64,000 nucleotides of DNA from Clostridia bacterium (GTDB lineage: Bacteria > Bacillota > Clostridia > Oscillospirales > Acutalibacteraceae), in assembly GCA_029098305.1 (NCBI GenBank), contig JAQXOB010000001.1, positions 1-64,000 on the forward strand, written 5' to 3'. How positions within the stretch are numbered: the stretch's first letter is position 1; each line of letters begins with the position of its first letter. Below the pieces are notes generated by a model, which worked only from the letters and a program-made list of their open reading frames with translations, did no database searches and was not told the DNA's origin. Both the position numbers and the translations under genes were made by a program. Below are positions 1 to 64,000 of the stretch, in pieces.

Positions 1-39
1 GTCATCCAACGTCATGTGTTTATACTTTTTTTCTTTCAT
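1..39 (-). CDS. IS30-like family transposase, N-terminal fragment (cut by window start)
   Basis: Reverse strand from 39 reads MKEKKYKHMTLDD, resembling the N-terminus of IS30-family transposases (KYKHLTLEDRIEIQ...); GGAGG-type RBS just upstream at about 48-55. Confidence 0.6.
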   Translation of the reverse strand, partial: MKEKKYKHMTLDD

Positions 40-125
40 TGTCTGGGACCTCCTTCCCAGACTTAAGTCTACCACAAATCTTTTCCCACATTAAATTCCA
101 CCTCAACTTCCACTGTGGAACTTAC
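1..125 (-). mobile_element. Probable end of an IS30-like insertion sequence; outer boundary uncertain
   Basis: Transposase N-terminus plus noncoding end containing palindrome ttccactgtggaa (108-120); boundary is a guess. Confidence 0.35.
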
Positions 126-175
126 TTTGGGAATTAACTAATCTGAAAATCAAGCCATTATTTTTCTAAAACATA

Positions 176-204
176 TTGAAAGCATTATAAAAAGCTGATA
201 TAAT
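176..204 (+). promoter_or_regulatory. SigA-type promoter for yajC
   Basis: TTGAAA (176-181), 17 bp spacer, TATAAT (199-204). Confidence 0.7.
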
Positions 205-236
205 ATTTTAGCTTAATAAAAAATCGGAGGTAAAAT

Positions 237-671
237 ATGAATTTACACTTACTTGGCATCAAGTTTGCAGGCGAAGCAGCCGGTGCAGCTAATGCTGCTG
301 ACGCAGCAGGACAAACAGGAGGTAGCTATACTATTCTTATAATCTATGCTGTTATAATTGCTGCTTTCTATTTCATTCTTATCAGACCACAGTCAAAGAA
401 GAAAAAACAAGAAGAGGCAATGCGCAACAATCTGGAGATTGGCGATGAGATTACAACAATCGGCGGAATCATGGGCAAAGTTGTCAGCATTAAAGATGAT
501 GACACTGACTCTATCGTTATCGAAACATCATCTAATCGTACTCATATCCGTATCAAGCGCTGGGCTATCTCTTCTATCGACACAGTTAAAGAACTGCCTG
601 CAAAAACAAATGAAAAAAGCGAGAAAAAATCTTTCTTTAGCAGAAAGAAGAAGGACGACATAGAAAAATAA
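237..671 (+). CDS. yajC: Preprotein translocase subunit YajC
   Basis: Single TM then FILIRPQSKKKKQEEAMRNNLEIGDEITTIGGIMGKVVSI, classic YajC; RBS ggagg. Confidence 0.93.
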   Translation: MNLHLLGIKFAGEAAGAANAADAAGQTGGSYTILIIYAVIIAAFYFILIRPQSKKKKQEEAMRNNLEIGDEITTIGGIMGKVVSIKDDDTDSIVIETSSNRTHIRIKRWAISSIDTVKELPAKTNEKSEKKSFFSRKKKDDIEK

Positions 672-683
672 TAACAAAAATTC

Positions 684-727
684 ACCGACAAATTGAGTTT
701 TATTCGCTCGTTTGTCGGTTTTTCTTT
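684..727 (+). terminator. Rho-independent terminator after yajC
   Basis: accgacaaa...tttgtcggt followed by T-rich tract. Confidence 0.8.
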
Positions 728-1218
728 TATGAAGTTTTTTTGAGCATTATTTCAAGCTTGTCAGAATATATGCTTCTGATTGCACCGGTGGTGCTGTCTA
801 TCTCTATTGTATAGGTGGTAGCATTATGGTCTACTTTATATTTTGATATATTTTCTGTGCTTTCTGTCTCGGTTGCGTTGCCTTGCTCTATCAACTTAAA
901 AATATCTATCAGCAAAGCTATGGGAGAGTCTTTTGAAAAAGGTGTGCCGTTGCATTTTCGACTTAACTCACCCATTGTAATTTCATACACACCGCCATTT
1001 ATCTTCACATCAAATCCCTTGGCATACTCAGGCTCGTTATATGTAAATGTAATATTGTTTGAGTTTAAGTATGTTAATACGCCTGAGATTTGAAGCTCAT
1101 CTGAACTTATGGACACTGAATAGGTGTTGCTTATATCAGGATATGTGGCGATGGCGTCGCTACTACTACATCCAGCCAAAAATATTATAGCAAATAGGCA
1201 AAAAAAGATTTTTTTCAA
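727..1218 (-). CDS. Putative lipoprotein of unknown function
   Basis: Lipobox LAGC in MKKIFFCLFAIIFLAGCSSS. Confidence 0.75.
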   Translation of the reverse strand: MKKIFFCLFAIIFLAGCSSSDAIATYPDISNTYSVSISSDELQISGVLTYLNSNNITFTYNEPEYAKGFDVKINGGVYEITMGELSRKCNGTPFSKDSPIALLIDIFKLIEQGNATETESTENISKYKVDHNATTYTIEIDSTTGAIRSIYSDKLEIMLKKTS

Positions 1219-1295
1219 TAATATTCTTCCTCTCTCCTGTCTTTCGTCATATCCATATTATGATATTAAATCTGTAAATATGTATTAAGAAATAT

Positions 1296-1330
1296 AAAAA
1301 GCTCCGTGTGACAACCAATGCACACGGAGC
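1296..1330 (-). terminator. Rho-independent terminator after aquaporin gene
   Basis: gctccgtgtg/cacacggagc stem; U-tract on minus strand. Confidence 0.75.
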
Positions 1331-1374
1331 CCAAATATTTTTGATTATGTGGATTTATTCCTTTTTAAGATGGA

Positions 1375-2037
1375 TTATTTTTTATTTTCACTTGATAAAA
1401 ACTTATAAACAAATGCTGCAAGTGTTGCACCAACAAGCGGAGCAACAATGAACACCCATAGGCATGAGAGAGCTTCTCCGCCTACAAATATTGCAGGTCC
1501 AAAGCTTCTGGCAGGGTTAACTGAAGTTCCTGTAATAGCAATACCAAATATATGTACTAAAGTGAGAGATAAGCCTATTACAGCACCAGCTACGCTTTGA
1601 TATTCTTTCTTAGAGGTAACACCCAATATAGTGATAACAAATACAAAAGTCAAGATAATTTCAACCAAGATAGATGTTGTGAGTCCACGTGAAATATTAT
1701 TTGCACCCAAGCCACTCTCGATTTTAAAACGAAGTGCAAGTCCACCTGCACCAGCTGTGGCTCCTAAAAACTGAGCTATAACATATCCAATAAAATCTTT
1801 TACGTTCATCTTACCGCTAATAAGCATAGCCAATGATACAGCAGGGTTAATATGACATCCTGAAATATTACCAATAGAATACGCCATAGCAACTATAACC
1901 AAACCAAATGCCACAGCGGTAAGAATATAGCCACCTATGTATTCGCCGCAGTTTGTAATAACAGCTGTTCCACACGCCATAAAGACCAGAACAAAGGTAC
2001 CAATAAATTCCGCAATATACTTTTTTAATGAGCTCAT
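1375..2037 (-). CDS. MIP family channel (aquaporin Z-like)
   Basis: Two NPA motifs (HINPAVS, SVNPARS); TLVHIFGI aligns with AqpZ His of the selectivity filter. Confidence 0.9.
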   Translation of the reverse strand: MSSLKKYIAEFIGTFVLVFMACGTAVITNCGEYIGGYILTAVAFGLVIVAMAYSIGNISGCHINPAVSLAMLISGKMNVKDFIGYVIAQFLGATAGAGGLALRFKIESGLGANNISRGLTTSILVEIILTFVFVITILGVTSKKEYQSVAGAVIGLSLTLVHIFGIAITGTSVNPARSFGPAIFVGGEALSCLWVFIVAPLVGATLAAFVYKFLSSENKK

Positions 2038-2328
2038 AAATTACCTCCTGAAAATTGATAGGAAAAATCCACAAATAATATACACAGCCTAGAACAAGCA
2101 TCTAGTAAATGTATATTATACCATGCAATGTCATTATACTATTTTATTTTTAATAAATCAATACAAAATTTATTAAATTTCTAATATTTTTTTGTCAATT
2201 ATATAACATTCGATTTTCTCAATGCATTAATCAAATTCAAGTATCCCGACAGTATGTAAATTTATATCGTATAAAATGCGTCACCATACCAACTAACCAC
2301 TCAAGTTAAGTAAAATCTTTAAAAGTTT

Positions 2329-2808
2329 TTATTGTATTTCGCCTGTATTTTCTAAAAAATCTAAAAATGCAACACAACCGGTTACTATATCACGGTATGT
2401 TTCATCAAATCCTCCGTGGTACCATGGGTCACTGATTGGTATGTTTTGATTATTGTATTCCAATAGCATTTTTATTTTAGTTCCTGCTTTATGCCCTGTT
2501 ATACACTCCATATTACGAATATTCATCTTATCCATACCAATAAGATAGTCATAATAATCATAATCAGAAGCCTTTAACTGTACTGCTCTTTTACCTTCAC
2601 AGCTAATACCATGTTTTTCAAGTTCCTCTCTGGCAGGTGGGTAAACCGGATTTCCTACACCATTCCATATTTCTGCTGTACTGGTAGCTGACGATGAAAT
2701 TTCAAATTGATCGGCAACACCACGTTTTGACACCATATCCTTTAAAATAAATTCTGCCATCGGAGATCTACAAATATTGCCGTGGCAGACAAATAGCACT
2801 TTTATCAT
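2329..2808 (-). CDS. Low-molecular-weight protein-tyrosine phosphatase
   Basis: CHGNICRS (CX5R) and DPWYHGG acid loop. Confidence 0.92.
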   Translation of the reverse strand: MIKVLFVCHGNICRSPMAEFILKDMVSKRGVADQFEISSSATSTAEIWNGVGNPVYPPAREELEKHGISCEGKRAVQLKASDYDYYDYLIGMDKMNIRNMECITGHKAGTKIKMLLEYNNQNIPISDPWYHGGFDETYRDIVTGCVAFLDFLENTGEIQ

Positions 2809-2912
2809 AGGTTTTTCCTCGCTTTCATTGGGGATAGTATTATGCTTATGTTAAGTCAGGACACAAAACTGTAGTATGGCAATAAATATACAACATAACA
2901 GTTATTCCTGAC

Positions 2913-3164
2913 TTACCTTATTTCTTGTTCTAAATCATCAAACTCCGGTGTAGAAAAGAACTCTCCCAAAGTTATTCCTAACCCATCACAAAATTTCTTA
3001 ATTGTAGTTATAGATACATCACGTCTACCATTATCCATCATACTGTATGCAGTAGAAGGAGTAACTCCTGATATGTTTGCTAATTCGTTTAATTTTATGT
3101 TTCTTTCCTCACACAATTTTTTAAATCTATCGGTAACAACATCTTTGACATTCATTCTATTCAC
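2913..3164 (-). CDS. XRE family HTH transcriptional regulator
   Basis: LNELANISGVTPSTAYSMMDNGRRDVSITTIKKFCDGLGITLGEFF. Confidence 0.9.
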   Translation of the reverse strand: MNRMNVKDVVTDRFKKLCEERNIKLNELANISGVTPSTAYSMMDNGRRDVSITTIKKFCDGLGITLGEFFSTPEFDDLEQEIR

Positions 3165-3194
3165 CTCAAAAATATTGTACGAAATGTTACATTG

Positions 3195-3237
3195 TTGCGT
3201 ATACGCACTTGCGTAATCTTTTGAATAATGTTATAAT
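3195..3237. promoter_or_regulatory. Divergent promoter/operator region of the XRE regulator
   Basis: Perfect palindrome TGCGTATACGCA (3196-3207); + strand TTGCGT (3209-3214)-17 bp-TATAAT (3232-3237). Confidence 0.55.
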
Positions 3238-3272
3238 AATTTAAAATAGTTATATGTTTTGAGGTGTTTAGA

Positions 3273-3491
3273 ATGAAATGCGAAAACAGCTTTTGTATTT
3301 ATCAATTCAAAAGTGAATGTTTGCTCGATAAAGTTGATATAGATAGTTTGGGAATGTGCACAGAATGTATATATCCTGATATTGATGAAGAAATTTTAAA
3401 TAGAGCAAAATTAAAACTTCTAAGAAATTATAAAAAACAGATAATAATTGAACGTTTAGTTTTGTCTTGGTGTAGTGCAAGTAAAGCATAA
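3273..3491 (+). CDS. Small Cys-rich protein, putative metal-binding, unknown function
   Basis: ATG 3273 preceded by gaggtg RBS; MKCENSFCIYQFKSECLLDKVDIDSLGMCTECIY; the listed ORF start 3264 is upstream. Confidence 0.65.
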   Translation: MKCENSFCIYQFKSECLLDKVDIDSLGMCTECIYPDIDEEILNRAKLKLLRNYKKQIIIERLVLSWCSASKA

Positions 3492-3679
3492 AAAGGTAGA
3501 GTTAAAACCAAATGTCCTCGTCGGAAAAAAATACCTGTTTAGCATAGAAACCGAAAATCTATCTTTTTATGATAAGCGAACTTTGGAGAGAATTATATAT
3601 AAGACTTCAAAAATTGTTTTCCTTTATCTGCTTTTTATGGTAGAATTATTAAGAAGAATTCATAAAAAGGAGAAAACAT

Positions 3680-5371
3680 ATGAGAAAAATAATTGCATCA
3701 GTATTATGCATTTCGATTTTACTATCACTAAGCTCTTGTATTTTTAGAAGTCGTAAAATAACAGATAATAAACTGCCAGACACCCCATTTTCATCACAAC
3801 CTGTTGATACAAACTTCACGCCTTTGGTTGATGGAGATTATTTTCCAGAGTATTCCGGAGGTGACACTAAGTTTGATGATATGAAGCTGCAAGAAGTAGA
3901 CGAAGACGAGTTTAACCGTCTTTGTGATGAGCTGGAGGCTTATGCCGAAACCAATGACAGCGAAGGCTTTATGCAGAAATATAACCACCTGAACGAAATG
4001 CTACATACAATTGTAACAAACTATAATTTGCTTGAAATTATGAATTATCAAGATCCATCTGACGAAGAAATCTCCGACAAATGCTATGAGGAATCTGTGT
4101 TTGCCATAGCCGCACAGACCGCCCTCACCATTGCATTAAAAAGCGTGCTTGAGAGCGAACACAGTGCCGTAGCAAATGACATTTCTGAAGAAATCAGAGA
4201 ATATGCCTTAAGCTATGATGAAGAAAACTCAGAAGAAAACAACAAATTACTCGATAAAGAAACTGAATTAACATTAAAATACGGCGAGCTTATGATTGCT
4301 GACGAGATCGATCCGTATCAGATTGGAGAGGTATATCTAGACTTAGTAGAAACTCGTAAACAGATAGCAACACTTAACGGCTATGACAGCTATGCTGAAT
4401 ATGCCTACGAGAATGTATTTGGTAGAAATTATACTCCTGATGATGTGAGTGCATTGTGCGAGAGCGTGAAAAACGATATCGTACCTTATTATCTGGAACA
4501 TATTGACGAAATTGAAGATGCAGAAGCCACATTAAGTTATTCAGAACTTGATGTATCTTCAGCAAGAATAAAGGATATGATGGAATATGGTGCGAAAAGG
4601 CTTTCATCAGAGGTTATTGACGCTTATAATACTCTCATTGATCTCAATCTGAATGATATTGAACCAAGTATGACAAAAAATAATACGGGCTTTACAACAT
4701 ACATCACAAACTACAAGGAGCCTTTTATATTTAATTCACCATATGAAAACTATCTTGATTATACCACTATGTTTCACGAGTTTGGACACTTCGTGTCATC
4801 ATATTATAATCCCGAAGACTCTGTGTGGGGATATTGTGACTATGATCTTGCAGAGCTACAGTCACAAGGCATGGAGGTTATATTCACATTATTTTATGAT
4901 GAGATTTTTGGCGAATACTCAGTGGAAGCCAAGCAATCTACCATTGGTAATCTGATGCGCTCTGTGATAGAGGGATGTATTTATGATGAATTTCAGCGTA
5001 GAGTGTTTGAGGAGAAAAACCTGACAACAACGCGTGTGTGTGAAATATTCTATGAAACTGCTGAAAGCTATGGCTATGAGGATATGCTATATTATGGCGA
5101 ATACGATTGGATGCTTATTTCACACAACTTTGAGAGTGCATTTTATTATGTTAGCTATGCAGTGTCGGCACTATCGGCTCTGGAAATAGCCGCACTCATT
5201 CCAAATGGTGAAAAAGAAGCCGCAGAAACATATATGAAGGCACTATCCTTGCCTATCGGAGAATACTCCTTTACTGGGGCGTTAGAGGAAATCGGGCTCG
5301 ATAATTTATTTGATGACAACATCGGAGACAGCTTGATTAATAATATTGATAAGCTGGATTACTTTAGTTAA
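3680..5371 (+). CDS. M3 family metallopeptidase (oligoendopeptidase-like), lipoprotein
   Basis: Lipobox LSLSSC; zinc motif HEFGH; RBS aaggag. Confidence 0.85.
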   Translation: MRKIIASVLCISILLSLSSCIFRSRKITDNKLPDTPFSSQPVDTNFTPLVDGDYFPEYSGGDTKFDDMKLQEVDEDEFNRLCDELEAYAETNDSEGFMQKYNHLNEMLHTIVTNYNLLEIMNYQDPSDEEISDKCYEESVFAIAAQTALTIALKSVLESEHSAVANDISEEIREYALSYDEENSEENNKLLDKETELTLKYGELMIADEIDPYQIGEVYLDLVETRKQIATLNGYDSYAEYAYENVFGRNYTPDDVSALCESVKNDIVPYYLEHIDEIEDAEATLSYSELDVSSARIKDMMEYGAKRLSSEVIDAYNTLIDLNLNDIEPSMTKNNTGFTTYITNYKEPFIFNSPYENYLDYTTMFHEFGHFVSSYYNPEDSVWGYCDYDLAELQSQGMEVIFTLFYDEIFGEYSVEAKQSTIGNLMRSVIEGCIYDEFQRRVFEEKNLTTTRVCEIFYETAESYGYEDMLYYGEYDWMLISHNFESAFYYVSYAVSALSALEIAALIPNGEKEAAETYMKALSLPIGEYSFTGALEEIGLDNLFDDNIGDSLINNIDKLDYFS

Positions 5372-5380
5372 TAATATAAT

Positions 5381-5422
5381 AAAGGCAGTATTACTCCCAA
5401 CTTAAAGTAATACTGCCTTTTA
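5381..5422. terminator. Bidirectional Rho-independent terminator
   Basis: aaaggcagtatta...taatactgccttt between convergent genes. Confidence 0.85.
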
Positions 5423-5439
5423 ATTTAGATATTTACAAA

Positions 5440-6258
5440 TTAGTTTTTCTTAGCCTTGTTTTTGCCAAATACTACAAACAAAAGCACAGCACCCACAAAG
5501 AAAAATCCCACTGCGATACCAAGACCAACAAAATTCACATTACTTATGCCAGTCACGCTGAATGTGCCGTCTTCTGCCTGAAGCTTGCTGAATATCATTG
5601 CAATAGCAAACATTGATGAAACAACCATAATAACCAATGCGATAGCTCTTGGCAAGGAAAAATTGCCCTTTGATGTACTTTTAACCGCAGAAACTCTATT
5701 GCCCTTTAGATTGATAAGCTTAGAAAGTCCGATAGCAGCTGCAAATGTTGCTATTATTTCAGGAATCATATATGCCGCATTATAAGCTATGGTATAAATC
5801 CATGCATCCTTAGCAGGTGCAGAGAGATCACGCCATACTGCATAGCCACTTATTGTATGGCACGCATAGCGGAACAATCCGGATATAACCACTGAGATAC
5901 CCAATGCTGTGGTCTGGCTCATCTTCGACTTAGAAAGCAAACCTGCAAAGGAATAACCGCAAAACGCAATCAAATAATCAAGCACGATGATAAGCACAAC
6001 CGCTGTGGCAGATGTGGCATATGAAAAATTATCTGAACCTAAAATCATCTGAACCAGTGCGTATACAAGTGATACAATAAGTCCTTTTGGAAAACCATAT
6101 CTATAAGCCACAAAGGCTATAGGCAACATACTGCAAATTGTTACACTGCCACCATATGGCATATCAATAAGCTTTAGCACACTAAGCACAGTGGCAAGCG
6201 CAACCATGATTGCACTTTCGGTTAAAAACAGAACCGTACTTCTTTTTGTTGAATTCAA
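5440..6258 (-). CDS. thiT: Energy-coupled thiamine transporter ThiT
   Basis: ThiT-like membrane protein downstream of a TPP riboswitch; likely TTG start at 6258 with AAGGGAG RBS (the listed ORF start 6333 overlaps the terminator of the riboswitch). Confidence 0.85.
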   Translation of the reverse strand: MNSTKRSTVLFLTESAIMVALATVLSVLKLIDMPYGGSVTICSMLPIAFVAYRYGFPKGLIVSLVYALVQMILGSDNFSYATSATAVVLIIVLDYLIAFCGYSFAGLLSKSKMSQTTALGISVVISGLFRYACHTISGYAVWRDLSAPAKDAWIYTIAYNAAYMIPEIIATFAAAIGLSKLINLKGNRVSAVKSTSKGNFSLPRAIALVIMVVSSMFAIAMIFSKLQAEDGTFSVTGISNVNFVGLGIAVGFFFVGAVLLFVVFGKNKAKKN

Positions 6259-6283
6259 AATAAATCTCCCTTTCATAATATTC

Positions 6284-6321
6284 AAAAATAAGCTCCCTGA
6301 TGCGACACATCTAGAGAGCTT
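6284..6321 (-). terminator. Intrinsic terminator, expression platform of the TPP riboswitch
   Basis: Minus strand aagctctct...agggagctt then attttt. Confidence 0.75.
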
Positions 6322-6345
6322 AAAAAAATGCAAATCAATCTCAAA

Positions 6346-6420
6346 ACTCCCTACGTCGGCATTGTCCGAATCAGGTTAAAGGGTATAATCTCAGCCCATG
6401 TAAAAACGTGCACCCCTGCT
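6346..6420 (-). ncRNA. TPP riboswitch (THI element) aptamer
   Basis: Minus strand GGGGTGCAC...GGGCTGAGATTATACCC...AACCTGATTCGGACAATGCCGACGTAGGGAG. Confidence 0.95.
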
Positions 6421-6501
6421 TAAAAATGAATAATATTAAATTTTTTACTCTAACTATTGTAAACCATATTGAAGACGATTTCAAGTCTTTTTTGGCATAT
6501 T

Positions 6502-6990
6502 TTAGTATCCCAATTCTTCTGTGAGCGATTCGTCCACCATAACCCAGTCTTTTACATCTACAATAGTGTAGCTATCATTGTCATTACGGATGATGACTCG
6601 GCTTATACCCGCATTTATCACGAGTCTTTTGCACATAGAGCAACAGCTTGCATTTTGCACATATTCGCCACTCACAGCATCTTTGCCTACGAGGAACAGC
6701 TCGGCACCTATCATCTCCACACCGGCGGCATTTATTATAGCATTTGCCTCCGCGTGCACACTTCTGCAAAGCTCGTATCTCTGCCCTCTTGGCACGTGCA
6801 TAGCCTCACGTCTGCATTGTCCCAAGTCACAGCAGTTTTTTCTGCCTCTTGGCGCACCCACATAGCCTGTGGAAATTATTCTGTCGTTTTTCACGATTGC
6901 CGCACCATAGTTTCTTCTGAGGCAAGTGCCTCTCTCAAGCACTGTTTCGGCTATATCGAGATAATAATTTATTTTGTCACGTCTTTGCAT
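6502..6990 (-). CDS. dCMP/cytidine deaminase family protein
   Basis: HAEANAI and CSMC zinc-binding motifs. Confidence 0.9.
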   Translation of the reverse strand: MQRRDKINYYLDIAETVLERGTCLRRNYGAAIVKNDRIISTGYVGAPRGRKNCCDLGQCRREAMHVPRGQRYELCRSVHAEANAIINAAGVEMIGAELFLVGKDAVSGEYVQNASCCSMCKRLVINAGISRVIIRNDNDSYTIVDVKDWVMVDESLTEELGY

Positions 6991-7002
6991 AATTAATCCT
7001 CC

Positions 7003-7794
7003 TTACCCATTTATCATCAAAATACAAGAAAAATTACATTCATCTACGCACCTTCCACATCCCGTGCATTTTTCAGGATCTATCTGTGCTTTAAAATCTA
7101 CAATTTCGATTGCGCCTTGTTCACACGCTTTTACACACTTTTTGCAAGCAATACATCCGGCGGTGCAGGCTTTTCTCGTATCGGCACCTTTATCGCAGCT
7201 GGAGCATAATACAACTGCACGCTTTTTAACCGGAACAATACTTATCAGGTGCTTAGGGCAAGCATTAGCACACTCGCCACATCCCATGCATATATTCTGA
7301 TCCACCACTGCAAGCGATGAACATATTTTAATCGCATTCTTTGAGCAAGCCGCCGCACAGTCTCCATAGCCAATGCATCCATATGAGCATGATGTAGCAC
7401 CATTATAAACCTGCATAGCAGAAGCACAGCTTTTTATTCCTGTATATTCTGTTTTTCTTTCGCTTGCTTCGTTATTGCCACGGCATAGCACAATAGCAAC
7501 CCTTTTATCTGCTTTTACAGCGTCTACGCCTAGTATTTTTGATAACTCCATAGCTACTTCATCACCACCGGGTGAACAAAGTCCTACTCGTGCATCACCG
7601 GTGGAGAGTGCCTTGGCATATCCACTGCAACCCGAATAACCGCACGCACCACAGTTTGCACCCGGCAAGGCTTCTTCAAGTTTTTTTGCCTTTTCATCCA
7701 CAGGCACTGCCATTACAATTGATGCAACCACAAGCATAGCAGCCACTACCAAGCCTATGACACCCACAAGCAATATAGCAGAAACTATATCCAT
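7003..7794 (-). CDS. rnfB: RnfABCDGE electron transport complex subunit B
   Basis: N-terminal TM, CGACGYSGC cluster and multiple 4Fe-4S CxxCxxCxxxC motifs. Confidence 0.93.
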   Translation of the reverse strand: MDIVSAILLVGVIGLVVAAMLVVASIVMAVPVDEKAKKLEEALPGANCGACGYSGCSGYAKALSTGDARVGLCSPGGDEVAMELSKILGVDAVKADKRVAIVLCRGNNEASERKTEYTGIKSCASAMQVYNGATSCSYGCIGYGDCAAACSKNAIKICSSLAVVDQNICMGCGECANACPKHLISIVPVKKRAVVLCSSCDKGADTRKACTAGCIACKKCVKACEQGAIEIVDFKAQIDPEKCTGCGRCVDECNFSCILMING

Positions 7795-7818
7795 CTTATA
7801 TACCCCTTAATCATTTAT

Positions 7819-8415
7819 TTATGCTATACCGCTAAATCCCAAGAATGATACAGCCACAAGAGATGCCGCTATCAGCGTGATGGGCAACCCTTTGAGAGAC
7901 TCCGGAATATCGCTGTTTTCTATCCTACTGCGAACTCCTGAAAATATTACCATAGAAACCAAAAATCCCACACCTGCACCAAACGCATTTACCAATGCCT
8001 CTATATAACCATAACTTGCATCAGCTTGCTGTTTTTCTACTACAAGCAATGTTACACCAAGAACAGCACAGTTAGTTGTAATCAGTGGCAGATATATACC
8101 AAGTGAATTATACAATGACGGTATATATTTTTTGAGCACTATCTCGACCAACTGCACTAGACCTGCAATTATTAAAATATATACAAGAGTTTGCATATAT
8201 TCTAAGCCCTTAGGCAACAGCAAATAGAAGTAAACTGGCCATGTAACAGCAGTGGCAAGCACCATAACAAATATAACTGCACTGCTCATTCCTACTGCGG
8301 TATTCAACTTTTTAGATACTCCCAAAAACGGGCATATTCCCAAAAATTTATTTAGTGTATAGTTTTCGGTGAGTATCGCCGCAAGAAAAATACTCACTAG
8401 ATGAGAAGCTCTCAT
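7819..8415 (-). CDS. rnfA: Rnf complex subunit A
   Basis: LTENYTLNKFLGICPFLGVSKKLNTAVGMS; operon context. Confidence 0.93.
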   Translation of the reverse strand: MRASHLVSIFLAAILTENYTLNKFLGICPFLGVSKKLNTAVGMSSAVIFVMVLATAVTWPVYFYLLLPKGLEYMQTLVYILIIAGLVQLVEIVLKKYIPSLYNSLGIYLPLITTNCAVLGVTLLVVEKQQADASYGYIEALVNAFGAGVGFLVSMVIFSGVRSRIENSDIPESLKGLPITLIAASLVAVSFLGFSGIA

Positions 8416-9107
8416 TTGTCACACTCCTCTCTGCCATCACTCTTGCAGATACCATGCATAGGGCAACCCTCACAGCTAGAGGCGTTTTTAGCTGTTTTGC
8501 CATTATTAAGCTTATTAGCCAGTGCTATCAGCATACCAAACACAAAAAAGCCTCCCGGTGGCAACAGAAAAATAATAATCGGATCCATAAAGTTTTTGAG
8601 AATAGGCAATCCGAAGATTGTGCCTGCACCCAAAAGCTCTCGGATAGAGCCCATCAAGAGAAGTGTCGCTGTAAATCCAATACCCATACCAAGACCATCT
8701 GCCATAGATGCCAAAACCCTGTTTTTGCTTGCAAACATCTCAGCACGACCTAAAATAATACAATTAACTACTATAAGCGGTAGATATATACCCAAGGATT
8801 TGTCTATACCCGGTGCAAATGCTTTTACTAGCATCTGTACGATTGTCACAAATCCGGCTATAACTGTTATGTAGGCTGGTATCCTCACTTTATCCGGAAT
8901 CAGATTTCTAAGCAATGATATGGCTGCATTTGAACATACCAAAACCAGCGTAGCGGCTATACCCATGCCTATGGCATTTGATGCAGCTGTGGTGACAGCC
9001 AGTGTGGGACAAGTACCAAGCACCAAACATAACACAGGATTTTCTTTTATAATTCCCTTTGTGATTTCTTGAAGGAGATTCCTGCTCTTAGCCATATTTT
9101 TAATCAC
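8412..9107 (-). CDS. rnfE: Rnf complex subunit E
   Basis: LGTCPTLAVTTAASNAIGMGIAATLVLVCSNAAIS; 4-bp overlap with rnfA. Confidence 0.93.
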   Translation of the reverse strand: MIKNMAKSRNLLQEITKGIIKENPVLCLVLGTCPTLAVTTAASNAIGMGIAATLVLVCSNAAISLLRNLIPDKVRIPAYITVIAGFVTIVQMLVKAFAPGIDKSLGIYLPLIVVNCIILGRAEMFASKNRVLASMADGLGMGIGFTATLLLMGSIRELLGAGTIFGLPILKNFMDPIIIFLLPPGGFFVFGMLIALANKLNNGKTAKNASSCEGCPMHGICKSDGREECDK

Positions 9108-9660
9108 CTTCCCTACTCATTGTTTCAAACTCTGATATGGCAATGTTTACAGCTGATGTTACAGCTTTTGATGTTATGGTAGCACCTGTAATAGCATCAA
9201 TGTTTCCATTTTCTGATGGTGCGCCTTTCACAACACTTAGTTCTCCATTTTCGGGTATTTTTTGCTCATATCTGTGTATAAATTCTTCATTTGTACAGTT
9301 GGCACCTAGACCCGGAGTTTCGCTATGTGATAATATTCTGATTCCTTTGATCTGGCCATCAGGCGCAATGCCTGTCATTACTGATACATCACCGCCATAG
9401 CCCTTAGCCACTGTTTCAAACACATATCCTATGATATCTCCGGAATCATTCAGAGCAACATAATAACTATCTTGGCTTTCAAAGGATTTGGCTTCTGCGA
9501 AAATTTCATATCGCATAGCGTTTGAATTTTCCGCTTCATTCTGTTCTATACGGCTCTTTGTTACTGCGTTTGTAACAGCAAGCAATGCACTGACCACGCA
9601 GCAAATCACAACAAGCGACAAAACAGGAAATAATACATTTTTTACATTTAACTTCTTCAT
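9100..9660 (-). CDS. rnfG: Rnf complex subunit G (FMN-binding)
   Basis: FMN-attachment SGATITSKAV-type motif (DAITGATITSKAVTSAV). Confidence 0.92.
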   Translation of the reverse strand: MKKLNVKNVLFPVLSLVVICCVVSALLAVTNAVTKSRIEQNEAENSNAMRYEIFAEAKSFESQDSYYVALNDSGDIIGYVFETVAKGYGGDVSVMTGIAPDGQIKGIRILSHSETPGLGANCTNEEFIHRYEQKIPENGELSVVKGAPSENGNIDAITGATITSKAVTSAVNIAISEFETMSREGD

Positions 9661-10601
9661 TTTGACGCCTCCTTTTTTGTTCTAACGAACCCAAAAGGTT
9701 TTGTCATGGTGAGGTTTTCTATGTGTGATACTAATATATTCATAAGTATTATTGCAAAGGATACTCCCTCCGGCAATGAACCAAACTGCCTTATCACCAC
9801 AGTGATGATTCCACAGCCTAATGCAAAAACGAGCTTACCGAGTGGATTTATAGGCGATGTGGCATAGTCTGTCGCCATAAAGAAAGCGCCAAGCATGAGT
9901 CCTCCGCTCATAATCTGATAGATAGGAGCTTGACCAAGAACAAGAGAAAATATAGCCACGGTAGAGATATATGTAAGCGGGATTACAGGCGAAATCACCC
10001 TTCGGGCTATCAGATATATACCACCTAATAACAATGCTGCTACACAGGTCTCTCCCAGACATCCTCCCCTAATTCCCATAAACATATTAAAATAATCTAA
10101 CTTAGCATCAGCCATTGCAAGCGGTGTGGCAGAAGAAACAGAATCTATGTTTCCGTTCAGATATGCAAACGGTTCTGTCCACGTGGTCATTTTTGATGGA
10201 AATGACGACAAAAGTATAATTCTGGCTGTGAGGGCTGGATTTACAAAATTTTGCCCTATACCGCCAAACATCTGTTTAACCACAATAATAGCAACCATAC
10301 TTCCAAACATTACTATAAGCGGATTGATGCTCACCGGAAGATTCATAGCAAGTAAAACACCAGTGACAATAGCACTTAAATCGCTTATTGTAGATGTTCT
10401 TTTCATTATCTTTCTGCTAAAATACTCACAAATCACACAGCTACCACAGCTTACAGCATATATTATCAATGCCCTTGGTCCAAATATCAGGCATGATGCT
10501 ATCACAGCTGGCATCAGCGCAAATATAACATCCAGCATTATTCTTTGAGTTGTAATACCGCTTTTAAAATGCGGTGACGGCGAAACTCTTAATTTACTCA
10601 T
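9657..10601 (-). CDS. rnfD: Rnf complex subunit D
   Basis: SPSPHFKSGITTQRIMLDV; SSATPLA flavinylation-like motif. Confidence 0.93.
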   Translation of the reverse strand: MSKLRVSPSPHFKSGITTQRIMLDVIFALMPAVIASCLIFGPRALIIYAVSCGSCVICEYFSRKIMKRTSTISDLSAIVTGVLLAMNLPVSINPLIVMFGSMVAIIVVKQMFGGIGQNFVNPALTARIILLSSFPSKMTTWTEPFAYLNGNIDSVSSATPLAMADAKLDYFNMFMGIRGGCLGETCVAALLLGGIYLIARRVISPVIPLTYISTVAIFSLVLGQAPIYQIMSGGLMLGAFFMATDYATSPINPLGKLVFALGCGIITVVIRQFGSLPEGVSFAIILMNILVSHIENLTMTKPFGFVRTKKEASK

Positions 10602-10645
10602 ACACTCTACTACCCTAACCTTATGTTTTTATAAAAGGCTATACC

Positions 10646-11986
10646 CTATTTGTTAGCTCTTATCATTTGTTTAGCTTCTCTCATCATCTGCACAAGGTGC
10701 TTTCCTGCAGGGCAACTATATGCACAGCATCCGCACTCCATACAGGTCATAACACCTAGTTTTTCCAGACGATTTATATCTTTTTGTTTCATATATGTAT
10801 TAATTATCGGCGGAGTAAGCTTCATAGGACAGCTTGAGGCACATTTTCCACATCTTATGCAGTCTGTTTCTCGCATAAGGTTTGACTCTTCCTCATCGAA
10901 GAGCAACACTGCATTTGTATTCTTCTTAATTACCTCGCTATCACTACTAACTGTTGTACCCATCATAGGGCCACCGAGGATAATTTTCTTTGCGTCGCTT
11001 TTTAGTCCACCGCAAAATTCTACAATATCTTTTATTGATGTGCCTATTGGTGCAATAACATTTTTAGGCTCTTTTACTGCCGAGCCATCCACAGTAATTC
11101 TCTTTGACACAAGTGGCATACCGTTTTTCATATATCTTGATATAAAAGAAACACTGGTGATGTTCATAACAATACATCCCACATCAACAGGAAGTCCTCC
11201 TGTCGGTATCACTCTATTTGTACAGGCTTTCACGAGCACCTTTTCTGCTCCATAAGGGTAGCTTGCCTTAAGCGGAAGCACTCTCACCATATCATCAGGA
11301 TCATATTTGGGGTTATCGGCTATCTGTTTTAACACATCTATAGCATCAGGTTTATTATCCTCAACACCAATTATAACGCGTTTGATACCGATTATATCTT
11401 TAAAAGCATATATTCCGCTAAATACATCCCAAGAATTTTCGATAGCCTCTCTGTGATCTGCGGTAATATATGGCTCACATTCTGCACAATTAATTATCAG
11501 AGTGTCAACCGACTTTCCCTCAGGTACATTGAGCTTGACATGAGCCGGAAATCCTGCACCACCTAATCCAACCAATCCACTTGCTCTCACTGCCTCTGTA
11601 AGCTCTTTCAGATTGTCAACCTTGTGAGGTTTGATGCCATCTATCGGAGTCATAAGGCCATCAGACTTTATTACAATAACGTCGCTTTCTCTTCCTGAAT
11701 AATCTTTTCGTTTGTTTATTTTTTCTACTACGCCGGATACGCTTGAATGTATAGGCACACTCAAAAATTTGTCACTATCGCCTATTATCTGACCTACGTA
11801 TACACTGTCGCCTACTTTTACGGTTGGTATACAGTCATCACCAATATTTTGGTTCATTGAGATTTCTACACGTTCGGGCGGTGGCATAATGACAGACTCG
11901 ATACCGGCAGTGTTTTTGCAATGTGTTACCTTTACACCACCATGAGTTCCATATGGTCTTTTAGGAAATAATAATTCACTTCTCAC
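10646..11986 (-). CDS. rnfC: Rnf complex subunit C
   Basis: GGVKVTHCKNTAG..., GLGGAGFPAHVK, CIRCGKC and CMECGCCAYSCP clusters. Confidence 0.94.
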   Translation of the reverse strand: MRSELLFPKRPYGTHGGVKVTHCKNTAGIESVIMPPPERVEISMNQNIGDDCIPTVKVGDSVYVGQIIGDSDKFLSVPIHSSVSGVVEKINKRKDYSGRESDVIVIKSDGLMTPIDGIKPHKVDNLKELTEAVRASGLVGLGGAGFPAHVKLNVPEGKSVDTLIINCAECEPYITADHREAIENSWDVFSGIYAFKDIIGIKRVIIGVEDNKPDAIDVLKQIADNPKYDPDDMVRVLPLKASYPYGAEKVLVKACTNRVIPTGGLPVDVGCIVMNITSVSFISRYMKNGMPLVSKRITVDGSAVKEPKNVIAPIGTSIKDIVEFCGGLKSDAKKIILGGPMMGTTVSSDSEVIKKNTNAVLLFDEEESNLMRETDCIRCGKCASSCPMKLTPPIINTYMKQKDINRLEKLGVMTCMECGCCAYSCPAGKHLVQMMREAKQMIRANK

Positions 11987-12016
11987 AAACTACTCCTCCT
12001 AAGTATATTCATTTAT

Positions 12017-12045
12017 ATTTTATCATAAACATAATCAACATTCAA
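12017..12045 (-). promoter_or_regulatory. Promoter of rnf operon
   Basis: Minus strand TTGAAT-17 bp-TAAAAT. Confidence 0.5.
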
Positions 12046-12096
12046 CTACATTTTATGGCTTTATTTGCTAAAATATGATGACTGATTTTATAAATG

Positions 12097-12125
12097 TAGA
12101 CTTCTTTCTATCGTTATGATATAAT
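12097..12125 (+). promoter_or_regulatory. Promoter of antiporter gene
   Basis: TAGACT (12097-12102)-17 bp-TATAAT (12120-12125). Confidence 0.5.
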
Positions 12126-12246
12126 ATGCGACGACGAATAGAGCTAAACCATGTGGATTCTTATGAGAGCATAATATATACCCTCACATCATATCTGGAT
12201 GATTAACTCCTGTAATCAAAATTATATTGAAAGAGGGCGTATTTTT

Positions 12247-13533
12247 ATGACCCAGACAGCAAGTATTTTTCTTAGCCTGTCAATTGCCTTGCTTGCAGGA
12301 TTACTTTTGTCAAGACTTGCAAAAAAGGTTCAACTTCCTGCGGTTACCGCATATTTAGTTTCCGGTGTGTTGATCGGTCCGTTTGTTCTCGGAAAATTAG
12401 GTATTCCGGGTATTGGAATCTCTGCAGATCAGATTGAAGGTTTTGGTATAATCTCAGATTTAGCATTAGGATTCATCGCATTTGCAATGGGAAATGAATT
12501 TCGCTTGTCACAACTTAAAAAAATAGGCAAACAAGCGACTTTCATTGGTATTTTTCAAGCATTGTTTACCACAGTTGTGGTTGATGCGGTGCTTATAGCA
12601 CTGCATCTTGCTATACCCGACAAGCTTCCTCTTGAGGCTGCAATCGTGCTTGGATCGGTTGCCACAGCAACAGCACCCGCCGCTACGCTGATGGTAGTAA
12701 AGCAATATAAGGCCAAAGGCCCTGTTACAGACATTCTTCTTCCGGTCGTTGCTATTGATGATGCCGTTGGTCTTGTAGTTTTTGCCATTTCTTTTGGTAT
12801 TGCACGATCACTTAGTTCAAGATCCGTCAATATATTGTCGGTTATTCTTGAACCTTTGCTTGAGGTAGTGCTTTCTTTGCTACTCGGATTTATTATGGGA
12901 TTATTGTTCACGTTGTGCGAACGATATTTCCATTCCCGTTCGAAACGTATGACTGTTTCAGTAACATTCGTTATGATGACAGTTGCGATTTCTTGTCTTG
13001 AATTTAAAATTGGAACGATCCATATTGCTTTTTCTTCGCTTCTTGCTTGCATGATGCTTGGCACAGTGTTCTGTAATATCTGCGATGTTTCGGAGGAACT
13101 TATGGAACGTGCAGATAGGTGGACAACGCCCGTTCTTATTCTGTTCTTCGTTATAAGCGGTGCAGAACTTGAACTTTCCATTTTTACGGATATCATAGTC
13201 GTATTGATCGGCATCATTTATATTGCTTCTCGTTCACTCGGTAAATATTTTGGAGCGGGCATTAGCGCAAAAATGACAAAATGCGACCCAAACATTATAA
13301 AATACCTTGGCATCACCCTATTACCTCAAGCCGGCGTTGCACTTGGTATGGCAATTAAGGCGATGGAACTTGGATCTGATGGTGCAATCGTTAGAAACAT
13401 CACATTATTTGCTGTACTTATTTACGAAATTATTGGTCCTTTCCTTACTAAAATTTCTCTTACAAAAGCCGGAGATATTAATACAGAAGGACGTAAAAGC
13501 GCCAGAGAAAAACATCTTGCGAAAAAGAAATAA
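12247..13533 (+). CDS. Cation:proton antiporter (CPA2-like)
   Basis: Kef/Nha-type membrane protein; ATG 12247 with agaggg RBS preferred over listed start 12199. Confidence 0.85.
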   Translation: MTQTASIFLSLSIALLAGLLLSRLAKKVQLPAVTAYLVSGVLIGPFVLGKLGIPGIGISADQIEGFGIISDLALGFIAFAMGNEFRLSQLKKIGKQATFIGIFQALFTTVVVDAVLIALHLAIPDKLPLEAAIVLGSVATATAPAATLMVVKQYKAKGPVTDILLPVVAIDDAVGLVVFAISFGIARSLSSRSVNILSVILEPLLEVVLSLLLGFIMGLLFTLCERYFHSRSKRMTVSVTFVMMTVAISCLEFKIGTIHIAFSSLLACMMLGTVFCNICDVSEELMERADRWTTPVLILFFVISGAELELSIFTDIIVVLIGIIYIASRSLGKYFGAGISAKMTKCDPNIIKYLGITLLPQAGVALGMAIKAMELGSDGAIVRNITLFAVLIYEIIGPFLTKISLTKAGDINTEGRKSAREKHLAKKK

Positions 13534-13601
13534 CTATTTTTTTGAGCTTCTTTCATAACTAAACTTTAGAAACATAAATAATACGAATGAAATAGCTAAA
13601 T

Positions 13602-13649
13602 AAAAACGCTGTAGTAAATCCAAAAACCGATTTACTACAGCGTTTTTTA
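13602..13649. terminator. Strong hairpin/bidirectional terminator
   Basis: 19-bp arms aaaaacgctgtagtaaatc/gatttactacagcgttttt. Confidence 0.8.
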
Positions 13650-13702
13650 TACTAGCAAAGATAATTACATGGCTTTCAATAACTACACCACATATTGCAA
13701 AA

Positions 13703-13746
13703 GAACTGTCCTTTAGAGTGCAACTCTTAAAGACAGTTCTCTTTTT
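13703..13746. terminator. Terminator hairpin
   Basis: agaactgtccttta.../...taaagacagttctcttttt. Confidence 0.7.
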
Positions 13747-13756
13747 AGTAAAATCA

Positions 13757-13927
13757 TTATTGGTAAAAATCCATAAATGAAACCGGGTTATCGGAGTTGT
13801 TTTGAGCAGGAATCGGAGCATCTCCTTCACTACCATCATTACCGCCGCCCATATCTTCAGAAGCAGTCATAACATCTATTTTTAATAGTAATTCTTCTGT
13901 TATAACCGGTGAGATATACTTTTTCAT
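13757..13927 (-). CDS. 56-aa small peptide, RiPP-precursor-like / unknown
   Basis: MKKYISPVITEELLLKIDVMTASEDMGGGNDGSEGDAPIPAQNNSDNPVSFMDFYQ with strong ggagg RBS; listed ORF start 13984 is upstream. Confidence 0.65.
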   Translation of the reverse strand: MKKYISPVITEELLLKIDVMTASEDMGGGNDGSEGDAPIPAQNNSDNPVSFMDFYQ

Positions 13928-14097
13928 ATTTTTGTCCTCCATTCTGTTAAAATAATTTAATAAGCCTGGAATACTCCATTTCACTTGAAAACATCTCCAA
14001 GCACGTTGATTTTTATTATAAAGATTGATATAGCAAAAAGATTAGTATATATCTATCTGCTTATTTTCCTCTTTAAATACTTATGATATAGTTGAAC

Positions 14098-15597
14098 TTA
14101 CATATGGAATGTAAAATCTTCATTACCAAATGTAATAACATCACCGTTTTTTATTTTACACTCCATCTGCGGAGTAAGAATCATTCCATTAATATAAGTG
14201 TGGTTTGTTGAATTCATATCAACCACAAAGTATTCACCGTTTTTGCAGATGATATTAGCATGGCTTCTGCTGACAGCATTATTATCAGAAATGCAGTAAT
14301 CCACAAAGCTTCTCTCTTTTCCAACCTTAAAGAGTTCCTTTGAAAGCAATATCTTTTCATTATTCTTTTTGCGAATGAGATATGAAACCTGCGGTGTGGA
14401 AGGTGTGTTGACACCTAAGACTGTTGTTTCGCCTGCAGTTGCTCCGCCTAAAACTGTTGTTTCACCAAAGTTCATTTTAGGTGCATTTGATGCTGGAGTA
14501 TTGACAGGAGTAGCAACAGGGATATCAGGCATTTTTACCTGAGTAGAAGATGCCGGTACACCTGTACCTGGAATATTGAAGCCTAGATTCGGATTATTAA
14601 CTGTGTTTGAATTCTTGATGTCTGCCTTAGGAGTATCTTTAACCTCGTTTTTGTCTTTCTTTTTACCAAATAACGAGAAGCCTTTCTTTTCTTTATGCTC
14701 CGCTTTGTTATCCTTTTTATCTTTTTTATCATTTTTGTTTTTCTTAGGATCTTGTTTGGAAGAATCAGCGTTAACACCCGGCACTGCAAATCCGGCAGGC
14801 TTATTTTTATCATTTACCTTTTCTACTTTTTTGTCACCTACAGGCTGTTGCACCGGTGGCTGAGTATTTACAGTATTTGGAACATCATAGATATTCTTAG
14901 GCATCTGGTCTGGTGTGAGGGTTTGCTTCACAACAGTGTTCTGTGGCATCTGCTGTTGTTGAGGCTGTGCAGGTTGCTGCGGTTTACTTGTTTCTTCGTT
15001 CTTTACAGACTTAGGTCCATTGAGCAGTTCATCTATAAATTCAGAGAAACCTTCTATTGAAACAGTTTGATTAGCATTAAGATAAGTAATTAACTTAACT
15101 ACATAATCTGTGTTCTCTGATTGGTCAAACTGTGTGCTAAACACAATATTTTTGAAAAACGGAGCTACCTCTACTCTATGCTCTGCCATTTCCATAAGAG
15201 GCATACACAGCAGGTGAGCTTCACTTGTGCTTACATCAACATAAATATACTCAGGATCTAATAGGAAAGATGATGAATCAATCATATACTCTGTCGATTC
15301 CATAATTGCTTTGAGAACACTTGAAAATACTGTGAGTAGTCTTTTCTTATTAACAATACCGTTGAAGAACTGACTTAAGGATATTTTTGAAGAAATGTTG
15401 TATTTAAAATACTTGTTATTATCAACTTGTGAAAAAATTATTGGCATAACATTGCTAATCTTATTATTTACAACCATGCCCAAGCTAAGTGTATCAATTT
15501 CTTCTCCATCTTGAAGCTCATACACAAGATAAGTGCTTGTGCCATTAGATTCCACATTTAATCTGTTCATATAAATGCCTCCGTTAATTTTAAGCAA
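14098..15597 (-). CDS. FHA domain-containing protein (N-terminal DUF6382-like domain)
   Basis: C-terminal FHA: ISDNNAVSRSHANIICKNGEYFVVDMNSTNHTYING; Lys/Pro-rich linker. Confidence 0.85.
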   Translation of the reverse strand: MLKINGGIYMNRLNVESNGTSTYLVYELQDGEEIDTLSLGMVVNNKISNVMPIIFSQVDNNKYFKYNISSKISLSQFFNGIVNKKRLLTVFSSVLKAIMESTEYMIDSSSFLLDPEYIYVDVSTSEAHLLCMPLMEMAEHRVEVAPFFKNIVFSTQFDQSENTDYVVKLITYLNANQTVSIEGFSEFIDELLNGPKSVKNEETSKPQQPAQPQQQQMPQNTVVKQTLTPDQMPKNIYDVPNTVNTQPPVQQPVGDKKVEKVNDKNKPAGFAVPGVNADSSKQDPKKNKNDKKDKKDNKAEHKEKKGFSLFGKKKDKNEVKDTPKADIKNSNTVNNPNLGFNIPGTGVPASSTQVKMPDIPVATPVNTPASNAPKMNFGETTVLGGATAGETTVLGVNTPSTPQVSYLIRKKNNEKILLSKELFKVGKERSFVDYCISDNNAVSRSHANIICKNGEYFVVDMNSTNHTYINGMILTPQMECKIKNGDVITFGNEDFTFHM

Positions 15598-16921
15598 TAA
15601 ATTTTATAAACGACCATACACCGTCAATCTTTACAGGGCAGAACTTTTCTTCTCCTGAAAAACATTTTGCGTCCTCATACTGTGCTTCGATTACCATTAC
15701 ATTTTCTGATGAAACAAAGCCCCATTTGTTTCCTGTTTTTACAGCTGCTGCATCACATCCAAAAGGCTGTGCATCTTGATATTGGTAGTCAATTACTAAT
15801 TTGCCGGTTGCATCAATAAAGCCCCATTTTTCATCTTTCATAACAGGTGCAAGCTCACCGGTGAAAAATGGCTTTGCATCATCATAAGTATCAGTGCCAA
15901 TTCTAGCTCCGGTAAGATCTATTGGATAATATCCTTTGCCCTCGCCATCGCTTACAAATATAATACCGTTATTACTGCAAATGTTATCTTCATCTATTTT
16001 AACATCGTAGTAAGATTTGTTTTCTTCTACCTTACCACCAAGAGTATTAATCAAATACCATGCACCATCGTACTTTGCCATAGCAACGCCGTTTTTATAA
16101 AGCGTAGCAGCCTCGAAATATCCATTTTGAAGCTTGTTATCAGTAGAGAGGTATCTGTATTTGCCTTCTTCTGTCTTTACTATTGCAAATCCCTCACAGA
16201 AAGAATATGCAATTTCATAATCCTCTGATGTGCTAAGATATTTTTCTCCTTCAAGATCTATGTAGTAGTATTTGCCTTTTTCTTTTCTGACAGCAGCCAA
16301 TGTATCTGTAAATGCAGTGGCATACTCAAAAGGACCAAGATCAAATCTCATATTTGTGTTTAAATAATAATAGCCATCATCTTTCTTTGTAACTGAAAAA
16401 CCGTTATAAAAACGTGATGCACTAGGCACTTGAGCAAAATATGTTTCATACTGGAATGCACTAGCATAGTACAATTCTTTTAGCAAGTCGTTAGAAACAG
16501 AATTATCAAATGCCATTTCTGTTATTTCTTTGCATGACTTATATGTCTTTGTGTCAAGATAATATTGTGCAAGCTTTTCGTAGCATCTGTTGTCTTGCGG
16601 AAAAACAGATATTGCTGTTCTCATAAGTTCAGTAAATCGTGTGTAACGCTTTGCCTCAACGTACACATCGGATAAAGCGAGATAATTTTCTATAGATGGA
16701 TCAAGAGAAAGTATATTCTCATAACATTCACAAGCCTTACCATATCCACCCAGTAATAGCTGTTCGTCGCCTATTTCTTTATAATAGGCAATTTGATTAA
16801 CGGTTTCCTCAGGAAGCTCTTCTTCATCCTTTTGAAAATATAGAGTAACCGTATATATAGAGCCTAACGCAACTATTAGTGAGAGAAGCAGTGCAATAAC
16901 AGTCTTGCTCATTATAACCAT
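15590..16921 (-). CDS. TPR and WG-repeat membrane-anchored protein
   Basis: N-terminal TM; TPR-like helices; WG repeats (KWGFIDATGKLVIDYQYQDAQPF, KWGFVSSENVMVIEAQYEDAKCF). Confidence 0.8.
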   Translation of the reverse strand: MVIMSKTVIALLLSLIVALGSIYTVTLYFQKDEEELPEETVNQIAYYKEIGDEQLLLGGYGKACECYENILSLDPSIENYLALSDVYVEAKRYTRFTELMRTAISVFPQDNRCYEKLAQYYLDTKTYKSCKEITEMAFDNSVSNDLLKELYYASAFQYETYFAQVPSASRFYNGFSVTKKDDGYYYLNTNMRFDLGPFEYATAFTDTLAAVRKEKGKYYYIDLEGEKYLSTSEDYEIAYSFCEGFAIVKTEEGKYRYLSTDNKLQNGYFEAATLYKNGVAMAKYDGAWYLINTLGGKVEENKSYYDVKIDEDNICSNNGIIFVSDGEGKGYYPIDLTGARIGTDTYDDAKPFFTGELAPVMKDEKWGFIDATGKLVIDYQYQDAQPFGCDAAAVKTGNKWGFVSSENVMVIEAQYEDAKCFSGEEKFCPVKIDGVWSFIKFIA

Positions 16922-17592
16922 CCTCCAATACCAAGAAACATAGCAATCATCATGCCTGCTAGAGCAAATGGCCCGGCAGGAACAACAGATTTTTTATTTT
17001 TTTTCTTTCTTAACATCATAACTATACCATAAACCGCTGTCAAAAGAACTGTATATACTATTACATTAAAAACCGCAAAGGGTCCCATCAAAATACCAAG
17101 TACAGAAAACAGTTTTATATCACCCATTCCGACAGCTCCTTTTGAAAACAAGGCAGATAATCCGAATACACCGCCTCCAAGTAAGAGTCCGAGTCCTGCG
17201 TTTATTAAAAGGGTTTTTATATTAGCATCTTTTGCCAGAACCTCATATGAAAAGAAAACAAAGTATGAGAAAAATGCGAAAATTATCAGCTTATTTGGAA
17301 TTATTTGCTTTTTAAGATCAACATATGCAACAGCTGTTAGGAATTCGAAAATAAATAGCTGTTTAAGAGATTTTTCTAAGGCATCCCCTAATTTCCAATG
17401 TGACCAGAACATCATTCCTATGCCAAAACACATAAGAAAAAATAAAACAATTTTATTTTTTCTAAAGCGTAATACTGATTTTAGTTTAGCCGGTAGTCCC
17501 TTTTGGGCTCTTATGTCGCCAAAATTTATATACACCATTACCAAGATTGATAAAAGTATTGGGGCTAAAATCATAATAATTGTTTCAAGCAT
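16912..17592 (-). CDS. A24 family prepilin peptidase (TadV/CpaA-like)
   Basis: GMGDIKLFSVLG (GxGD) and VDLKKQIIPN motifs; multi-TM. Confidence 0.88.
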   Translation of the reverse strand: MLETIIMILAPILLSILVMVYINFGDIRAQKGLPAKLKSVLRFRKNKIVLFFLMCFGIGMMFWSHWKLGDALEKSLKQLFIFEFLTAVAYVDLKKQIIPNKLIIFAFFSYFVFFSYEVLAKDANIKTLLINAGLGLLLGGGVFGLSALFSKGAVGMGDIKLFSVLGILMGPFAVFNVIVYTVLLTAVYGIVMMLRKKKNKKSVVPAGPFALAGMMIAMFLGIGGWL

Positions 17593-17624
17593 AAAATGAC
17601 ACCCTCAGTGTTTGAATTTAAATA

Positions 17625-18608
17625 TCATCCAACCGCGGGTAAACTTGTATTTGGGGTTGGATTTTGTTTATCTGTATTTTTCTTCATACTATAACCACTA
17701 GCTTTTGACACAGTCAAATCTCCACCAAGCCAAGCTCTAGTAGAAGCGCTCTGTGCAAATGTTACCTTAAAATCACCTAAAAGCGGAAAGATTTCTACAT
17801 CATAGGTGACGATCAAATTAACGTTTGTTGGCGAAGAAGGAGCGAATACAGAAGATTTTTTAAAATTAAGCCCTGAAATTCCGTCCTTTACACCAAGTCC
17901 CATTAATCTTTCATTAGCATAGGTCTCTTCATCTATACCTTCGTTGTTTGCACCAAGATAAGATGTTGTAATAGATTCTCCAAGTGAAGCACCAAACATA
18001 TATGATGTTTTTGAGTTAAGCCCATATTTGCCAAGCTGCATAATAAAATTAACAGGATCATCAGACATAGTCTTCAAGCCTGAGCGAATTGTTTCATATG
18101 TGCTTGTCAAAGTACCGTCTTCCCCATTAACAGAGTTGATAACTACTGATGTTGCATCACCAACAGACATTTCTGAATCTGTACTGTCTCCTTTGCTCTT
18201 GAACCCGCTATACAGCGAATAGATACCTGATGCCAAGCCTCCCGGAGACATAAATGAATCCATTTCCTTGCCAAGCTGTGAGTTTGAACCATTGTTAATT
18301 ACATCATTAACTGCATTGTATCCGTTGTTAATAGCATTTGATGTGTTTACTGCTGTATTTGCTGCATTAGTTGCATCACCCGATACATCCACAGTAACAT
18401 AATAAAGACCTGTGGCTTCATAGAGATACATCATCTGTGAAAGCTCTAATGCTGATTTGTCTAGTGCATTTTGTACGGTCGCCTGCACTCTACAAGCATT
18501 TATTAATGTAAGCAGTCCAACCATAACAATACTGAAGAAAACCATAGATATTGAAGCTTCAATAGTTAGCGAGCCATCTTCTTTTTTCAATTTTTTAAAA
18601 AGCTTCAC
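17625..18608 (-). CDS. TadE-like pilus assembly protein
   Basis: EDGSLTIEASISMVFFSIVMVGLLTLINACR N-terminal pseudopilin-like segment; operon context. Confidence 0.75.
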   Translation of the reverse strand: MKLFKKLKKEDGSLTIEASISMVFFSIVMVGLLTLINACRVQATVQNALDKSALELSQMMYLYEATGLYYVTVDVSGDATNAANTAVNTSNAINNGYNAVNDVINNGSNSQLGKEMDSFMSPGGLASGIYSLYSGFKSKGDSTDSEMSVGDATSVVINSVNGEDGTLTSTYETIRSGLKTMSDDPVNFIMQLGKYGLNSKTSYMFGASLGESITTSYLGANNEGIDEETYANERLMGLGVKDGISGLNFKKSSVFAPSSPTNVNLIVTYDVEIFPLLGDFKVTFAQSASTRAWLGGDLTVSKASGYSMKKNTDKQNPTPNTSLPAVG

Positions 18609-18644
18609 AATTATCCCTCTCTTCTATATATTTATATACAAGCT

Positions 18645-21600
18645 TTAATATCCTTGTACATTAGAGTAGTCGTAACTCCACATATCAAATACACCGTTTA
18701 GTCCGGATGAGAATATCTTTTGAGAAAGCAACAGTGGCTTAACGTGTATTTTTGATGATATTTGAACATATGTGAAAGCATTATTCATGCCGAAGTTTTG
18801 ACCTGCTGGGTGTCCGGAAACTCCGATATCTGCATAATATTCTTGCAAGCCACCCTTTACATTAAGCTCGATAACATCATCTATTCTCTGTAACATTTCA
18901 TCTTCTTTGTTTCCTTGAAGATTGAAGAACAAGAAAATTCTAAGGTAGTCTTTATATGAGAAGTTGAGCAACTTGCCAACAAATGACGACTGTTCACCCA
19001 CGCTACCGGAAGATGCTGTTGAACCGGATACCAATGATCCTGCAGAACCACCACTGCCACCTGAAGAGAAATCAGAGCCAAGTGACTCATTCAACCAATT
19101 ATTTACACTTGCACCAAGCTCTTCAGATTTTTGGTCAGTCCATTCTTCGACCTTATCACCGTATTCGGAGACCTTGCTATTAACCTCATTCTCTGCTTCT
19201 TTGAGATAGGTGTCAACTGTGTTTTGCACTTTTTTCTGCAAGTCTCCCATGATTCCTTCAATATAACTATTTATAGTTGTAGAGGTACCGTTCATAATCT
19301 CGGCAATTGTGCTGCCGTTAATTACAACTTTTGTGTCAAAGTCTGTTCCAAGGTTAGGCTTGTATTCCATCTTTTTGCTGTATTCCTCAAGTTTTTTAAC
19401 AGCATCGCTGTCCATGATTATATCGACCATGCCCTTTGCAGCAACGTCAAGAACCTCCTTGAAGTCTTTATCAAGCTTTTCGTTATCTTTGTAGTATCCC
19501 TTTAATATTTCTTCCAAATCGGCTTTCATATTCTTCTTATCAAATTTCAAGCCATCTGTCATAATCTTGAGATACTGCTCTTCTACGTAATCTTTTACAG
19601 CATCACCCATTGCAGATATAAGATTTGTCATCTGCTCGGTAGCAACCGTTGTAAGCTCAGTGTTTACCTGAGTCAAAACATCAGAAGTTTTTTTGCTGAT
19701 GTCTGAAGTAACACCACTTACCATCTGACCTATATAAGACTCTGCACTATTAATAATTCCGCTTGCAAAATCGCTTGCTTGGTCTGCTACATAGTTACTT
19801 ACCTTATTTTTGGCATCTTCGATAGCAGCATCAATAGAACCACCACCAAGCTTAAAGAACCATGTGTCGTCAGTCTTATAGACCGGCATTTCTTCCCCAT
19901 CCATAAGCTTAGATAGATCTCGTGAGGTTTCACATAACGACAAAATCAGCTCAAGAATAACCTGCCATACCGATGCCGGAACTGCACCCCAACACGCCAC
20001 ACTCAATGCCTGTGCAGGCGCCTCTGTTTGTGTTCGTAGCGTATTGCTTGTAAAAGCAAAAATAGAGTTTAAAACAAATCTAAGTAGGAATATCTGGCTC
20101 TTTACGATTTTTACATTCTTCTCCGGACCATCGGCTTTTACCTCGTCCTTCCAGAACTGCCACCACTTTGGTTTGCTTCCCTTTTGACCTCTATAGCCTT
20201 CGAGAATATATTCTATTTCGCATCCATATATTTTGTTATTTTTAGAATTGATATTGAGCAAGGTTGGTGTTTGGAAGTCCTTACCTCCATTTTCCTTTTC
20301 CTTTAACTTGTCCATAGTGGCAAACGAGAAGTTTTGAAATGCATACTCTGTTACAAGTAAATTATCAGCAAGACCACCCCAACCATTCTTAAACATCTGG
20401 AATATTCCTTTTACTTTTGTAGCCATGCTTGAGAACATTCTCAAAATACCTGTGGAAGAATCATCGCTGACACCGCTTATATCTATAAGATTGAGGTCCC
20501 CACCTTGTGTATTAAGTGAAGAGAATACATCCATGGAGTAAACATTTGGAACTTCATCCTTAGAAACCTCTTCTACAACCTCATTGCTTATCTCTGATGC
20601 TGATTCTGTAACCTCTTCATCAATTTTAGACTCAGAGGTATACCCGCTAAATCTTGTTACAAGATAAGCGTAGAATGCAGGAACATTAAATGTTTTTCCG
20701 CCAAACACTTTGCCTCCCTCATCAATTCTCTTTAAGAAGCAGGTATCTGTTTCTGCTACTTTCTGTGTTTCAAACTTTTGAGGGAAGTATTGGTCAAAAT
20801 ATACGTCATAGTTTTCAGGATTAAATTCACTATCATTTTTAAATTTAGATTCTAAAGCTTTTTTAAATTTATCGAAGGTAGTTAGATTTATTAGTTCTTT
20901 GCCATAGAATATATAACTATTAAACTTAGTAGCAATACCCTTTTCAACATAGTTTTGGTTGGCTACAATCTGCTCTCTTAGTTCTTGAAGATCATTTATA
21001 TCAAATGTAACATCATTCTTTGAGATTTCACCAGACATTTCTTGATAGTAGGCATCCTTTGATGTAGCCTCACCATACTTTTCGTTTTGTATTCTAAGGT
21101 TATTATTATCTGTCTTTAATTGGTTAAACTTTTCCTGAACAGAGTTACAAAGCATAAGCATATAGTCATAATTGCTACCATGCGAAACTCTCTGCTTAAA
21201 TTCAGTTGATTTAATCAAAAAATATTTAAGCAAAGGTCCGCCGGTCTTTGGATCTAAACCTGTGAGATTTGCTACACCTAAATAGTATTTAGCATAGATT
21301 TCTATTACAGAGTTGTATTCTTGCTGTGCCTTGTTCTCGTACTCCTGCACTGTTTGCCTATAGTTAGCAATATAACCCTGAGAGCTTATAGAAAACTTAT
21401 AGACATCTTCAAGAAGTGTATTTGCTGTTACAGTGAGCCATACTGCTGTTTCTTCACGGGCTTTTTTCACGCGTGATTTAAAATCTGAATTAGATTCATT
21501 CTGCTCTTGTGTCAAGAGACAATCATCATCCAATTCGGCATTTATCGTTTTGTAGCAAGTCATAGCCAACTTTAAATCTTCATAAAACTTAAGATAATCA

Positions 21601-22586
21601 TCAAAGAAACGTCTCTTTTCTGAAGATGATAAACTATCGTAAGTGTTCATTTTTTCCTGCAAAGAGGTCATTCTATCTCTACAGGACCGAATTGAAGATT
21701 CAAATGATAATTTTACAGAGCTAAGATCTTGTGATGGAAGACTTACATCTGCGTCTTCAAGCTCATATTTTTCAAGGTCTTCGTCAGGATCAAACTCCAT
21801 AAATCTCACGCTACCCATGTCAGGAGCATTTACCACCCATGTGATAAGATACTCATTTGCAAGGCGCATACTTTCATTAAGTTCGTTTACTTTTGTAGCC
21901 CATTCTTTCTCTGCAGCTTTAAAGCTTTCTACACGTTTGTCATATACTTCTATTGCAGTATAGAGAACTCTGCACACTGTACCGAGCTCACCTTTTGTGG
22001 CATCTACAGTAGTTTTTGCAGCTGTAACATCTACCTTTGCATCAACCTCACCAAAGCTTCCGGTTGACGCAAAAAGATCCATTGCTATCTCAGCAGGACC
22101 TCTATATTTCATAAATTCAACAATCTGATTTTTGAGAATTTTATAATTTCTAAGTGAGCTGCCGGCAACACCAATTGCGTCAAAATTATCATAACTTACA
22201 TTAAGAAAATTAGAATTATAATTGACAGATTTATCCTCTTCGATTCCAATGAAGTCTTTCATATCTTGATTAAGTCCAGACACAGCAGATGTGACTGAAG
22301 CCATAAGATTTTGAGCTTGCATTGTATTAGCAAAGTAGTTGCCTGCATCTACAGATTTTTCACCCACCTGTGACATTGCAAGAAGACCATATACATCTTT
22401 CAATACTGTGTCGTAGTTTGCAAGTGCAGCATTAGTTGTAAGCTCACCTGCGTTTTCTACCATTGATTTAGACAAAGCGAGATTAGCACTGTCTACCATT
22501 AATCCGGTGAAGGTGAGTGTTGGAAGTAATATTATAGATAAAAATAAAGAGATAGAGCCTTTACATTTTGAAGCAAAGCTATACAT
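18645..22586 (-). CDS. 1313-aa DUF5702/TadG-like Tad pilus-associated protein
   Basis: KGSISLFLSIILLPTLTFTGLMVDSANLALSKSMVENAGELTTNAALANYDTVLKDVYGLLAMS; long helical middle; operon context. Confidence 0.75.
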   Translation of the reverse strand: MYSFASKCKGSISLFLSIILLPTLTFTGLMVDSANLALSKSMVENAGELTTNAALANYDTVLKDVYGLLAMSQVGEKSVDAGNYFANTMQAQNLMASVTSAVSGLNQDMKDFIGIEEDKSVNYNSNFLNVSYDNFDAIGVAGSSLRNYKILKNQIVEFMKYRGPAEIAMDLFASTGSFGEVDAKVDVTAAKTTVDATKGELGTVCRVLYTAIEVYDKRVESFKAAEKEWATKVNELNESMRLANEYLITWVVNAPDMGSVRFMEFDPDEDLEKYELEDADVSLPSQDLSSVKLSFESSIRSCRDRMTSLQEKMNTYDSLSSSEKRRFFDDYLKFYEDLKLAMTCYKTINAELDDDCLLTQEQNESNSDFKSRVKKAREETAVWLTVTANTLLEDVYKFSISSQGYIANYRQTVQEYENKAQQEYNSVIEIYAKYYLGVANLTGLDPKTGGPLLKYFLIKSTEFKQRVSHGSNYDYMLMLCNSVQEKFNQLKTDNNNLRIQNEKYGEATSKDAYYQEMSGEISKNDVTFDINDLQELREQIVANQNYVEKGIATKFNSYIFYGKELINLTTFDKFKKALESKFKNDSEFNPENYDVYFDQYFPQKFETQKVAETDTCFLKRIDEGGKVFGGKTFNVPAFYAYLVTRFSGYTSESKIDEEVTESASEISNEVVEEVSKDEVPNVYSMDVFSSLNTQGGDLNLIDISGVSDDSSTGILRMFSSMATKVKGIFQMFKNGWGGLADNLLVTEYAFQNFSFATMDKLKEKENGGKDFQTPTLLNINSKNNKIYGCEIEYILEGYRGQKGSKPKWWQFWKDEVKADGPEKNVKIVKSQIFLLRFVLNSIFAFTSNTLRTQTEAPAQALSVACWGAVPASVWQVILELILSLCETSRDLSKLMDGEEMPVYKTDDTWFFKLGGGSIDAAIEDAKNKVSNYVADQASDFASGIINSAESYIGQMVSGVTSDISKKTSDVLTQVNTELTTVATEQMTNLISAMGDAVKDYVEEQYLKIMTDGLKFDKKNMKADLEEILKGYYKDNEKLDKDFKEVLDVAAKGMVDIIMDSDAVKKLEEYSKKMEYKPNLGTDFDTKVVINGSTIAEIMNGTSTTINSYIEGIMGDLQKKVQNTVDTYLKEAENEVNSKVSEYGDKVEEWTDQKSEELGASVNNWLNESLGSDFSSGGSGGSAGSLVSGSTASSGSVGEQSSFVGKLLNFSYKDYLRIFLFFNLQGNKEDEMLQRIDDVIELNVKGGLQEYYADIGVSGHPAGQNFGMNNAFTYVQISSKIHVKPLLLSQKIFSSGLNGVFDMWSYDYSNVQGY

Positions 22587-22699
22587 AATTATTTATGCGA
22601 TTTGAAAAGAAATATCTAATTTCAAACCGGTCTCCTTTCCTCAAAATTTGATTTGTTATTCATAAAAATATCGTTCTGTTTTTCTTCTGAAGCAACAAA

Positions 22700-23467
22700 T
22701 TATGATTCACCGGTTTTGTTCATAAAACCAGTGAGACGTGAAAGCATATTCTTAACCCACTTGTCACAGGAATTTCCTGTATAACGACCTAATATATCGT
22801 TAAGCATATCAACATTTCTCATATATTCGGTTGTACTCATAACTGTAGCAGTAGCTGATGATGACATCTTAAGCCATGGATTTGTGCTTTTCCCTAACAG
22901 CTTAGGCACAAAAGGATTATGAAACTCCTGCTTAACACTGACTGTCATCTTATACATTACAAATCCTTTAAATTCCTCAGGAATATCAACCTGCAAATCA
23001 GAAAGCCTTACATCGTTTTGTATAAGCTGAGAAGCCTTGATAGAATTTGATATCTTCTTTTCTATTACAGAATAAACTTCATCGAAACGTGAACCGAATT
23101 TGAGATAACGATAAGGCTCCGAATCTAAATTATCGGCGTTCAAAAACTTAGAAGAATCAACAGATACGCCAACCTGCGTAGATCCATCGGTCAAACCAAG
23201 ATTCATCAGTCTGTCTGCGTTATTATCGCAATATATCTTTTGTGCAAGCACAACACCTCTATTTACAGAAGCATCCAAAACAGCCTTTTGGTTTAGATAC
23301 ATACCAGCCAGAAAAAGCAGAGCAAGGAGAAAAAGACATATAGGCAAAATAATACTATACTCTACTATAGATGCACTTGCTCGCTCGTCATTTACAAATC
23401 TGGCAATTAAGGAAGACTTGCTTTTTTTCATAATTATCACTCCTAATGTGCAATTCAGAATTGGCAA
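22700..23467 (-). CDS. TadE family pilus protein
   Basis: ERASASIVEYSIILPICLFLLALLFLAGMYLNQKAVLDASVNRG; likely start is an internal ATG (MKKSKSS). Confidence 0.75.
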   Translation of the reverse strand: MPILNCTLGVIIMKKSKSSLIARFVNDERASASIVEYSIILPICLFLLALLFLAGMYLNQKAVLDASVNRGVVLAQKIYCDNNADRLMNLGLTDGSTQVGVSVDSSKFLNADNLDSEPYRYLKFGSRFDEVYSVIEKKISNSIKASQLIQNDVRLSDLQVDIPEEFKGFVMYKMTVSVKQEFHNPFVPKLLGKSTNPWLKMSSSATATVMSTTEYMRNVDMLNDILGRYTGNSCDKWVKNMLSRLTGFMNKTGES

Positions 23468-23524
23468 TTCAAAACATACATGAAATATATACTTTGAAAC
23501 ACTAACTCAATATAAAAGGTTCGC

Positions 23525-23552
23525 CTTGTCGGGCGATTGCTCGCCCGACAAG
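23525..23552. repeat. Perfect 12-bp inverted repeat hairpin in the tad operon
   Basis: cttgtcgggcga-ttgc-tcgcccgacaag. Confidence 0.85.
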
Positions 23553-23579
23553 ATCAGCAGTTGTATAGACCTAATACAA

Positions 23580-23840
23580 TTAACCGTGTACTTCTCCTGA
23601 TCCAAACTCCTGTGTGATACCCTCTGTTTTGCCTGTAATTGATCCCCAAATGCTCTCTACGAGGTTTCCAAGCTGCTCTCTAAAGAACAAAGCGAGAATA
23701 ACAACGATCGCAACAAGAATAATTACAGCAATTATTTCGGAACCACCTTTTTCTTCCTTTAAGAAACGCTTAAAGCCCTCCTTAGCGGAATACAATGCGT
23801 TTGAACCTTTTACATATGCATTTGTTAAAAACTTTTTCAT
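23580..23840 (-). CDS. Flp1-type (type IVb) pilin
   Basis: 86 aa; KEEKGGSEIIAVIILVAIVVILALFFREQLG. Confidence 0.82.
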   Translation of the reverse strand: MKKFLTNAYVKGSNALYSAKEGFKRFLKEEKGGSEIIAVIILVAIVVILALFFREQLGNLVESIWGSITGKTEGITQEFGSGEVHG

Positions 23841-23916
23841 AAGTCATCCTCCTTTCAAATGCACATTTTTTAATAATTATATATGTTACTCCGTTTTTGG
23901 GAGATTAACAACATTT

Positions 23917-24783
23917 TTAGAATGATATTCCTAAGAATATCGGTACGCATACCATAAGAAGTATGCCAAAGAACATAAGAACAATCGGAATAAGAAGCTT
24001 GCCTGCGGCAGCCTCACCCTTTTGGCGTGTGTATTGCTTTTTTTCTACCCATGCTTCATTTGAGAACTGCTTGAGAAACTCTGCAAGCTCTTTATTACCC
24101 TTGCTAAGGTTTTGAACCATTGTAGAAGAAAACTTTGATATTTTGTCAACGTTGCACCTGTTTGAAAAATTCATAATAGCATCAAACTCAGCTACACCGT
24201 TGTTCATTTCTGTTACAGTAGCTCTCATCTCTTCATAGATGGTACCTTCACCTGTGTTTGCAACCTTTTCCCAAGCTTCTTTCACAATCATGCCTGCATT
24301 TACAAGCAATGCAAGCTTTGAAAGCATATCGGGAAAAGTTGTGATTATATCATCCTCACGTTTATGAATTTCATCCATGATTACTGTCTCAAAGTAGTAC
24401 ACAATTCCTGCCGCTGCGCCCACGGTTAGCAGAATAACCAAAGCTTCTTGCAAAAGTACCGAAACAGTAAGTCCGAATATAAGCACCAGTAATCCGTATG
24501 TAACTTTTTTTGCCATGTTTATTCTAAAGTGAAACTCAGCGTATTTTTCGCCATAAACAACACGGCAATTTTTAATCATTTTTCTGCAATATGTACTTCC
24601 AAAGTTAAAATGAACTATATCAAGCAAGTTTAGACCAGCAAGGTATGAATATTTCATTTTATCATCAAGTGCTTCTACAACATCGTTGTACTTTTTTGCA
24701 CCGCCAAACATTGCGATGATAAAAATCACAGTAAGCAATATCGCAACACACATGACTATGGTACAAACAACAGCGCTCATCAA
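23917..24783 (-). CDS. Type II secretion system F family protein (TadC-like)
   Basis: T2SSF-type membrane protein between tadB-like gene and pilin. Confidence 0.8.
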   Translation of the reverse strand: MMSAVVCTIVMCVAILLTVIFIIAMFGGAKKYNDVVEALDDKMKYSYLAGLNLLDIVHFNFGSTYCRKMIKNCRVVYGEKYAEFHFRINMAKKVTYGLLVLIFGLTVSVLLQEALVILLTVGAAAGIVYYFETVIMDEIHKREDDIITTFPDMLSKLALLVNAGMIVKEAWEKVANTGEGTIYEEMRATVTEMNNGVAEFDAIMNFSNRCNVDKISKFSSTMVQNLSKGNKELAEFLKQFSNEAWVEKKQYTRQKGEAAAGKLLIPIVLMFFGILLMVCVPIFLGISF

Positions 24784-24796
24784 ACCTCACCCTTTC

Positions 24797-25600
24797 TTAT
24801 AGCTTAATATCAAGTATTTTTTTGCCTACAAAGTATGCTGCAACAAAGATTATTATTGCAACGGTCGTTGTAATTCTACCTGTGACAGATGTGAGATCAA
24901 TAACCTCTGTGCCAAGACTCTTGAGTAGAAATACAAATATGATAGGCATAACTGTCATAGCGGTAAGCTCACCTTTATTAGCAGCTACCATTGTTTTGAT
25001 TTCGAGCTGGATATCAACCTTATCACAGATAATAGAATATGTGTTTTTGATAACCTCTTTGATGTTACCGCCTTTACGATAACAAGTATCAAAAACATTT
25101 GCAAAGCTTATTATATCTGCTATCTGACTTCTCTCGCCCATATCGAGCAAAAGCTCTTCAACATTTATATTGTTATAAATACCTGAATTTATTATCTTAA
25201 GCTCTTCATATATGAGGCTTTCTTCTCCATACTGTGCCGCCATATCAGATGCGGCATTTGCAAATGAATCCATTATGTTGAGACCGGCACCGATTGAAGT
25301 ATTCAAAGACTCTAGCATATCTTTAAACTGCATAAGAAGCTTGTGGCGCCTTTTTTCTATAATCTGCTTTTTTCTTATAGGAAGAAAAGCAAACCCTGCG
25401 ATCAAGCCGACTATCAAAGATACGATAAGTGATTCATAAAATATGAATGCTACAACAGCGCTTACAACAGCACCTAATATAAAGTATAGAACCTTTTCGG
25501 AGAGTTTGAACTCATATACGTTATAGTCGATTCCAACTCCCATTATTCCAACTTTTGGGATATATGGCTCTTTTTTCTTAAAGGGATTTGGAATATTCAT
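24797..25600 (-). CDS. Type II secretion system F family protein (TadB-like)
   Basis: T2SSF-type helical domain (FKDMLESLNTSIGAGLNIMDSF); operon context. Confidence 0.82.
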   Translation of the reverse strand: MNIPNPFKKKEPYIPKVGIMGVGIDYNVYEFKLSEKVLYFILGAVVSAVVAFIFYESLIVSLIVGLIAGFAFLPIRKKQIIEKRRHKLLMQFKDMLESLNTSIGAGLNIMDSFANAASDMAAQYGEESLIYEELKIINSGIYNNINVEELLLDMGERSQIADIISFANVFDTCYRKGGNIKEVIKNTYSIICDKVDIQLEIKTMVAANKGELTAMTVMPIIFVFLLKSLGTEVIDLTSVTGRITTTVAIIIFVAAYFVGKKILDIKL

Positions 25601-25613
25601 TTGTATTCACCTC

Positions 25614-26852
25614 TTAGATTTCTTTATAGATACCCGACAAGCGTAGCTTCTGGGTGTGTATCATTTTGTTTTTTGTTCTCTTTAGAGATCCCGAAACCTT
25701 GTGTAATGTAGAGTTTTCGTCCTCTTCAAAAACATACAGAGGGTTAAGGATAATCTTTCCGTTTTCATATCCGACAACCTCGGTTATCTCCATTGTCTTT
25801 CTTGAGTGATCTCTGAGTCTTGAAAGATGGATAATGATATCAAGTGCAGATGCTATCTGCTGTCTGATAGCCTCCAGTGGCAATCCGGCACTTCCTTGAA
25901 GCACCATTGTTTCAAGACGGCTTAGCATATCTTCTGTGGAGTTTGCGTGGCCTGTAGAGAGGGAACCATCGTGACCGGTATTCATGGCTTGAAGCATATC
26001 GAGGGCTTCTCCACCTCTAACCTCGCCGACAACTATTCTCTCAGGACGCATACGAAGTGAAGACTTAATAAGATCTCTGATTGTGATCTGTCCTGTTCCT
26101 GCTGAGTTAGCATTTCTTGTTTCCAGACTTACAAGGTTATCTATACCTTTTATCTGAAGCTCGGCAGAGTCTTCTATTGTAATGATACGTTCATCCTTTG
26201 GTATGTAGTTTGACAAGGCATTAAGAAATGTGGTTTTACCTGATCCGGTACCACCACTAATAAAGATGTTATATTTAGCTCTTACAAAAAGCTCCAAATT
26301 ATCTGCGATCTCCTGTGTGATGGAACCATATGATATCAGTTTTTCTATAGTCATCGGTGTTTTGGAGAAACGGCGGATTGTCATTGTAGGGCCACATAGT
26401 GCAATTGGAGGCAAAACCACGTTTACACGGGAGCCATCCTGCAATCGTGTGTCAACTATTGGGTTAGATTGGTTTACCTCTCTTCCTGACAATCCAACAA
26501 TTCTTTGAATAATGTCTTCAAGACGCCTTTCACTCTCAAAAGCGGCATCAAGGCGTTGCAGACGACCATTTTTTTCTACAAATATATGTTCGTGGCCATT
26601 TATCATAACTTCGGTAATAGTTTCGTCACGGATTATGCTATCGAGCAGTCCTAATCCTCTAATAGAACTAAACACCAATTCTTTTATATTTACCTTTTGC
26701 TCGATTGAAATATATTTACCCTGAGTTTTAAGACTGATAATATTTTCAATCTCTTCTTCGAGTTGCTCGTCAGTGAGTTCGCTAAGTCTCAGGTTATCTG
26801 CAATATACTTTTTTATTTCTTCAATCAACAGCTCTTGAACATTATCATCCAT
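25614..26852 (-). CDS. CpaF/TadA family secretion ATPase
   Basis: Walker A GGTGSGKTTFLNAL; RPERIVVGEVRGGEALDMLQAMNTGHDGSLSTGHANS. Confidence 0.95.
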   Translation of the reverse strand: MDDNVQELLIEEIKKYIADNLRLSELTDEQLEEEIENIISLKTQGKYISIEQKVNIKELVFSSIRGLGLLDSIIRDETITEVMINGHEHIFVEKNGRLQRLDAAFESERRLEDIIQRIVGLSGREVNQSNPIVDTRLQDGSRVNVVLPPIALCGPTMTIRRFSKTPMTIEKLISYGSITQEIADNLELFVRAKYNIFISGGTGSGKTTFLNALSNYIPKDERIITIEDSAELQIKGIDNLVSLETRNANSAGTGQITIRDLIKSSLRMRPERIVVGEVRGGEALDMLQAMNTGHDGSLSTGHANSTEDMLSRLETMVLQGSAGLPLEAIRQQIASALDIIIHLSRLRDHSRKTMEITEVVGYENGKIILNPLYVFEEDENSTLHKVSGSLKRTKNKMIHTQKLRLSGIYKEI

Positions 26853-26891
26853 AAAGCCTTCTCCTATCCGACCCGATGTCCTTTTTTATAA

Positions 26892-27968
26892 TCAAGCAAA
26901 ATTGTTAAACACAGCCATAGATGAAACCTGCTGCATTATCTGCTCGGTGCTGGCATATTCATATTTTGGAATACCACCGATTATGTCAAGATTTTCTACA
27001 GGAAGCTCCTGACTGGTTTTGTTGCTAAACTTATTATATATGATATGTAGTTTGCTGAGTAAGTGCAAATCCTTCTGAGATTCCATAATACTGATTGTGT
27101 CGTAAAAGCTCTTGAACTTTGCATTTGATAATGCTGAGCCATCAGCTACAACCACAACATCAGATGAATTTCCAAGGATATTCATGCTTCTTTCATCAAA
27201 AGCAAAATCAGTATCAATAATTATATGTGTGTATGAGTTAGTTGTTCTCAAAGTTTTAATAATGCTTGTAATTTCCTCATTATTAAGCTCCATCATATCA
27301 AGAGGCATACTGCAAGCATCAAAGAAAAACACTCCGCTTTCGTCTTGTTTTACGCAGCTTTCGAGCTTCATCACTATATTAGCTTTTTTGCTCTTAACAG
27401 CATAAACTATATCTGAGAAGTTGTATTGACCGTTTCCTTTGAAAAATGCATTTGAATTTCCAAGTATTTCAAGGCTCAAAAACAAAGGTTTAAAGCCTTT
27501 TTTTGCAAGAAACATTGCATAAGATGCTGCCACAGTGGAGCAACCAACACCACCTGCTGCCGAAATAAAGCTTATAACCTTAGTGCCGTCTTCTGACGAG
27601 ATGCTCACACCGGAGATATTTGCAGCCACCTCAGAGAAAATATTTAGAATTTCTTTATAAATAAGGTCTGCCTTCTGGAATTTACAAATAGTAGGCTTAT
27701 TGTTATATTGCTCTATTCCCAGTGACTCTACAAAATATGCAAAAGCACAAGACTTTGGAATTCTAGAAAAATCAATCTCAAAAAAATCTGACGAGATAAG
27801 CATATCTATCTTTGATTCTCTGAGAGTTTCATACATTACATCATCTGTCTTGGTAAAAGAATAGACTTGAAGCTTATCCGGAAAGCGATTGTTAAATGCA
27901 GTAACAACCCTTGTAAGATAGTTCTTATCATGTTCAAGTATAGCCAATTTTATCTTCAAATCAACCAT
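26892..27968 (-). CDS. TadZ/CpaE-like MinD-family protein
   Basis: FISAAGGVGCSTVAASYAMFLAKKGFKPLFLSLE, receiver-like N-terminus, first gene of tad operon. Confidence 0.82.
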   Translation of the reverse strand: MVDLKIKLAILEHDKNYLTRVVTAFNNRFPDKLQVYSFTKTDDVMYETLRESKIDMLISSDFFEIDFSRIPKSCAFAYFVESLGIEQYNNKPTICKFQKADLIYKEILNIFSEVAANISGVSISSEDGTKVISFISAAGGVGCSTVAASYAMFLAKKGFKPLFLSLEILGNSNAFFKGNGQYNFSDIVYAVKSKKANIVMKLESCVKQDESGVFFFDACSMPLDMMELNNEEITSIIKTLRTTNSYTHIIIDTDFAFDERSMNILGNSSDVVVVADGSALSNAKFKSFYDTISIMESQKDLHLLSKLHIIYNKFSNKTSQELPVENLDIIGGIPKYEYASTEQIMQQVSSMAVFNNFA

Positions 27969-28007
27969 TCCTTTCGATAATAATACATTTACTCTATTTT
28001 CATTTAG

Positions 28008-28036
28008 ATAATATCATATAAGCATCAAAAAGTCAA
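28008..28036 (-). promoter_or_regulatory. Candidate promoter of the tad operon
   Basis: Minus strand TTGACT-17 bp-TATTAT. Confidence 0.55.
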
Positions 28037-28122
28037 TATTGGTGATGTAATCTTCATCTAAATCTATGTAAAAATCAATGATTTTTTATCAAAAATGATA
28101 AATTATGAAATTATTATGTAAT

Positions 28123-28320
28123 TTATTCATCGAAGGATGAAACACCAGCGAATATAGCTGCACAGGCAGGTATGCACGCTATCTGGCACATCAATGCACC
28201 TATCTCGTTGAGGTTGATCCTCGTGTTGAGGTCTGCAAATGACAGCGATGCAAACACAACACCGGCAATCAAAAAGACAATCGCTATAGCAATCATCACA
28301 TAAGCTAATCTGGTTAGCAT
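28123..28320 (-). CDS. Small two-TM hypothetical membrane protein
   Basis: 65 aa hydrophobic ORF with agaggatg RBS. Confidence 0.5.
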   Translation of the reverse strand: MLTRLAYVMIAIAIVFLIAGVVFASLSFADLNTRINLNEIGALMCQIACIPACAAIFAGVSSFDE

Positions 28321-28434
28321 AATAACACATCCTCTCTTTTACATCATATTATATATTATCTCCACAGGGTTGTCCATATTTGGACATATAAAATAATCTG
28401 CCATATATAACCAGCACAAAATTGCTCCAAAATA

Positions 28435-28463
28435 TTGACAACAAAGGAAAAATGTATTATCAT
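28435..28463 (+). promoter_or_regulatory. Candidate murA promoter
   Basis: TTGACA-17 bp-TATCAT. Confidence 0.5.
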
Positions 28464-28547
28464 TTATGATGAGCGTTTGAGCTTTTATTATTTTTGACTA
28501 TGTCTCAGAAATATCCCTTATTAAAATTCAAATCGGGAGCGAGTTTC

Positions 28548-29828
28548 TTGGATAAATATATGATTAACGGCGGTAAATCACTACACGGTCGTGTAAATAT
28601 CAGCGGTGCCAAAAACGCCGCTGTTGCTATCATACCAGCGTGTATTCTTTCTGATGAGCCTTGCCGTATAGAAAACATACCAAACATAAAAGATGTAAAC
28701 CTTATAGCCGATATCATAAGAAATATGGGTGCTAAGGTGACAAAAGTTGATAAATCTGCATTTGAGATAGACCCTAGAGGCATTGTAAACCCTGTGCCAT
28801 CTTACGATATGGTGCGTAATATGCGTGCATCCTACTATCTTTTGGGAGCATTGCTAGGCAAATATCACAGAGCAGAGGTGGCAATGCCAGGCGGATGTAA
28901 CTTTGGTGTTCGTCCGGTAGATCAGCATCTCAAAGGATTTGAAGCACTTGGTGTTGAGTGTGACTGTAGCGGTGATGTTATCAAAACCAGAACAGACAAA
29001 TTGACCGGTGCCAGAATCTACTTTGATATAGTATCTGTGGGTGCCACAATTAATATAATACTTGCCGCTGTAAAAGCAGAAGGCATGACTGTGATCGAAA
29101 ATGCAGCCAGAGAGCCACACGTAGTTGATGTAGCAAACTTTTTAAACTCCATGGGTGCAAACATTAGAGGTGCAGGCACAGACGTTATAAAAATCAGAGG
29201 TGTGGAGCATCTCAAGGGTGTTACATATTCTATCATTCCGGATCAAATTGAGGCTGGCACATATATGGCAGCTGTCGCAGCAGCCGGTGGTGATGTAGTG
29301 ATAAGAAATGTTATACCAAAGCACCTTGAATCTATCACTGCTAAACTGAGAGAAATTGGAGTAGAAGTAGAAGAATATGACGAAGCAGTGCGAGTTATCC
29401 GCAATGGTAAAATACGCAAATGCAATATAAAGACAATGCCTCATCCCGGTGTTCCGACTGATATGCAACCACAGTTTGCCGCATTGCTATCTATTGCAGA
29501 TGGCACTAGTATCATCACAGAAAATGTGTGGAACAACAGATATCAATATGTGAGCGAACTATGCAGATTCGGAGCAAATATTACAGTAGACGTGAGAAAG
29601 GCTATAATAGAAGGTGTACCTAGCCTCACAGCATCAACGGTGAGGGCAACCGACCTTCGTGCAGGTGCAGCACTTATTATCGCAGCCCTTGCGGCTCATG
29701 GCACCAGCGAGATAGAAGATATAAGACATATTGAGCGTGGATATGAAGACATTATAGAGAAACTTCGAGGTATAGGAGCAGATATCAGCCGACAATCAAT
29801 CGGAAGTCCTATCGTTTACACAGCATAA
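28548..29828 (+). CDS. murA: UDP-N-acetylglucosamine 1-carboxyvinyltransferase
   Basis: DKYMINGGKSLHGRVNISGAKNAAVAIIPA; likely TTG start at 28548 rather than listed 28494. Confidence 0.93.
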   Translation: MDKYMINGGKSLHGRVNISGAKNAAVAIIPACILSDEPCRIENIPNIKDVNLIADIIRNMGAKVTKVDKSAFEIDPRGIVNPVPSYDMVRNMRASYYLLGALLGKYHRAEVAMPGGCNFGVRPVDQHLKGFEALGVECDCSGDVIKTRTDKLTGARIYFDIVSVGATINIILAAVKAEGMTVIENAAREPHVVDVANFLNSMGANIRGAGTDVIKIRGVEHLKGVTYSIIPDQIEAGTYMAAVAAAGGDVVIRNVIPKHLESITAKLREIGVEVEEYDEAVRVIRNGKIRKCNIKTMPHPGVPTDMQPQFAALLSIADGTSIITENVWNNRYQYVSELCRFGANITVDVRKAIIEGVPSLTASTVRATDLRAGAALIIAALAAHGTSEIEDIRHIERGYEDIIEKLRGIGADISRQSIGSPIVYTA

Positions 29829-29837
29829 TAAAGTATC

Positions 29838-29864
29838 AAAAGGCTGTCTTGTGCAGCCTTTTTT
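29838..29864 (+). terminator. Rho-independent terminator after murA
   Basis: aaaggctg-tcttgtg-cagcctttttt. Confidence 0.75.
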
Positions 29865-29900
29865 GCAATATTAAAGAATATTATTTTGAGGTGAAAAAGC

Positions 29901-30704
29901 ATGGCGAAGATAATACCCCTTTTTAGCGGAAGCAAAGGCAATAGCTATTACATAGGCAGTGGCTCAAAGGGAATACTTATAGATGCCGGCAGAAGCGCCA
30001 AACAGATTACTGAAGCTCTCTCTCACTTCAATATCAACATTGCTTCAATAGAAGCTATACTTATAACACATGAACACTCTGACCATATAAACGGTCTAAG
30101 AGTTTTTGCATCGAGGAACGATATAGAGGTTTATATGTCGAATGGGACTAGCGAACAAATGATAATAGACGGTCATCTAAAGGGTGTGCGATATAACTGC
30201 TTGCAAAAAGACGGAGACAACTATATTCCATTTGATACAGGAAGCTTTATGGTAGAACCATTTAAAACCAGTCACGATACCATCGAAAGCACCTGTTTTC
30301 GCATAACTGACGGTGAAAATCGAAAAATCACTTTGGCTACAGATTTGGGTTATATATCAGACACAGTTTTTTCGTATTTAAGCGGAAGCGATGCTGTGAT
30401 ATTGGAGTCTAACCATGATGTAGGTATGCTAAAAAATGGGCCATATCCTTATCTGCTTAAAAGGCGAATTATGTCTGATACCGGGCATTTATCTAATGAT
30501 GTATGCAGTGATGCACTGCCTAATCTGGTAAAAAACGGAACTACACGCTTTTTGTTGGCTCATCTCAGTCGAGAAAACAACTATCCGGACCTTGCATACC
30601 ATTGTGCTGTGGCAAAGCTGATGGAAAACAATATGATGCGTGATAAAGACTACACACTCAATGTAGCCGCAGAAGATTATAACGGCACTATAATTTACTT
30701 GTAA
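29901..30704 (+). CDS. MBL fold metallohydrolase (YycJ/WalJ-like)
   Basis: ITHEHSDHINGL (HxHxDH), GSKGNSYYIGSG N-terminus. Confidence 0.9.
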   Translation: MAKIIPLFSGSKGNSYYIGSGSKGILIDAGRSAKQITEALSHFNINIASIEAILITHEHSDHINGLRVFASRNDIEVYMSNGTSEQMIIDGHLKGVRYNCLQKDGDNYIPFDTGSFMVEPFKTSHDTIESTCFRITDGENRKITLATDLGYISDTVFSYLSGSDAVILESNHDVGMLKNGPYPYLLKRRIMSDTGHLSNDVCSDALPNLVKNGTTRFLLAHLSRENNYPDLAYHCAVAKLMENNMMRDKDYTLNVAAEDYNGTIIYL

Positions 30705-30723
30705 TTTTGGAGAATTTCATATT

Positions 30724-31203
30724 ATGAATATTCAAATAATATGCATAGGAAAACTTAAGGAAAATTATCTGCGTGATGCGTGTGATGAATATGCAAAAAG
30801 ACTTTCACGTTATTGCAAATTCAGCATAATCGAACTAGACGAATGTAAAGTGTCCGAAAATGCCTCAGACTCTCAAATAGAATCTGCCATAATTGCAGAA
30901 GGAAAGAAAATTATCTCAAAAATAAATAAAAATGCAATGGTTTTTGCCATGTGCATTGAAGGCAAGCAAATGAGCAGTGAAGAGCTTGCACAAAAGATAG
31001 AAACTTGTGCCGTAAATGGTACAAACGATATAGTATTTTTAATAGGAGGCTCATGGGGATTGAGCAAGGATGCAAAGTCTTTGTCTGATTTTAAGCTTTC
31101 TATGTCGAAGATGACTTTTCCTCATCAGCTTGCCAGAGTGATACTATGCGAGCAGATTTACCGATGCTTCAACATAATAAATGGTGGTAAATATCATAAA
31201 TAA
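30724..31203 (+). CDS. rlmH: 23S rRNA (pseudouridine1915-N3)-methyltransferase RlmH
   Basis: IGKLKENYLRDACDEYAKRL; SKMTFPHQLARVILCEQIYRCFNIINGGKYHK. Confidence 0.95.
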   Translation: MNIQIICIGKLKENYLRDACDEYAKRLSRYCKFSIIELDECKVSENASDSQIESAIIAEGKKIISKINKNAMVFAMCIEGKQMSSEELAQKIETCAVNGTNDIVFLIGGSWGLSKDAKSLSDFKLSMSKMTFPHQLARVILCEQIYRCFNIINGGKYHK

Positions 31204-31224
31204 ATATAAATTGGTGGTGAAAAC

Positions 31225-32979
31225 ATGGCTTTAGACGGAATATTTCTGCACCATACAGTAAACGAAATACGTGAAAAAACAATAGGAGCAAGGGTTGAGA
31301 AAATATATCAACCTAATAAAGATGAAATAATAATCGCACTGCGCACAAGACAGGGTCCAGAAAAGCTCCTGCTCTCTGCCAGAGCAAACAGTGCAAGAGC
31401 GTGCTTCACCAAATATTCTGTTGAAAACCCAAAAACTCCGCCTATGCTATGTATGTTGCTAAGAAAGCGACTTGGTGGTGCTAAGCTTATCAACGTGTAT
31501 CAACCGGCATATGAAAGAATAATATATATTGAGTTTGAGGCAATAAACGAGCTTGGTGATCTTGAAACACTAGTTCTCATAACCGAGATTATGGGAAAAT
31601 ACAGCAATGTAATCCTTGCAGATAAGAGCTTAAAAATAATAGATGCGCTCAAGCGTGTTGATATATCTATGTCCTCACAAAGACTTGTGTTACCAAATAT
31701 AAAATATGAGCTTCCACCTGCTCAGGACAAGCTTGACCTAAGCTCTGCATCACCGGAAGAAGTATTAGAAAAAATACTTTCTCTGACGGCTGAAAAGCAT
31801 CTTGATAAGGCGATATTAGACTCGGTAGCAGGAATATCTCCCATTGTTTGCAGAGAGATAGATTATTTTGTGAGCATGGGCAGAGAGCTTACAAACCGAA
31901 ATTTAAATGATAATGACAAGCAAAAGCTTGTGTATTATATAAAAAAACTAAAAGAAACCGCAAGCGGATGCAACGGCACTCCAACCATGATTTCACGAGA
32001 CGACGGCACCCCGTTTGATATATGCTTTCACGACATACAGCAATACGGCAGTGGCGCAAAGGTAAAGAAATTTGACAGCTTTTGTGAGCTTTTGGATAGT
32101 TTTTATTATGAGCGTGATGCAATCGAACGAATGAAATATCGCTCGATGGATTTGCTCAAGCTCATAAGCAATTCTATCGACAGATTATCACGAAAGATAT
32201 TAGCTCAGAAAATAGAGCTGGAACAAAGCGAAGATCGTGAGCATCTGAGAATCTGCGGAGATCTAATACAGGCTAATCTTTATAGAATTCAAAAGGGCTG
32301 TGAAAGCGTCACCTTAGAGAACTTCTACGATGAAAATAATACTCCTATCAAGGTGAAACTGGACCCTGCCCTATCGCCTGCACAGAATTCGCAAAAATAT
32401 TATAAAGACTATCAAAAGGCGAAAACAGCACAGAGTGTGCTGAGTGATCAGATAGAAAAAGCAAGTAGAGAGATAGTGTATCTCGAATCTGTGTTTGATA
32501 ATCTGACAAGAGCAGAAAACGAAAGTGATATCACACAAATCAGATTAGAATTATATGAAAGTGGCTATGTAAAAAGACAAAATTCAAAGCAAAAACCACC
32601 AAAAAGCCTGCCACCTAGGAAATATATAACCAGTGATGGATTCACAGTGCTTGTAGGCAGAAATAACAAACAAAACGATAAGCTAACACTAAAAACTGCC
32701 GGTAAAACTGATTTGTGGTTCCATACAAAAAATATCCCAGGCAGTCATACTGTAATAATCACAAACAAAGAAAATGTGCCCGATACATCCATCCTTGAGG
32801 CTGCACGCCTTGCAGCATATCACAGCAAGGCAAGGAACTCCTCGCAGGTGGCTGTTGACTATACATTTATCAAAAATGTTTCAAAACCACAGGGCGCAAA
32901 ATATGGTATGGTTATCTATGAAAAGAATAAAACGGTGTATGTCACACCGGGGTTGATTGAGGAAAGTAACGATGAGTAA
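31225..32979 (+). CDS. rqcH: RqcH/NFACT family ribosome quality control protein
   Basis: MALDGIFLHHTVNEIREKTIGARVEKIYQP; C-terminal NFACT-R DLWFHTKNIPGSHTVI. Confidence 0.92.
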   Translation: MALDGIFLHHTVNEIREKTIGARVEKIYQPNKDEIIIALRTRQGPEKLLLSARANSARACFTKYSVENPKTPPMLCMLLRKRLGGAKLINVYQPAYERIIYIEFEAINELGDLETLVLITEIMGKYSNVILADKSLKIIDALKRVDISMSSQRLVLPNIKYELPPAQDKLDLSSASPEEVLEKILSLTAEKHLDKAILDSVAGISPIVCREIDYFVSMGRELTNRNLNDNDKQKLVYYIKKLKETASGCNGTPTMISRDDGTPFDICFHDIQQYGSGAKVKKFDSFCELLDSFYYERDAIERMKYRSMDLLKLISNSIDRLSRKILAQKIELEQSEDREHLRICGDLIQANLYRIQKGCESVTLENFYDENNTPIKVKLDPALSPAQNSQKYYKDYQKAKTAQSVLSDQIEKASREIVYLESVFDNLTRAENESDITQIRLELYESGYVKRQNSKQKPPKSLPPRKYITSDGFTVLVGRNNKQNDKLTLKTAGKTDLWFHTKNIPGSHTVIITNKENVPDTSILEAARLAAYHSKARNSSQVAVDYTFIKNVSKPQGAKYGMVIYEKNKTVYVTPGLIEESNDE

Positions 32980-35329
32980 TATAATTGAACTTAGAAAAAA
33001 ACTTCTTGAAAAAGAATTTTCAAGAATGAATAATATGCAAAAAAAAGCTGTGTTTTGCACAGAAGGTCCTTTACTAGTGCTTGCGGGCGCCGGTAGCGGA
33101 AAAACCACTGTGCTTGTAAACAGAATTGCTAATATACTGGAATACGGAAATGCCTACAACAGTGATCAGGTTCCCTATCTCTCTGATGAAGAGATAGAAG
33201 AGCTTGAAGCTATGGCGGACGGCGAGATTCCCGCAAGTGACGAGATGAAGAGAAAGCTCGCCGTAAACCCAGCCAAGCCGTGGCAGATACTGGCTATCAC
33301 ATTTACTAACAAAGCCGCTAAAGAGCTAGTAGAAAGAATACAGGCTCGCACAGGTGAAGCGGGAGTTGGCATTTGGGCCGCTACATTCCATTCCACTTGC
33401 TCAAGGATTTTACGTCGCTTTGCAGATAGAATCGGTTATGAAAGCACCTTTACTGTGTATGACTCAGCCGATCAAAAAAAGGTAGTAAAAGACTGCATGA
33501 AAGAGCTAAATATTGATGAAAAATTTCTACCATGCAAAAGCATAATAAATGAGATATCACGTTCAAAAGACAAGATGATATCTCCTGTGGAATATAAAAA
33601 CAATGTTGGCTATGATAATCGCAAGCTGATGATATCTAAGGTATACACCATGTATTGCGATAGGCTCAAAAAAGCCAATGCTATGGATTTCGATGATCTT
33701 TTGTGCAAGACTGTTGAGCTTTTTAACACCTGCCCGGATGTGCTTGACCTTTACAGAAAACAGTTCAGATATATCATGGTGGATGAGTATCAGGATACAA
33801 ATACAATCCAATATAAATTTATCAGTATGCTGGCAGAAAGCAACAATATCTGTGTTGTAGGTGATGACGATCAGAGTATCTACAAATTCAGAGGTGCTAC
33901 TATCGAGAACATCTTGAGCTTTGAAAATACATTTAAGGACGCACAGGTAATCAGACTTGAGCAAAACTACCGTAGCACAAAAACTATACTCGATGCCGCA
34001 AACAGCGTTATTGAGCACAACTCACAACGCAAGGGCAAAACCCTGTGGACTGATAACAATCAAGGCGACAAAATAGAAGTTTTCACCACACTTAACGAAC
34101 ACGATGAAGCAAGATACATAGTAGACGAAATTCTCTATGGCATAAGAAACGGCAAGAAATTCTGCGATTTTGCTATTTTGTATAGAATGAATGCTCAATC
34201 TAATGCCATTGAGCAGGCTTTATCACGTAGTGGCATACCTCACAGAATAATCGGTGGTCATCGTTTCTATGATAGAGAAGAAATTAAGGATATGACATCA
34301 TATCTGCAGTTTATCTCTAACCCTGCCGATGATAACAGACTAAAGCGAATTGTAAATAAGCCACGCAGAGGCATTGGAGAAACAAGCATAAACGAGGCTC
34401 AGAAGATTGCAAACGGACTTGGAATCTCTCTTTATGATGTGTTACAGCACGCAGACGAATATCCAACACTATCACGTGTAAGAAAGCACGCAATGGAATT
34501 TTGCGCTATGATGGATGAGATGATAGAATATGCTAATAATCCTGAAAATTCTGTATCAGATATATACGAGCGACTACTCACTGTGATAGATTATAAGGAA
34601 TATCTGCTAAGTGAACACAATGACGGAGAAACCAGAGTTGAAAACGTTGACGAATTGAAGTCTAATATTATCAATTATGAAAACGAATCTGATGAAGAAG
34701 CCACATTAGAAGGCTTTTTGGAGGATATATCTCTGCTTACAGATATTGATAATTATAATGCAGATGCAAACAGTGTAGTAATGATGACATTGCATAGTGC
34801 AAAAGGACTTGAATTCCCTGTAGTATTTATCCCCGGTATGGAGGATGGTATATTCCCGGGTATTCAGAGCATACTTCAAGAAGAAGATTTACAAGAAGAA
34901 AGACGTCTTGCATATGTGGGCATAACAAGAGCAAAAGAAAAGCTCTATATCACAAAGACAACATCAAGAATGATGTTTGGCTCTACTCAAAGGAACAAGC
35001 AATCAAGATTTCTTGGCGAAATACCGGATGTTTATATAAACGCAAAGGAAGACAGTCGACTAAACCCAACCTCACGAAGCATAATATTCGCCCAAAAAAC
35101 ATCAAACGAGGGCTACATAAAGCACACACCTGTAAGCGTTGGTATAAACAAGACAGCAGGTAGCAACGTCAACTTTAAAACAGGCGACCGGGTATTGCAC
35201 AAGACCTTTGGCGAAGGTATGGTTATCAAAGCTACTCCTATGGGCAAAGATGTGCTGCTAGAAATAGCTTTTAGCACTGTTGGAACAAAAAAACTTATGG
35301 CTGCTTTTGCAAACCTTAAGCTTTTATAA
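32972..35329 (+). CDS. pcrA: ATP-dependent DNA helicase PcrA/UvrD
   Basis: LAGAGSGKTTVLVNRIAN; VDEYQDTN; QNYRSTK; 8-bp overlap with rqcH (ATGAGTAA). Confidence 0.93.
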   Translation: MSNIIELRKKLLEKEFSRMNNMQKKAVFCTEGPLLVLAGAGSGKTTVLVNRIANILEYGNAYNSDQVPYLSDEEIEELEAMADGEIPASDEMKRKLAVNPAKPWQILAITFTNKAAKELVERIQARTGEAGVGIWAATFHSTCSRILRRFADRIGYESTFTVYDSADQKKVVKDCMKELNIDEKFLPCKSIINEISRSKDKMISPVEYKNNVGYDNRKLMISKVYTMYCDRLKKANAMDFDDLLCKTVELFNTCPDVLDLYRKQFRYIMVDEYQDTNTIQYKFISMLAESNNICVVGDDDQSIYKFRGATIENILSFENTFKDAQVIRLEQNYRSTKTILDAANSVIEHNSQRKGKTLWTDNNQGDKIEVFTTLNEHDEARYIVDEILYGIRNGKKFCDFAILYRMNAQSNAIEQALSRSGIPHRIIGGHRFYDREEIKDMTSYLQFISNPADDNRLKRIVNKPRRGIGETSINEAQKIANGLGISLYDVLQHADEYPTLSRVRKHAMEFCAMMDEMIEYANNPENSVSDIYERLLTVIDYKEYLLSEHNDGETRVENVDELKSNIINYENESDEEATLEGFLEDISLLTDIDNYNADANSVVMMTLHSAKGLEFPVVFIPGMEDGIFPGIQSILQEEDLQEERRLAYVGITRAKEKLYITKTTSRMMFGSTQRNKQSRFLGEIPDVYINAKEDSRLNPTSRSIIFAQKTSNEGYIKHTPVSVGINKTAGSNVNFKTGDRVLHKTFGEGMVIKATPMGKDVLLEIAFSTVGTKKLMAAFANLKLL

Positions 35330-35343
35330 AAAAATGTAAAATC

Positions 35344-35393
35344 AAAAAACAATTCAGAGCTATGCCTTATGGGATTACCTGAATTGTTTTTTT
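35344..35393 (+). terminator. Rho-independent terminator
   Basis: aaaaaacaattcag...ctgaattgtttttt. Confidence 0.8.
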
Positions 35394-35406
35394 ATAAAAA
35401 AACAAG

Positions 35407-37254
35407 GTGGTGAATGATTTGGACGAAAAAATAAAAAATCTTAGAAAAAAAGCTATGTCACTGCCTCTATCTCCCGGTGTGTATATCATGAAAAACAAAA
35501 ATAAAGAGATAATATACATCGGCAAAGCCAAAGCTCTAAAAAACCGTGTAAGCCAATATTTCGGCTCGCAAAACAATCACGCTGAAAAAGTGCGAAAGAT
35601 GGTTTCCAATGTTAATGACTTTGACTATATCTTGACAGATAGTGAGTTTGAGGCACTCATGCTGGAATGTAGCCTGATAAAACAACATTCTCCAAAATAT
35701 AATATTTTGCTTAAGGATGACAAAGGCTATTGTTACATCAGGATTTCTAAACCACCATGGTCACGCATAAGCGAGGCAAAGCAAATTTTAAATGACGGTG
35801 CCACCTATCTTGGACCTTATTACAGCAGTTACTATGTCAAAAATGCAGTAGATGAGGCGTGCAGGATATTTAAACTACCTACGTGCAATCGCCGTTTTCC
35901 TCAGGAATTTGGCAAAGGAAGACCATGCCTGAACTTTCATATAAAGCAATGTATGGCACCGTGTAAAGGCAAAATATCAGAAATCGAATATCAAGCTCTG
36001 GTGGATGAGGCTGTTGAGTTCTTAAAAAACGGAGGAAATATATCTATAAAAGAGCTTGAAGAAAAAATGTATACAGCCTCTGAAAATATGGAGTTTGAGC
36101 TAGCGGCAAAAATACGTGACAGAATAATTGCCATAAAAAAAATAAAGCAAAAACAAAAGGTTGTCTGCGTAAGTGTAGAAAAACAGGATATAATTGCCTT
36201 TGCAGGAGATAGCGAAAGCGGTTGCTTCTCTGTGTTACGATTTGACAATGGAACATTATATGACAAAGAGGATTTTATCATAAAAGAACCCGGAGATACT
36301 GTGGCGGCGATGTCTGAGTTTATCGAAAGATACTATTCTATGCGAGATGAAATTCCTCCAAAAATATATATCGACAGAACCACCGACGATATGGAATCAC
36401 TGGAGAAATGGCTCACAGAAAAGCTGGGACGTAGAGTTTATATTACTGTTCCACAAAGAGGCGAGCAAGCTCAGCTTGTGCAGATGTGCAAAAGTAATGC
36501 TATCGAAAAGCTTGCACAGTCTAAGGGAAGGAGTAATCATCAAGAAGCTGCTTTGGAAGAGTTGATGAAGCTGCTGGGTATGTCAAAGATTCCCGAATTT
36601 ATAGAGTCTTATGATATCTCTAACACCGCCGGTGAAGGCAATGTTGCCGGTATGGTGGTTTTCAAAAACGGAAAGCCATATAAATCGAGCTATAGAAAAT
36701 TTGAAATCAAGGGTTTCTCAGGGCAAGACGATTATGCTTCTATGGCAGAGGTGATGACAAGGCGTCTAAAAGAATATGTAAAGGCAAAAAACGAAGGCAT
36801 CACAGATGGCTTCGGCAGATTGCCAGACCTTATATTACTCGACGGCGGAAAAGGCCAAGTATCTGCTGTTAGACCGGTTATAGAGGCTTTCGAGCTGGAT
36901 ATACCGCTTTTTGGTATGGTTAAAGATAACAAACATAGAACCAGAGCAATCACCACCGAAGGAGAAGAAATTGAAATCACATCAAAAAGACAAGCCTTCA
37001 CCCTTGTGTCAGAAATTCAGGAGGAAGTGCATAGGTTTGCAATAGCTTATCACAGAAACAAACGTGCTAAGAACGCATTTAAAAGCTCTTTAACCTCCAT
37101 AGATGGCATTGGCGAAAAGAGAGCTAAGGCACTGCTAAAATATTTTAAAACAGTGACAAGAATTTCTCAGGCAGATATAGAAGAGCTAGAGCAAGCTCCC
37201 ACTATGACCAGGCAAACCGCTGTATCTGTATATAATTACTTCCACAAGGAATAA
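35407..37254 (+). CDS. uvrC: Excinuclease ABC subunit C
   Basis: LPLSPGVYIMKNKNKEIIYIGKAKALKNRVSQYF; YDISNTAGEGNVAGMVVF; C-terminal HhH. Confidence 0.95.
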   Translation: MVNDLDEKIKNLRKKAMSLPLSPGVYIMKNKNKEIIYIGKAKALKNRVSQYFGSQNNHAEKVRKMVSNVNDFDYILTDSEFEALMLECSLIKQHSPKYNILLKDDKGYCYIRISKPPWSRISEAKQILNDGATYLGPYYSSYYVKNAVDEACRIFKLPTCNRRFPQEFGKGRPCLNFHIKQCMAPCKGKISEIEYQALVDEAVEFLKNGGNISIKELEEKMYTASENMEFELAAKIRDRIIAIKKIKQKQKVVCVSVEKQDIIAFAGDSESGCFSVLRFDNGTLYDKEDFIIKEPGDTVAAMSEFIERYYSMRDEIPPKIYIDRTTDDMESLEKWLTEKLGRRVYITVPQRGEQAQLVQMCKSNAIEKLAQSKGRSNHQEAALEELMKLLGMSKIPEFIESYDISNTAGEGNVAGMVVFKNGKPYKSSYRKFEIKGFSGQDDYASMAEVMTRRLKEYVKAKNEGITDGFGRLPDLILLDGGKGQVSAVRPVIEAFELDIPLFGMVKDNKHRTRAITTEGEEIEITSKRQAFTLVSEIQEEVHRFAIAYHRNKRAKNAFKSSLTSIDGIGEKRAKALLKYFKTVTRISQADIEELEQAPTMTRQTAVSVYNYFHKE

Positions 37255-37262
37255 TTAAATTT

Positions 37263-37310
37263 AAAGCTATGTGCTTTATTGTATTAATGCAATAAAGCAC
37301 ATAGCTTTTT
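37263..37310 (+). terminator. Rho-independent terminator after uvrC
   Basis: 19-bp arms aaagctatgtgctttattg/caataaagcacatagcttt. Confidence 0.85.
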
Positions 37311-37367
37311 GTGCTTATTTTTCCTTCTCACAGTATGGAGTTTTTTTCCACATCTAAAAACACTAAT

Positions 37368-37399
37368 AACAAACAAGCAGCCACCAACTAGTGACTGCC
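37368..37399 (-). terminator. Terminator downstream of maf
   Basis: Minus strand gcagtcac-tagttg-gtggctgc-ttgtttgtt. Confidence 0.55.
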
Positions 37400-37484
37400 T
37401 GATGTTCTTGATTCTATTTTAACTTTTACCCCAACTATTGACAAAGAGCCTAATTATATAGAATTCGTTACTGCTTAATTACCT

Positions 37485-38048
37485 TCAAACGCCTAAAAAT
37501 CTTCTCATTTCCTTTGCAAGCCTGCATACCGGCAAGCCCATAACATTGTAAAAATCACCGTTTATCTTCTCTACAAGCATTGAGCCTTTGCCTTGTATGC
37601 CATAGGCACCTGCCTTGTCCATACATTCTCCATAAGATATATACTTGCGTATATTATCTTCGTCAAGCAATGTGAAGGTGACATCCGTCTCCTCTGAAAA
37701 TTCTATTATTTCAGCATTATAGATTATTGCACATCCTGTTATTACCTTGTGGGTTCTTCCGGATAATGTAGTCAACATTTCAAAAGCCTCTGCCTCGCTT
37801 TTTGGCTTACCAAGCATTTTGCCATCTATAAATACGCCTGTATCACAGCCAATAACGATAGCATTGCTGTGGCTATTTGCAATATACTTCGCTTTATTAA
37901 CAGCTAGTATCTGCGGTATCTGCTCAATGTGTTGGCTTGTTATAGCATCTTCATCAATGTCTGCTGGCATTATCTCGAACGAGTCCACTATATTTTTTAG
38001 CAATTCTATTCGTCTGGGAGATTTTGATGCAAGTATTATATTCATCAT
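37485..38048 (-). CDS. Maf family nucleotide pyrophosphatase
   Basis: IILASKSPRRIELL; GCDTGVFIDGKMLGKP. Confidence 0.93.
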   Translation of the reverse strand: MMNIILASKSPRRIELLKNIVDSFEIMPADIDEDAITSQHIEQIPQILAVNKAKYIANSHSNAIVIGCDTGVFIDGKMLGKPKSEAEAFEMLTTLSGRTHKVITGCAIIYNAEIIEFSEETDVTFTLLDEDNIRKYISYGECMDKAGAYGIQGKGSMLVEKINGDFYNVMGLPVCRLAKEMRRFLGV

Positions 38049-39283
38049 TTATCGCCTCTTTTTGCTGAACTTATTCTATTATTCTTTCGTCCCTTTATTT
38101 TTACTGTTAATATAGAACTTATAAACGCCACAAGCGGAACAGTCGCTATTATACCCACACTGCCTCCAATTCCTGTTATTACCTCGATTGCGATATTGCT
38201 GTCATTAAAAATATAGTTTGCATTCGCATTTATCTGATAAACAAAAATAATTATATTGAGATAGCTACCGGCAAAAGCAAGTATAAGTGTGTTTGTCATG
38301 GTACCCATGGCATCTCTGCCTATGTTCATACCTGATTTAAAAAGCTGGCGTGAGGTGAGTGTTGGATCAATAGTGTAAAGCTCGTCTATAGATGATGATA
38401 TACTCATAGCTACATCCATTATAGCGCCCACAGCCGCTATAAGAATTCCGCTTATAAATAGTCCTTTAACATTTATATAATTATCTGCATAAAGGTAAAG
38501 TGACTCTGCCTCATCCATATTGTTACCGCTGATACGGCACAGATTACCTGCGATAGTCGCCAACAATCCGGATATTACAACACCGCCCACTGTGCCTAAT
38601 ACAGCACTGATTATCTTCGTCTGCCATCCACCAAGCAAAAAGAAACACACAATGGTCGAAATCGTTAAAATAGCAATAGTAGTAGGTATAGCATAAAATC
38701 CTCTTAGCACAAGCGGCACAAGCACAAAGAATATTGACATTATAGTAAATGCTAGTCCCAAGATAGACATCAAACCTCTTTTGCCACCAATTATTATTGT
38801 TAGTGCAACAAAGAGTATCGTCAATCCCAACAACACAGCCAGTCTATTATGGCTATAAAGGTTCACGCTCACACTTGTTTTTCCCTCATTATCTGTCACA
38901 GTGTAAACTCTGCCATACATCACATCTCCCTCATCAACTATAATATTATAGTTGAGTGGACTGGAATAGCTCTCTATAGTCATTACATCACCTTTGTATC
39001 TTCCGGTGAGAATTTCTATTTCTACGATCTGTTTACCTACTATGGTATCTTCATATTTTTCGTTAGGATAAACATTTTCTTCCACTATTCTAATGATTTT
39101 TATTTTTTCATACTCAGTCTTATGATTTCCTGTCTCTTCATACGTAAATCTATCGTAATTCAAAAAGACAACAAGAACAATAAGTCCTACAAAAAACACT
39201 ACACCAACGATAGTTTTGACAATTATCGCTTTTTTTGTCGCTGAATCAAGCTTTCCTGCCATGTTTATTTCCTCCCTCTTCAC
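38045..39283 (-). CDS. YibE/F family protein
   Basis: Multi-TM YibE/F pattern; start likely MAGKLD or upstream. Confidence 0.85.
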   Translation of the reverse strand: MKREEINMAGKLDSATKKAIIVKTIVGVVFFVGLIVLVVFLNYDRFTYEETGNHKTEYEKIKIIRIVEENVYPNEKYEDTIVGKQIVEIEILTGRYKGDVMTIESYSSPLNYNIIVDEGDVMYGRVYTVTDNEGKTSVSVNLYSHNRLAVLLGLTILFVALTIIIGGKRGLMSILGLAFTIMSIFFVLVPLVLRGFYAIPTTIAILTISTIVCFFLLGGWQTKIISAVLGTVGGVVISGLLATIAGNLCRISGNNMDEAESLYLYADNYINVKGLFISGILIAAVGAIMDVAMSISSSIDELYTIDPTLTSRQLFKSGMNIGRDAMGTMTNTLILAFAGSYLNIIIFVYQINANANYIFNDSNIAIEVITGIGGSVGIIATVPLVAFISSILTVKIKGRKNNRISSAKRGDK

Positions 39284-39284
39284 T

Positions 39285-39315
39285 TAAAAAAAGGGAACGA
39301 ACACTGTCCGTTCCC
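39285..39315 (-). terminator. Rho-independent terminator after ABC ATPase gene
   Basis: Minus strand gggaacgg...cgttccc then TTTTTTT. Confidence 0.8.
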
Positions 39316-39351
39316 ATCTTTAAATCATCATAATTACACTGAAAGAAAATA

Positions 39352-40503
39352 TCAGTTTGTTATTGTACGCTCGGTTTCATCATCAAAGATATGAATTTTG
39401 TTCATATCAAATGCAACCTTGATGCTATCTCCCGGTTTAGCAGTAGATGTAGGCTCTACTCTAGCTGTCACTGCGTTAGCACCAATGCTCAGGTAGAGAT
39501 AAATCTCAGCTCCCATAAGCTCTGTTACATCTACAGTAGCTTCAACCAAACCTTCTGCATTATTTGCGATAAACTCTGGTTCATCATGCACGTGCTCAGG
39601 ACGAATACCAAATGTCACATCTTTACCAACGTATGCATCCAGCTTACCATCAGCTGACTTAGACTCCGGTAAACGCAAGCTATATTTATCAAAATCAATA
39701 TAAAAATCATTGTTTTTCTTTGAAATCTTAGCCTTGATAAAGTTCATTTGAGGTGAACCAATGAAGCCAGCCACAAACTTGTTGCAAGGCATATCATAAA
39801 GATGTTGTGGTGTGTCTACCTGCTGAACAAAACCACGGTTCATAACAACGATTCTTGTACCCATTGTCATAGCTTCAGTTTGGTCATGAGTAACATATAT
39901 AAATGTTGTTCCTAGCTTCTGATATAGCTTAGAAATCTCTGTGCGCATCTGTGCTCTGAGTTTAGCATCTAGATTAGATAGTGGTTCGTCAAGAAGGAAA
40001 ACCTTAGGATTACGAACGATAGCACGACCAAGTGCTACACGCTGTCTCTGACCACCTGAGAGAGCCTTTGGCTTTCTTTCGAGCAATTCTTCTATACCAA
40101 GAATTCTTGCAGCCTCTGTCACTCTGCTTCTTATCTCTTCTTTCGGGAATTTTCTCAATTTTAAGCTAAATGCCATGTTTTCATAAACGGACATATGAGG
40201 ATACAATGCATAGTTCTGGAAAACCATTGCTATATCTCTGTCCTTTGGTGCTACGTCATTTACCAGAGTTTCGCCAATATAAAGCTCACCCTTGCTAATA
40301 TCTTCGAGTCCGGCTATCATTCTCAATGTAGTAGACTTACCACAGCCTGAAGGACCTACAAGAATGATAAATTCTTTGTCTTGAATATCAAGATTAAAAT
40401 CCGAAACAGCAACAACGTCACCGTCATATATCTTGTATATATTCTTAAGAGTAACATTTGCCATAATTATTACCTCCTGTAAAACGGAAAAATTATTCTC
40501 CAA
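39352..40503 (-). CDS. Carbohydrate ABC transporter ATP-binding protein (UgpC/MsmK family)
   Basis: [33 protein letters not shown]-terminal TOBE; likely start [11 protein letters not shown]. Confidence 0.93.
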
Positions 40504-40605
40504 CTACCATATTAATATAGCACAAACAAGACAGAATATCTATTTCCATTTTGACTAAAGATTAAATAAATATTTATATAAATTACCCATGAAAAAAATT
40601 TTTTA

Positions 40606-41328
40606 TTAACAAACAGTCTTATTTTTGTTTAAAAACAACAACTTAAGCTCATCTTGGCTGATTAAGCGACATTCTCCCGGCATCAAATTACCGTCTAGTT
40701 TTAGCTCGCCTATCTGCAATCGCTTGAGATAAAGCACCTTTGCTCCCACACAAGCCAGCATCTTCTTAACCTGATGAAACTTACCCTCACATATCGTCAC
40801 GTAACAACCATTATCGAACACCTCTAGCAATGCAGGCTTACATCTCATGCCATCTGAAAATACTATACCGTCCTTAAATAAGTTTATCATATCCTGAGTG
40901 ATGGCAACATCAGTTTTTGCAAAATATTTTTTATCCACGTGCTTGTTTGGAGATAATATATTATGTGCAAGCTCGCCATCATTTGTAATCAGCATCAAGC
41001 CCTCGGTGTCTTTATCTAGTCTGCCTGCCGGAAAAAGCCCTTTGCGTTTTAGCTCATCTGGGAGTATATCTATCACTGTTTTACAGAGGTTGTCCTGCGT
41101 AGCACTAACAACACCCTGAGGCTTGTTCATCATGATATACACGTTTCTTTCTCCGGATAATCTTTTTCCATTCACAGTTATTATGTCTGTTTCTATATCA
41201 AATTTTTCTTTGCTATCTTTCACAGTGATATCATTGGCTGTAACACATCCCGATTTTATTAGCTTTTTTGCCTCACTGCGAGTGCATATGTTATATTCTG
41301 TTAGTATTTTATCTATTCTTTCTTTCAT
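40606..41328 (-). CDS. RsuA/RluB family pseudouridine synthase
   Basis: S4 domain; GRLDKDTEGLMLITNDG. Confidence 0.93.
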   Translation of the reverse strand: MKERIDKILTEYNICTRSEAKKLIKSGCVTANDITVKDSKEKFDIETDIITVNGKRLSGERNVYIMMNKPQGVVSATQDNLCKTVIDILPDELKRKGLFPAGRLDKDTEGLMLITNDGELAHNILSPNKHVDKKYFAKTDVAITQDMINLFKDGIVFSDGMRCKPALLEVFDNGCYVTICEGKFHQVKKMLACVGAKVLYLKRLQIGELKLDGNLMPGECRLISQDELKLLFLNKNKTVC

Positions 41329-41813
41329 TTTACATCCTTAAAAAATCCTTGCATAAATCCATCAAGCTCGGCACTGCATACATCTCCGCCGATTACGCAT
41401 CCGTCATATACTATAAGATTTGCATGCACATTTTTATCATTCGGGTAATTCATGACCTGATATGTATAGCTATCACACACCTTGCCGGCATATTTTTTCA
41501 AATCAAGTCCTTGTTCCTTTTGTATCTCATTGTATTTTTCATAAGCAGCATTAAACTGCTCTGGTATCGTTATGGTTTTGTGTGCACAAGGCTCGCTTTC
41601 TGTTCTCCAGCCAAACTGACCCAAAAACTGCAATCTCTCTGCATTATCTGATGCGGAAAGCTGATAGTCGCCACGCTCACAATGAGCTGTAATACTCGTC
41701 TTATTTAGTCTTGCTGAGCCTACGGAAACTATTACTGTAAGCACCATCACCAGCGTGCATACAGCAATAAAAACCTTTTTCTTTGTCGCTTTTAAAGAAA
41801 CAATAAACATCAA
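41325..41813 (-). CDS. DUF4830 domain-containing protein
   Basis: Signal-anchor; LQFLGQFGWRTESEPCAHKTITIPEQFNAAYEKYNEIQKEQGLDL. Confidence 0.75.
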   Translation of the reverse strand: MMFIVSLKATKKKVFIAVCTLVMVLTVIVSVGSARLNKTSITAHCERGDYQLSASDNAERLQFLGQFGWRTESEPCAHKTITIPEQFNAAYEKYNEIQKEQGLDLKKYAGKVCDSYTYQVMNYPNDKNVHANLIVYDGCVIGGDVCSAELDGFMQGFFKDVK

Positions 41814-41863
41814 TATTCCTCCTATACAAAAGAATATTAATGTTTATGCTTGTTTAAAGATAA

Positions 41864-42550
41864 TTATGTATTAATCATTGCAATTTTATTGTTTATATCC
41901 TGCATTTTTTTATCTGTTTCAGCTATGATATCAGCGCATTGCTTCAGCTCTAATGAGATTTCTTTGGCATCTTTCACCTTTTGATGCTCCTTATATCTCA
42001 TCTGATGCTCAAGGCTCGCCCAAAAGTCCATAGCTATTGTACGTAATTGCACCTCTACCCTGACATTTTGCTTTCTATTTGCAAAGAAGACGGGAATTTC
42101 TACTATCATATGATAGCTTCTATAGCCATTAGGCTTAGGATTTTTTATATAATCCTTCACCTGAATCAAAGTGATATCGTCTTGTATCTCAAGCATATGT
42201 GCCACTTCATAGATATCATCAATAAAGCCACATACAACACGAATACCCGCTATATCATCGATATTATCCACTATAGCTTCTATAGAGTAAGGCAAATTCT
42301 TTCTTTTCATTTTTTTGAGAATACTCTCAGGTGATTTTACTCTAGATTCTATAAATTGTATTGGATTTCGCCTGCGAATCACAGATAAATCCTCGTTAAG
42401 CACCTCAAACTTTGTCTTAACCTCTCGTATGGCGCATCTATAAATCATCATAAAACCTCTTAAGTTTTTCATCTGCATAAAAAACTCTTCTTCGGTCATA
42501 TGCACACCTTTTTTGTTGTTTGCCATTTCTTTCAAAAAATCTCTGTCCAT
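41864..42550 (-). CDS. GTP pyrophosphokinase family (small alarmone synthetase)
   Basis: DDIAGIRVVC; NPKPNGYRSYHMIVEIPV; EVQLRTIAMDFWASLEHQMRYK. Confidence 0.9.
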   Translation of the reverse strand: MDRDFLKEMANNKKGVHMTEEEFFMQMKNLRGFMMIYRCAIREVKTKFEVLNEDLSVIRRRNPIQFIESRVKSPESILKKMKRKNLPYSIEAIVDNIDDIAGIRVVCGFIDDIYEVAHMLEIQDDITLIQVKDYIKNPKPNGYRSYHMIVEIPVFFANRKQNVRVEVQLRTIAMDFWASLEHQMRYKEHQKVKDAKEISLELKQCADIIAETDKKMQDINNKIAMINT

Positions 42551-42766
42551 TTATCCAACCTCGTTAATAATAAAATTACATCACCTGAATTTCAGCGACA
42601 AAAATATAATCTATATGTTGTAATTATTGTACAATGAAATCATACCAACGTCAATATTTTATTGCCGTTTTATTAAAAATATAAAATTATTAAGGACTAG
42701 CAAATTGTTGTTATTATCTTAATAAAATTAAATAAAGAATATTCTTATAAGGTATGGTGAAACTGT

Positions 42767-43459
42767 ATGTTTGAACTGATAAAAATGCTCGGTGAATTCT
42801 GGTTTTTTTTACTACACATAATGGGATCAGGCTCTTTTCCAAAACCACTTAAAGCAAAGGACGAAGAAAGATACCTCACACTGTGGAAGGAAAAGAAAGA
42901 TATCAACGCACGCAACATTCTGGTGGAGCATAATCTCAGGCTTGTGGCGCATATAATAAAAAAATACTATGCAGTTGTGAGTGATAGGGATGATCTTGTA
43001 TCTATCGGCACGATCGGACTCATAAAGGCAATCAACACATTTGATATGACAAAAAATATAAGACTATCAAGCTATTCATCTCGTTGCATAGAAAATGAAA
43101 TATTGATGTATTTTCGTACTCTTAAAAAGAACTCACAGGATATCTCTCTAAATGAAGCCATCGACACCGACAAAGACGGAAATCCTCTCACGCTAATGGA
43201 CATAATTTCATCTGACGAAAACATAGCAGAAATGCTTGAACTAAAGCTTAGTAGCGAAAAACTGCATACATACATTAACGATGTGCTTACACCTCGTGAA
43301 AAAACGATAATAATGCTCAGATATGGCCTAGCAGGCGATCAACCCCTTACCCAGCGTGAGGTGGCAGATATATTACACATATCAAGATCATACGTATCAA
43401 GAATAGAAAAGAAAGTTCTCGAAAAGCTCAAGAAAAAATTTAATAAACATGATTTTTAG
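42767..43459 (+). CDS. sigK: Sporulation sigma factor SigK (with pro-sequence)
   Basis: NILVEHNLRLVAHIIKKYY; SIGTIGLIKAINTF; SRSYVSRIEKKVLEKL; hydrophobic N-terminal pro-sequence. Confidence 0.92.
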   Translation: MFELIKMLGEFWFFLLHIMGSGSFPKPLKAKDEERYLTLWKEKKDINARNILVEHNLRLVAHIIKKYYAVVSDRDDLVSIGTIGLIKAINTFDMTKNIRLSSYSSRCIENEILMYFRTLKKNSQDISLNEAIDTDKDGNPLTLMDIISSDENIAEMLELKLSSEKLHTYINDVLTPREKTIIMLRYGLAGDQPLTQREVADILHISRSYVSRIEKKVLEKLKKKFNKHDF

Positions 43460-43482
43460 CCCTATATATACACTCCTACATC

Positions 43483-43527
43483 AAAAAATCAGATGTGCCA
43501 TATCATACATGGTACATCTGATTTTTA
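43483..43527. terminator. Bidirectional terminator between sigK and rsmA
   Basis: aaaaatcagatgt...acatctgattttt. Confidence 0.8.
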
Positions 43528-43536
43528 TTGTTAATA

Positions 43537-44403
43537 TTATTTATTTTTAAACTTATACACAGCATCAGCCAAGCGACAAAAGTCTTCCATCTCAAGCTGT
43601 TCTGCTCTGGCATTTAGCGGAATATCTACACTCTCAAGCAAATTCATAATTTCGCTTTTGCTAATGCCCAGCCCAGATGCCAGCGTGTTTGAGATTACCT
43701 TTCTTCTCTGCAAAAATGACGCCTTAACCACTGCGAAAAAGGTTTTTTCACAGATTGGTGATACTATTGGTTCTTTCCTGATATTAAGTCTGATGACTGC
43801 CGAATCCACCTTTGGCGCAGGCATAAAGCTATCTGCTTTCACCTCAAATAGCATCTCAGGCTCTGCATAGTATCTCACAGCTATCGTGAGTGCGCCACTA
43901 TCTCTTGTGCCTGCCGGTGCGCAGATTCTCTCTGCTGCCTCTTTTTGCACCATAACTGTCACGCAGTCCACCGGAAGCTTTTCTTCAAGCAATTTCATTA
44001 TCACAGGTGATGTAATATAATATGGCAGATTTGCACACACAGCCACATTCATTCCATCAAACTCATCTTCTATGAGCTTGTGAAGATCCATTTTCATTAC
44101 ATCGTCATTGATTACCTTCACGTTTTTTCTGTCGCTCATAGTTTCACCCAACACAGGTATCAAGCGCTTGTCAATTTCCACTGCGACAACCTTTTTAGCG
44201 GCCTTGCCAAGCTCATTTGTAAGCACACCAATGCCAGGTCCAACCTCTATTACGCCATAATTCTCATCAGGCACTCCATATTCTGCTATCTTTGGGCAAA
44301 CCTCCGGATCTATCAAAAAATTTTGTCCCAGCCCCTTAGAGAAAGTAAACCCATATCTACCCAAAATACCTTTTATCACTGTAATATCATATAGCTTATC
44401 CAT
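43537..44403 (-). CDS. rsmA: 16S rRNA dimethyladenosine transferase RsmA/KsgA
   Basis: GQNFLIDPEV; VIEVGPGIGVLTNEL; ANLPYYITSPVIMKLL. Confidence 0.95.
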   Translation of the reverse strand: MDKLYDITVIKGILGRYGFTFSKGLGQNFLIDPEVCPKIAEYGVPDENYGVIEVGPGIGVLTNELGKAAKKVVAVEIDKRLIPVLGETMSDRKNVKVINDDVMKMDLHKLIEDEFDGMNVAVCANLPYYITSPVIMKLLEEKLPVDCVTVMVQKEAAERICAPAGTRDSGALTIAVRYYAEPEMLFEVKADSFMPAPKVDSAVIRLNIRKEPIVSPICEKTFFAVVKASFLQRRKVISNTLASGLGISKSEIMNLLESVDIPLNARAEQLEMEDFCRLADAVYKFKNK

Positions 44404-45751
44404 TTAACAACCTCAATCCCTTTGGATATTTATTTTTCAGTCTTCCGTTTGAGCTTTTTCCAAATCCTATAGTGATGCCATCAACAGTAACGGCTGTGTA
44501 GCCCTTTATGTCTTCTTGTGATTTAAGATCGATTTCTTCGCCATGCAGATATTTTTTTAGTTCTTCACTGCCATATTTTAGCAAAACAAAATTAGAACAC
44601 TGCTTACTTGTGCTTGCCATAAAGGCACCATGAGATGGCTCAAAGCGATTACCTTTTATATCACCCAAATACACACCACACCTCAACACACCAAGCTTAG
44701 AAATATCAGGCGCATGATCGGGTATCATAAAAACATGGTTATTCACAACTGAGATTTTCTCACCAAAATGGCGATGAGGAAAAATCTCATCATATGCATT
44801 GTTAATGGTTTTTAAATCGCTTTTACTTAACTTTGCGGATGAATACTCTGCAATTATAGTGTCGTTTCCACTGCCCTTTTTGATCAACTTAGCGCAGAAG
44901 TGACCCTCACCGCCATCCATAGGAAAAATTCTCTCACAGCCCTGCAGATAGCTCCTTTTATCGGTCATATCAACCTCTGCCAGCTCAAAATCCGGATTTT
45001 CTGCTAAAAACTGTTTAATTACACCTTCATTTTCCTCATAAGAAAATGTGCAAGTGGAATACACAAGCTCGCCACCAACTCTCAAAGCATTTTTTGCAGT
45101 GTTGAGTATATGCAACTGACGTAAAGCACACGCCTGAACGTGCTCTCTGCTCCATTCTGATATGGAATCAGGATTTTTTCTAAACATTCCTTCACCGGAA
45201 CATGGCGCATCAACAAGAACTTTGTCAAAAAATCCACTTAACTTTTCGCAAAGCACCTGCGGATGACAATTAGACACGATAGCGTTTTTGATTCCCATTC
45301 GTTCTATATTTGAAAGCATAATATTAGCTCGTGATTTTACTATTTCGTTGCTCCATAGCAGTCCTTGCCCTTTAAGCTCACAACCAATCTGCGTGGATTT
45401 TCCACCGGGAGCAGCACACAAATCGAGAACCTTATCTCCGGGCTCAGGCGCAAGTAATGACACAGCAGACATCGCCGATGGTTCTTGCATATAAAACGCA
45501 CCGGCAAGATGCAGAGGATCATTACCTGATAATTCCACATCATTCGGAATATAATATCCATCCTTGGAAAATTTTGTTTTTTCAAAATTTATATTTAAAA
45601 TCATTCTTACCTGTGCTATATCTGATTTCAGAGTATTAATTCTGATTCCTCTATAAGAAGGCTTATCTATTGTTTTTTTAAATTTTTCAAGATCATCTGA
45701 TCCTATTATGTCATAAAGTTCATCAAAAAAATCGTCTGGATAGATAATCAT
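44396..45751 (-). CDS. RsmB/RsmF-like rRNA/tRNA m5C methyltransferase
   Basis: DLCAAPGGKSTQIG; DAPCSGEGMFRKNP; STCTFSYEENE. Confidence 0.93.
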   Translation of the reverse strand: MIIYPDDFFDELYDIIGSDDLEKFKKTIDKPSYRGIRINTLKSDIAQVRMILNINFEKTKFSKDGYYIPNDVELSGNDPLHLAGAFYMQEPSAMSAVSLLAPEPGDKVLDLCAAPGGKSTQIGCELKGQGLLWSNEIVKSRANIMLSNIERMGIKNAIVSNCHPQVLCEKLSGFFDKVLVDAPCSGEGMFRKNPDSISEWSREHVQACALRQLHILNTAKNALRVGGELVYSTCTFSYEENEGVIKQFLAENPDFELAEVDMTDKRSYLQGCERIFPMDGGEGHFCAKLIKKGSGNDTIIAEYSSAKLSKSDLKTINNAYDEIFPHRHFGEKISVVNNHVFMIPDHAPDISKLGVLRCGVYLGDIKGNRFEPSHGAFMASTSKQCSNFVLLKYGSEELKKYLHGEEIDLKSQEDIKGYTAVTVDGITIGFGKSSNGRLKNKYPKGLRLLNG

Positions 45752-45762
45752 ATGATTCTCCT

Positions 45763-45793
45763 TGTATAAAAAATAAAAGATTAGTCAATAATA
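45763..45793 (+). promoter_or_regulatory. SigmaG-like forespore promoter candidate
   Basis: GTATA (45764-45768; matches GHATR)-18 bp-AATAATA (45787-45793; 6/7 match to CATNHTA). Confidence 0.35.
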
Positions 45794-45817
45794 ATTGCGT
45801 GAGGAGGTGAAATCACA

Positions 45818-46048
45818 ATGAACAGCATTTTTAACAACAGCAGAGACAGCCAAAACAACAATCAGTCTAGAAACAATCAGTCTAGAAACAATCAGAACAA
45901 TAGCCAAAACAACAATCAATCAAGAAACAATCAAAACAACAATCAGAACAACAGCCAAAACAGATCAAATCAGAACAGCAAAAATAGTCAGAGCAAGAAC
46001 TCAAGAGAGAACGACTTTGATAACTACAACGATAGACAAAGCTTCTAA
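45818..46048 (+). CDS. N/Q/S-rich low-complexity 76-aa protein; possible spore or prion-like protein
   Basis: Perfect RBS ggaggtga; MNSIFNNSRDSQNNNQSRNNQ...; own terminator. Confidence 0.75.
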   Translation: MNSIFNNSRDSQNNNQSRNNQSRNNQNNSQNNNQSRNNQNNNQNNSQNRSNQNSKNSQSKNSRENDFDNYNDRQSF

Positions 46049-46100
46049 TAGGCTTTTACCAAGAAGAAATGCCATATAACTATATATGACATATTTTCTT

Positions 46101-46137
46101 AAAGAACGTCGCACTCTGAATTGCGACGTTCTTTTTC
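46101..46137. terminator. Rho-independent terminator
   Basis: aaagaacgtcgca...tgcgacgttcttttt. Confidence 0.85.
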
Positions 46138-46195
46138 TATTTAATGATTGTAATTTATGGAAAAAAATATTATAATAATGTTGTTAAGAGAAATA

Positions 46196-47032
46196 TTAGT
46201 GTGATTTCACTTTTCCTATTATAGTGAATATAATAAACATCAAAAGATTAACAAGCACCACGCTTGCGCCGGCGGCTGTCGAGAAGAAATATGAGCATAC
46301 TATGCCTATCACAAAGCTCATAACAGCTACAATAGATGAGCATACTATCACTGAGAAAAATCTCTTGCATACTCTCATAGATGTAAGTGCAGGAAAGATA
46401 ATCAAGCTAGATATGAGCAACGTGCCCATAATTTTCATTCCTATTACAACCGTGAGAGCTGTAAGCACTGCTATCACAAGGTTATATCTATTTGCTCTTG
46501 TGCCGGTAGCTTTTGCAAAGGTTTCATCAAAAGTGACAGCAAAAATTCTGTTATAAAATAAAATATACATTCCTATGACAACGGCACCAAGGATAATGCA
46601 AAGTATCATATCTTTTTGCGACATCGCAAGTATGCTTCCAAAAAGGTAGCTCTCGATATCGGCATTTAATCCGGTTGAAACAGACGTTGCCACAATACCT
46701 ATAGCCATTGCACTGCTAGAGAGTATCGCTATAGCACTATCGCCTTTGATTTTGCTATTTTCACTAAGCTTAAGCAAAAAGAAAGCAGCCACAATAATTA
46801 TCGGCACAGCAAACTCCAGTGGTGCAGCAATATTGAGTGCCGATGCAATGGCTAGCGTGCCAAATCCTACATGAGATAAGCCGTCGCCAATCATAGAGTA
46901 TCTCTTAAGCACAAGACTAACTCCTAAAAGTGACGAGCAGAGTGCAATAAGCACTCCAACTATAAGCGCTCTCTGCATAAATGTATATGTAAGCATTTCA
47001 CCTATCATCTGAAAAAACATAAATAAATACAT
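46196..47032 (-). CDS. Metal ABC transporter permease (ZnuB/MntB family)
   Basis: GDGLSHVGFGTLAIA; GMKIMGTLLISSLIIFPALTSMRV. Confidence 0.9.
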   Translation of the reverse strand: MYLFMFFQMIGEMLTYTFMQRALIVGVLIALCSSLLGVSLVLKRYSMIGDGLSHVGFGTLAIASALNIAAPLEFAVPIIIVAAFFLLKLSENSKIKGDSAIAILSSSAMAIGIVATSVSTGLNADIESYLFGSILAMSQKDMILCIILGAVVIGMYILFYNRIFAVTFDETFAKATGTRANRYNLVIAVLTALTVVIGMKIMGTLLISSLIIFPALTSMRVCKRFFSVIVCSSIVAVMSFVIGIVCSYFFSTAAGASVVLVNLLMFIIFTIIGKVKSH

Positions 47033-47091
47033 CCTTTAACATAGCTTTTAAAAAAGCAATCTTTTTTAATTTTAATATAACCTGTTTTTAT

Positions 47092-47107
47092 TGTCAACAC
47101 ATTGACA
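47092..47107. promoter_or_regulatory. Inverted repeat at divergent -35 elements (metal permease / pyk)
   Basis: TGTCAA-CACA-TTGACA. Confidence 0.4.
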
Positions 47108-47150
47108 CAATAAAACGACGCTAAAATATAAATATGGAGATTATTTAACT

Positions 47151-48896
47151 ATGAGAAAAACAAAAATTGTATGCACACTGGGACCTGCAACTGATAATGA
47201 GCAGGTATTACGTTCTCTGATACAAAGCGGAATGAACGTAGCACGAATCAATATGTCACACGGTGACCACAAAATAGCCCTTGAACGTGTGAATATGGTC
47301 AAAAAAATAAGAACAGAATTAAACCTGCCAATAGCACTTTTGCTTGATACAAAAGGTCCTGAAATACGCACAGGGGATTTTGAAGAACCTATAACGCTAA
47401 AAAACGGAGAAACCTTTACCCTATGCGCTAAAGATATGATAGGAAACGAAAAACAATGCAGTGTATCATATAAAAAGCTAGCTGATGTGCTGTCCAAAGG
47501 CAGTAGAATACTTATAAATGATGGTCTGATAGAACTGCACGTCACTCAGATAAAAGGTGAAGATATAGTATGTGAGATCGTCAATGGTGGAGTAATCTCA
47601 TCGAGAAAGGGCATAAACATTCCGTCAATTTCTCTGCCATTGCCATTTTTAAGCGAAGCAGACAAAGCAGATATAAAATTTGCTGTAGAAAATGATTTTG
47701 ACTTTATAGCTGCTTCATTCACGAGAAGTGCCGAGGACGTTTTGCAGCTTCGTGAAGAACTGGAATCGCTGGACAATTTTGATATAAAAATCATTGCTAA
47801 GATAGAAAACCATGAAGGCGTTGCTAATATAGACAGAATCATAGATGTTTCTGATGGAATAATGGTAGCCAGAGGCGACCTTGGTGTAGAAATTCCATTG
47901 GAAGAAATACCAATACTACAAAAGAAGCTTATCAAAAAAGTGTATAATGCAGGTAAGCAGGTTATCACAGCCACACAGATGCTCGAATCTATGATCAACA
48001 ATCCTCGCCCAACACGTGCAGAATCTACCGATATAGCAAATGCTATCTACGATGGAACTAGTGCTATCATGCTCTCCGGCGAAACTGCCGCCGGAAAATA
48101 TCCTATAGAAGCTGTAAAAACAATGGCTCTCATAGCAGAGCGAACCGAAGCTGACATAAACTATATGCAACGCTTCACAAAGCTTGAGCCTGCTAAAAAC
48201 GCGACTGTCACATCTGCTATATCACACGCAACTTGTATGACAGCCCACGATCTTGGCGCAGTGGCAATTATCGCAGTGTCAAAGACAGGTCAAACCGCCA
48301 GAATGTTATCAAGATATCGTCCTCAATGCCCAATAGTATGCTGTGCTATGAGCGAAAAGGTATGCAGACAGATGAATATGTCATGGGGTGTAACACCTCT
48401 GTTACTTGATGAGAAAAACAGCACTGATGAGCTGTTTGATGCAGTTGTGAGTGCTGCACAAAATAAAAACCTCGTGCAAAACGGCGATGTAGCCGTTATT
48501 GTAGCCGGTGTTCCTCTTGGAATATCAGGCACTACAAACCTCATCAAAGTTCACTTAGTTGGCAACATTCTCGTAACCGGTGAATGTACTAAAAAATCGA
48601 AGGTTTGTTCTAATGTGTGCGTATGCAAAAGTGATGATCCAGAGTCTTTGCGTAAGTTTAAAGACGGAGACATACTCGTAATATCTGAAACTTCAAATAA
48701 ACTGCTTGAAATTATGAAAAGATCCAGCGGAATAATCACAGAATTAGACGGAATGAACAGTCATGCCGCAATAGTAGGACTCACACTCAACAAGCCTGTA
48801 CTTGTGGGTGCAAAAAATGCAACAAAGCTCCTTAAAAGCGGAACCACCGTCATACTCGACGGCGAAAAAGGAATCGTAATGAGTAGCAACAAATAA
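47151..48896 (+). CDS. pyk: Pyruvate kinase with C-terminal PEP-utilizer domain
   Basis: MRKTKIVCTLGPATDN; ITATQMLESMINNPRPTRAE; GMNSHAAIVGLTLNKPVLVG. Confidence 0.96.
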   Translation: MRKTKIVCTLGPATDNEQVLRSLIQSGMNVARINMSHGDHKIALERVNMVKKIRTELNLPIALLLDTKGPEIRTGDFEEPITLKNGETFTLCAKDMIGNEKQCSVSYKKLADVLSKGSRILINDGLIELHVTQIKGEDIVCEIVNGGVISSRKGINIPSISLPLPFLSEADKADIKFAVENDFDFIAASFTRSAEDVLQLREELESLDNFDIKIIAKIENHEGVANIDRIIDVSDGIMVARGDLGVEIPLEEIPILQKKLIKKVYNAGKQVITATQMLESMINNPRPTRAESTDIANAIYDGTSAIMLSGETAAGKYPIEAVKTMALIAERTEADINYMQRFTKLEPAKNATVTSAISHATCMTAHDLGAVAIIAVSKTGQTARMLSRYRPQCPIVCCAMSEKVCRQMNMSWGVTPLLLDEKNSTDELFDAVVSAAQNKNLVQNGDVAVIVAGVPLGISGTTNLIKVHLVGNILVTGECTKKSKVCSNVCVCKSDDPESLRKFKDGDILVISETSNKLLEIMKRSSGIITELDGMNSHAAIVGLTLNKPVLVGAKNATKLLKSGTTVILDGEKGIVMSSNK

Positions 48897-48912
48897 ATAT
48901 GGTAGACACAAA

Positions 48913-48948
48913 GCAGGCAAATAGCTAAATTTACAGCTATTTGCCTGC
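48913..48948. terminator. Terminator hairpin after pyk
   Basis: gcaggcaaatagct...agctatttgcctgc. Confidence 0.75.
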
Positions 48949-48955
48949 ATATTTA

Positions 48956-48994
48956 ATGCCCGATATCAAGTGTGATCACCTGACATCGGGCATT
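48956..48994. terminator. Terminator hairpin (AATGCCCGATAT family)
   Basis: atgcccgatatcaag...tgacatcgggcattt. Confidence 0.65.
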
Positions 48995-49027
48995 TTAACT
49001 ATTTATTTTTCAGTTGATTTTAAGCAA

Positions 49028-49567
49028 TCAATCCATCTTTGGCTCAAGCAATCCATATGCACCATTCTCACGCACATAAACCACATTAATATCACCGGAA
49101 TCAGCATTAGTAAACATAAAGAACTTGTGGCCGATCATATTCATCTGCAAAACAGCCTCATCTACTGTAAGTGGCTTAACAGGAATTTCTTTCTTTCTCA
49201 CAATATTATATTCAAGCTCTTCTTCCACATCTTCAAGATCTGGTTCTTCTATCAAATATGCATCGATAGAGCCTGATTTGAGGCGTTTTTCGAGCTTAGT
49301 TTTGTTTCTGCGAATCTGTCTGCCAAGCAGATATACAACTTGATCTAATGCGTCGTTCATTTCTGCTGCTGTATTTTCAGCACGATAAATCATGCCATCA
49401 TTATTTATAGTAGCTTCAACCGTCTGACGGTTCTTTTCAAGTGTAACAGTTACCTGAGCTTGAGCATCATCTCCGAACATACGTTCAAATTTTGAAAGCT
49501 TTTTTTCAACTCTCTCCTTAAAATTATCTCTAAGATTAACTTTTCTTCCTGTAATACTAATTTTCAT
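49028..49567 (-). CDS. hpf: Ribosome hibernation-promoting factor, long form
   Basis: MKISITGRKVNLRDNFKERVEKKLSKFERMF; C-terminal VDEAVLQMNMIGHKFFMFTNADSGDINVVYVRENGAYGLLEP. Confidence 0.94.
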   Translation of the reverse strand: MKISITGRKVNLRDNFKERVEKKLSKFERMFGDDAQAQVTVTLEKNRQTVEATINNDGMIYRAENTAAEMNDALDQVVYLLGRQIRRNKTKLEKRLKSGSIDAYLIEEPDLEDVEEELEYNIVRKKEIPVKPLTVDEAVLQMNMIGHKFFMFTNADSGDINVVYVRENGAYGLLEPKMD

Positions 49568-49691
49568 AACTCGGTGCCTCCTATTTTGGGTAATCTTGTG
49601 GAAAAATTATATATATAATCCTTTCCACAATCCGATTGTATCACATAATTACCTAAAATGGAAGAGTTTTTTAAAAATTTTTGTTAATTAT

Positions 49692-50024
49692 TTAAATATT
49701 TTTACCTGCAATACAAGAATCAAGGAACATATCAAGCTTATCTCTCGACATTGCACCCTGTGCCTTTTCAATTATCTGGCCGTTTTTAAATACAATCAGT
49801 GTTGGTATGCTCATCACAGAAAATCTCTCTGCCAAATCTGCTTGCTCGTCTACATCAACACTACAAAAAACGAAATCGTCTCTTTCATCGGCGGCTTCAT
49901 GTACCACAGGCTTTAGCATCATGCACGGGCCACACCATCCTGCCCAGAAATCTACCAAAACCGGCTTAGAATCATTATTTATAACCTCATCAAAATTTTT
50001 ACTTGTCAATTCTATTACTGACAT
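49692..50024 (-). CDS. trxA: Thioredoxin
   Basis: FWAGWCGPCMMLKP. Confidence 0.94.
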   Translation of the reverse strand: MSVIELTSKNFDEVINNDSKPVLVDFWAGWCGPCMMLKPVVHEAADERDDFVFCSVDVDEQADLAERFSVMSIPTLIVFKNGQIIEKAQGAMSRDKLDMFLDSCIAGKNI

Positions 50025-50947
50025 ACTTTTTCCCTCTTTCCTTTATGATAAATTATTTTTTGTGCCTGCGAGGCGGCTATTGCACCATCAGCACAGGCTG
50101 TTACTATTTGTCTAAGATCTTTTGTGCGTGTATCTCCGGCTGCAAATATACTCGGCTCGCTGGTTATACAAGAATCATCAGCTATAATATAGCCATTTTC
50201 ATCCAGCTTTACAGCATTTTTAAAAACTTCATTATCCGGCTCTAAACCAATAGCTATGAACAGAGCATTTATGTCCATGCGACTTTCTGTGCCACTCTTT
50301 GTATCTTTAAGATTAACATATGATACTCTTTCTTCTCCGCATATTTCGGTAACCTGAGTGTTATACAAAAATTCCACATTTTCTTTTTCTTTCACTGCAT
50401 CTATAAGATACGGTTCTGCCCTGAGTTTATCACCACGATAAATAACATACACCTTTTCACATATTTTCGAAAGATATATGGCATCCTCCAAGGCGGTGTT
50501 ACCTCCGCCTACTATGGCAACGGTCTTCTTTCTGAAAAAAGCACCATCACACACCGCGCAATAAGACACACCCTTGCCTAATAGTTCTTTTTCGCCTTTA
50601 CATCCAAGCGTACGACGTTTGCATCCGTTGGCTATTATTACAGCGCTGCACTGATATTCGTTTTTATCAGTTACTATAGTTTTTGTGTCTTCACTACTTT
50701 TCAGATCAACAACCTTTTCATAGCAAACCTCAATTTCCATATCATCTATCTGTGATTTCATTTGACTAGCCAGCTTCCAGCCTTCCATATTGGCACATCC
50801 GGGGTAATTTTCAACGCTAGCTGTTGTCACAATTTGACCACCCACTGTGTCTGACTCAAACATTTTTACACTTAGCCCTGCTCTGGCAGCATATATCGCC
50901 GCTGTTATTCCGGCAGGTCCTCCGCCTATCACAGCTAAATCAAACAT
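50015..50947 (-). CDS. trxB: Thioredoxin-disulfide reductase
   Basis: GGGPAGITAAIYAARAG; CAVCDGAFF; overlaps trxA start. Confidence 0.95.
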   Translation of the reverse strand: MFDLAVIGGGPAGITAAIYAARAGLSVKMFESDTVGGQIVTTASVENYPGCANMEGWKLASQMKSQIDDMEIEVCYEKVVDLKSSEDTKTIVTDKNEYQCSAVIIANGCKRRTLGCKGEKELLGKGVSYCAVCDGAFFRKKTVAIVGGGNTALEDAIYLSKICEKVYVIYRGDKLRAEPYLIDAVKEKENVEFLYNTQVTEICGEERVSYVNLKDTKSGTESRMDINALFIAIGLEPDNEVFKNAVKLDENGYIIADDSCITSEPSIFAAGDTRTKDLRQIVTACADGAIAASQAQKIIYHKGKREKVCQ

Positions 50948-50972
50948 TCTATCACCGCCTTTTTATAAAAAG

Positions 50973-52277
50973 TTATTTTTTGTTTATTTTCTTTTTTTCA
51001 AGCTTTTCAGGTTCATTCGTCTTATTAGTCGACTTTTTTCTTCTAAAAATATTAGCAAAGGTACTTCTTTTCTCATCAGAAGATGTTCGTATTGTTTCTC
51101 CGTCATAGTCTATAATATGTGCGTGTACCGTGCAGTTTTTCTGCTGTAGCTTATGACTAACATGTTCACTCACAAAGAGATAAATCACCGCAAGCACAGG
51201 CACACCAAGCACCATGCCCACAGGGCCGAAAAGTCCGCCACCTATAAGCACGCCAAACATAATCCAAACTCCATCCATGCCAATGGTCTCTCCCAAAATC
51301 TTTGGGCCTAGTATATTTCCATCAATTTGCTGTAATACAAGTATAAATACAACAAACCACAAAGCCTTAATTGGATTAACCAGTAATAGCAATATTGCGC
51401 ATGGTACAGCACCAATAATAGGACCAAAAAATGGAATTATATTTGTAATGCCGATAACGATTGATATGAGTCCTGCAAAATCAAACTTAAAAATAGTAAG
51501 ACCGATAAAGCATAGCACACCGATAATCGCTGAATCTATCACCTTACCACATATAAATCGACTTATCATTTCGTTTGAGGTTCTTCCAACTTTGAACAAG
51601 TATTTTAACTGTTTTTCTTTTAACAAGGCACACATCACTTTTTTGCTCTGTGATAAAAGTTTTTCCTTTGATGCAAGTAAATATACAGAAACAACCGTGC
51701 TGATTATTATATTATACAAGGTCATTGTAATATTTTTTGTAATATCATATAAATGTGGAAAAATAAGCTTCATAAAATCAGATGCCAAGGTATTGATATC
51801 CTGAGCACCTAAAAATTTTGAAAAATCATTGAGTGGTTTTAGCAAATCATTTGTGCCACTATATTTATATCCGATATTCGGAAGTACATCCTCAAGCCAT
51901 TTATTAGCTCCAAGTATGTAATCATCCATATTTTCCTGTAACACACCTATACTTTTGCTCAGCTCAGGCACAATTATGCATATTACAAATGCTATCACAC
52001 CGCCAAAAAATAAAAATGATAATATCAGTGAAAGTGGTTTTCGTATCCGTCCCTTAAAGTTTTTCTCATCACCAAGTCCGGCAAAAGCCCTGTGATATAG
52101 CCAATTATAAGGCATATTAACCACATATGCAATAATTAAACCTGCTATAAATGGTGATAGTACAGCAAAAATTTTTTCCAACACAGCCCACACCACGTTG
52201 AAATTTAGCAATATCAAAACTACAGCCGCACCTGTGAGCAAAAATAAAAGATAATTTTTGAAATTTTCTTTTTTCAT
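50973..52277 (-). CDS. AI-2E family transporter
   Basis: Multi-TM; GITNIIPFFGPIIGAVPCAILLLLVNP; QQIDGNILGPKILG. Confidence 0.9.
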   Translation of the reverse strand: MKKENFKNYLLFLLTGAAVVLILLNFNVVWAVLEKIFAVLSPFIAGLIIAYVVNMPYNWLYHRAFAGLGDEKNFKGRIRKPLSLILSFLFFGGVIAFVICIIVPELSKSIGVLQENMDDYILGANKWLEDVLPNIGYKYSGTNDLLKPLNDFSKFLGAQDINTLASDFMKLIFPHLYDITKNITMTLYNIIISTVVSVYLLASKEKLLSQSKKVMCALLKEKQLKYLFKVGRTSNEMISRFICGKVIDSAIIGVLCFIGLTIFKFDFAGLISIVIGITNIIPFFGPIIGAVPCAILLLLVNPIKALWFVVFILVLQQIDGNILGPKILGETIGMDGVWIMFGVLIGGGLFGPVGMVLGVPVLAVIYLFVSEHVSHKLQQKNCTVHAHIIDYDGETIRTSSDEKRSTFANIFRRKKSTNKTNEPEKLEKKKINKK

Positions 52278-52312
52278 AATTAAAACTTACCTCTTGTATA
52301 AAATTCATTAGT

Positions 52313-55300
52313 TTAAAACATTGAAATCTGGCTTTGCATAGGTAGATCTCCAAAGGCTTTCAGACCTATCATTCTATCTATCAGAGTCTTAGAAACCTTA
52401 GCATGAATCATAACATCCTCTATAGAAATAATCTCATGCTCTTTCACACACTGTTCCAAGCTTTCTGCTACTGTTATGCCAAGTCCTTCCACAGTGGAAA
52501 ATGGCAATCGAATTCCATCATCCTCCACCACAAACTCCTTCGCCTTAGACTTGAATATATCTATCGGCAAAAACTTAATCTTTCTTGCAAGCATTTCGTT
52601 AACAATCTGAAGCATAGAAAACTCCTGATTATTTGTAGCTGTAGCTTCATATCCCAATTGTTTAATAAATTCCATCCTGTTTTTTACAACCTCTTTACCG
52701 CCAATAACTACTTCGGCATTGATACCTTCACTCCGCACAGTGAAATAAGCCGCATAATATTCCATAGGCTTATGCACCTTATACCATCCCAAACGCAATG
52801 TAGCAATCATATAAGCGGCTGCGTGAGCCTTAGGAAACATATATTTTATTTTCATACAGGAGTCAATATACCACTGTGGCACATTATGCTCTTTCATGGC
52901 ATTTATATGCTCCTCTGTGAGTAGCTTCGTAGCTTTGCCCTTTCGCACTATTTCCATAATTTTAAACGACATCTGAGGATCAAGTCCTTTATGCATCAGA
53001 TAAGTCATAATGCTGTCACGTGTTCCTATAACCTCCGAAATAGTGCAGGTACCATCTTTGATAAGGTCCTGTGCGTTACCTATCCACACATCAGTACCAT
53101 GAGAAAGTCCCGAAACCTGAAGAAGGTCTGAAAATGTCTTTGGCTGTGACTCTAAAAGCATCTGTCGCACAAATCCCGTGCCTACCTCGGGCAAAGAAAA
53201 TGTACCTGTTTGTGAATCTATATCTTCCGGCTCAATACCCAACGCCTTGGTAGATGTGAATAACGATATAACATCCTTGTCGCTCATCGAAACATCCATA
53301 ACAGATATTCCTGTGAACTTTTCCAAATAGTGATATATCGTCGGCACATCATGGCCGAGTTCATCCAGCTTACAGATGGTGTCGTGTATAGAGTGGAAGT
53401 CGAAGTGAGTGGTTATATTATCTGATTTTTGGTCGTTAGCAGGATGCTGAACAGGGCAAAAATCGTAAATCTCCATACCCTTTGGCACAACAACCATTCC
53501 TCCGGGATGCTGACCAGTAGTGCGCTTTGCACCTGTGCATCCTGCTGCCAAACGTATTTCCTCTGCTTTGTTTATTCGCACACCCTTTACCTCTGCATAT
53601 TTTTTTGCAAAGCCTATTGCTGTCTTGTCTGCCACAGTGGCAATGGTGCCGGCTTTAAACACATTGTCATGTCCAAACAGCTCTTCGGTGTATCTATGTG
53701 AGTAAGATTGGTATTCACCGGAGAAGTTGAGGTCTATATCAGGTGTTTTATCTCCTTTAAATCCCAAAAATGTTTCAAATGGAATTTCGTGACCGTCTTG
53801 CTGATATTTTGTGCCACACACGGGGCAGTTTTTCTCCGGCAAATCAAACCCTGAACCATAGCTTCCATCTGTAATAAATTCAGAGTTTTTACAATTCGGA
53901 CAGATATAGTGAGGACATAATGGATTAACCTCAGAAATACCGGACATTGTAGCCACAAATGAAGATCCAACAGAACCTCTCGATCCCACCAAATATCCAT
54001 GAGCTTCGCTATCGGCCACAAGCTTCTGTGCTGTCATGTATAGCACGGAGAAACCATATTTTGTGATAGAATCCAGTTCTTTGTTAAGTCTGTCTTCTAC
54101 AATCTTTGGCAAAGGATCACCGTATTTGTCCTTTGCACGTTTCCATGTGATTGTGGTGAGTTGTTCTTCTGCACCATCTATAAAAGGTGGAAACACGCCC
54201 TCTGGAATAGGTCTTACATAGTCTATCATATCTGCTATCATGTTAGTATTTTTTACCACTATCTCATAGGCTTTCTCTTCGCCGAGATAAGAGAACTCAT
54301 CCAGCATTTCTTTGGTTGTTCTCAAATAAAGCGGAGCCTGAATGTCAAAATCAGTAAATCCTTGCCCTGCCATCAAAATTTTTCTATAATCCGCATCATG
54401 TGGATCCAAAAAATGCACATCACAAGTGGCTACAACGGGCTTGCTGAGCCTTTCGCCCAGCTCTATCACCTTTCGGTTAAAGTCTTTTAGCTTTTCTACG
54501 CTGTCCACCTTGCCATCACGATACATAAACATATTATTGCCAATAGGCTGTACCTCAAGATAATCATAAAAAGAGGCTATCTTGATGAGTTCTTCATCGG
54601 GCTTGCCATCAACAATCGCTCTGAATAACTCTCCTATTTCGCAGGCACTACCTATTATCAATCCCTCACGGTGCTTTATCAACTCGCTTTTGGGAATACG
54701 AGGTCTTCTATAAAAATATTCAAGATGTGCTTTTGATATTAGCTTATATAGGTTTTTCAAGCCCACCTTATTTTTTACAAGTATTATCTGGTGAAAATAC
54801 TTTATTGATTTGAGGTCTTTGTCTAATATACCGGTATTTATTCGTGATATTTCCTTAATTTGATAATCCTTTTCCAGTCTTTGACACAATAGCTTATAGA
54901 TTTCTACAAGCAACAGTGACTTCTGCAAAGAAGTGTCGATAGTCTTATCATCTGTAAGATGCAGGTATTCTGCAACAGACATAATATCATCAGCACTTAG
55001 GTCTGTGAGCAACACTCCGGAAAGTGTCATAATATCAATATATGTAAAATTCAAATGGTCTTGATTTTCCTTTGTAATCTCTTGCAGATAGTTTATATCA
55101 TTAAGGTCAGTGACTATAAACACACTACCCTCCACGGCAAACTCGCAAATTTTATCCAAAACCTCGTTATCATCTGCAAGGTCATTATGCTCGGTGCTAG
55201 CAATTACATTGCCATCAGCAGCCCTCACTGCCGAAAAACCTGTCACCTTAGAGTCGTTTCTATCAAACATTAAAAAGACAGACTCATCTTTTATTGTTTT

Positions 55301-56626
55301 TTCACTCTCGCCATACACACAATCTACAATATCGTTTACAAAGTAAGCCTCGGTGCCATAAATCACCTTAAAAAGGTCAGGTTCCTGACCCATCTCTTCT
55401 GCCGCCTTTTTTCTCTTTGCGTTTATACTCTCTACTGTGTTCATAGCCTCCGGAAAAGCTTGAGCAACACCATGGTCTGTGATTGCAATAGCCTTGTGGC
55501 CCCAATTAGCCGCTCTTTCAATCAGAGCAGCAGGTGCTGTCACGGCATCCATCTGTGACATATTTGTGTGCAAATGCAGTTCTACTCTCTTTTCGGGTGC
55601 ATTGTCCACCACTTTTACCTTCTCTGTGGAGGCTATATCTTTAACACTTATCACCGTGTCATTATCAAATTTATCAAACTCACACATACCTCTCACTACG
55701 ATAGGCATACCCTTTTTGAGTCCATCAAGTGCACCGCAATTATCAACCTTTTCAAATATTTTAAGCGTAATGGAGCCTGTGTAGTCCGTAATAGAAATAT
55801 TGTATATTTTTTTATCTCCCTTGCGAGTGAGTTTATCCTCCTTAAAGAAAACCTCACCCCAAATCATAACTATACCAGACTCACTATTGAGAGATGATAT
55901 TGGTACAAGTCCATCAGCGAAACTTATGGTTTTGCCATACACCGGTTTTAAGATGCTCAACACCGGCTTGGGCAACATAAATTCGTCTGTGCGCACCTCA
56001 ACCTCCCTAACAGTGTTATTCACTATGGTAACACCAGCATTTTTATCTCTGAGGCTATCGGTGTATTCCTCCATATATTCTACTATCTGTTCTCGTCTTT
56101 CTCGCTCTATTTCTGTTTCCTTATGATCTATCTGCACAGCAGAATCCTGATCAACCTCGGTAATGCCCTCGTATTTTATCACAAAGGACAAGCCAAATTC
56201 ATTTTCTATCAATTTTATAAGCTGTTCGTTTATATTAAGCAAATCAATCAGGTTTTTTCCGCCATGAGCAAGCTTGATATAAAGCACACCGCCATCTATT
56301 CTAACCTGTGCATCATTAAAAACGCCATTGAGCGACGCGTTGTTCCTCTTTAATCTTGACACTATATCCTGAAAATATTCTACCTTAAAGCACTCACTTG
56401 GAAAAAGTGGTGTTATACTTGCACTCAAAAGCTGAAGCTTAGAATTAACGATAATCCTCTCGGCTGTTTCCAGCTGAACTGTAGGCACGAAATAGTCGAA
56501 GCTGACCTTGAGATACATTTTTCTCTCATTAGTCTTGATATCAACAGATATTACATTGCCTTTGCCCACTGCTGCAGGAAAATCTTCTGATATATAGTCA
56601 TCAAATATATAATTTACCTTTGCCAT
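52313..56626 (-). CDS. polC: DNA polymerase III subunit alpha, PolC type
   Basis: N-terminal OB fold, PHP HLHTNMSQMDAV, KTPDIDLNFSGEYQ polymerase motif, 1437 aa. Confidence 0.95.
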   Translation of the reverse strand: MAKVNYIFDDYISEDFPAAVGKGNVISVDIKTNERKMYLKVSFDYFVPTVQLETAERIIVNSKLQLLSASITPLFPSECFKVEYFQDIVSRLKRNNASLNGVFNDAQVRIDGGVLYIKLAHGGKNLIDLLNINEQLIKLIENEFGLSFVIKYEGITEVDQDSAVQIDHKETEIERERREQIVEYMEEYTDSLRDKNAGVTIVNNTVREVEVRTDEFMLPKPVLSILKPVYGKTISFADGLVPISSLNSESGIVMIWGEVFFKEDKLTRKGDKKIYNISITDYTGSITLKIFEKVDNCGALDGLKKGMPIVVRGMCEFDKFDNDTVISVKDIASTEKVKVVDNAPEKRVELHLHTNMSQMDAVTAPAALIERAANWGHKAIAITDHGVAQAFPEAMNTVESINAKRKKAAEEMGQEPDLFKVIYGTEAYFVNDIVDCVYGESEKTIKDESVFLMFDRNDSKVTGFSAVRAADGNVIASTEHNDLADDNEVLDKICEFAVEGSVFIVTDLNDINYLQEITKENQDHLNFTYIDIMTLSGVLLTDLSADDIMSVAEYLHLTDDKTIDTSLQKSLLLVEIYKLLCQRLEKDYQIKEISRINTGILDKDLKSIKYFHQIILVKNKVGLKNLYKLISKAHLEYFYRRPRIPKSELIKHREGLIIGSACEIGELFRAIVDGKPDEELIKIASFYDYLEVQPIGNNMFMYRDGKVDSVEKLKDFNRKVIELGERLSKPVVATCDVHFLDPHDADYRKILMAGQGFTDFDIQAPLYLRTTKEMLDEFSYLGEEKAYEIVVKNTNMIADMIDYVRPIPEGVFPPFIDGAEEQLTTITWKRAKDKYGDPLPKIVEDRLNKELDSITKYGFSVLYMTAQKLVADSEAHGYLVGSRGSVGSSFVATMSGISEVNPLCPHYICPNCKNSEFITDGSYGSGFDLPEKNCPVCGTKYQQDGHEIPFETFLGFKGDKTPDIDLNFSGEYQSYSHRYTEELFGHDNVFKAGTIATVADKTAIGFAKKYAEVKGVRINKAEEIRLAAGCTGAKRTTGQHPGGMVVVPKGMEIYDFCPVQHPANDQKSDNITTHFDFHSIHDTICKLDELGHDVPTIYHYLEKFTGISVMDVSMSDKDVISLFTSTKALGIEPEDIDSQTGTFSLPEVGTGFVRQMLLESQPKTFSDLLQVSGLSHGTDVWIGNAQDLIKDGTCTISEVIGTRDSIMTYLMHKGLDPQMSFKIMEIVRKGKATKLLTEEHINAMKEHNVPQWYIDSCMKIKYMFPKAHAAAYMIATLRLGWYKVHKPMEYYAAYFTVRSEGINAEVVIGGKEVVKNRMEFIKQLGYEATATNNQEFSMLQIVNEMLARKIKFLPIDIFKSKAKEFVVEDDGIRLPFSTVEGLGITVAESLEQCVKEHEIISIEDVMIHAKVSKTLIDRMIGLKAFGDLPMQSQISMF

Positions 56627-56666
56627 TCCATTGCCCCACTATCAATCTTTTTTAAAAAGCAAATAA

Positions 56667-57731
56667 TCACAGCTTTTCTATCTCTTCCATCAATGCATCG
56701 AGGAGCTGTTCTTCAGGCACTTTTTTTATAATCTCGCCTTTTTTAAATATCAATCCCTCGCCTTTGCCACCGGCGATACCGATATCGGCTTCTCGTGCTT
56801 CTCCCGGACCATTAACCACACATCCCATAACAGCCACTTTTATATTCTTATCACAATCAGCTAGTCTGTTTTGTACTCTCTCTGCCAGCCCGATAAGATC
56901 TATTCTGGTTCTTCCGCACGTCGGACACGACACAAAGGTTACACCGTCTTTTTTTAGTCCTATCGCTCTAAGCAAATCCTTAGCCGCATATACCTCTTCC
57001 ACAGGGTCAGCAGTAAGTGAAATACGAATAGTATCGCCTATGCCATTTAAAAGCAACGAGCCTATACCTGCACTAGATTTTATTATACCCAATCGTTTAG
57101 TGCCTGCCTCAGTAACACCAAGGTGCAAAGGATAATTGCACTGCTCGCTTGCAAGAGTATATGCTCTGGTCATTGTAAGTACATCAGAAGATTTGATTGA
57201 CAGCACAATATCATCAAAATCAAATTTCTCCAACAATGATGCATGATACATTGCACTCTCGCATAGTGCCTCCGCTGTAGGATGAGAATACTTTGCTAAA
57301 ATCTCTTTTTCCAACGAACCTGAGTTTACGCCTATCCTGATCGGTATGCTTTTTTGGCGGCATATGTCTGCCACCTGCTTTACTCTATCATCAGAGCCAA
57401 TATTGCCAGGGTTTATCCTGATTTTATCAATTCCGGCGTGGGCAGCCTCCAAAGCCAACTTGTAATCAAAATGAATATCAGCCACTATCGGCACTGACAC
57501 CTCTTTTTTTATAGCTGGTATCAACTGTATAGCATCTTTATCAGGTATTGCTATTCTGATAATGTCACATCCTGCTTTTTCCAGTCTCACAGCCTGCTCA
57601 ACACTTCCTGCTATGTCTGTGGATGGTACGTTAAGCATAGATTGCACTGTTATCGGCGAATCTCCGCCTATCAGTTTATTTCCAACCTTTATCAGTTTAG
57701 TTTTCTTTCGATTTATAGTCAATTCACTCAT
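56667..57731 (-). CDS. ispG: Flavodoxin-dependent 4-hydroxy-3-methylbut-2-enyl-diphosphate synthase
   Basis: PITVQSMLNVPSTD; CPTCGRT; CVVNGPGEAREADIGIAGG; start at MSELT overlapping upstream stop. Confidence 0.94.
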   Translation of the reverse strand: MSELTINRKKTKLIKVGNKLIGGDSPITVQSMLNVPSTDIAGSVEQAVRLEKAGCDIIRIAIPDKDAIQLIPAIKKEVSVPIVADIHFDYKLALEAAHAGIDKIRINPGNIGSDDRVKQVADICRQKSIPIRIGVNSGSLEKEILAKYSHPTAEALCESAMYHASLLEKFDFDDIVLSIKSSDVLTMTRAYTLASEQCNYPLHLGVTEAGTKRLGIIKSSAGIGSLLLNGIGDTIRISLTADPVEEVYAAKDLLRAIGLKKDGVTFVSCPTCGRTRIDLIGLAERVQNRLADCDKNIKVAVMGCVVNGPGEAREADIGIAGGKGEGLIFKKGEIIKKVPEEQLLDALMEEIEKL

Positions 57732-58608
57732 AATTTTTCTCCTCAAGACTATTTTCTTTTTTACTTTTATCTTTGCTTTCATTCTCGACAGGTATTGGAA
57801 TCAATAGCTTTACTATTTTTCCTTTTCCTCTGGATTTTAAATAAAAAAATCCAAATATATTAAATACGATTGCACCTATCATGTTAACAAAAAGGTCCTT
57901 CATCGTGTCAATTATACCTATATCGATATATCCACCTAACCCTATGCTATCTCCATTTATAATTATGTCATCTATTCCCTCTATAACGACTGCCTTGTTG
58001 CTGTTAGTAGGATCTAGAGCCACACTGGATATCGAATTTATTATGGTGTCCTTTTGCATATCAGTTTTTAAAAATATATCACAGCCAAACTCAAAAAATT
58101 CCCACAATATGCCCACTGTCATAGAAAAGCAGAAAGACACAATTACCAGAAACAACGGAGAAAGCGTAAACTTAACTTTTTCGTTTCTGTTTAATATATC
58201 AATCAGCGAAAAACCTACCGCCGCACACAAAAATCCATTTATCGTGTGTAGCATTGTGTCCCAATATGGAACCTTGATATAATAACACTGAAGCTCACCC
58301 AAAATCTCTGCGCTGAATATAAAAAGCAAAATAATAATTTCTGTAAGCGATGGTATGTCAATGCCGAAGTTTTTTTCTACAAAGGCAGGCAACATAAAAA
58401 GCACCAGAGAAAGCACACAAACAAAAACACTTTCCAAATCGCCTCTCACTATTGCACTCACCATAGATCCTATCACAAGAAAACGCAATACAAGATAGAT
58501 AACAAATGTAAACTTGTTTTTTTCTATATGGTTTTTCAGTTTTCCAAAATGTTTTGAGTTTTGTTTTTCTTTTGCCGATGTACTTCTTGCCATAAGTTTA
58601 TTCACCAA
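57724..58608 (-). CDS. Multi-TM membrane protein (YjdF/DUF2238-like)
   Basis: VPYWDTMLHTINGFLCAAVGFSLIDIL; GILWEFFEFGCD; IDTMKDLFVNMIGAI. Confidence 0.6.
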   Translation of the reverse strand: MVNKLMARSTSAKEKQNSKHFGKLKNHIEKNKFTFVIYLVLRFLVIGSMVSAIVRGDLESVFVCVLSLVLFMLPAFVEKNFGIDIPSLTEIIILLFIFSAEILGELQCYYIKVPYWDTMLHTINGFLCAAVGFSLIDILNRNEKVKFTLSPLFLVIVSFCFSMTVGILWEFFEFGCDIFLKTDMQKDTIINSISSVALDPTNSNKAVVIEGIDDIIINGDSIGLGGYIDIGIIDTMKDLFVNMIGAIVFNIFGFFYLKSRGKGKIVKLLIPIPVENESKDKSKKENSLEEKNYE

Positions 58609-58623
58609 CTTATTAAAATAAAA

Positions 58624-60150
58624 TTAATGCTTCCAATATTTATTATCAAGACTTCTGTAACGAATCGCCTCTGAAATATGACGCTCGTTTATGATCTCGC
58701 TTCTCTCCAGATCAGCAATCGTGCGTGACACTTTTAGTATTCTGTCATATGCTCTGGCAGAAAGACCCATGCTGTCGAAAGCTTTTTCTATCACCTTGAC
58801 CGCCTTATCGCTCAGCTTGCAGTAATCATTTAGCATACCGGGTTTTAGCTTTGCGTTACAGTTTATGCCTTTACCATTATATCTTTCTAGCTGTACCATT
58901 CTTGTCTCATTTACTCTTTTTTTGATTTTTTCAGAGCTTTCTGCACTAATGCTGGAGTTTAATTCCTTAAATTCCACAGCAGGAACCTCTATATGTATAT
59001 CAAATCTATCGAGCAACGGACCGGAGATTCTTGAAAGATACTTTGTTACAGCAGACTGTGAACACGTGCATGGTCTTGTAGGATGCCCAAAATATCCGCA
59101 TGGGCAAGGATTCATAGCACCTATCAGCATTATCTCGCATGGATAGCTAAGTGAGCCACTCACTCTGGATATAGTCACTATGCCGTCTTCTATCGGCTGA
59201 CGCAAAGCTTCCATGGTGTTTCTCGGAAATTCAGCTATCTCGTCCAAAAACAGCACACCATTATGCGCTAGACTGATTTCGCCAGGCTTTGGTATTGAGC
59301 CACCGCCGGATAGTCCGGCAGGAGATATTGTATGGTGCGGTGAACGAAATGGCCTTTCATTTACCAGAGAACCACCACTTCCCAATGTTCCCGCTATAGA
59401 ATGAATTTTGGTTGTTTCTATCTTTTCTTCAAACGTCATATCAGGCAGGATAGATGGAACACGCTTGGAGAGCATACTTTTACCGGAGCCGGGAGGCCCT
59501 ATCAAAAGCACATTATGGCCACCTGCTGCTGCAATTTCCAACGCACGCTTAGCCTCCAGTTGTCCTTTAACCTGCGAAAAATCAGGATAAGCAAAGGTTT
59601 CTTGCTTCACAGACGGTTTGTACACGGTAGGCTCTATCATAACCTTGCCTATCAGGCATTTGTAAAGCTGCGCAATATCTTTTACGCCATACACATTGAT
59701 ACCCTCTATTGCCGCTGCTTCGTAGCAGTTGTCATATGGTACAAAAATAGATTTAAAGCCGGCCTGCTTGGCAGCTATCGTCATTGGCAACACACCATTC
59801 ACACTTCTTACCTCACCTGATAGAGAAAGCTCTCCGATGAATGCAGACTTTAAAAACGGCCCTTTTAGCTGTCCGCTTGCCATTAGTAATGATACAAGTA
59901 TTGGCAAATCATAGATTGGCCCCTCTTTGCGAATATCAGCAGGGGCTAAATTCACGATAATTCTGCCTATAGGAAATTCAAATCCGCAGTTAGTCATGGC
60001 GGCTCTTACTCTGTCTCGTGATTCCTTTACCGCTGCATCAGGAAGACCAACCACTCCAAAATATGGAAGTCCTACCTCTATATTGGCTTCCACCTTTACA
60101 ACAAACGCATCAAGCCCATATAGACCAAGGCTGTTGCTAGAATACACCAT
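58624..60150 (-). CDS. comM: YifB/ComM family Mg chelatase-like AAA ATPase
   Basis: GPPGSGKSMLSKRVPSILP; FRSPHHTISPAGLSGGG; NPCPCGYFG. Confidence 0.94.
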   Translation of the reverse strand: MVYSSNSLGLYGLDAFVVKVEANIEVGLPYFGVVGLPDAAVKESRDRVRAAMTNCGFEFPIGRIIVNLAPADIRKEGPIYDLPILVSLLMASGQLKGPFLKSAFIGELSLSGEVRSVNGVLPMTIAAKQAGFKSIFVPYDNCYEAAAIEGINVYGVKDIAQLYKCLIGKVMIEPTVYKPSVKQETFAYPDFSQVKGQLEAKRALEIAAAGGHNVLLIGPPGSGKSMLSKRVPSILPDMTFEEKIETTKIHSIAGTLGSGGSLVNERPFRSPHHTISPAGLSGGGSIPKPGEISLAHNGVLFLDEIAEFPRNTMEALRQPIEDGIVTISRVSGSLSYPCEIMLIGAMNPCPCGYFGHPTRPCTCSQSAVTKYLSRISGPLLDRFDIHIEVPAVEFKELNSSISAESSEKIKKRVNETRMVQLERYNGKGINCNAKLKPGMLNDYCKLSDKAVKVIEKAFDSMGLSARAYDRILKVSRTIADLERSEIINERHISEAIRYRSLDNKYWKH

Positions 60151-60257
60151 AATTATCCTCTTTCCTTATACTTACAATTATACTATTTAATTATACAAGA
60201 AAATAATTATATAATCAACACCTTGAGAACAAATGAAAGGAATTTTCATATAACAAA

Positions 60258-60295
60258 ATGCCCGATATTAAGCATAAAACTTAATATCGGGCATT
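60258..60295. terminator. Hairpin (AATGCCCGATAT family)
   Basis: atgcccgatattaag...cttaatatcgggcatt; same outer arms as 48956-48994. Confidence 0.65.
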
Positions 60296-60342
60296 ATCCT
60301 ATTTAGTTATTATACAAATATAACTTTTTGTGATTTCAAATG

Positions 60343-60562
60343 GGCTGTTGCAATAGAGGCAATTTACACAATTTGCGCCTTCCTCTGACGAGGGAGGTGG
60401 CAAAACGAAGTTTTGACGGAGGGAGAGAAAAGATAAAAATTCTGAAAAAGCAGTTTTTTCTCTCCCTCAGTCTCGTTTCACTCGACAGCTCCCTCGTCAG
60501 AGGGAGCCGATTTTGATGACAAATCCGTTTATTTGTGCATATTAATCTTAAATGCAACAGCT
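60343..60562. repeat. Nested inverted-repeat, MITE-like intergenic element
   Basis: Outer gctgttgca (60344-60352)/tgcaacagc (60553-60561); inner ~50-bp imperfect arms containing cctctgacgagggag and gggagagaa. Confidence 0.7.
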
Positions 60563-60579
60563 TCTTATACAGCATAAAA

Positions 60580-62097
60580 TTAGTCGTGAGCTATTAGGCT
60601 AACGCCATCCATCTCTTCCGGCTGTGGCAGAGAAAGCATCTCAAGCATTGTAGGTGCGATATCTGCCAGTCTACCTCCCTCTCTGAGCTTACATTCATGT
60701 CCGATTACACAGAGTGGTACCGGATTTGTGGTGTGAGCTGTGAATGGAGAACCATCTACATCATACATTCTGTCAGCATTACCATGGTCGGCTGTTACTA
60801 TAGCCTTGCCACCCATCTTTTCAATAGATGCTACCACCTTACCAAGACAAGAATCTACTGCCTCTACTGCCTTTACAGCTGCATCAAACACACCTGTGTG
60901 ACCAACCATATCGCAGTTTGCAAAGTTGAGTATGATTACATCATAATCTCCGCTTTCAATACGCTCGCAACACTTATCGGCAACTTCATAAGCACTCATC
61001 TCCGGTTGCATATCATAAGTAGCTACCTTTGGAGATGCCACCAAAACTCTGTCTTCACCTTCAGAAACAGTTTCAACACCACCGTTGAAGAAGAAGGTTA
61101 CATGAGCATATTTTTCTGTTTCAGCTATTCTGAGCTGAGTCATATTCTTAGCGCTAAGATACTCTCCCAATGTATTCTTGAGGGATTGTGGCTTAAATGC
61201 AACATCAACATTTGGCATTGTAGCATCATATTGAGTCATACACACATACTTAAGTGGGAAAAAACCGTTTTTACGCTCAAATCCTGAAAATTCCGGATCT
61301 ACAAATGTTCTTGTAATTTCTCTTGCTCTGTCTGGTCGGAAATTATAGAAAATCACACTATCATTTGCCTTTAATCCAGCACCGCCGTCTACTACAGCAG
61401 GAAGAACAAATTCATCTGTAACGCCATCTTCATAAGACTTTGCAACAGCGCTTACAGCATCGCTAACTGCTACACCCTCTCTATAAACAATAGCACTATA
61501 AGCCTTTTCTACTCTCTCCCAGCGATTATCTCTATCCATAGCATAGTATCTGCCCATAACTGTAGCAATCTTGCCTACGCCAATTTCCTTTATCTTCTCT
61601 TCACATTCTTTTACAAAGTCGATACCACTTGATGGTGGCACATCACGACCATCGAGAAAAGCATGGATATAAACTTCCTTAAGACCTTTTCTCTTAGCAA
61701 GTTCCAAAATTCCATACATATGTGTGTTGTGGCTGTGAACACCGCCATTTGAGAGAAGTCCAAAAAGATGAAGTGCAGAATTATTTTTGAGAGCATTTTC
61801 CACAGCATTAACTAATGCAGGATTGCTAAAGAAATCGCCATCTTTGATAGACTTTGTGATTCTTGTAAGCTCTTGATATACTATTCTGCCTGCACCGATA
61901 TTTGTGTGACCAACCTCACTGTTGCCCATCTGTCCATCAGGCAAGCCTACATCCATTCCGGATGCACCTATCTGTGTGATAGGGTTTGATGAAAATATTT
62001 TGTCTATATTAGGTGTATTTGCAGATTTGATAGCATTGCCGTTATCTCCTGCAATACCAAAGCCGTCTAATATGATTAAAGCTAATGGCTTATTCAT
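60580..62097 (-). CDS. gpmI: 2,3-bisphosphoglycerate-independent phosphoglycerate mutase
   Basis: [42 protein letters not shown]. Confidence 0.96.
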
Positions 62098-62121
62098 GTA
62101 ATAATTACCCTTTCCGTTTAA

Positions 62122-62895
62122 TTATTTAGATGCAGATACGATTAATGATGCAAAGTCTGCTGACTTAAGTGATGCACCGCCGATAAGACCACCGTCTATA
62201 TCCTCTTGTGCAAGAAGCTCGTCTGCATTCTTAGGATTCATAGATCCACCATATTGGATTGTAAGAGCATCAGCATCTGTCTTAGAATACAATTTTGATG
62301 CAATACCTCTGATAAATCCGCAAACCTCAGCTGCCTGCTCTGATGTGGCTGTTCTGCCTGTGCCGATAGCCCATACTGGCTCATAAGCTATTATCACGTT
62401 CTTAAGCTGTTCTGCTGTAACGCCCTTCAAAGCAATTTTTGTCTGGATAGACACTATCTCCTCAGTGATGTTCTCCTCTCTCTGTGAGAGAGTTTCTCCT
62501 ACGCAAAGTATAACCTTAAGACCTGCATTTAATGCTGCAAGGGTTCTCTTGTTTACAGTCTCATCAGTTTCGCCGAAGTACTGTCTTCTCTCGCTATGTC
62601 CGATTATTACATATTCCACGCCCATCTCAACCAGCATATCAGCTGAAATTTCGCCTGTGAAAGCACCGCTTTTTTCAAAGTGGCAGTTCTCAGCACCAAC
62701 CTTAATGTTTGTGCCTTTTGTAAGCTCTAATGCTGTTTCAAGATTTGTGAATGGTACACAAATAACCACACCACAATCAGCCTTTTTGATATCCTCGTTA
62801 GCGATTAACTCAGAAATAAGAGCCTTAGCCTCACTGCGAGTTTTGTTCATCTTCCAATTTCCAGCCAAAACAGCTTTACGTAAATTCTTGTTCAT
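62122..62895 (-). CDS. tpiA: Triose-phosphate isomerase
   Basis: AGNWKMNKT; YVIIGHSERR; AYEPVWAIGTG. Confidence 0.97.
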   Translation of the reverse strand: MNKNLRKAVLAGNWKMNKTRSEAKALISELIANEDIKKADCGVVICVPFTNLETALELTKGTNIKVGAENCHFEKSGAFTGEISADMLVEMGVEYVIIGHSERRQYFGETDETVNKRTLAALNAGLKVILCVGETLSQREENITEEIVSIQTKIALKGVTAEQLKNVIIAYEPVWAIGTGRTATSEQAAEVCGFIRGIASKLYSKTDADALTIQYGGSMNPKNADELLAQEDIDGGLIGGASLKSADFASLIVSASK

Positions 62896-62950
62896 TGTTT
62901 TAGTATTCGCAATATTTCCTTGTAATATTGCTTCCTTTCATTTTTTTCAG

Positions 62951-62988
62951 TGAAAAAGGGACAGAACTACCCTATCCCTTTTTCTTAA
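62951..62988 (-). terminator. Terminator hairpin between pgk and tpiA
   Basis: aaaaagggacag...ctatcccttttt. Confidence 0.6.
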
Positions 62989-63005
62989 AATATTTTTATT
63001 AATAA

Positions 63006-64000
63006 TTATTTATCATTAAGGCAAGCAATACCCGGAAGCACAAGGCCCTCGAGGAACTCGAGAGATGCACCGCCACCTGTTGAGATGTGAGTCATCTTAT
63101 CAGCGAAGCCGAGCTTTTCTACTGCTGCTGCGCTGTCGCCACCGCCAATGATAGAAATAGCACCGCTCTCTGCTACAGCTTTTGCTACTGCGATTGTGCC
63201 ACCTGCAAAGTTTTCCCACTCAGAAACGCCCATTGGTCCGTTCCATACTACTGTTGCAGCACCCTTGATAGCATCTGCAAAGAGTTCTCTTGTCTTTTCG
63301 CCAATGTCAAGACCCATCCAATCATCAGGGATCTCGTTTGATGGAACGATCTTAGATTCTGCATCAGGTGCATACTCTGTAGCAATTTTTGTATCAATAG
63401 GAAGAAGGAATTTAACACCCTTTTCCTTAGCCTTTTCCATCATTTCTCTTGCGAGATCAATCTTATCTTCCTCGCAGATAGATGTGCCAACACCGTTGCC
63501 CATAGCTCTCATAAATGTGTAAGCCATGCCACCACCGATGATAAGGATATCTACTTTATCGAGAAGATTGTTGATAACACCGATTTTGTCAGAAACCTTA
63601 GCACCGCCAAGAATAGCAGCAAAAGGTCTCTTTGGCTCTGTGAGAGCGCCACCCATTACAGAAATTTCTTTCTGAATGAGATAACCACAAACTGCCGGCA
63701 GATAGTCAGCCACACCAGCTGTAGAAGCATGGGCTCTGTGAGCTGTTCCGAAAGCATCGTTTACATAAACCTCTGCAAGAGAAGCAAGCTCTTTTGCAAA
63801 AGCCGGATCGTTCTTTTCCTCTTCTTTGTGGAAACGAACGTTCTCGATAAGCTCAACTTCACCTTCTTTAAGGTCAGCTGCTATTGACTTTGCGCTTTCG
63901 CCGATAACATCCTTAGCCATCTTAACTTCCATGCCAAGAGCCTTAGAAAGATAAGCAGCCACAGGAGCAAGTGAGAATTTCATATTAAACTCACCCTTTG
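63006..64000 (-). CDS. pgk: Phosphoglycerate kinase, 5' end truncated by window edge
   Basis: Frame continues past the listed start as ..[53 protein letters not shown]. Confidence 0.96.

Follow-up and report, generated by a model that had tools for sequence, protein, structure and literature searches.

Gamma-type SASPs, of which SspE of the Bacillaceae is the example, are proteins of <100 aa that are Q/N-rich, contain few hydrophobic residues, and are expressed from a sigmaG-type promoter. Their sequences are extremely variable, as Vyas et al. reportedly described in 2011. The alpha/beta-type SASPs (PF00269) are also small forespore proteins and form a conserved DNA-binding family. SspE presumably serves as a reserve of amino acids (PMC8452069), and the reported absence of gamma-type SASPs from Clostridia (PMC8452069; PMC3533761) raises the question of how clostridial spores store amino acids for outgrowth. 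Asn-rich low complexity is also found in GerG of Clostridioides difficile, a sigmaE-controlled spore protein of about 30% N with Met/Pro/Gly repeats that is found only in that species; its Asn-rich repeats drive gel formation in vitro and are dispensable for its role in germination (PMC5241399).

The window analysed here is a 64,000-nt stretch of a Clostridia bacterium genome (1.64 Mb, 50 contigs), and it contains an N/Q-rich ORF that seems to encode a small clostridial spore protein missed so far, which may supply nutrients at germination. Its neighbors are an RsmF-type gene, which is divergent, and a metal ABC permease gene, which is convergent (Table 1). The initial annotation had described a protein made up almost entirely of Asn, Gln, Ser, and Arg, and these four residues do occupy 63 of its 76 positions (N 30, Q 12, S 14, R 7, followed by K 2, D 4, E 1, and F/Y 4). 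The strong ribosome-binding site and the dedicated terminator it reported were both present, and the region of the ORF held three terminator-like sites vs 0.3 expected. SigK, also named there, is encoded inside the window and scores above the PRK05803 cut-off. Elsewhere the genome has a SASP gene and a sigG-like gene; the latter reaches 406 bits, under the curated cut-off of the model, as is the case in all 150 family genomes searched. A TPP riboswitch (65 bits) was also found at positions 6331–6427 on the minus strand of the window.

Table 1 Positions of the small N/Q-rich gene, its expression signals, and neighboring genes in the window
Feature	Coordinates	Strand	Basis
76-aa N/Q/S/R-rich ORF, predicted disordered	45818..46048	+	ATG start, translation and AlphaFold2 single-sequence
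Ribosome-binding site AGGAGGTG	45802..45809	+	Direct reading; 8 nt before ATG
-35 element GTATA, sigmaG-type promoter	45764..45768	+	Direct reading; agrees with conserved block of orthologous loci
-10 element AATAATA	45787..45793	+	Conserved [A/C]ATA[A/C]TA at orthologous loci
Intrinsic terminator hairpin, 13 pairs, then T-rich tail TTCTATTT	46101..46134	+	
RsmF/NOL1-type rRNA methyltransferase, divergent; synteny anchor	44396..45751	-	Pfam PF01189, PF17125, PF13636, PF17126
Metal ABC transporter permease (ABC-3), convergent; context	46196..47032	-	Pfam PF00950
SigK sporulation sigma factor; context	42767..43459	+	NCBIfam PRK05803, 290 bits vs cut-off 252

With Asn and Gln at 42 of 76 positions, the protein exceeds the prion-like threshold of at least 30 N/Q per 80 residues. 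AlphaFold2 run on the single sequence returned a mean pLDDT of 53 and no secondary structure, a result that we took as a hint of disorder only. Direct reading of the protein found neither a signal peptide nor a hydrophobic stretch. Asn codons favored AAC over AAT (0.70 vs 0.40 in the genes of the window, p = 0.002), and this preference recurred in 42 of 48 related loci, a hint that the small N/Q-rich gene may be highly expressed.

Direct protein searches in 60 relatives recovered the window itself as the sole match, as expected from the low complexity of the sequence. We therefore replaced the protein search with a synteny search anchored on the rsmF-like neighbor. A small, extremely hydrophilic ORF, mostly N/Q/K/S-rich, was present in 98/152 rsmF-upstream regions from related genomes, so the gene is kept among relatives, one of the points on which the initial annotation had staked its reading. 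The total combines 81/105 regions from one locus set and 17/47 from another, in which the script gave 20 and three false picks (L147, L171, and L190) were removed by eye; the two sets overlap in a few species, some genomes having been reached both ways. Because these 98 ORFs were picked partly by composition, we also note that 77/78 ORFs chosen by promoter score alone were hydrophilic, defined as at least 60% N/Q/S/K/R/D/T/C/E. A strong RBS preceded the ORF in almost all orthologous loci, and among small ORFs with a strong RBS, 56/60 upstream of rsmF were hydrophilic, compared with 12/216 in other parts of these loci (p = 1.7e-41, an optimistic value given that the loci are kin).

Species carrying such an ORF include Ruminococcus bromii, a spore-former (PMC5814915), and Pseudoruminococcus massiliensis. 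The R. bromii ATCC 27255 locus encodes MNFNQNRNNNQNKNEQNSQNKNQNSNQNKNQQNSQNKSQNNCR at the corresponding place, and the small R. bromii protein contains MNFNQNRNNNQNK and would give few usable tryptic peptides. P. massiliensis belongs to the family of the window genome, and one locus and one genome (L071 and G108) encode an identical small protein. Orthologs from the same genus as the window (58 and 62 aa) were rich in N/T/S/K/G and nearly devoid of Gln, so N/Q-richness is a tendency, and the constants are hydrophilicity, size, and promoter. The gene was absent at the rsmF-upstream position in 54/152 regions, mostly the more distant ones. It is not bound to rsmF, since in two genomes it adjoins genes that by eye resemble ksgA (G144) and that for ribosomal protein S20 (G114). 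One genome, G136, was the only one with a well-conserved rsmF and no detectable sigG, and in this single case the ORF was also absent from that position and a SASP match was kept. In another clostridial family, two loci (L262 and L263) had N/K-rich ORFs of 28–33 aa, e.g., MGNSQYNKNKNDKSNTDKNKNNNNKDKGNNKVK, behind the same promoter and RBS; these possibly encode the same kind of protein.

The sequence itself was barely kept, with a mean column identity of 25% over 31 members. The 98 proteins ranged from 30 to 83 aa, had an N+Q content of 50%, and had a net charge of -4 to +6 (median +4); Trp was absent in 97, and a Cys occurred near the C terminus in 36. Six close ortholog pairs differed at 11, 22, and 50 sites at codon positions 1, 2, and 3, respectively, and serine was encoded by both AGY and TCN codons in the window ORF, as in 69/98 members. 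Use of both serine codon families indicates that the protein is conserved rather than a DNA repeat, and together with the third-position bias it argues that the protein is under selection. From its codon pattern and from the place and promoter kept across many species, we conclude that the ORF is a real gene, beyond chance. Selection probably acts not on the sequence but on the size, composition, and extreme hydrophilicity of the protein and on its promoter.

Upstream of the ORF in the window, GTATA and AATAATA are separated by an 18-nt spacer and depart from the sigmaG consensus quoted in the initial annotation by one mismatch, the first base of the -10 being A where the consensus has C. Training a two-box model on 88 non-redundant regions yielded tG[T/A]ATA[A/T], 15–16 nt, n[A/C]ATA[A/C]TA. 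In leave-one-out scoring, 81% of sites reached at least 11 bits vs 1.2% of dinucleotide shuffles, and in a further comparison site density was 0.83 vs 0.032 per kb. Conservation of the -35 core at orthologous loci was 0.91 for G, 0.96 for A, 0.92 for T, and 0.89 for A. The -35 box was kept even in several species, including R. bromii, where the gap to rsmF is ~40 nt and the box must therefore overlap the beginning of the rsmF gene. A conserved G on the upstream side of the -10 marks the sigmaF promoters of C. difficile, and its sigmaG promoters instead have a conserved A on the downstream side (PMC3789822). At our orthologous loci the downstream A was conserved at 0.92 and the upstream G was absent, which favors sigmaG. 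We rejected sigmaF as the main reading on the missing upstream G, with the qualification that sigmaF and sigmaG are hard to separate and that the motif also precedes SpoIIQ-like M23 and gpr genes; sigmaA was rejected because no sigma-70-type site was found upstream of the ORF. The motif fits sigmaG in both boxes, and the sigmaG-like promoter originally proposed is now strongly supported by the phylogenetic footprint, the genes that the motif precedes, and the presence of a sigG-like gene in the window genome. Promoters of the alpha/beta SASP genes in these genomes agree with the motif in spacing and -10 box but have a weaker -35 that lacks the G, scoring a mean of 8.5 vs 13.9 bits; the SASP promoter of the window genome scores only 4.9 bits and does not match. 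Most SASP leaders also have a conserved (T/G)GCAAACGC directly after the -10 box and ahead of the RBS (SASP loci L112–L141 and L194–L204).

The bare motif was hardly enriched in the window genome (16 occurrences vs 11 in a reversed control). Nine of its sites there precede a gene with a nearby RBS, including SpoVAC/SpoVAEB, rubrerythrin, and Mn-catalase; in C. difficile, spoVA, rbr, and cotG (Mn-catalase) are sigmaG genes (PMC3789822). Requiring both motif and RBS gave 25 sites vs 8 in the control across 150 family genomes, comprising 15 N/Q-rich or similar small hydrophilic ORFs, four SpoIIQ-like M23 peptidases, one GPR germination protease, and a few others. Extended to 293 genomes of the class, the search gave 94 sites vs 6 in the control, and the loci read included SASP, SspH, DUF421, DUF1540, and UPF0180 genes. 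This gene content identifies the motif as a forespore promoter. An FAD-dependent DAO oxidoreductase gene also lies behind the same forespore-type promoter in the window genome (L212, C20:60168), with a similar protein in genome G087 (L222).

A forespore promoter implies synthesis inside the forespore, and we regard the 76-aa product as most likely a disordered small spore protein expressed there. We propose that sigmaG would activate the gene within the forespore at a late stage of sporulation, and that the small, intrinsically disordered product, with its abundance of N, Q, S, K, and R, would be packed into the spore core as an unusually amide-nitrogen-rich amino acid reserve. This reserve would work like the gamma-type SASP SspE and be broken down at germination, feeding early outgrowth. 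We infer forespore expression by sigmaG from the promoter and the core location and storage role by analogy, and we give the combined reading, a sigmaG-driven gene for an SspE-like reserve in the core, an even chance of being correct. Counting against it are the missing GPR site, the lower-scoring alpha/beta SASP promoters, the slight excess of the bare motif over its control in the window genome, the Gln-poor orthologs of the same genus, and the 54 regions that lack the gene.

The initial annotation had suggested a gamma-SASP analog, which stands as the best-supported function and fails as family membership. Small size, Q/N-richness with hardly any hydrophobic residues, a sigmaG-type promoter, and extreme sequence variability are common to both groups, but the new set has no detected homology to SspE and occurs in taxa reported to be SspE-free, and the GPR site (E-F/I/L-A-S/N-E; E[FIL]A[SN]E) was absent from all 98 proteins. 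Among 31 diverse members, there were no Pfam matches at E 0.1, including none to PF00269, and NCBIfam gave just one weak, unrelated match; the weak DUF3408 match was rejected as compositional. We propose, slightly more tentatively and at a little under even chance, that Clostridia of the R. bromii group have an independently arisen gamma-SASP counterpart. It would consist of fast-evolving, alignment-invisible, N/Q-rich disordered sigmaG core proteins, serving as a nitrogen reserve and/or core-filling gel and missed through low-complexity filters. Abundant gut spore-formers, among them the culturable R. bromii, share a family that is conserved in place, promoter, and composition, which makes the storage question directly testable; low-complexity filtering hides real genes, and the footprint supplies a usable sigmaG motif for this bacterial group.

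The promoter evidence applies in the same way to a forespore-made disordered protectant, in which the product would fill the dehydrated core, forming a gel or condensate or shielding RNA, DNA, or proteins, and would not be primarily a food reserve. The N/Q content, low pLDDT, and positive median charge given above agree with such a role, composition and predicted disorder would allow prion or condensate behavior, and the Asn-rich repeats of GerG do form gels in vitro (PMC5241399). However, sequence, length, and charge vary widely across the set and the GerG repeats are dispensable for its germination role, and we regard a protectant as the main alternative, less likely than the storage reading. 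A coat, cortex, or germination-signaling protein is less probable still. The Asn-rich GerG is a germination protein, two sigmaG products of C. difficile, CotG and SodA, occur at the surface of its spores (PMC3789822), and the C-terminal Cys of some members could cross-link. Yet gerG and the majority of coat genes are under mother-cell control (sigmaE/sigmaK), which makes a surface role less likely for a protein with a forespore-type promoter and no signal peptide or hydrophobic stretch. For the same reason the coat option of the initial annotation appears improbable, and its germination option fits poorly with the sigmaE control of gerG: the window promoter is not of that mother-cell type, and GerG repeats of the GMPNNMSNNMNSNM type were absent from the window protein by direct reading.

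A vegetative or fortuitous low-complexity ORF, its motif an AT-rich chance match, would suit an AT-rich genome and a protein search without relatives. It is already contradicted by the promoter footprint, and place, promoter, RBS, and composition kept across many species, along with the third-position bias, make it a very remote prospect. The SASP of the window genome (L192 / G000:C5:10035-10181) leaves the family just after GGQMV (NNICPVRLMNFERNYRWVNGHE); genome G002 has a similar post-GGQMV variant beside a normal copy, and matches in G010, G019, G169, G171, and G073 stop at this point as well. An apparently split alpha/beta SASP gene occurs in G022, its N-part and C-part lying on one strand, 23 kb apart (L277 466-2342 = G022:C26:154466-156342; G022:C26:177498-177584). 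The C-part is adjoined by an ORF that by eye resembles a large serine recombinase, possibly marking an ssp gene interrupted by a skin-like element.
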